From the IMG/VR virus record IMGVR_UViG_3300047463_000307, positions 1-24,939 of that record: a stretch of DNA of 24,939 nt; one strand, given 5' to 3'. Below, in pieces: positions 1 to 24,939 of this stretch. Position 1 is the stretch's first letter, and each line of letters begins with the position of its first letter. The position numbers were made by a program, and so were the translations under genes. Below the pieces are notes generated by a model. That model was not told the DNA's origin and made no database searches. It worked only from the letters and a program-made list of their open reading frames with translations. Origin of the DNA: a virus.

Positions 1-3000
1 GGCGTAGCAATTGTTCTAACTAAATTAATTATTACTTTTCGTTGAATATTATTTCTCTTTTTATTATCTTTAATCCAAAACATAAACTTAGGACTATCAT
101 TGTTCATAAAATACACTACTTTGGAAGCCCATTTTAAATATCCATAATATACATCTGGATCATGATCACGTAAGTATTTACCAAATCTATCATCGGCCTC
201 GTAGATATGATCAGGTAGATATCCTAATTTATATAAAGCAGTACATATAACAGACGCGCCGCCTCCATCGTCACCGCCGCCGGCGGCTGCTGCTGCTGCT
301 CCGGGCCCGGTACCAACACCAGCATTACCTCCACTACCATCGTGGTCACCACTAAAACCACCATACGAAGTCCAACTTAAGCCTGGATCATATGACGGCA
401 CCGGCGGAGGTGCAGTAGTTACGTATACTGGCGGACCAGCAATTACTCCGTTCTGCTGTATAGTCTGATGCGCAATTGTCTCAGAATAAGAAAGTAAAGC
501 CTGTCTAGTATTTAAAATAGATCTACCAGTAGATACAGCTAAACCGCTAGCCATATATGTTGTCGACGCCGCAGTATTTATTGCGCTTTCACCTTGTATT
601 AAATCAGAAATATCAGTTAGCTTAAACTCTATATTTCCTATTTTAAATGTATTTTCTGGTATAAGAAATGCTCCTTGAAGTCTACCATCTGAGCCTACAA
701 TTAGACTGCTTCCCCACGAATTACCGTTTGCAGTATAATAATAGTCTACAGTAGTTCCATCTACTTCTATTAAAGAAATAGGAAATAAAGGATTACCACT
801 ACTATCAACTTTAATATTATTAACCGTATTAACAGTTCCAGTATACAAATATCCTTGTACACAATAATTATCTACTCGAGTATTATTAAAATATGGATAT
901 ACACGAGTATTTGGCTTTAGACCACGAGCACCAAATGTTATTAATTTTTGTTTTATATATGGCTTTATACTTATGTCAGTAACAAATGTTCCAAGATTCA
1001 GAGCAGTATTTGACACTCCATTTATACCAAGAGTACTACCTGTTCTGCTTTGATTTAAAGTTGTTGTAGTATTTATCTGAGTAGCATAACCTGTAGTAGT
1101 AGAACCATCCGAATTTGTGGAAGAAGATATTGCGCCAGTTTGATAAGCACTACCATATGTCGTAGATGAACTAGTCGTTACCCAATTATTCCACTTAGTT
1201 CCCCAACTAGATTGTGCTGCTAGATTAATCCAATTAGAAGCCAGATCTAAATTATTTACGACGTCTGGAGAAACTGTTGTATCTGGCTGAAGATCGCCTG
1301 ACGGAAACAACTGCACCGAGCCTCGCCATTCATAAATATTACCCTCTACACAGTTATGATATTTAGAAGCATATGACTGTGATTGAATTAATTTTTCAAC
1401 GTGATCTATAGTAATAACATGTCCGCGCTGCTTATAACCAGTACTTAGAGTCTCATCAACGACTAATTCTTGATTAAACTGTCTAAAAGCAGGTCTAGCT
1501 TCTTGACGATCCGAGTCTACTGCTATGGAGTACTGCGGATGCTTAGTATTACCAATATCATGACCTTTGAACGGATCTACTAAGATACCGTTCTTAAAAC
1601 GATTCTGTCCAGTAGCACCAGAACGAACTAGAAGACTTGCTGCTGACTGTTCTAACGCTGATAGAGACGTATAGTACTCTAAATTCGATATTCTATCAGC
1701 GAGCGCTCCGATATCAGACATAGCGTAACGCTTGATCTGCGAAAGATTCATTGTCGGAACATAGTCGTATCTATTGTACGTCTTAGCTTCTAGAGCAGAC
1801 AGAGTTGGATATGGCGGTACGTCGACTACTCCAAGAGACATGGTACCAGGCTGCTCCACTGGAGCACGAGGATTAGGATCAGATAGACCTTCAGTTATTA
1901 GTAGCTCTCCGCCTGTGGTAATAGAAATTCTATCTCTGCGCGGTAGATAGTAAGCTACGTTAGCTTGGAAAAGCTGGTTTGGTGATATTAAATATGAGCC
2001 GAGCGATCCTGGAATGCTTGAGTCTGTAGCTCCAGTAAAAGATATAGTAGAGTTAGGATTTACTGTCGCTGAACCGACTGATGAGGTAATAACTGTGGTA
2101 TTAGCTACATACGGTCTAAAGTCTACGCAGTCTCTTAGATCAAACGTAGATCCTTTTACGGGAGAAGTAAACAGCGGAATCTCGGCCGTAAAGATAGTAG
2201 AATTAGACGCGCTTGAGTCATTGATAGGATAAGAGTTTCCGGTAAAAAAGCCGTGACCCTGAGAATCATCATGTGTAAAATGATCGACGCTGACTAGAAT
2301 CAAACTGTTTGGCGGGAGAGCAGTCATATTAGACTTAAGATAAGCTAGATCGTAATAAGAGTCTCGCTGCCCGTTATCTAGACTAAACGACGACACTGAA
2401 TCAACTACGGAGCTCGAGTATGAGCCAGTACTTACCCATACGTGATTTATTTTAAACGCGTCAGATACTCCAAGACACCACGGACCAGTGGTTCCACCGG
2501 CGTTTGTCGCCGTGTCGATCTTAACCAGCGTGTCGCGGGTTATAGACTTGGCGATAGGAATTGTAGACTGTCTAAGCGTGTCGTGATAGACTGAAACGCT
2601 GAACGCTGAGTTTGGTGTTATTCCCAGCGATATATTTGCTGTAGTAGTACTGGTTATGTTTATAGACCTACCGCTTCTATTAAGCATAGATAACGGCGCG
2701 CCGGCCGGGAATACCTGCTGGTGATTCACAGATGTGAATGCCGGCGAGAGAGCAGTATTAACAGATAGATATGTGCTGTTCGTGATGGAAGTAATAATTC
2801 TATCGTTGTTAACCGTGCTGTTGGCGACACGGATTACGTCACCAACTCTATATGCAGTTGTAAACGAGGTGCCGCTGCCGGTGAGTGTGTTACCAGAACT
2901 TGTAACTGTACCGGCGTTATTTGTGGTATATCCGGTTTGATATGGTATTACTACGAATGTCTCGAGCTCTGTCTGACCTAGATTACCAACTCCGTATGTA

Positions 3001-4658
3001 AATACTTCTGTTCCAGTACCAGCAGCTGCTGGAATAGTTATAGACATATTTCCAGCTGTATCGAAGCTAGAGTTTGCTCTATTTCTATAGACAAACGACT
3101 CGTTGGTAAAAGAATCTACCTTTACGGCTTTTTGACCCAGAGGAAATACCATTGTGCTGATAGTATTTTCTTCTAGCTTTGCGATATTAGTATTGCTGGC
3201 GTAGTCGTAGGTAAGTATTACATCGCCAATAGCTTTTACTGTAGATGATGGATAATACATCACGCTCTTGACCTGACTAAAATTATAGCCAGCATCCATC
3301 TTGATGTTGAAAACGTAGACGATATACTGAGCGTCTGCTCCTGGAGTTCCAGAGTAATACTCAATTCCTCTGATATATGCCGTTCCTATCTTCTTACTCT
3401 GATATGACGTGCTTAAGAACGTACCGTTGTTGATGGCGCCATACGCTATTGAATGCAGCTCTACCTGAGCTAGATTATCTGTGTTGAAGTCACCGACAAA
3501 ATTATTACAGAATACATAATTACCAAAGTTAGCTGATACACGAGATTGCGCAGAAATCGTGTCAATGCCTTTGCGTAAGTCTACAGCGTTTTTGTTGAGA
3601 AACTCTACCCTGTAGCCCTTAGCATAGGCTAGACCTGGAGAAGAAACCAGGTTAAGATAGGTGGTGTTTGAAGAAGTATTAGCTGTATCGTTGTTGGCTT
3701 TCTTAATTTCAGTGGTGAGAAGAAACGGATTTACTACGAAGTCTCCGTTTGTCTCAAAAGTTCTCTTAGCAAGCTGCGTACCTAGAGCCGAATACTGTGG
3801 ATCATTCTTGATACTTACAGGTCGACCAGAATTAAAATCACAGATAGAAAAGAAAGCAGCAGTATTAGAAGCATCGCTAGTGACTCTGGTTATAAGATTG
3901 GGAGTTAGCTTCAAGCGATGAGCGCCGGGCGCGCCGTAGTTTGGAGCTCCCTGAGCGTTATCGTATAGATGAGTATTAGACGCCGGCGTCTCAATGTCTT
4001 CAATAACTCCAAAGCCAACAGAGACGTTGTTTGGCTGGTTAGAATACTTGGTCACGATCGTGGTCTGCGACGGGACGCGGATGAAATAGCCTTTCTTGAA
4101 GATCACACCGTCTGTAACTGTCATCCCGTAGCCATAACCGGCGCTATTAGCTATAGTAGCTACAGTTACGTTTCCAATAGCTACATTAGCAGACGTTGCG
4201 ATTACTAGATTTTCAGTGTTACTAAATGCCTGCTGACCGGCTCCGTTTGAATACGTACCAGAGTTAAGATACTTGATATAAAGCGTATTCAGGTCTGGAG
4301 CCTGAGTCTCAAAGCCCTGTACAGCATTAACTACTAAACCCTTTAGTCCATTCGAATTAGTAACTACTCGACCGATAAAGTCAGATATCGTGAAAGCAGA
4401 TCCATTTGAATAAGTATCTTTAATCTTAACATAAGCATACTTATTATCAAAAGAGAAAGCACAGCCCTCTATAACAGAGCCTTCTTTATAGATGCTGCGA
4501 CCAAACTTGTTAATCTGATCTTGCAGGATGCTCTGCACCTGATTCATCTCGCGCGCCTGAACCGGCACACCCGGCCTGTACAGGACGGCGTACTGATTGG
4601 CGTCGTCCGAGAAGTCGTCGAAGTAGGGCGACAGGGACAGGTCTGTATCTAAAGCCAT
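1..4658 (-). CDS. DUF4815 tail fibre/baseplate-associated structural protein (3' partial)
   Basis: I followed one frame in reverse complement from the ATG at 4658 to the left edge and found no stop, so at least 1,552 codons are visible and the C-terminus lies outside. The start (MALDTDLSLSPYFDDF) and the following Q-R-E-M-N-Q-V-Q segment are typical of DUF4815 proteins of cyanophage-like T4 phages. So are a conserved RDCVDFRP block near residue 843, a YYLPRRDRI block near 904 and ARGLKPNTR near 1245. These proteins are virion components presumed to be fibres or baseplate appendages. The C-terminal part is unusual: a Pro-rich linker (about 1416-1421), a Gly/Ala-rich stretch (about 1433-1464), then a compact module starting VICTALYKLGYLPDHIYEAD. 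That module resembles C-terminal modules I associate with alphaproteobacterial phage structural proteins. An AGAGGA ribosome site precedes the ATG. Family assignment is firm; adhesin function is inference. Confidence 0.88.
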   Translation of the reverse strand, partial: MALDTDLSLSPYFDDFSDDANQYAVLYRPGVPVQAREMNQVQSILQDQINKFGRSIYKEGSVIEGCAFSFDNKYAYVKIKDTYSNGSAFTISDFIGRVVTNSNGLKGLVVNAVQGFETQAPDLNTLYIKYLNSGTYSNGAGQQAFSNTENLVIATSANVAIGNVTVATIANSAGYGYGMTVTDGVIFKKGYFIRVPSQTTIVTKYSNQPNNVSVGFGVIEDIETPASNTHLYDNAQGAPNYGAPGAHRLKLTPNLITRVTSDASNTAAFFSICDFNSGRPVSIKNDPQYSALGTQLAKRTFETNGDFVVNPFLLTTEIKKANNDTANTSSNTTYLNLVSSPGLAYAKGYRVEFLNKNAVDLRKGIDTISAQSRVSANFGNYVFCNNFVGDFNTDNLAQVELHSIAYGAINNGTFLSTSYQSKKIGTAYIRGIEYYSGTPGADAQYIVYVFNIKMDAGYNFSQVKSVMYYPSSTVKAIGDVILTYDYASNTNIAKLEENTISTMVFPLGQKAVKVDSFTNESFVYRNRANSSFDTAGNMSITIPAAAGTGTEVFTYGVGNLGQTELETFVVIPYQTGYTTNNAGTVTSSGNTLTGSGTSFTTAYRVGDVIRVANSTVNNDRIITSITNSTYLSVNTALSPAFTSVNHQQVFPAGAPLSMLNRSGRSINITSTTTANISLGITPNSAFSVSVYHDTLRQSTIPIAKSITRDTLVKIDTATNAGGTTGPWCLGVSDAFKINHVWVSTGSYSSSVVDSVSSFSLDNGQRDSYYDLAYLKSNMTALPPNSLILVSVDHFTHDDSQGHGFFTGNSYPINDSSASNSTIFTAEIPLFTSPVKGSTFDLRDCVDFRPYVANTTVITSSVGSATVNPNSTISFTGATDSSIPGSLGSYLISPNQLFQANVAYYLPRRDRISITTGGELLITEGLSDPNPRAPVEQPGTMSLGVVDVPPYPTLSALEAKTYNRYDYVPTMNLSQIKRYAMSDIGALADRISNLEYYTSLSALEQSAASLLVRSGATGQNRFKNGILVDPFKGHDIGNTKHPQYSIAVDSDRQEARPAFRQFNQELVVDETLSTGYKQRGHVITIDHVEKLIQSQSYASKYHNCVEGNIYEWRGSVQLFPSGDLQPDTTVSPDVVNNLDLASNWINLAAQSSWGTKWNNWVTTSSSTTYGSAYQTGAISSSTNSDGSTTTGYATQINTTTTLNQSRTGSTLGINGVSNTALNLGTFVTDISIKPYIKQKLITFGARGLKPNTRVYPYFNNTRVDNYCVQGYLYTGTVNTVNNIKVDSSGNPLFPISLIEVDGTTVDYYYTANGNSWGSSLIVGSDGRLQGAFLIPENTFKIGNIEFKLTDISDLIQGESAINTAASTTYMASGLAVSTGRSILNTRQALLSYSETIAHQTIQQNGVIAGPPVYVTTAPPPVPSYDPGLSWTSYGGFSGDHDGSGGNAGVGTGPGAAAAAAGGGDDGGGASVICTALYKLGYLPDHIYEADDRFGKYLRDHDPDVYYGYLKWASKVVYFMNNDSPKFMFWIKDNKKRNNIQRKVIINLVRTIAT

Positions 4659-4667
4659 TAATTTCCT

Positions 4668-7600
4668 CTAAAACTTAACGATTATATTTATTTTCTCAAC
4701 AGAGGTATTTGACCTCTCGAACGGTAATATATTCTCCAGATATGTAGTCAGGCCGCTGTTTCTGACCAGCTCAGGCTGCCATATTGTATTTGCGAGAGAG
4801 CTTACGCCGATAGCTCCAGAATTACTTCCTACTATCTGGTTATTTCCTTCGGAGAAATCTCCATATACATTATATAGAACTAGCACCGGATATGTGTTAG
4901 AGATAGTTCCAACGGTGGTATTTCCCTTGCTTAGTGTATCTCCTGCAGCGATAGTGCCGTTAGCTCCTACACATCTAATATATATGCCGTTTGAATATAA
5001 AGCTATAGCAGTACCACCAGAAGTACTAGTCAGCATGTCTCCGTTTATTACAGATACTAGATTAGAAGACAGCATTATGTCTCTATCGCTATTAAACGAG
5101 AGTACTGTGCCAACTGCGTTAGAGGAGTTTTGAGTTACATCCTCAAACTGCTGGAACGCGCCGGTGTTTGACGTCAGAGGTATGCGGCAGGTCTGGGTGA
5201 ATTTATGACCAAAGTCGGACGTGGCATTGATGGCGCCGTTTGCTATAGTAATGGTGACGACGTTTGCGTAGGCGTTTGTGGTGGCGTCTAGCAGGGTATC
5301 GTTGGCGTTGAAGTGACCCTTGATGTTAGACACTCTTATGCTAGTGTTGCTGATGATCTGAGAAATAGTAGCCGTAGCTCCAGAAGTAACTTCAGACACA
5401 GACTCGACGTCTGACAGCAACCTGAAATACGACACCGACGAGTTGGCCATGTTGTTAGCGGCCGTGGTGAGAACGTTTGCCTGGGCTCCAGACGTCAGAC
5501 CCTTTATAGCTGTGTTAGAGTTATTCGTGGCAGCAGTAAAGAACGGAAGACCTGATCCAGTTCCAAGAACGTTCTTAAGCTCTAGATAAGACGAGTTAGA
5601 ATAGACTACGATTCCGGCTTTCGCGGTATTTGATTGATAAGCCACTTCTCCCGGCGTAAAACTAATTCCGTTATTAGTACCCAGATATAACTTGACTCTA
5701 TCAAACGTGTCAAGCGTGAGAGTCGCGTCATTAAAAGTCGGGTCTTCGATTATTCCTACCCTTCTAAACTCTCCGCCAATCGGAAACTTATAGCTCTCGT
5801 TAGCTCCATTTGCAAACGTTACAGAGATACCGACATACTTAGAACCAAGCTCCATATACGAGTTAGCTCCGTGGCCGGCGATCGGGCTTATAGCCGCTTC
5901 TGCTACAGCAGCAGAACCATATTGTCCGTTTGACGTGATTACTACGTTGGCCTCGGTATATCCTGAGCCGTTGTTAATCATCACGACTTCTGTTATCTGT
6001 CGCGTCGGGTTGTTATTGCTGGTATCGACGTATGCGTAGGCTAGAGCGTTACTGCCATCGCCAGTTATAGTCACCTTTGGAGATATAACGTATTCTGTCA
6101 GCGGACCAGGAGTAGTGCTGGTGGCTAGAACTACTGAATTACCAATCGGCGCGCCGCCAGAAGTCTTTACGTATATCGGTTGTCCAGACTCGAAGCTACC
6201 GATCGGGTTAGACACCGTGATGTTTGGAAAGCTAGTGACGGCGTCGATATATGATCTGGTGTTAGAAGACTGACCCCTGACGTAGAGTCCAGCAGTAAAC
6301 GTACCAACTATGGATGAGAGCTCTATAGACGAGCTGTTTGAGAACGCTATCACCCCGTTGGCTCCCTGGTCGACGTCGTTGACGTCTACCTGAGTTACTT
6401 TCTCGCCGGCAATGAAAGACGCGCCAGCCGGCGTGGTGTTTGATATATCAACTCTAACACCAGTTAGATTCGTATAGCTGACAGTGCCGTATCTGTTTGT
6501 TACAGATATAGACGACGGTATTACAGCAGACGGGACTGAGTAGTGGACGTTAGACGTTAGGTTAGCTGTAAACGCGGCGTCCACGATCACGATCGTGCTG
6601 TTAACTGAAGTCACGCGACGAATTTGCGTATTGGCGTCGTCGCCGACGTTGATGAAGTCGTTGACGGCGTAGTCCGTGGCGAACGCCGTGCTGCCGTTCG
6701 CGATCACGAAGTTATTTCCGGAAATAACTCTAACAAGACCAGACTTAGCAACTCCAGCTGAAGCCGTGTTGTATATCGGCAGGCTGAGAGAGAACGCGTT
6801 TGACGCGTTATTCTTCGTTATGATTAGGTGAGAAGAGTTTGCAGTAGTTATAACGCCGGCGGCTCCGGTATCGCTCTGCACGACGTTATTTCCAACCATC
6901 ACGTATCCCTTTTTATAGAGATACGCTATGTCGACAGAATTCTGACTGACTACGTGCCCGACCAAGATCGGCGGTACGTCCGTGAGAGTCAGGTTAACCT
7001 TGACGTCAAACGGGGTGTTTACTAGAAGAAGCTTGTTGACGCCGTCATACTGAGTGACGTTTCTGATCTGCCCGGCTGAGCCGCCAGCCTTTAGATATAT
7101 CGATGAGTTAACGTAGTAGTCGGTGTTTGAGCTAGACGTGTTTGGCAGAGCGGCCACATATCCGTTGTTGGCTACACCGACTAGAAATCCAGTCTCATAT
7201 ATCTGATAGTTATTTCCGGCGTTAGTTAGCTTTATGTAGTCGATTGTACCGCAGGCAGCTGATGACTCTACGTCATTGTTTGTGGTGACCGGCACGTATG
7301 ACGGTGTCGAGAACTTCGTGTTGGCCGCAGTCTCGACCGTAAACATATACTTCCAGATATATCCGTCGCTAGTCTTAAACGTGCCAGACGTAGTCGTCAG
7401 GTTTGGCTTTATGGTCGACATCGCGTTGGCGTTATTATAGATACACTTGTATATGCCGCCTGTATCGGTGAGCACGTAGAAGTCTTTGTCAAACAGCGCC
7501 GGATCGTTCTGGGAGTACTGGGCATAAACTGTATTGTTGGCCCACTGCACCTTTCGTATCATGTATGAAACGTCGGTGTTGGCGATAAGCTTGCCGTAGA

Positions 7601-7784
7601 CCATGTCGTGGTATATAGACAGCTCTGACTGCTCGACCGACGCGTTTGCCGCCGGCGGGATGTTATCGTCAGACCATGAGTTCGGTCTACCCACGAATAG
7701 ATAATACGACTTGCTGAGCTTCTTTATGTTGCTCACGAAGCTGTCTATATTATCTATGATCTGATTTACTGTTATGACTGCCAT
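4668..7784 (-). CDS. 8: Baseplate wedge protein gp8 with large insertion
   Basis: 1,038 residues against 334 in T4 gp8. The T4 gp8 ends are recognisable. The N-terminus has YLFVGRP (28-34) and DGYIWKYMF (140-148, compare T4 GDGYVWEYLF). The last 24 residues, beginning YLENILPFERS and ending INIIVKF, match the T4 tail that begins YMENRPP and ends INILFTF. Between them lie several hundred residues of Ser/Thr/Asn/Gly-rich beta-type repeats, including GSGYT..ANVVIT and S.AF.TDYAVNDFINVGD units also seen in neighbouring proteins. gp8 forms part of the (gp6)2-gp7-gp8 wedge of the baseplate. The gene follows the gp7-like gene with a 22-nt gap holding a late promoter box, and precedes DUF4815. The insertion probably adds surface-exposed decoration (inference). 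Confidence 0.88.
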   Translation of the reverse strand: MAVITVNQIIDNIDSFVSNIKKLSKSYYLFVGRPNSWSDDNIPPAANASVEQSELSIYHDMVYGKLIANTDVSYMIRKVQWANNTVYAQYSQNDPALFDKDFYVLTDTGGIYKCIYNNANAMSTIKPNLTTTSGTFKTSDGYIWKYMFTVETAANTKFSTPSYVPVTTNNDVESSAACGTIDYIKLTNAGNNYQIYETGFLVGVANNGYVAALPNTSSSNTDYYVNSSIYLKAGGSAGQIRNVTQYDGVNKLLLVNTPFDVKVNLTLTDVPPILVGHVVSQNSVDIAYLYKKGYVMVGNNVVQSDTGAAGVITTANSSHLIITKNNASNAFSLSLPIYNTASAGVAKSGLVRVISGNNFVIANGSTAFATDYAVNDFINVGDDANTQIRRVTSVNSTIVIVDAAFTANLTSNVHYSVPSAVIPSSISVTNRYGTVSYTNLTGVRVDISNTTPAGASFIAGEKVTQVDVNDVDQGANGVIAFSNSSSIELSSIVGTFTAGLYVRGQSSNTRSYIDAVTSFPNITVSNPIGSFESGQPIYVKTSGGAPIGNSVVLATSTTPGPLTEYVISPKVTITGDGSNALAYAYVDTSNNNPTRQITEVVMINNGSGYTEANVVITSNGQYGSAAVAEAAISPIAGHGANSYMELGSKYVGISVTFANGANESYKFPIGGEFRRVGIIEDPTFNDATLTLDTFDRVKLYLGTNNGISFTPGEVAYQSNTAKAGIVVYSNSSYLELKNVLGTGSGLPFFTAATNNSNTAIKGLTSGAQANVLTTAANNMANSSVSYFRLLSDVESVSEVTSGATATISQIISNTSIRVSNIKGHFNANDTLLDATTNAYANVVTITIANGAINATSDFGHKFTQTCRIPLTSNTGAFQQFEDVTQNSSNAVGTVLSFNSDRDIMLSSNLVSVINGDMLTSTSGGTAIALYSNGIYIRCVGANGTIAAGDTLSKGNTTVGTISNTYPVLVLYNVYGDFSEGNNQIVGSNSGAIGVSSLANTIWQPELVRNSGLTTYLENILPFERSNTSVEKINIIVKF
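4685..4692 (-). promoter_or_regulatory. Putative T4-type late promoter for the DUF4815 gene
   Basis: The minus strand reads AATAAATA here, one base from the T4 late consensus TATAAATA. It lies in the last codons of gp8 and would start RNA about 20 nt before the DUF4815 ATG, leaving room for the AGAGGA ribosome site. Identification is by motif and position only. Confidence 0.4.
6711..6728. repeat. 18-bp perfect palindrome inside gp8
   Basis: GTTATTTCC followed directly by GGAAATAAC, with no spacer. It lies within the gp8 coding region, in codons for the segment VISGNN. No function is evident and chance is possible. Confidence 0.5.
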
Positions 7785-7803
7785 ATATCTAGCTCGTTTA
7801 ACT

Positions 7804-7811
7804 TATTTATG
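7804..7811 (-). promoter_or_regulatory. Putative late promoter for gp8 and downstream genes
   Basis: The minus strand reads CATAAATA, differing from TATAAATA at the first base. The TAA stop codon of the upstream gp7-like gene (7807-7809) lies inside the box. RNA would start about 14 nt before the gp8 ATG. Motif-based call. Confidence 0.45.
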
Positions 7812-9921
7812 ATGAGGTTAGAGAGAAGCTCTGAGCCTGCGAAGCTTCATTCTGCACTTCAGAAAGTACTCTAAAAGTACCGAATAGAGCTATGCCAGAT
7901 GGATGTACTAGGTCTCTCACAAATTGCTCATACGTATTTAACATTCTAGAAGCGATGATGTCATACGACTGAGACTGCCAATACTTACTGTCGATTATAT
8001 GCTGAGTATCGCTTATGAAGCTCTTTCTACTGGTGAACTGTCCGGCACCCACACCAGTCAGATCGACGACCGTTTTTCCAGAAATGACTGTCTGATTCTC
8101 TGTGTTAGAAGATATGAGATTAGCGCTGATACCCGGCGAATAACCAAAACCAGAATCTATTATCTCAACAGATGTAACGACACCGTTGGCATTTCCGGCG
8201 ACGGCGTTTACAACCGCGTTGTATCCCTTGTAACCGCCCTTGTCTACTATCTTAAGATCATATATGTCCTGCTGCAGTATCGATACGGTAGGATTGCTTG
8301 AGTATCCCTGGCCTGGATTAATTCCGGTGATATACGATATTGTTCCGACCTCTAGGTCATAGATGTTTAGAGACAGATTAATCTCTGCGTCTAAATTTTT
8401 ATTAGTTAAAGTAGGTTTAGTCAGAGAAGTCCAATCTGTATTTCTAGTAATACTCGCTACTGTAGCTGTAGCACCGGTATTACCGCTGACTATACCGTAT
8501 CCAGGCACGAAGTATCCAAAGTCTCCTGTAACAGTCATCATGCTGGAGTTCACAAATGAAATTGTCCCGTTTCCGTAAGTATTTTGAATTGGAAACAACG
8601 TGTTTATCGATACTACGGAGCTCGAGGTATTACTGATTAGTACTACGCCGCTGGTGAGATTTGCGTTTGTGATATCAGCGCCTCTAATATACAGCAGAGA
8701 TCCATCTACTCTATAACTGACTAGACTGGATATACCAAGAGACCCGTTGGATAGGCTCTCGCCGTTAGACAGACCATTATTTACCAGCGTATTTACGTCG
8801 GCGGTTATGACGTTTACCTGTGCGGCGCTGTAGACATTATCGCCGTTGTAGAAAGTTCCAGAAACACCGGTTATCGCTAGATTGCACCCGTCTGCAGATG
8901 AGTCTAGTATAGTTGTGTTTGAATCGCTGATGACGTCGGTGTTGATCTTAAAAACTTCCTTGTCGACTAGACCGCCGATGGCAAAAGTCGCGCCTGCTCC
9001 ACCCCCGCCGGTGACAGTTATAGTAGCATTAACCGAGAACCCAGACCCTCCGTTAAGAAGAGTGAATGTGACTTTACCGTTCTCGTCTCTAATAGAAGAC
9101 ACTCTAGCTGATCCGCCCGAACCCTCGCTTGAGTCGACTCTCATCGTATCTCCAATCGAGAAGCCAGAACCGCCGTTAGTTATGCCGATAGAAGATAGAG
9201 AACCGATGATGAACGGCGCTGTGCTATCAGTGAGCGCCAGACTATACTGACTCTTCTGAGACGTGGTCAGATTATTATACTGATATGCGCTTATCTTGTT
9301 CCCATACAAGTCGACGTAAAGATCGCTGCAGATTATTTTCTGCCCGTATCTGAAAGCACCCGTCACGTCGCTCAGAATTAAGACGTTTATAATCTTATTA
9401 CTTATACTCTTCTGATAAAAATTTTCTACGATTGCAGCACCCAGACCGTCACTGCTCTGTATAGTCTTTCCAAGAAGGTCGACTAGATATAAGCTGTCTG
9501 TTACCTCGATATATCTCGGCTTGATGTACTCGTTATCAGAGAGCTTGAAGAGATCGTCGCCGGGTATGTATATATCGATATCTTCATCAAATATTATTCT
9601 AAATAATAGTTCGTAAGCTCTTCGAGATCCTTTAGACTTATATAAGTCAGTAATATGCTTAGCTACAAGTCTTTTATCAGCTGCTATAGAAGCCGGCAAA
9701 GACGTCATATACTTATTTTTAAAGTACTTAACAAAAGAATCTAGTGTGGTATCTATATCTGAGTATTCGTATAGACTTCTTGCCTGATTAACAGGGTTAC
9801 CGGCGCTCTCCATCCATTCGTAATAAGCTCTAACGAATGCTATGAAGTTAGGTCCGTACTCCTTATAGAACTCAGGAAAATGAGTCTGTACGAACGGCGA
9901 TATGTATTTTTCTACAGACAT
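7807..9921 (-). CDS. Baseplate wedge protein, gp7-like (cyanophage type)
   Basis: 704 residues. The N-terminal 140 residues (FVQTHFPEFYKEYGPNF, then DLYKSKGSRRAYELLFRIIF) match the conserved head of cyanophage wedge proteins located between gp6 and gp8. The KGS..A.ELLFR segment recalls the KGT region of P2 gpI-type tail proteins, which are counterparts of T4 gp7. The rest is beta-rich with several Gly-Ser repeat units (NGGSGFSIGDTMRV, NGGSGFSVNATITV, NPGQGYSSNPTVSI), shared in style with gp8. T4 gp7 is 1,032 residues, so a gp7 identity rests on position and N-terminus rather than full-length similarity. Its ATG overlaps the gp6 stop (TGATG), suggesting translational coupling. Expected role: wedge assembly with gp6 and gp8. 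Confidence 0.7.
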   Translation of the reverse strand: MSVEKYISPFVQTHFPEFYKEYGPNFIAFVRAYYEWMESAGNPVNQARSLYEYSDIDTTLDSFVKYFKNKYMTSLPASIAADKRLVAKHITDLYKSKGSRRAYELLFRIIFDEDIDIYIPGDDLFKLSDNEYIKPRYIEVTDSLYLVDLLGKTIQSSDGLGAAIVENFYQKSISNKIINVLILSDVTGAFRYGQKIICSDLYVDLYGNKISAYQYNNLTTSQKSQYSLALTDSTAPFIIGSLSSIGITNGGSGFSIGDTMRVDSSEGSGGSARVSSIRDENGKVTFTLLNGGSGFSVNATITVTGGGGAGATFAIGGLVDKEVFKINTDVISDSNTTILDSSADGCNLAITGVSGTFYNGDNVYSAAQVNVITADVNTLVNNGLSNGESLSNGSLGISSLVSYRVDGSLLYIRGADITNANLTSGVVLISNTSSSVVSINTLFPIQNTYGNGTISFVNSSMMTVTGDFGYFVPGYGIVSGNTGATATVASITRNTDWTSLTKPTLTNKNLDAEINLSLNIYDLEVGTISYITGINPGQGYSSNPTVSILQQDIYDLKIVDKGGYKGYNAVVNAVAGNANGVVTSVEIIDSGFGYSPGISANLISSNTENQTVISGKTVVDLTGVGAGQFTSRKSFISDTQHIIDSKYWQSQSYDIIASRMLNTYEQFVRDLVHPSGIALFGTFRVLSEVQNEASQAQSFSLTSS

Positions 9922-11720
9922 CAGCCGCTTACTATAGAGATCGACAGGCCCGAGCCCGTGTCTATCTCAACGATGTTGTTTCTATTCGCGTAGACGTCTT
10001 GATTAACTGCAGAAGCAAATATTCTAAGGCCACCCGCAGGCAACGAGTCTATCTGTGTGGAAGATACTCGAACTGTTCCATTGGTGTAGTCCACGCTTCC
10101 CACGACGCTGTAGTTAATAGCACTAGTAGAAATTGTGCTCTCTAACTTGTATAGATTACCAGCAGTATTATTGACGCCGCTGATGTAGTCAGTGAGAATA
10201 TATGACCTGCCGTCCGACTTAAAAGTATTGCTTAATATCGATCCACGTCGCAGAGCGTTACCATGAAAGTCCACTGTAAATAGCTGTTCGTTAATAGTCT
10301 CTAAGTCTACGAACTTCTTATATATAAAAGTCGAAGTTTCATTACTTAGTATGCTGGCATCTGCAAAGTCTATCGCCGAAGTCAATGCAGAAAGTCTGAA
10401 GTTTCTACCAAACTGTTGCAGCTCAGCGCTGTTAAAGGCAGATATAGCGTTGACGACTACAGTGTTCATCTGAGCCGGGGTCAGGCCAGTCTGAGTGAAG
10501 TCCACGTGAACTTTAGACGACAGCGTCACATACATATACTCTGGGTCTATTATAATTGGAGTAATTCCCAACACGGCTCTGGGCTTTAAGAACGAAAGAA
10601 GGTCGTTCTTTCTAGTCTGCGTGAGCGTGTTTCCGGAATAAGTACTAGCTGATATATAGACTTTACCGTACTCCACGTCTCCGAACTGAGACAACACGTC
10701 TCCGCCGTAAGCGTTGACGCTCTGGATATCTGGAAAGTTTGCTAGGATCAGGTCGATGTAGTCTTGATTGGTGACTACACGCTCTTGAGTCTGGAAGTGA
10801 CGAGGCGCGTTGTATCGAATAGACTCTATAGACTCAGCCATCGCGCCGTCGGCGCTGTTGGCGACAGTCGTGGTAGTTAATCCAGCTTGAACGTCGGTGT
10901 TGTTTATACCGCCTAGATCATTCTCGATAACGAACGTGTCGATACCGTTTGCCAGATCGCCCTCGCACGAGCGGTACTCAGCCGTGATCACAGCGCCGTT
11001 CAACGGTCTCCTGCCTAGTACTCCGTCTCCAAATACTATCTGATAGCGGCCGTCTATATCTGTCTGTAGGAAGTAGGAGTTTGAGGTGTTGTCTAGACCG
11101 AACAGATTCTCCGCCAGCAGGAACTCAGCTGTGTTTGCGCCGTTGTTCTCTGAAACGACGACGACCATGCTCTCGGTGTCTATGTTTGGGTTGAGTAGCG
11201 TGAACTTCTGAGTCTCGTCCGAGTAGTTCATGACGAAGGCGTCCTGCGAGTACGAGCCCTCGTATATGTGCAGGTTAGCAGCTGTAAACGTGTTGTTTCC
11301 AGACGTCAGTGTCAGAGTCTTGTCCGTCGTGAACGTGTAGTTACCGTTTAGGTTCTTGCCGGTGAAGGACGTTCCCTTTGGTATCGTCAGGACGTTTGCG
11401 TTTGAGGTCGGAATAACCGTATTAATCACCGCGGCGGCAGATCTGCGAGACCGCGGGGTGTAGTTGAGCATCTTGGCGTGTGAGGCGACAGACGACCTCA
11501 GCTGAGCTGAGTCAAGGAACATCTCAGACACAGCCATGTTGAGGTAGAACGCGTTCATGAAAGTGTTGTAGGACAACACGTCCAGCAGCACGTTCATGTT
11601 TGATCCCTCGTAGTCGTAGTCCTTGAACGCCGACTGCGTGCTTAAAAACGCCTTGAGGTTATTCTTGAGCGTGTCGAAGTCCAGCGAGGCTAGACTAATT
11701 GATGAGTTTGCTGTTGCCAT
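9921..11720 (-). CDS. 6: Baseplate wedge protein gp6 (baseplate J-like)
   Basis: 599 residues, close to T4 gp6 (660). The N-terminus (DFDTLKNNLKAFLSTQSAFKD, with YEGSNMNVLLDVLSYNTFMN after it) and the FGDGVLGRR motif at 230-238 are hallmarks of gp6/baseplate_J proteins. The segment GRYQIVFGDGVLG followed by NGAVITAEYRSCEGDLANG sits in the conserved core. gp6 dimers form the inner ring that joins the wedges around the hub and links to the tail sheath start through gp25. The gene starts 1 nt after the gp25 stop and overlaps the gp7-like start by 1 nt, in a tight 25-6-7-8 block. The start ATG is the natural one, since it gives the family's usual N-terminus. Confidence 0.95.
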   Translation of the reverse strand: MATANSSISLASLDFDTLKNNLKAFLSTQSAFKDYDYEGSNMNVLLDVLSYNTFMNAFYLNMAVSEMFLDSAQLRSSVASHAKMLNYTPRSRRSAAAVINTVIPTSNANVLTIPKGTSFTGKNLNGNYTFTTDKTLTLTSGNNTFTAANLHIYEGSYSQDAFVMNYSDETQKFTLLNPNIDTESMVVVVSENNGANTAEFLLAENLFGLDNTSNSYFLQTDIDGRYQIVFGDGVLGRRPLNGAVITAEYRSCEGDLANGIDTFVIENDLGGINNTDVQAGLTTTTVANSADGAMAESIESIRYNAPRHFQTQERVVTNQDYIDLILANFPDIQSVNAYGGDVLSQFGDVEYGKVYISASTYSGNTLTQTRKNDLLSFLKPRAVLGITPIIIDPEYMYVTLSSKVHVDFTQTGLTPAQMNTVVVNAISAFNSAELQQFGRNFRLSALTSAIDFADASILSNETSTFIYKKFVDLETINEQLFTVDFHGNALRRGSILSNTFKSDGRSYILTDYISGVNNTAGNLYKLESTISTSAINYSVVGSVDYTNGTVRVSSTQIDSLPAGGLRIFASAVNQDVYANRNNIVEIDTGSGLSISIVSG

Positions 11721-11721
11721 T

Positions 11722-12147
11722 CTATCTCACTCGCTGGAGTATTAGACTTACCGATGCCTGCCCTGGATTATTCATGATGTAGAAGAATATATTTACCGTG
11801 AACTGATTCTGATCCGCGTTGGGTATCACCTGAACGGTAAGATCCGACGCGGACACCCGCGGTTCATTCTGCTTTATCGTATTTAGTATGTCTTTCTTGA
11901 GGTCATCCGCAGTAAACCCAGTAAATGGCTCAAACAGCATGTGGGAGACATTGCCGCCGACGTCTGGCTGGAATAGCCTCTCACCAAGATTAGTAAGCAC
12001 TAGGTTTCTAACTGACTGCTTTACACTGTTATCGCTGCGCAGTCTAGCCAAATCATTGGAAAGCGGGCTCTTGTCGAACGAGGACAAGAAATCGCTGAAG
12101 TATTCCTGCTTTACGTCTAGCTGTGTGTAGTAGTCTATTCTTGCCAT
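11722..12147 (-). CDS. 25: Baseplate wedge protein gp25 (gpW/gp25-like)
   Basis: 141 residues, close to T4 gp25 (132). The segment VRNLVLTNLGERLFQPDVGG, then LFEPF, then NTIKQNEPRV, shows the gpW/gp25 family pattern, including the conserved EPR. gp25 sits on the baseplate beside gp6 and templates sheath polymerisation. No Shine-Dalgarno sequence is visible: the bases before ATG read AATAAATACGAAAACC. This may be a leaderless or coupled start. The gene lies 14 nt after the spike gene. Confidence 0.95.
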   Translation of the reverse strand: MARIDYYTQLDVKQEYFSDFLSSFDKSPLSNDLARLRSDNSVKQSVRNLVLTNLGERLFQPDVGGNVSHMLFEPFTGFTADDLKKDILNTIKQNEPRVSASDLTVQVIPNADQNQFTVNIFFYIMNNPGQASVSLILQRVR

Positions 12148-12155
12148 GGTTTTCG

Positions 12156-12163
12156 TATTTATT
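12156..12163 (-). promoter_or_regulatory. Possible late promoter just ahead of gp25
   Basis: The minus strand reads AATAAATA, overlapping the TAA stop of the spike gene by two bases. The predicted start would leave only about 3 nt before the gp25 ATG, so either the mRNA is leaderless or the box is not used. Weak call. Confidence 0.3.
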
Positions 12164-12956
12164 AAACGTGCGGTATGATGCTGCTGATTGTGTTGGCCTG
12201 AGACGTAATCGTGTTGGCGTGAGTGATGATCGTGTTAGCAGCATTGGTAATGATGATGTCGCCGTTGGTACTGATCTCTCCAGACGCGTCTAGAGTTATT
12301 CTAGAAGCCACTATCTTATACTCTCCAGCCACCTGAAAGTTACGATCGCCGAGGATTAGCTCGGTAGAATTTCCCTTTACTACAGCTGATAGATTACCAC
12401 CCACAACAGAGACCATATTCTGACCGGCCGATGCATATATATTTTCCCCCGCAGTGGCAGTTATGTCCTTACCAGCAGTAGCGGTAACGCTCTCGCCGGC
12501 GTGAATCTCAGCAGACTTGTTAACAGCTGCGGTTAGACTACCGCCGATCGATGCAGTGGCATTACCGTTTATCTCCACGTGAGCGTCGCCGCCGACGACC
12601 AGCCTAAGCATGCCGCCGATCTTGACGTCGCCGTTCTTGTCTATCGTTAGTGTCAAGCCGCCCTTGGTATACTTGTATTCGTTGGCGCTGACTAGTTCTA
12701 CCTTACGCCCGTCTTCCGATATCTCAAAGTACGTACCGGCTCGATGGCCCATTCGCACGCGCTCGCGACCCGGCGTGTCGTCCCAGTGCATCTCGTGCCC
12801 TGAGCGTGTGACCATCGCGTTATTGTATGGATATTCAGGAGCAGCCGTAGAAGGCGGCAAACGATTATTAGCATCCGATGATTTATTTAATGTCTCAGTA
12901 CCAGGTCCAAGTTCTCCTGGTAAAGTACCCGAAAGATTATAGTTATTAAATTCCAT
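12162..12956 (-). CDS. Baseplate central spike, gp5 C-terminal beta-helix protein
   Basis: 264 residues. Residues 54-74 (EMHWDDTPGRERVRMGHRAG) form the gp5/VgrG-type motif that precedes the needle. From about 105 on, the sequence is a run of short beta repeats (SIGGSLTAAVNKSAEIHAG, then TATAGKDITATAGENIYASAG) typical of the triple-stranded beta-helix of T4 gp5C. Alternating small/valine residues continue to the C-terminus (NTIITHANTITSQANTISS). It should trimerise as the membrane-piercing needle under the hub. In T4 this is the C-terminal part of gp5; here it is a separate ORF whose ATG directly abuts the stop of the OB-fold gene. No separate tip protein (PAAR or gp5.4) is seen next to it. 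Confidence 0.88.
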   Translation of the reverse strand: MEFNNYNLSGTLPGELGPGTETLNKSSDANNRLPPSTAAPEYPYNNAMVTRSGHEMHWDDTPGRERVRMGHRAGTYFEISEDGRKVELVSANEYKYTKGGLTLTIDKNGDVKIGGMLRLVVGGDAHVEINGNATASIGGSLTAAVNKSAEIHAGESVTATAGKDITATAGENIYASAGQNMVSVVGGNLSAVVKGNSTELILGDRNFQVAGEYKIVASRITLDASGEISTNGDIIITNAANTIITHANTITSQANTISSIIPHV

Positions 12957-14213
12957 TTATCCAGACACCAGCCCAGTAGTAGTATCAGTACCAGTATAAC
13001 CTTGTTCTCTCTCTATAAGCTGTCTCATAACATTAATATTATCTTCAGGACCATATACAGGATTTACTTGCTCTGGAGGAGGTTTATCTGGCGAATAATA
13101 TATAAGATTTTGATTCAGTTGATCTGCAGAAGTAATAGTCGCAGGAAGAGCAACTGTTTCTTGATCTGCATACGGATTGGTCTTACCTGAACTAGACGGC
13201 GTAGTAACCGCTTTGGACGACGTCGTAGTAGGTGGATCCGGAATTGGAGGTGGCGTAGGCTCAGCCGCCTTCATGGCAAAATCGCGCAGCTTGCTGGTAG
13301 CAGCTAGAGCAAATACAGCCTCGCTTAATATCGATGAGAAGCCGCCACCTATTATAGAGGACAGTCCAAACGCCTGAGACATTAGCCCACCAACCGTGCT
13401 ACCGAGCATCGATGTTGGATCTATATTTGTCATGGTGTTTGCTAGGAGCAAGAGCTGCGCTATACCACCGTTCGCTGCCAGAACTTGAATCTGTGTTGGT
13501 AGGGCCGCTAGGGCTTCCGCCTCAGCCTTACCCTGCTGCAGCATGTCTTGCGCTCTTACTAGAGAAAATGCTAGACCCCCAATTCCTCCAGAAAAAGACG
13601 AGGCGGCTGACATGATCTGGTTAAGCGCGTAACTCTCATAAAATCCGGACACCGAGTCAGCCATCGATCCAGACATGTTGTATGGATCTGCTTGTGTTAG
13701 AAGACCTAGTACATTTCCAGTGTGAGACGCCATCGGCCCGATGCCGCCCGACACGGCTGGAAAAATCGCGCCAATTTGAGACAGAGCTGGAAAATTCCTC
13801 AGGCCAAGCGCCGCGTTTAAGTCTTGACCGCGCGCTGAGTTTGCGACGTCGTTGTACGCTGGGTCTATCGCGTATGAACCATCGACGATCTCTCCAGGTC
13901 TAGTTCTACCAGCGGACGACAACGTTCCGGTGGCTACAAGAACGCGGCGATCGCTGTCCGCGAAATATCCATCCACTATAGTTCCAGGTATTACGCCGAC
14001 CGGCGATCCAGAAACACCTCTTACAGCTGCGCCGCTGTTGATCGGGGTACGCGTCAGCGCCCACGGTAGCTCTGCGTTTGGTATCAAGGTCTCGTTGTCG
14101 TGGAGACCAAATACTCTTACCTGCAGGCGTCCCTGCTTGTACGGGTCCATGACGTTTACGACACGCCCGCGCCACCTCGACCCGCTGTAGTCGCCAGACC
14201 GGTCTACGTTCAC
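12957..14213 (-). CDS. 5: Baseplate hub protein, gp5 N-terminal OB-fold type, no lysozyme domain
   Basis: About 418 residues. The first 90 residues (DYSGSRWRGRVVNVMDPYKQ, then GRLQVRVFGLHDN, then ELPWALTRTP) are the OB-fold of T4 gp5. The T4 lysozyme domain should follow, but I see no such motif. Instead there is an Ala/Gly/Leu-rich, probably helical region (about 120-320) and a Pro/Thr/Ser linker. Start: a GTG at 14234 is possible, but it has no spaced ribosome site. The GTG at 14213 has AGGGA 8 nt upstream and forms a GTGA overlap with the preceding stop, so I prefer it. The protein should sit between the gp27-like ring and the spike encoded next. Confidence 0.85.
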   Translation of the reverse strand: MNVDRSGDYSGSRWRGRVVNVMDPYKQGRLQVRVFGLHDNETLIPNAELPWALTRTPINSGAAVRGVSGSPVGVIPGTIVDGYFADSDRRVLVATGTLSSAGRTRPGEIVDGSYAIDPAYNDVANSARGQDLNAALGLRNFPALSQIGAIFPAVSGGIGPMASHTGNVLGLLTQADPYNMSGSMADSVSGFYESYALNQIMSAASSFSGGIGGLAFSLVRAQDMLQQGKAEAEALAALPTQIQVLAANGGIAQLLLLANTMTNIDPTSMLGSTVGGLMSQAFGLSSIIGGGFSSILSEAVFALAATSKLRDFAMKAAEPTPPPIPDPPTTTSSKAVTTPSSSGKTNPYADQETVALPATITSADQLNQNLIYYSPDKPPPEQVNPVYGPEDNINVMRQLIEREQGYTGTDTTTGLVSG

Positions 14214-15430
14214 GTTGGTGTTCCCTTTAGACACTCCATCACACAGCTATATCTGGGCCGCTCACCCTCTGGATTAATCATATGTCTTAGCGAGGCAACA
14301 ATCATGTTTCCAGATATATCTGTATCCTGAGACGGGTTTGCGGTGAGAGAAGTCTGTCTAGCTATTCTAGCCTCGATTAGATCTCCAGCCTTGAGCTTTG
14401 CGTCTCCAAACACTCTAAGCTTGATCAGGCTCTGCATTAGATTTCCTGAGTACGCGAGCTGGTTTGGTGTAGACTCCGGTATATTTGTTATAGGCATTCG
14501 ATTATCATACGGCAGTGTAGATGTTCTTCCTGGATATTTACCGAACTTAGAGAAGAACGACTGCTTGTTCCAAGACCCGGCGCCGCCAAACTTATCTCTA
14601 GAGTCCGGAAAGCTTATGGTCTTGGACTGATACTCGTTGGTATGAAAGTTGAAGTAGTTAAATCTAGAGCTCATGGTGCCGCTGTCTATTCGATCCACGG
14701 CGTTTATCATGTATGGCAGCTCATACGCGAAGATGTTGTTGTCTGTGAGCTTGGTTATATCTGTGCCGACAGTGGCGTCCTGCATGAAAGTCTTAACGGC
14801 TCTATTTCTAAACAGGCTCTCGATGGTGACGAAGTTAAAACCCTGCTGGTTCTCATAGAACACGTAGCTCGACGACTGGTTCTTCGAGGAAACGGCAAGC
14901 CGTCTCAACCTATCGATGAAGTCCCATGGCTTCTCGTTGTTGGCTATTATGTCCTGAACGCCCTTCGTCTCCTCGACGTTTATTCTCTTGCTGGACTTTA
15001 GATAGCTCTTCAGCACGTCCTGGACATCAGAAGATATAGGTCTCTTGCTGTAGCTCTTCTGTATGTATCCATACTTATCGCTGCCGCCGGCGGCGAAGAA
15101 TACTTCTTCAGAAGCGCATATGAGAGTGAACGTACGAGACTTGTACTGAGCGCTCGGCGCTAGATTCTGCACCTTGTTGACTAGAAACTTATATGAAGCC
15201 TGCTGACCACCCGGCGCCTGAAATACTACGGTGAATGGCTCGCCGCCTGACAGGTTTAGTCCAGCGAACAGCGCGTCGTCAGTGTCTCGTACGTTGAACT
15301 CTGCCACCACGCATGGCGTGAATATGCTCTCGTAGATAGATCCAGATATGAAGCCAGAGTTGATCGTACGACCGGCGATGGTCATGCTGTTGATGATCAG
15401 ATCACCCGGCTGATATGAGTTAAGAGCCAT
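14210..15430 (-). CDS. Baseplate hub protein, gp27-like
   Basis: 406 residues, similar in size to T4 gp27 (391). The segment at 165-180 (NEKPWDFIDRLRRLAV) followed by SSYVFYENQQGFNFVTIESL is the pattern of gp27/gpD-type hub proteins (..PWDFI..L..A....FYE...GFNF.S.E.L). The N-terminus (YQPGDLIINSMTIAGRTI) opens with a tube-fold-like beta strand region. gp27 trimers connect the six-fold tail tube to the three-fold gp5 spike. Its position directly upstream of the gp5-like gene fits. Sequence similarity to T4 gp27 itself is low, so the name is by fold pattern and synteny. The stop overlaps the gp5 GTG (GTGA), and the gap to gp53 is 1 nt. Confidence 0.72.
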   Translation of the reverse strand: MALNSYQPGDLIINSMTIAGRTINSGFISGSIYESIFTPCVVAEFNVRDTDDALFAGLNLSGGEPFTVVFQAPGGQQASYKFLVNKVQNLAPSAQYKSRTFTLICASEEVFFAAGGSDKYGYIQKSYSKRPISSDVQDVLKSYLKSSKRINVEETKGVQDIIANNEKPWDFIDRLRRLAVSSKNQSSSYVFYENQQGFNFVTIESLFRNRAVKTFMQDATVGTDITKLTDNNIFAYELPYMINAVDRIDSGTMSSRFNYFNFHTNEYQSKTISFPDSRDKFGGAGSWNKQSFFSKFGKYPGRTSTLPYDNRMPITNIPESTPNQLAYSGNLMQSLIKLRVFGDAKLKAGDLIEARIARQTSLTANPSQDTDISGNMIVASLRHMINPEGERPRYSCVMECLKGTPT

Positions 15431-15431
15431 G

Positions 15432-16391
15432 TCACAGAAGCGCAGCTAGAGCGTCTGAAGCTCTCTGGGCCACGGCATCGGCCGCTGTCGGGTCCATGAG
15501 ACGAATCGTTCGATTCTTGGCGTTCTTCTCATATTCGTCCTCATATATCGTAACTGGACTCCAGTAAACGCTCTCGGCGGCTACGATATTGTTGGCGAGA
15601 GACGATATCGCAGATATAGTGCAGTTAGACCCGCTCTCTCCACCGTAGACATAGCTGTTGGTGGGAGTAAATTTATAACCAGCAGGCACCGAGTCGACGT
15701 AACCAGTGGTGTGCTGTATGGTCAGCGTGGTAGAGTTTGAGGCTAGAACCTGGGCAGCTCCAGTCACAGAAGTCACATACACGTTGGTAGTGACGTTGGC
15801 GCTGCCCAAGCTCACGCTCACGATCTCATTGTTCGCGAACGTGGAAGTACCGGCGATTGAGTATCTAACTATCTTATTCGTGCTGATAACGCTGTCTATT
15901 CTCTTTCGCCTGTAGGAGGTTATGTTTCCGCCAGTCAGCACGACCTCGTAGTACCTCTTGGCAGAGTCGAAGTATAGCTTTCCAAACGCGTCGTACTTAG
16001 GTATGTCAGGAAGGCTGTTGAACTCAGCCGTAGTGATAAGATCGGTGTCGTTGTACCAGTTGTTTCTATAGTACGCGACCCTCGACATGATCTTGTCCAG
16101 ACTTCCATACTTCTTCACAAGATAGTCGTTGAACGCGTCGTCTGGTATGAACCAGTCGTAGTATGGGTCGGTCATGCCGTTGGACATATAGACTATCCAG
16201 CTCATGTACTCGTCGTTCATCACGCGATCTGCTAGCTGGTCAGGGCGCTCGTTGTTCTGGATGTCGTACGGGTAGTACAGGTGGTTGTTCTTAGATGGGA
16301 AGTCACGAATTACCACTCGCTCAGTGATGTTCACAGCGAGCTGGTTGTTATACGTGATTAGTGGGAACTTAGCGAAATATTTCTGAGTCAT
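15432..16391 (-). CDS. 53: Baseplate wedge protein gp53 with inserted beta module
   Basis: 319 residues against 196 in T4. The first 110 residues (KYFAKFPLITYNNQLAVNIT, then MSWIVYMSNGMTDPYYDWF, then FNDYLVKKYGS) are characteristic of gp53 of cyanophage-like phages. The C-terminus (YWSPVTIYEDEYEKNAKNR, then IRLMDP) is also typical. Between about 175 and 270 there is a beta-rich Thr/Ser/Val module (FANNEIVSVSLGSANVTTNV) similar in style to the insertions in gp8 and the gp7-like protein. gp53 clamps neighbouring wedges together during baseplate assembly. The ATG follows the gp48 stop by 2 nt. Confidence 0.9.
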   Translation of the reverse strand: MTQKYFAKFPLITYNNQLAVNITERVVIRDFPSKNNHLYYPYDIQNNERPDQLADRVMNDEYMSWIVYMSNGMTDPYYDWFIPDDAFNDYLVKKYGSLDKIMSRVAYYRNNWYNDTDLITTAEFNSLPDIPKYDAFGKLYFDSAKRYYEVVLTGGNITSYRRKRIDSVISTNKIVRYSIAGTSTFANNEIVSVSLGSANVTTNVYVTSVTGAAQVLASNSTTLTIQHTTGYVDSVPAGYKFTPTNSYVYGGESGSNCTISAISSLANNIVAAESVYWSPVTIYEDEYEKNAKNRTIRLMDPTAADAVAQRASDALAALL

Positions 16392-16393
16392 GA

Positions 16394-17389
16394 TTACGTA
16401 ACGGCACCAAGCATGGCTACTTTTTCAGCTTCAGTTAATTCTACTGATAAATTAGGATCATTTTCATATATGTCTTGCTTAGTCCAGTACTCAATTTCTA
16501 TCATATGAATTTTTAGTTCAACTTCAGTAGGAACGTTCTGAGAACCCTTGAAGAAAGACGGCGTTGTCGCTGGAGCATAGTTTACAGTAACATTTTTTAT
16601 AGCTGCTGGTTTAAACTTATACAAGTAATTATCATTTCCATAAAAATTAGTCTGTATTATATACGGGTATTCTAAAAGAGTCCCACCGTTATCGACGTTT
16701 ATATCAGGAAGCATGGCATATTTCAAAGCTCTAATTATAGAGTTAATAGTTCTAGCCTCCTTCGGGTCTCGCGGTATTAATTTCCACGTAAAATTATATT
16801 CTTTAAATGTTGGCTGCTTAAACATTACTGTTAAAAATGGATTTACAGCATAGCCAAATGGCTGTAGTATGTCTTGCGGATTAGCTCCTATCGTAGGCGC
16901 TTGCTGAAGAGCTCTTTTAGAAGCTTCGACTAACGCGCCACCCCCAGCTCCAACTAATCCACCGACGACTGTACCTGCTATATTCATAGACTGGTCTAAT
17001 ATGCTCTGAGGGTCTGTTATTGGACCACCCTTTAATAGGTTTTCAACCGCCGCCCCGACTATTGGCGATTGATTTTCTGCATTCCAATCAGCTGAAAATG
17101 AATCTTGTATGTTCTTGGCAACCGGAAGACGAATTTGACCTTTAATGGGTAGTTTTGGTTGCTTAAACATAGATCTTCTTTCATACTTATGGATGTCAAA
17201 GCACATACTCAGCGGATAGTTTGCAAGATCTGCTGGAAATATCAGTCTTTCCATCTTGATTGTTAGACTAGCAGGATTAAACGCTTGAGAGTTAGCTCTT
17301 GTCAGACCAATAAGAGGAAGTAACGAACCAACACCAGCTGTGGTATAAACTATTTCTTTACCGATTTCCTTAGCAAGATCGAAAGCCAT
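16394..17389 (-). CDS. 48: Baseplate tail-tube cap protein gp48
   Basis: 331 residues (T4 gp48: 364). The diagnostic part is NPFLTVMFKQPTFKEYNFTW, then KLIPRDPKEARTINSIIRAL and KYAMLPD, matching gp48 in which the tube-fold strand is followed by an R...EA..I..II...KY segment. The N-terminal half contains a hydrophobic Gly-rich segment (GTVVGGLVGAGGGALVEAS). gp48 sits between the hub and gp54 and starts tail-tube growth. It is the first gene of the minus baseplate operon. The gene is strikingly AT-rich compared with gp53 next door (one sampled row is 25% GC against 48%). AAGAG lies immediately upstream of the ATG and AAGG about 13 nt further, so the ribosome site is weak. Confidence 0.85.
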   Translation of the reverse strand: MAFDLAKEIGKEIVYTTAGVGSLLPLIGLTRANSQAFNPASLTIKMERLIFPADLANYPLSMCFDIHKYERRSMFKQPKLPIKGQIRLPVAKNIQDSFSADWNAENQSPIVGAAVENLLKGGPITDPQSILDQSMNIAGTVVGGLVGAGGGALVEASKRALQQAPTIGANPQDILQPFGYAVNPFLTVMFKQPTFKEYNFTWKLIPRDPKEARTINSIIRALKYAMLPDINVDNGGTLLEYPYIIQTNFYGNDNYLYKFKPAAIKNVTVNYAPATTPSFFKGSQNVPTEVELKIHMIEIEYWTKQDIYENDPNLSVELTEAEKVAMLGAVT

Positions 17390-17414
17390 CTCTTTGTAAA
17401 ACCTTATTTTATTT

Positions 17415-17440
17415 ACTCTATTTATCCGAATAAATAGAGT
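17415..17440. promoter_or_regulatory. Palindromic divergent late promoter between gp48 and gp4
   Basis: ACTCTATTTAT and ATAAATAGAGT form perfect 11-bp inverted arms around a CCGA centre. On the plus strand the right arm holds AATAAATA (17429-17436); on the minus strand the left arm holds GATAAATA (17426-17419). Each is one base off the T4 late consensus. The boxes face outward with 2 bp between them. The minus start would leave a leader of about 24 nt before gp48; the plus start would fall almost on the gp4 ATG. It is the only non-coding spacer between the two operons. The promoter call is motif-based. Confidence 0.6.
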
Positions 17441-17442
17441 CC

Positions 17443-17877
17443 ATGAAAGGTTTCTTCAAGCCACAATTTCCCCACAAGTACAAGGGTAATCCTACTCAGA
17501 TAGTCTATAGGTCTAGCTGGGAGCTAAAGCTCATGAACCATCTGGACAAGCATCCAGACGTCATGGAGTGGCAGTCTGAGGAGTTCTTCATACCGTATCG
17601 GTCTCCCGTGGACAGAAAGATCCACCGCTACTTTCCAGACTTCCTGGTCAAGAAGAGAGAAGCCAACGGCGCGGTTAAGACCGTTCTGATAGAGGTAAAG
17701 CCTGAGAAGCAGACTAAACCTCCCAAGCATCCAGGAAAGGTTACCAAGCGTTACATCAACGAGGTCTACACCTGGGGCGTCAACAAGGCCAAGTGGAATG
17801 CCGCGGAGGAATACTGTCTAGACCGCGGCTGGACCTTCCACGTGTTTACTGAGAAGCAGCTCGGCATAGCATGGTAA
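17443..17877 (+). CDS. 4: Head completion protein gp4 (nuclease-like fold)
   Basis: 144 residues, as in T4 gp4 (150). The start (FFKPQFPHKYKGNPTQIVY) and the core follow cyanophage gp4. Acidic residues fit a PD-(D/E)xK-type nuclease core: E27 in SWEL, D66 in FPDF, then E84-V-K86 in LIEVKP. gp4 acts after DNA packaging to complete the head so that tails can attach; the nuclease chemistry is predicted from the motif. It opens the plus-strand late operon and overlaps the next gene by 7 nt. The ATG is only 3 nt past the palindromic promoter and has at most a weak GAG ribosome site. Confidence 0.85.
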   Translation: MKGFFKPQFPHKYKGNPTQIVYRSSWELKLMNHLDKHPDVMEWQSEEFFIPYRSPVDRKIHRYFPDFLVKKREANGAVKTVLIEVKPEKQTKPPKHPGKVTKRYINEVYTWGVNKAKWNAAEEYCLDRGWTFHVFTEKQLGIAW

Positions 17878-18467
17878 CTACTGTATTTCAGACGCTGGCT
17901 GAGCGTACTACTGATATGGAGATGAGCGAGAAGGCAGCGCGCAATTGGTATAGAGCCGAGGCCTCTAAGGTCAAGCGCGTCAACGCCAATGAGGTAATAG
18001 ACCCAAAGAACCTCAGGACGGACCTAAACGCTCAGAACATAGGGCAGATGTTCATGTTCTTCTACAACCCTAAGCACAAGCAGACGCTGCCATACTACGA
18101 CATGTTCCCGCTGGTATTTCCAATAAAGCTATATACCGATGGCTTTCTGGGTCTAAACCTGCACTATCTGCCGAGAAACTATCGCGCCAAGCTCATGGAC
18201 GCTCTGTACTATACAATAAATAACCAGAAGAATGATAAGACGACGAGACTGAGGATAACCTACAGCATACTGGAGTCTAGCTCGAGAATGAGATACTTCA
18301 AGCCATGCGTTAAGAGATACCTAGACGATCACGTCATGCAGAGGTTTATATACATAGATCCTGAGAACTGGGACAAGGCGTTAATGCTTCCAACAGAGAG
18401 ATTCATGAAGAAGCCAGCTAACTACGTACACAGAGACAGTGTTAATTCCTTGAGAGTAACACCATAA
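17871..18467 (+). CDS. Structural/packaging-associated protein, possibly gp2 DNA end protector
   Basis: 198 residues. A conserved-looking segment MFMFFYNPKHKQTLPYYDMF, followed by PLVFPI and then DGFLGLNLHYLP, is shared with proteins next to gp4 in cyanophage-like genomes. In T4 the gene beside gp4 is gene 2, whose product protects the DNA ends in the filled head, so gp2 is a reasonable guess. It is not proven here: T4 gp2 is larger (274 residues) and I see no diagnostic motif. The start overlaps the gp4 stop (ATGGTAA), and an alternative ATG lies at codon 16. The stop overlaps the next ATG (TAATG), so the three genes are probably translationally coupled. Confidence 0.5.
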   Translation: MVTTVFQTLAERTTDMEMSEKAARNWYRAEASKVKRVNANEVIDPKNLRTDLNAQNIGQMFMFFYNPKHKQTLPYYDMFPLVFPIKLYTDGFLGLNLHYLPRNYRAKLMDALYYTINNQKNDKTTRLRITYSILESSSRMRYFKPCVKRYLDDHVMQRFIYIDPENWDKALMLPTERFMKKPANYVHRDSVNSLRVTP

Positions 18468-19243
18468 TGCCGTTCGATCTAGAGACGTTTAAGTCCCACC
18501 TGTCTAAGACTGGAACTCTACCGACTAACAAGTTTGAGGTAGACATTGAAATCCCACGAGTATTATGGAATACAGAAGTATTAGTAAATAACTTGCGCAG
18601 GCCGCAGGTGACATTCGGAGAGACTCTAAGCTTCAGGGCTGAGTCGGTGCGGGCGCCCGGCGTGACGCTTCAGACCACCGCTGTGAATCGATATGGCTAT
18701 GGACCGCAGCAGAGGTTTCCATATAACGCCAATTTCACAGACAGCTCAATGACGTTTATCGCTGACAAGCAGAGTCTGATCTGGATATTCTTCTACAACT
18801 GGTTAAACAACGTGTTTGCCTATACCTCGCTGGACAGTCCAAACACTGAGTCTTATCTAAACTATCGATCCAACTACATGTATGACTACGCGGTAAAGAC
18901 TAAGATAAACATCTATGATAACGACGGCAAGCCGTCTACGTCCGTCGAGCTGATAGACTCTTATCCGGTAAGCATGAACGACATCGCGCTGTCGTGGGGA
19001 GACACTAACCAGCTAAAAAGAATAACCGTAACGTTTGCGTTTCGTCACTGGCGTCTGACAAACGTAATTACGTCCGATGGATCGACTAAGGCGTCCGGAC
19101 CAGCTCCTCTTCTTGTACCACCTAGAGGTCAAACAGTAGAAAATATTCAACCTCATCCAGACTCTGTACAGAATGAACAAGGTCAATGGCAAAATAAAGG
19201 CAGTAGAAAAGCTCCACCTAGACAAATAAATAATCAAGATTAA
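18467..19243 (+). CDS. 54: Baseplate-tail tube initiator, gp54-like
   Basis: 258 residues (T4 gp54: 320). The start (FDLETFKSHLSKTGTLPTNK) parallels T4 SLEEFNNQ...FQRN. The C-terminal half, VKTKINIYDNDGKPS, then VELIDSYPVSMNDIALSW, then GDTNQLKRITVTFAFRHW, parallels T4 DIQVNLHSRNGLP...GCIPISVSAPELSYDGDN...TFDVTFAYR. It has the tail-tube fold and should cap gp48 and nucleate gp19 tube polymerisation. A second tube-fold protein such as a gp19 paralogue is the main alternative. The last 45 residues are a polar Pro/Gln-rich tail in a distinctly AT-rich stretch. The start overlaps the previous stop by 1 nt. Confidence 0.75.
   Translation: MPFDLETFKSHLSKTGTLPTNKFEVDIEIPRVLWNTEVLVNNLRRPQVTFGETLSFRAESVRAPGVTLQTTAVNRYGYGPQQRFPYNANFTDSSMTFIADKQSLIWIFFYNWLNNVFAYTSLDSPNTESYLNYRSNYMYDYAVKTKINIYDNDGKPSTSVELIDSYPVSMNDIALSWGDTNQLKRITVTFAFRHWRLTNVITSDGSTKASGPAPLLVPPRGQTVENIQPHPDSVQNEQGQWQNKGSRKAPPRQINNQD
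19225..19232 (+). promoter_or_regulatory. Putative late promoter for gp26 and tape-measure genes
   Basis: AATAAATA within the last codons of gp54. RNA would begin near 19238, about 39 nt before the gp26 ATG, which has its own CGAGG ribosome site. Motif and position only. Confidence 0.38.
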
Positions 19244-19276
19244 TTATTATTATTAGAAGATAAACGAGGTTTTGTC

Positions 19277-19987
19277 ATGACGCTGCCGAAAATTAGTCAC
19301 CCTACTTTCAGATTAACAGTACCGTCGTCTAAGAAGCAGCTTACCTTTAGACCGTTCTTGGTCAAGGAGGAGAAGATCCTTCTCATGGCTAAGACTTCTG
19401 ACGACAACAACGATATCCTATCGGCCGTAAAGCAGGTGGTAAACAACTGCTGCCAGGAAAACAACTTCGACGTGAACAAGCTCACTATATTTGATCTCGA
19501 GTATCTGTTTCTCAAGATTAGATCCAACTCGGTGGGCAACATGGTGCCGCTGTCGTTCAAAGATCTCGAGGACGACAAGGAGTACAAGTTCGAGGTAGAC
19601 CTCAACACCATCGAGGTCAAGTTTCCAAAGAACGTCGACAGCAGGATCAAGATTGATGACAAGACCGGAATCGTAATGCGATATCCAAGCGCGTCTCTAT
19701 ACGACGACAAGGACTTCCTATCGCTCGGTCAGGACGCCATGTTTGAGCTTATGCTTCGCTGCGTGGATAAGATCTACAGCGGCGACGAGATGTTTGATCC
19801 CAGCAGCTACACGCGCGAGCAGATGGCAGACTTCATGGACGGGCTGGACGTAAAGACGTTCGAGAAGATACAGGAGTTTCTATCAAGCGCTCCAAGCATG
19901 AGCCACACGCTGACCTATAAGAACTCGCTAGGGCACGACCGCAAGATTGAGCTGACGACTCTAAACGATTTTTTTACGTTGCGCTGA
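19277..19987 (+). CDS. 26: Baseplate hub assembly protein gp26 (T4 baseplate family)
   Basis: 236 residues (T4 gp26: 208). The N-terminus (PKISHPTFRLTVPSSKKQLT, then FRPFLVKEEKILLMA) and the middle (FDLEYLFLKIRSNSVG) are the signature of the T4 baseplate family that includes gp26 (Pfam T4_baseplate). gp26 takes part in hub assembly in T4; in other contractile phages the gene in this position encodes a tail assembly chaperone made in two frames. A GAGG ribosome site lies 7 nt before the ATG. The normal stop is at 19985-19987. A slippery T-run four codons earlier allows a -1 shift into a second frame, giving a 294-residue fusion. Confidence 0.88.
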   Translation: MTLPKISHPTFRLTVPSSKKQLTFRPFLVKEEKILLMAKTSDDNNDILSAVKQVVNNCCQENNFDVNKLTIFDLEYLFLKIRSNSVGNMVPLSFKDLEDDKEYKFEVDLNTIEVKFPKNVDSRIKIDDKTGIVMRYPSASLYDDKDFLSLGQDAMFELMLRCVDKIYSGDEMFDPSSYTREQMADFMDGLDVKTFEKIQEFLSSAPSMSHTLTYKNSLGHDRKIELTTLNDFFTLR

Positions 19988-20038
19988 GCCACAACACGCT
20001 AGAGAACTACTACAAGACAGTTTTCGCTCTGGCTCAGC
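19969..20038 (+). promoter_or_regulatory. -1 programmed ribosomal frameshift signal
   Basis: Seven T residues (19969-19975) are in the correct register: T, TTT, TTT, with the last two as gp26 codons. After a 7-nt spacer, GCTGAGCCA (19983-19991) can pair perfectly with TGGCTCAGC (20030-20038), giving a GC-rich 9-bp stem over a 38-nt loop. Slippery heptamer, spacer and stem match the classical -1 frameshift layout. The zero-frame stop lies inside the 5' arm of the stem. Confidence 0.8.
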
Positions 20039-20160
20039 ACCATAAATACTCAATAACCGACGTGGAGAACCTGATACCGTTTGAGCTTGACATCTACATA
20101 GACATGATAAAGGAACACGTCAGAGAGCTAGAAGAGAAGCAGAGAAACAACGGCGGGTAA
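19975..20160 (+). CDS. gp51-like hub assembly extension, reached by -1 frameshift from gp26
   Basis: In the -1 frame the codons after the slip read YVALSHNTLENYYKTVFALA, then QHHKYSITDVENLIPFELDI and YIDMIKEH, with 61 residues to the stop at 20158-20160. The frame has no ATG near its beginning. The only in-frame ATG (20104) and GTG (20062) would give about 18 and 32 residues, so independent translation is unlikely. The helical, aromatic-rich sequence fits the small protein encoded between gp26 and the tape-measure gene in related phages, which corresponds by position to T4 gene 51 (hub assembly factor). The fusion would resemble the G-GT tail assembly chaperones of lambda. The stop overlaps the next gene's ATG (TAATG). 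Confidence 0.75.
   Translation, partial: YVALSHNTLENYYKTVFALAQHHKYSITDVENLIPFELDIYIDMIKEHVRELEEKQRNNGG
20041..20048 (+). promoter_or_regulatory. Possible late promoter ahead of the tape-measure gene
   Basis: CATAAATACTC within the frameshift ORF shares ATAAATACTC with the strong promoter upstream of SprT. It would start RNA about 105 nt before the 20160 ATG. It is inside coding sequence, so support is weak. Confidence 0.25.
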
Positions 20161-22544
20161 TGGCTAAGAAACCTCGTACGAAGAATAAGAAGATCGATAG
20201 CTTTGATACCAAGAAAGGTATCGAGAGATTTATAGACGATCTTATGGAGGTGGCGCCGACCGCTAAGGGCGCGAGAGCTCTAGCCCGTGAGAAGAGCATG
20301 GGAGCCACAGGCGGCCTGGCTAAGTCTCTAGACCCGATTATCAAGCGCATCTCTGCTACAGACAAGTTTTCGCGCGCCGAAGCTTCCAAGAGCAGCAGAA
20401 AGATCGAGGAGAACCACCAGGAGATTCAGAGACAGGCTGTCTCCATAAGCGTGCTTGAGGCGAAGACACGCGACCTCGCCGCCAAGGCTGAGAGAGCTCT
20501 GGGCATGGCCGAGGAGTTCTCTAAAAACTTTCAAGATTTCAAGAAAAATATAGACAAGCAGTTCAAGAAGATAGAAGACGAGATTAAGAAGAAAGACTCG
20601 ATGTGGGGAGACATGCTCGACGCGGCTATGGGCGCCGCGGCTCTATCTCTCACGAAGAAAGGCGGTGCTGTCGCTAAGAAAGGATTCGACGTAGCTAAGA
20701 AAGCTGTATCAAAGCTGAGAGGCGGTGTCGGTGGTTTGGTGGCTGGTGTTACTCTAGACTTGGCTAGAGACTCACTGAAAGAATCTGGTCACGAGAGACT
20801 AGCCGGAGGCGCCGACGTTCTGTCTAGCGCTCTTACCGGCGCGTCGGCAGGTGCGCTTATCGGATCTATAATACCAGGTCTTGGAACCGCGGTTGGCGGG
20901 GCGATCGGCGGTGCTGTCGGCGGTGCGACAGGATTGATTCAGAACTGGAGCAATATTTTTGGAAAGGGACCGCAGGAATCTGCCGCAATCAAGTCTGCTA
21001 GACAAGAAGGACAAGCTCCAGCACCTGCGCTAGCGCCAGCAACGAGCGGTGGCTCGGCCGCCACTTCAATTTCTAGACCTGCAGCCGGCGGAATGCCAGT
21101 CGATACGTCTGGACTCAAGGGTGTCGGTGAGACTGGTACGACGATTAAGGCCATGCAGATACTGACCGGCAAGGGATGGACTACCGAGCAGGCGGCCGGC
21201 ATAGTTGGTAATCTACAGATGGAATCTGGGCCTGACATGAAGACAAACGCTGTTGGTGACGGCGGCAAGGCCTATGGTATAGCGCAATGGCATCCGGATC
21301 GTCAGGACAGATTCAAGCAGCAGTTTAAGAAAGACATCCGCGAGGCTGGCTTCGAGGAGCAGCTGGAGTTCTTAGACTGGGAGATAAAGAACGTAGAGAC
21401 TCAGGCCTATAGAGCGCTGAAGGAGGCGAGGACAGCTCGCGAGGCGGCTATAGCCTTCGACCGCTACTACGAGAGGTCGAGTGGGGCTCACGTGGCGCAG
21501 CGCGTCGCCAACGCCGAAGCCATAATGAAGAGTCCTAGCCAGAGTGGAGTAACACCAGGCGCTACAGACGAGATGGGAAGACCGCTACCAGGATCTATAC
21601 CAGACGCGAAGCCTGTGGAGAGAGGTGTTCAGCCAGCCGGCACAAACTTTGGCGCGCCAAACCCAAGCGCTGGCGAGGCTAGAGACGTAAGCTCTGGATA
21701 CAAGCCTCCAGCTGGCGCAGCCGGCATGCCTCCAAACGTTCGACTTGGATCCGGCGTCAACATATCAGCTGTCGACAAAGACTTGCTCTCTAGATTCTTT
21801 AGCGCCGCGGCTGAGTACGGGCGCCCCGTCACTATAGAGTCAGCGGCTCGAGACGACAAGAAGCAGGCCGAGCTATGGGTGCGTGGTCGCATATTAAGAG
21901 AGCCTGGAATATACATGCCGGCCCCTCCTAAAACACCGCAGCGAGTAACTGTTAACGGCAGAGAATACGACGTGCCTGGCGGCGGCAGGGGTAGCGCTCA
22001 CGCCGATGGGCAGGCCATAGACGTTCCTCAGGCTCCACAGATGGCGGGAGTTCTACAGAAGTACGGGCTGTCGATACCGTTCGGCGGTAGCGATCCAGTA
22101 CACATACAGAAGATAGGCTACACGCCTGTAGGAGGAGCTCCCATGGGATCTATGGGAGTGCCTCAGGGACAGCTAACTCAGCCATACGTTAGCCCAACGC
22201 AGACAGCGATGAGAGGGTTGACCTCCGCGATGGGAGGCGGGCGAGGGTCTACGATACCGACTTCGATGGGAGCCATGGCCACCACTCCAGGCGTAGGACC
22301 AATGGCCGGACTGCTCAGCACTATGGCGATGGGTGGAGCTAGAACCATGGTGCCTCAGTCTCCAGCGGGAATCATGGGTCTGGTGGGAAGCCTCTTCACC
22401 GCTCTCAACAACCAGAACCGCGGCAACAACCCGCAGTTTAACTCAGACACCTATAGAGACAACCGCGTGCCGTCAGCCATGCCGCCGGCAAACATACTGC
22501 GCGAGGTGTTTGGCATGGACGTACCAACAGCTTACAGACCATAA
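20160..22544 (+). CDS. Tape-measure/hub protein with lysozyme-like and M15-type peptidase domains
   Basis: 794 residues. Residues 80-147 are charged and heptad-like, probably coiled coil. Residues 220-262 form a Gly/Ala-rich hydrophobic segment with GxxxG spacing, common in tape-measure proteins and likely membrane-active. Residues 328-456 match phage tail lysozymes (GIVGNLQMESG with candidate catalytic E355, and YGIAQWHPDRQDRF). Residues 535-652 resemble D-Ala-D-Ala carboxypeptidase/VanY-type M15 enzymes: SxHxxGxAxD at 612-621 (H614, D621) and H648 in DPVHIQ are the likely zinc ligands. The C-terminus is Met/Gly/Pro-rich. It likely supplies local peptidoglycan digestion during DNA entry, a job done by gp5 in T4. 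Its place after gp26/gp51 corresponds to T4 gp29. Tape-measure function is inferred. Confidence 0.78.
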   Translation: MAKKPRTKNKKIDSFDTKKGIERFIDDLMEVAPTAKGARALAREKSMGATGGLAKSLDPIIKRISATDKFSRAEASKSSRKIEENHQEIQRQAVSISVLEAKTRDLAAKAERALGMAEEFSKNFQDFKKNIDKQFKKIEDEIKKKDSMWGDMLDAAMGAAALSLTKKGGAVAKKGFDVAKKAVSKLRGGVGGLVAGVTLDLARDSLKESGHERLAGGADVLSSALTGASAGALIGSIIPGLGTAVGGAIGGAVGGATGLIQNWSNIFGKGPQESAAIKSARQEGQAPAPALAPATSGGSAATSISRPAAGGMPVDTSGLKGVGETGTTIKAMQILTGKGWTTEQAAGIVGNLQMESGPDMKTNAVGDGGKAYGIAQWHPDRQDRFKQQFKKDIREAGFEEQLEFLDWEIKNVETQAYRALKEARTAREAAIAFDRYYERSSGAHVAQRVANAEAIMKSPSQSGVTPGATDEMGRPLPGSIPDAKPVERGVQPAGTNFGAPNPSAGEARDVSSGYKPPAGAAGMPPNVRLGSGVNISAVDKDLLSRFFSAAAEYGRPVTIESAARDDKKQAELWVRGRILREPGIYMPAPPKTPQRVTVNGREYDVPGGGRGSAHADGQAIDVPQAPQMAGVLQKYGLSIPFGGSDPVHIQKIGYTPVGGAPMGSMGVPQGQLTQPYVSPTQTAMRGLTSAMGGGRGSTIPTSMGAMATTPGVGPMAGLLSTMAMGGARTMVPQSPAGIMGLVGSLFTALNNQNRGNNPQFNSDTYRDNRVPSAMPPANILREVFGMDVPTAYRP

Positions 22545-22570
22545 AAAAGGGGCCGATGAGGCCCCCTTTC
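22545..22570. terminator. Bidirectional intrinsic terminator between convergent operons
   Basis: GGGGCC (22549-22554), loop GATGA, GGCCCC (22560-22565), flanked by AAAA on the left and TTT on the right. It lies between the tape-measure stop and the gp32 stop, and reads as a hairpin followed by T residues on either strand, so it can end both converging transcripts. Confidence 0.85.
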
Positions 22571-22572
22571 TA

Positions 22573-23463
22573 CTAGTCATTAGCTAAACGTTTGAAGAAC
22601 TCGAGGTCGTCGTCATCCTCTCCGGCCTGCTCCATCGCTGGAGCCGGAGCCGGACGAGTCTTGAACGCCGGTGGCGGCGCGGCGTCCTGCTCCATGGCGT
22701 TACGAGTCAGCCCGTCCATCGGGGCGGCGAGAACGCGATTCAGCTTCTCCTTGAGCTCGTCGTAGCTCTTGAAGTTCTCCGGCTTGAGGAAGTCCTGAAG
22801 CGAGTGCTCCTGATTATAGATCTCCTCGAGCTTGGCGTCGCTCTTGTGGAGCGGCGAGGCCGACATGAAAGTCGACTTGTCGTAGTTGCGATAGCCCTCG
22901 ACGTTGCGAATCTTCAGGGCGAAGTTGGCGCCCTCCCAGAAGTCGAACGGGTTGAGCGGGGTCTCGTCCGGGAACTGAGGGTTCATCACCTCGTTCAGCT
23001 TGTCGAAGATCTTCTTGCCGTATTTGAACAGGAACACCTTGCCGTCGTTCTCAGGCTTGCCCTTGTCCTCCACGACGTAGATGTTCGAGATGAAGTGCAG
23101 GCGGCGCTTCTGCTTGCGGGCGACGTCCTTATCGGACTCAATACCCGAGTTCCATAGAGCCGAGTTGAGCTCGCCGACGGGATCCTTCTTACCGATCGTG
23201 GTGAGAGAATTCTCGATGTACCAAGACCCGCCTGGACCCTGGAAGCCGTGGTCGAAGATGCGAACAAATGGGACATTCTCGCCGCGCGGTGCCGGCAGGA
23301 AGCGGACGACCGCGTAGCCGTTGCCGGCCTTGTCGACCGTGGGAGTCCAGAACCGTTCGTCTGACTTGCGCTCTGATTTTGCGTTGAGTTTGTCGAGCTC
23401 TGCTGTGAGAGTGGCGAGGGACTTCTGCCCGCGCATTTCCTTGAGCTGTGCGAAATCTACCAT
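22573..23463 (-). CDS. 32: Single-stranded DNA-binding protein gp32
   Basis: 296 residues (T4: 301). Core matches: NGYAVVRFLPAPRGENVPF, GGSWYIENSLTT, ISNIYVVEDKGKPENDGKVF, FKYGKKIFDKLNEV, WEGANFALKI. The N-terminus carries a basic/Ser-Leu segment (QKSLATLTAEL) like the T4 cooperativity motif. The C-terminus is acidic (EDDDDLEFFKRLAND), the usual docking tail for replication proteins. The protein contains no cysteine at all, so the His-Cys3 zinc site of T4 gp32 is missing. It coats single-stranded DNA in replication and recombination and loads helicase with gp59, encoded upstream. A GGAG ribosome site lies 6 nt before the ATG, and the leader starts with a hairpin, suggesting autoregulation. 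Confidence 0.95.
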   Translation of the reverse strand: MVDFAQLKEMRGQKSLATLTAELDKLNAKSERKSDERFWTPTVDKAGNGYAVVRFLPAPRGENVPFVRIFDHGFQGPGGSWYIENSLTTIGKKDPVGELNSALWNSGIESDKDVARKQKRRLHFISNIYVVEDKGKPENDGKVFLFKYGKKIFDKLNEVMNPQFPDETPLNPFDFWEGANFALKIRNVEGYRNYDKSTFMSASPLHKSDAKLEEIYNQEHSLQDFLKPENFKSYDELKEKLNRVLAAPMDGLTRNAMEQDAAPPPAFKTRPAPAPAMEQAGEDDDDLEFFKRLAND

Positions 23464-23513
23464 TGTATTCTCCGTATTACTAGTATGTTGCGGTGTATTG
23501 AACGTATTGCTTT

Positions 23514-23527
23514 AGGACTATTGTCCT
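23514..23527 (-). promoter_or_regulatory. Hairpin at the 5' end of the gp32 leader
   Basis: On the minus strand AGGAC, AATA, GTCCT form a 5-bp stem with a 4-nt loop, about 51-64 nt before the gp32 ATG. What follows is a G-poor, apparently unstructured leader. T4 gp32 mRNA has a structured element in a similar place that nucleates gp32 binding for autogenous repression; a similar role here is inference. Confidence 0.5.
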
Positions 23528-23531
23528 GTTG

Positions 23532-23539
23532 TATTTATA
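23532..23539 (-). promoter_or_regulatory. Late promoter upstream of gp32
   Basis: The minus strand reads TATAAATA, the exact T4 late consensus, in the 78-nt gap between gp59 and gp32. The predicted start (about 23525-23527) coincides with the first base of the leader hairpin. Confidence 0.7.
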
Positions 23540-23541
23540 CG

Positions 23542-24123
23542 TCAATCTCGTCTCTCGAACGTCTCGAGAATAATTTTTTTAAACCTAGCTGCGTCCAGAC
23601 CCAGGAACGGCGTGTACTTCTTGATCTTTCTCGTGACGTCGTCCCACACCGGGTCTCCAGCCATGGCCTTGTCCCAGTACTTGACACAGCCAGTCACCGA
23701 CGCGATCACGCAGAGAGTCTCTAGAGATATCTCGCCGCCCAGGTATTTAACCACGATCGAGGGGTGACCATTCTTGGGAACCATTATGTTTGAGTCGAAG
23801 CTAGAGTCTAGCTTCTTCAGCTCCTCGCGGAACGAGTAGGCCAGCGACTGCTTGCGCTTTAGCCAGCTAGAGTACTTGGTCTCAGCTGACTGGTCATAGG
23901 CGATGTTTCTTATCCAGACCTTTGGGTTGTCTAGGATATTCACCATCAGAAAGTTGAGAGGGTCGGCGTGCTTCGCCACCTTGGCGAAGAAGACCTTGTC
24001 GTTTCTCTTCTCAAAAGACTCCTGCTTTAGCCGCACGCTGCCGTTGTACTGGAAGTAGTTGTAGTCGGTGGTGAAGTGCAGCTTTAGGGCGGAGTACGTC
24101 TTATACGCTTCAAATGGTGTCAC
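23542..24123 (-). CDS. 59: gp59 replicative helicase loader
   Basis: 193 residues (T4: 217). The pattern VRLKQESFEKRNDKVFFAKV, then NFLMVNILDNPKVWIRNI, matches T4 gp59 (YQKRRDKYFFQKL, then ALIFISNLVANQDAWIGDI). The C-terminal part (VWDDVTRKIKKYTPFLGLDA, then KIILETF) matches T4 VWNNYSIKLKAYRKILNID...VFIETV. gp59 loads the gp41 helicase onto gp32-coated forked DNA. The start is GTG at 24123, overlapping the upstream stop in a GTGA arrangement; it gives the family's usual N-terminus (TPFEAYKTYSALKLHF) and suggests coupled translation. T4 has the same 33-59-32 transcription order. Confidence 0.9.
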   Translation of the reverse strand: MTPFEAYKTYSALKLHFTTDYNYFQYNGSVRLKQESFEKRNDKVFFAKVAKHADPLNFLMVNILDNPKVWIRNIAYDQSAETKYSSWLKRKQSLAYSFREELKKLDSSFDSNIMVPKNGHPSIVVKYLGGEISLETLCVIASVTGCVKYWDKAMAGDPVWDDVTRKIKKYTPFLGLDAARFKKIILETFERRD

Positions 24124-24320
24124 AGTCGCCTGTCAATGGTGTCTATGAAGAAAGACTTGAGCTCTCGCTCAAACAGCTCGGGCGAGAGGGTGAGCTTGGA
24201 GATGTATAACTTACGCGTCAACTCTCTTATTCTATCTACGTCGTACTCGTACATCTCGAGATCGATGATCTTGTTACCGAGACGATCTATCTCGTTTCTC
24301 AAATATTCAATCTCACTCAT
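24120..24320 (-). CDS. 33: gp33-like late transcription co-activator
   Basis: 66 residues from the ATG at 24320. A longer reading to 24398 exists, but the 24320 start has a strong GGGGAA ribosome site and an ATGA overlap with the SprT stop, so I use it. The sequence is helical and charged (IEYLRNEIDRLGNKIIDLEM, then RIRELTRKLYISKLTLSPEL). Assignment to gp33 rests mainly on synteny: T4 order is 33-59-32, and small gp33 proteins occur here in cyanophages. In T4, gp33 bridges RNA polymerase and the gp45 sliding clamp to activate late promoters. T4 gp33 is longer (112), and no decisive motif is visible. The C-terminus is hydrophobic/charged (FFIDTIDRRL), where T4 gp33 carries its clamp-binding tail. 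Confidence 0.55.
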   Translation of the reverse strand: MSEIEYLRNEIDRLGNKIIDLEMYEYDVDRIRELTRKLYISKLTLSPELFERELKSFFIDTIDRRL

Positions 24321-24784
24321 ATCTTCCCCTTGTCTACCATGTGATTGATAAACCTTATGTAGAGACCAAGCTCTCTGCCGGCGGCGTCGATCTCCCAAGG
24401 GTGATCCCAGTAATCCAGCGTGTCTAGATCGTGGTATTCGCCCTCATACTTGACTAAGTGTCTCATCGACTCTCTCTTGTACGAGACGTACCTGCCAGAC
24501 ACGTACTGAGCGGTGTGCACCATTTCGTGGGCGAGAGTCGTGAGCACTCTTCTCTCGCCCATGTCTTTGTTTATAACTACTTCGTACTTGTAGTTGCACT
24601 TCCTCGGGTTCTTATAGACGCACTCGCCGAGCATGTCTATAGACATCTTCTTTAGGTGAACTGTGAGGTGGAGCTTCCTCAGGACCTTATGGTCGAACAG
24701 CTTTCTAGCATACCATCTGGCTGCAGCTTCTATCAGGCTTCTCGGTACTCTCTTAGTAGATCTACCCCTGATGGTAAGCTTCAT
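24317..24784 (-). CDS. SprT-like zinc metalloprotease
   Basis: 155 residues. HEMVH at 86-90 (in LTTLAHEMVHTAQY) is an HExxH zinc/catalytic motif, and HPWEIDAAGRE (128-138) places the third ligand at E131, as in SprT/Spartan-like and minigluzincin proteases. The N-terminal half is basic with a beta strand before the active-site helix, as usual in this family. Cellular relatives include Spartan, which cuts DNA-crosslinked proteins; the phage target is unknown. It lies directly upstream of gp33, with an ATGA overlap, in a replication operon, so a DNA-associated role is plausible but unproven. Its GGAG ribosome site is inside a hairpin that also overlaps a late promoter. Confidence 0.8.
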   Translation of the reverse strand: MKLTIRGRSTKRVPRSLIEAAARWYARKLFDHKVLRKLHLTVHLKKMSIDMLGECVYKNPRKCNYKYEVVINKDMGERRVLTTLAHEMVHTAQYVSGRYVSYKRESMRHLVKYEGEYHDLDTLDYWDHPWEIDAAGRELGLYIRFINHMVDKGKI

Positions 24785-24786
24785 CC

Positions 24787-24810
24787 ATACTCCGAGACTG
24801 TTCGGAGTAT
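24787..24810 (-). promoter_or_regulatory. Hairpin hiding the SprT ribosome binding site
   Basis: On the minus strand ATACTCCGA and TCGGAGTAT form a perfect 9-bp stem with a 6-nt loop (ACAGTC). The 3' arm contains GGAG, the only ribosome site for the ATG at 24784. Read-through RNA would be blocked; RNA started at the overlapping late promoter would lack the 5' arm. Confidence 0.75.
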
Positions 24811-24815
24811 TTATA
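24808..24815 (-). promoter_or_regulatory. Late promoter upstream of SprT-gp33-gp59
   Basis: The minus strand reads TATAAATACTCC, matching the extended T4 late promoter consensus. The TAA stop of the upstream gene (24811-24813) is inside the box. The predicted start is at about 24801-24802, the end of the hairpin's 5' arm. Confidence 0.75.
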
Positions 24816-24939
24816 ACGGGAGCTTGGATCCCTTCTTACGCTTCAGATAGTTTAGATCTTCTGCCTCAGCCTTCACCTTAGACTTAAGAACCCTATTCTT
24901 CTTGACTATATGTGACACTGACTCTACGTCTAGACCGCG
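24811..24939 (-). CDS. C-terminal end of an unknown protein (5' partial)
   Basis: 42 codons are open from the right edge to TAA at 24811-24813. The sequence is highly charged (HIVKKNRVLKSKVKAEAEDL, then YLKRKKGSKLPL) and looks helical. In T4 the gene upstream of 33 is dsbA, a small DNA-binding protein, but I see nothing that identifies this fragment. It reads in the same direction as SprT and its stop is fused with the next promoter. Confidence 0.55.
   Translation of the reverse strand, partial: RGLDVESVSHIVKKNRVLKSKVKAEAEDLNYLKRKKGSKLPL

Follow-up and report, generated by a model that had tools for sequence, protein, structure and literature searches.

In T4-like phages, the late-promoter box lies at −13 to −6 from the RNA start (PMC1524935, PMC2988020). 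Its sequence is NATAAATA, also in the cyanophages S-PM2 and Syn9 (PMC2984593), and the form CTAAATA has been described as the late box of Aeh1 (PMC1524935). For T4 itself, the direction of late activation is reported to depend on which way round the sliding clamp is loaded (PMC2988020). Here we rely for T4-type late promoters on PMC2988020, PMC1524935, PMC3037559 and PMC2984593. Phage transcripts are often leaderless, according to a passage of PMC5312081, but the titles and abstracts covered, together with the passages checked of PMC5312081 and PMC9004378, contain no description of leaderless mRNA from gp55-type late promoters in T4-like phages. Querying the literature for T4 late promoters that diverge and overlap likewise returned no paper.

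We analyzed a 24,939-nt stretch of viral DNA (the window) in which a palindrome separates two divergent sets of tail genes. From its sequence and that of its relatives, we consider it rather likely that the palindromic region consists of two T4-type, gp55-dependent late promoters that are opposed between gp48 and gp4, with a gp4 message that is probably leaderless. The window would thus probably represent a leaderless, back-to-back variant of the known T4-type divergent late promoter pair.

Opposed late boxes between gp48 and gp4

The region of interest is the 53-bp gap between a gp48-like gene, followed leftward by a gp53-like gene, and a gp4-like gene, followed rightward by a gp2-like DNA end protector, a gene matching tail-tube families that could be gp54-like, a gp26-like gene and the tape measure gene (Table 1). 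The earlier note had named the genes on the two sides correctly as gp48-like and gp4-like but overlooked the gp2-like gene after gp4. Within the palindrome, the leftward GATAAATA and the rightward AATAAATA are both exact matches to NATAAATA, separated by 2 bp. This agrees with the note's proposal of two late boxes pointing in opposite directions, as do its perfect 11-bp arms and the 2-bp separation; only the right end needs correction, from 17442 to 17440.

Table 1. Coordinates of the promoter region, its flanking genes and other late boxes in the window
Feature	Position	Strand	Details
Perfect inverted repeat	17415..17440	none	11-bp arms, 4-nt spacer; both late boxes inside
Left arm of palindrome	17415-17425		ACTCTATTTAT
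Spacer of palindrome	17426-17429		CCGA
Right arm of palindrome	17430-17440		ATAAATAGAGT
Leftward late box	17419..17426	-	GATAAATA; predicted start 17413, 24-nt leader to gp48
Rightward late box	17429..17436	+	AATAAATA; predicted start 17442 or 17443, 0-1 nt leader to gp4
Difference in contig L004/L403	17422..17422		C for T in the leftward box, giving GATAGATA
gp48-like baseplate tail tube cap	16394..17389	-	first leftward gene; phrog_230, 1.9e-45; ATG 17389
gp4-like head closure protein	17443..17877	+	phrog_218, 8.2e-60; ATG 17443
Late box before gp25-like gene	12156..12163	-	AATAAATA, 8 nt before ATG (12147)
Internal late box before gp26-like gene	19225..19232	+	44 nt before the gene
Internal late box before tape measure gene	20041..20048	+	upstream of the gene

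Boxes matching NATAAATA on both strands of the gap arose in just 2 of 5,000 shuffles, and both boxes, putative promoters, sit upstream of late virion genes as assigned by PHROGs. With the box at −13 to −6, the rightward RNA is predicted to start 0–1 nt before the gp4 AUG; the two predicted starts are 29 bp apart. A gp55 relative is encoded in 10 of 16 related records. It is absent from short fragments, among them the records (18–55 kb) of the three relatives closest to the window. Because the window too is a fragment, of 25 kb, the late sigma of this phage was not seen.

How widespread such pairs are can be read from 387 loci, which yielded 313 distinct gp4 upstream regions after leaving out one locus with no gp4 match (L084), 68 duplicates, four with short upstream sequence and one without a start. 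Scored with the pattern NMTAAATA, 189 regions carried boxes on both strands, 52 a rightward box only, 64 a leftward box only and 8 none. The upstream neighbor was gp48 in 220 of the 313, with a usable gp48 ATG in 205, and clustering at 90% left 146 representatives; both boxes were present in 73 of these, arranged face to face in 60, back to back in 8 and overlapping in 5. Apart from the overlapping cases, spacing ranged over 0–34 bp face to face and 1–19 bp back to back, and this spread led us to reject a preferred spacing between opposed boxes.

Named phages gave a similar picture. Eighteen regions were examined and LIMEstone1, in which the upstream neighbor is on the same strand, was left out; the remaining 17 divergent regions comprised 10 with face-to-face boxes (T4, PS49, Octan, Phi1, F48, P-SSM2, S-RIM2, S-CAM22, Syn9 and S-8S55), 1 with back-to-back boxes (Vibrio 6E35.1a), 5 with one box and 1 with none. 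In T4 and Phi1, the divergent neighbor of gp4 is gp53. Because opposed boxes occur in 189 of 313 regions, and in T4, Phi1 and cyanophages, the putative pair of opposed late promoters upstream of gp4 is ancestral across the T4 superfamily and ordinary, the back-to-back form being a minority.

Megablast of the region against phages gave no match, and a gp48 query in viral contigs returned one locus, a near-identical contig (L004/L403) with 4 differences over 8,286 bp (99.95% identical). One of these differences alters the leftward box (Table 1) and may be an assembly error, as both sequences are environmental assemblies.

Box-to-start distance at gp4

A feature that sets the window apart from T4 is the short distance from the rightward box to gp4. 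We measured this distance in 104 non-redundant relatives whose rightward box lies no more than 80 nt from the gp4 ATG (start codons from our own ORF caller); it was 0–3 nt in none, 4–6 nt in 37, 7–20 nt in 2 and at least 21 nt in 65. This distribution is bimodal, whereas a short mode is lacking at gp48, where 3 of 111 distances fall below 22 nt. A distance of 5 nt places the RNA start, given a box at −13 to −6, on the A of the AUG. The earlier suggestion that gp4 would have almost no leader is thus borne out as a prediction of 0–1 nt, and as a state that recurs among relatives. In the window, an in-frame TAA at 17431–17433 leaves no possible upstream start and so excludes a longer gp4, and the next in-frame ATG is codon 31, beyond conserved residues. 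No Shine-Dalgarno-like sequence lies at a usable distance upstream of gp4. Such triplets precede 4 of 49 short starts versus 26 of 88 leadered starts, a comparison in which the leadered genes, too, often go without them.

The short mode extends to other genes. A survey of 16 related records (G007, G012 and G014 in part, with G013 and the last bases of several records left out) found boxes at 228 of 1,949 genes, 23 of them at 4–6 nt, 4 at 0–3 nt and 10 at 7–14 nt, and two control words gave 0 and 1 genes at 4–6 nt. With gp4 and record G001, which overlaps the window, set aside, 14 of the 28 genes in the 0–14 nt range still fell at 4–6 nt (p 0.0004). A family search, which left out two short-distance genes of G006 crossing a piece boundary, identified gp25-like and tail-tube-like genes alongside gp4 in the short class. 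In T4, no late box lies less than 12 nt from a start. As a side observation, the relatives G002 and G003 have a late box 8 and 9 nt, respectively, upstream of a gene similar in size to the gp25-like gene.

Mapped onto a gp4 tree built with FastTree from 146 rows, the short or leadered state requires 13 changes versus about 30 in shuffles; well-supported branches force at least two of these, and the short mode shows up more than once. Since short-mode loci cluster on the tree, independent switches are few. The window's clade (L001, L005 and L007) is short, and four neighbors (L166, L175, L189 and L190) are leadered. Separately, the cultured cyanophage S-SSM7 (L509, gp4 start 371) has a late box that lies 4 nt upstream of gp4 and overlaps the start codon of the divergent gene.

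The alternative that fares best grants that the rightward box is real but holds that gp4 is mostly translated from messages begun elsewhere, the leaderless transcript being minor. Leaderless messages are frequently translated weakly, and this, like the lack of a usable Shine-Dalgarno-like sequence at gp4, would suit such a view. We nevertheless judge it unlikely: the 4–6 nt mode is sharp, gp4 distances largely skip the 7–20 nt interval and other genes share the short mode, a pattern that is hard to explain unless the position of the start relative to the AUG matters. We therefore favor a rightward start at 17442 or 17443 that would produce a message beginning at the gp4 AUG or one base before it, with gp4 probably translated as a leaderless mRNA, and a leftward start near 17413 that would give gp48 a message with a 24-nt leader.

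Box geometry, competition and the palindrome

Leader length and geometry go together. Among representatives with both boxes, none of 8 short-leader loci but 57 of 61 leadered loci are face to face (Fisher 6e-8, uncorrected for relatedness). Were the gp4 box to move to 5–6 nt before the ATG while gp48 still required its leader of about 24 nt, no arrangement other than back to back or overlapping would be left for the boxes. In the leaderless class, 29 of 37 representatives have no intergenic leftward box, so gp48 need not use the junction site there at all. A candidate leftward promoter for loci of this kind is a leftward NATAAATA word at about +65 inside gp4, although it coincides with conserved Ile-Tyr-Arg codons; it is present in 22 of 38 loci without an intergenic leftward box versus 31 of 108 others (p 0.002, relatedness uncorrected).

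A broader proposal, which we offer tentatively and would rate at a little under even chances, is that a second class of late genes, with messages starting at the AUG, exists in part of the T4 superfamily, that gp4 switched into or out of it more than once, flipping the promoter pair from face to face to back to back, and that the orientation of the loaded clamp selects the operon.

The earlier note held that two polymerases could not bind at once, and with boxes 2 bp apart this is what steric considerations predict: RNA polymerase carrying the phage late sigma would open at either box but not at both simultaneously. Competition for one site is therefore physically likely, but ancestral. Whether it was selected to balance the output of the baseplate operon against that of the tail-tube and tape-measure operon, as the note also proposed, is a different matter. 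The 2-bp separation would fit such selection, mutually exclusive geometry is common among relatives and bidirectional promoters of E. coli can show repression of one direction when the other is strongly activated (PMC12825309). The same source reports no competition at basal strength for the five promoters tested (PMC12825309). At our locus, the leftward box is altered in the near-identical contig, spacing varies widely with no single preferred geometry and the pair occurs in several geometries from T4 to cyanophages, so a gap of roughly 35–60 bp may be enough to account for the closeness of the boxes. Late boxes matching NATAAATA also lie inside the leftward (12156 and 7804) and rightward (18215, 19225 and 20041) gene sets, so balancing by the junction site alone is unlikely. 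On these grounds, we regard selected balancing as even less probable than a minor role for the leaderless transcript. We hypothesize that clamp orientation might act as the chooser between the two directions.

Elsewhere in these gene sets, we noted that gp5 is apparently split into two adjacent genes (12162–14234), one for an N-terminal OB part that lacks any lysozyme match, the other for a C-terminal trimerization part, and that a phage tail lysozyme domain occupies residues 329–456 of the tape measure protein (20160–22544). A gp59-like helicase loader (23542–24123) and a SprT-like protein below the Pfam cut-off (24317–24784) adjoin gp32.

The palindrome itself, which the note treated as a functional object, looks like a by-product of two adjoining late boxes. 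It is the sole perfect inverted repeat in the whole window with arms of at least 11 and a spacer of at most 10, but 18 of 300 dinucleotide shuffles of the window yield at least one of this size, which makes it just mildly unusual by itself; shuffling the 53-bp gap gave one in 6 of 5,000 cases. Each arm owes about 7 bp to the core common to both late boxes, and the remaining 4 bp (GAGT) may be chance. The note had looked to relatives with the same divergent order for conservation of the palindrome, and there its perfect symmetry is not kept: it is broken in L004/L403, and L005 and L007 retain the boxes but have lost the outer symmetry, reducing the palindrome to the box cores. This loss, together with the adjacency forced by short gp4 spacing and a gp48 leader, points to a by-product. 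Perfect symmetry over 22 paired positions could also suggest that a dimeric regulator uses the palindrome as its operator, or that it acts as a terminator or forms an RNA hairpin, but we rejected a conserved operator because the symmetry beyond the box cores is lost in relatives, and a hairpin or terminator because the predicted starts (17413 and 17442) would leave the palindrome outside both RNAs and divergent genes flank it, where a terminator is unneeded, making this reading very improbable.

Implications and comparison with known systems

Some late virion genes may, as the leaderless variant suggests, bypass Shine-Dalgarno initiation. This matters for the detection and annotation of late genes in phages and for the way in which translation is organized during late infection. 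The variant is directly testable, as cultured phages cover both states: S-SSM7 is short, and Syn9 and T4 are leadered.

The closest counterpart is the T4 gp4/gp53 junction, where two opposed TATAAATA boxes occupy the 47-bp gap upstream of gp4; across T4, opposed late boxes lie within 40 bp of each other at five sites, one of them a perfect TATTTATAAATA. Unlike those of the window, however, the T4 boxes at gp4 stand face to face, 7 bp apart, the neighbor is gp53 rather than gp48 and both genes have leaders and Shine-Dalgarno-like sequences. The box sequence is that of the cyanophages S-PM2 and Syn9 (PMC2984593). Syn9 shares the gp48/gp4 divergence with opposed boxes, although its boxes are face to face and its genes have leaders, whereas S-SSM7, with its box 4 nt before gp4, resembles the window's class.

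Two systems outside the T4-type late promoters also invite comparison. Like the bacterial bidirectional promoters of Warman et al. 2026 (PMC12825309), the window combines symmetric −10-like elements and predicted divergent starts with what would be one polymerase at a time. Those promoters have one shared −10 element, and their starts are mostly separated by 10, 18 or 23 bp (PMC12825309); in the window, the two boxes are separate, the predicted starts are 29 bp from each other and the sigma would be that of the phage, and boxes overlap in just 5 of the 73 representatives with both. Finally, the predicted gp4 message resembles leaderless mRNAs such as lambda cI in having its 5′ end at the AUG (PMC9031893), but, unlike that class, it is predicted to arise from the gp55-type late promoters of T4-like phages.

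Follow-up and report, generated by a model that had tools for sequence, protein, structure and literature searches.

Tail assembly chaperones of T4-like phages were reportedly recognized in 2022 by Vladimirov, Gautam and Davidson in the proteins gp26 and gp51, which are said to be made with frameshifting in some of these phages and from separate genes in others. PMC10885494, PMC10274946 and PMC12846349 refer to that work (Virology 2022, 566:9-15) for the chaperone role of gp26 and gp51; PMC12846349 credits it with the poly-T site for -1 slippage that T4-like phages have where TAC-N ends, and PMC10274946 mentions T4-like phages with one short and one long gene. A review from 2016 (PMC5009743) still treated T4 as exceptional among phages with long tails. 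In PMC3004832, T4 gp26 and gp51 appear in Table 2 as chaperones of hub assembly, with a text according to which gp51 is not in the particle, whereas gp26 is assigned to the hub by some genetic data. The pair gpG/gpGT of phage lambda, with its equivalents in P2 and HK97 (Xu, Hendrix & Duda 2004), is the functional model for such proteins. In Vandenendeviridae and Andersonviridae, exemplified by phage Adele, TAC-N and TAC-NC are likewise made by -1 frameshifting before the tape measure gene (PMC12846349).

Here we analyse IMGVR_UViG_3300047463_000307, an uncultured virus record whose entire length of 24.9 kb constitutes the window. We consider it highly probable (roughly 93%) that a -1 frameshift at the sequence T_TTT_TTT yields gp26 and a gp26-gp51 fusion as the tail-chaperone pair of this virus. 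These are the same genes as in the study of Vladimirov et al., and the window is a clear new example of a known arrangement, published in 2022 for T4-like phages; a preliminary description of this DNA, made from its letters, had suggested gp26/gp51 as a possible chaperone pair and was right in outline, the idea being already in print. What we add is the documentation of an uncultured clade, with its covarying stem and its missing second start, and an explanation of the short cyanophage gp51 and of the gp51 reported missing in Aeh1. No sequence homology was found between the window pair and the lambda, P2 and HK97 proteins, and the window, unlike lambda, has the heptamer T_TTT_TTT followed by a covarying stem. 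The system of phage Adele differs by its shorter motif, GTTTTT, and belongs to other phage families.

Gene context and the slippery heptamer

A DNA search of phages with the window returned only a 46-bp match, and protein searches were therefore used. From position 17443 the plus strand encodes proteins of head closure, the DNA end protector and the tail tube, along with gp26, its extension and the tape measure protein; the minus strand has further large ORFs, among them a tail tube cap gene. The tail tube gene (18467..19243, plus strand; phrog_45 tail tube, E 4e-32) lies upstream of gp26 (19277..19987, plus strand), which is read from ATG 19277 to TGA 19985-19987 and encodes the short form, TAC-N, of 236 aa, matching Pfam T4_baseplate (PF12322, E 3.6e-57) and phrog_150 (E 2.9e-62). 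It is followed by the -1 frame extension (TAC-C, gp51-like; 61 codons and a stop, 19975..20160, plus strand) and directly downstream by the tape measure protein gene (20160..22544, plus strand; phrog_9570 tail length tape measure protein, E 4.7e-36), whose ATG overlaps the stop of the extension, in agreement with the position before the tape measure gene that had been claimed for the junction. gp26 and the extension are located between the tail tube and tape measure genes, where a TAC-N/TAC-NC pair is to be sought.

Structures were predicted for gp26 and for a natural T4-type gp51, each folded separately. The AlphaFold model of gp26 (pLDDT 89) resembles those of other gp26-family members. A search of PDB sequences with the gp26 profile gave no match, and Foldseek gave none in the PDB with E <= 0.001; the HK97 chaperone (gp13) structure 2ob9 was hit weakly (probability 0.41/0.25, E about 2).

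The last codons of gp26 are GAT TTT TTT ACG TTG CGC TGA, which brings T_TTT_TTT (19969..19975, plus strand) into the zero-frame register needed for simultaneous slippage, and a 7-nt spacer follows (19976..19982, plus strand); both elements had been noted in the preliminary description at just these places. We collected relatives by a search of viral contigs (80 loci, 62 distinct junctions) and inferred a FastTree tree of gp26. TTTTTTT was present at all loci that reach the junction, it is invariant in the 62 distinct junctions, and on the tree the seven T and the preceding GA underwent 0 changes, compared with a median of 14 third-position changes (range 5-19) in 16 conserved two-fold codons of gp26. 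Elsewhere in gp26 of the related contigs, Phe is encoded by TTT in only 525 of 800 cases, and Asp by GAT in only 962 of 1280. Thus, this X_XXY_YYZ heptamer in the zero-frame register is conserved beyond coding need.

According to the proposed mechanism, most ribosomes on gp26 would stop at the TGA at 19985 and release the short protein of 236 aa, while a minority would slip back by one base on T_TTT_TTT, aided by the downstream stem, and read 61 more codons to produce a predicted gp26-gp51 fusion of 294 aa, join(19277..19975,19975..20160). Gene order, homology, conservation, covariation and the anatomy of the sequence are shown by the analysis, and both the occurrence and the rate of slippage at this site we infer. 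If lambda G/GT is taken as a model, the short form may coat the tape measure protein, the product of the next gene, tail tube subunits may be recruited by the extension of the long form, and neither form would remain in the virion; the chaperone role of gp26 and of the predicted fusion is suggested by this analogy and by the literature. Two paralogous genes supply these proteins in the T4 group, 26 the short and 51 the long one.

A covarying stem downstream of the heptamer

The 5' arm of the stem, GCTGAGCCA (19983..19991, plus strand), holds the gp26 stop TGA and pairs with the 3' arm, TGGCTCAGC (20030..20038, plus strand), by 9 Watson-Crick pairs closing a 38-nt loop, and the stem starts 7 nt past the heptamer. 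The 75 nt located 3' of the heptamer fold with z = -4.6 compared to dinucleotide shuffles. The stem had been described as a perfect one of 9 bp, which is true for the window, but not always for its relatives: all 9 pairs are intact in 33 of 61 ungapped junctions (shuffle mean 18, maximum 24). Canonical pairs fill 88% of the stem cells in these 61, versus 20-43% in slid registers, in which a perfect stem was found in none of the 61 junctions. Watson-Crick pairing reaches 0.809, as compared to 0.778 +/- 0.006, with a maximum of 0.800, in 1000 codon-preserving shuffles, in which sequences exchange nothing but synonymous codons and which, unlike a parsimony count, ignore relatedness. By parsimony on the tree there were about 18 compensatory changes, of which two neighbouring pairs account for 13 (one pair with 8 of the type GC to AT, the next with 5 of the type CG to TA). 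At least one pair is broken in several relatives, so the stem is common rather than universal, and those that keep it have equal spacing. The covariation exceeds what coding constraint explains, and the stem is of the kind expected of a frameshift stimulator, i.e. a structure 5-9 nt past the heptamer supported by covariation.

Strong but different hairpins are present just past the heptamer in the cyanophages S-PM2 (locus L082, 2217-2260; z -3.5) and P-SSM2 (locus L094, 2217-2252; z -2.8). Different clades thus seem to have different stimulators.

The -1 frame extension and the question of its own start

The -1 frame of the window is open from 19951 to 20160 and ends with the stop TAA 20158-20160; reading after the slip from TAC 19975-19977 gives a peptide of 61 aa, YVALSHN...NNGG. 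Its match to phrog_634 (E 7e-24) supports its identity as gp51, in keeping with the earlier label of a gp51-like extension. Every extension detectable in relatives by tblastn lies in the -1 frame. The changes in the extension are distributed over the codon positions as 176/125/362, and this excess at third positions of the -1 frame is the pattern expected if the extension is translated as a protein; the -1 ORF is under coding selection and, in most of the distinct junctions, has no start of its own.

The extension might nonetheless be an independent small gene, expressed by reinitiation or from a non-ATG start without any fusion, and in cyanophage and other records gp51 is indeed annotated as a separate CDS of 50-60 aa with an ATG near the gp26 stop, while the TAATG of Ackermannviridae, devoid of a heptamer, favours an independent start there. 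However, ATG, GTG and TTG are absent from the -1 frame of the window between the point where it opens and residue 14 of the extension, in line with the earlier statement that this frame has no plausible start, and equally from most other distinct junctions (45 of 62, window included); moreover, in many junctions the frame opens only at the heptamer itself. An independent gp51 also leaves the invariant heptamer and the covarying stem unexplained, and T4 gp51 is itself a full fusion (see below). We consider this alternative very improbable, and reject an independent second start for the window, yet not for all of its relatives. Relatives with a start of their own or without the heptamer, which the preliminary description had named as refuting cases, did not overturn the frameshift reading, as in the aligned junctions the heptamer and the -1 frame are always kept, a start is mostly absent and the stem covaries. 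Most members of the clade, including the window, lack an alternative start, and the clade offers a clean natural case where a second product is possible by frameshifting only.

Cultured relatives, T4 gp51 and evolution of the pair

Together with the -1 extension, T_TTT_TTN was found in the cyanophages S-PM2, P-SSM2 and P-TIM68, Pelagibacter phage HTVC008M, Methylophilales phage Melnitz-3, Sinorhizobium phage phiM12, Rhizobium phage RHph_I1_9, Aeromonas phages CC2, avDM12 and Aeh1, Cronobacter phage LPCS28, Vibrio phage nt-1, Stenotrophomonas phage Ps15, Delftia phage PhiW-14, Nitratidesulfovibrio phage SRB7757 and Pseudoalteromonas phage XG4. In these phages and in further viral contigs the heptamer is T_TTT_TTT, TTC, TTG or TTA. 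This variation bears on transcriptional slippage, by which a polymerase could make a fusion mRNA on a seven-T run: the TTC, TTG and TTA variants cut the run to six, and an RNA stem that covaries at a fixed distance of 7 nt fits slippage of the ribosome, which leaves the transcriptional mechanism with a very low probability. An artefact of sequencing or assembly, with gp26 and the extension being one continuous ORF, might be suspected from a homopolymer exactly at the junction, but is already refuted by the relatives and practically negligible, as the same frame relation is shared by dozens of independent contigs and by complete genomes of cultured phages. Several of these genomes have TTTTTTC or TTTTTTG instead, a zero-frame stop comes soon after the heptamer in them, and T4-type gp26 lacks the extension altogether.

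An ATG of the second ORF lies at or near the gp26 stop in S-PM2, phiM12, RHph_I1_9, Ps15, PhiW-14, nt-1 and XG4, where reinitiation could yield free gp51 in addition. In HTVC008M (locus L085, 2702-2890) and Melnitz-3 (locus L133, 2696-2893) the gp51 annotation begins at an internal ATG, some 50 nt past the gp26 stop, which trims off the conserved start of the extension. In the Ackermannviridae ChubbyThor and BX-1 and in Vibrio phage D524, which groups with them, the -1 extension is combined with a TAATG overlap (L135, 2801; L137, 2678; L141, 2570), and their gp26 homologs carry a shorter run of T in place of a canonical X_XXY_YYZ heptamer.

Sullivan et al. 2010 (PMC3037559) reported that cyanophage gp51 has about 20% of the T4 length, without the first ~200 residues, and that gp51 is missing in Aeh1. 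Both oddities are explained by the frameshift, because in both cases gp51 is the -1 extension of gp26; in Aeh1 it is present, unannotated, behind T_TTT_TTC between gp26 and the next gene. The extension is unannotated also in CC2, LPCS28 and avDM12, and the gaps left empty after gp26 in these four genomes, as well as the separate-gene annotations of gp51 in cyanophages and other T4-like genomes, should be changed.

In T4, gp26 and gp51 are encoded on opposite strands, which agrees with their earlier portrayal as separate genes, but gp51 is not a mere second ORF. PF12322 matches T4 gp26 (8.8e-64) as well as gp51 (3.9e-52, residues 1-201 only), the hhalign alignment of gp26 with gp51 ends at gp51 residue 202 (97%, E 6e-11), and the extension aligns with residues 211-246 at the C-terminus of T4 gp51 (90%, E 1.5e-6). 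From these comparisons T4 gp51 is recognized as a whole gp26 paralog with the extension in frame. The predicted products of the window have the corresponding composition, with a TAC-N that is PF12322 and a long form comprising PF12322 and the gp51 C-terminal extension. T_TTT_TTN is absent from T4-type gp26 genes.

In a tree of 50 proteins, a branch with support 100/97 separates T4-type gp26 and gp51 from all frameshift-type gp26 together with Ackermannviridae, and the window groups with phiM12 (97/87). Judging from the sequences compared, the frameshift design prevails in the sampled groups of T4-like phages, and the T4 group is the one in which the genes were separated; the lambda-style strategy formerly suggested for one branch is thereby supported, but not as a peculiarity of that branch. 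Because Straboviridae of Aeromonas, Cronobacter and Vibrio frameshift, the simplest explanation is that frameshifting was replaced in the T4 lineage by a single duplication, and frameshift first, gene duplication later would be the simplest reading of the direction of change in a tree with a midpoint root only. More tentatively, and with odds that we put clearly below even, all these observations may be combined: the 9-bp stem with its 38-nt loop and the gp26 stop in its 5' arm would be a clade-specific covarying stimulator, the gp51 part would work only as a fusion in this clade, most of whose members have no other start (relatives with the stop/start overlap may make both fusion and free gp51), and the different sets would mark steps by which frameshifting was supplemented or replaced, by a separate ORF in some Ackermannviridae and by duplication in T4.

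In Enterobacter phage EC-F2 (Pseudotevenvirus; locus L140, 2501-3794), a gp51-like and a gp26-like gene follow each other on the same strand and overlap by 8 bp, which differs from the divergent arrangement in T4. For T4 gp26 (locus L083, 3803-4429, minus strand) there is a weak match (E 9e-4) to phrog_1140 of the gp28 family, 'baseplate hub distal subunit', a possible further relative.
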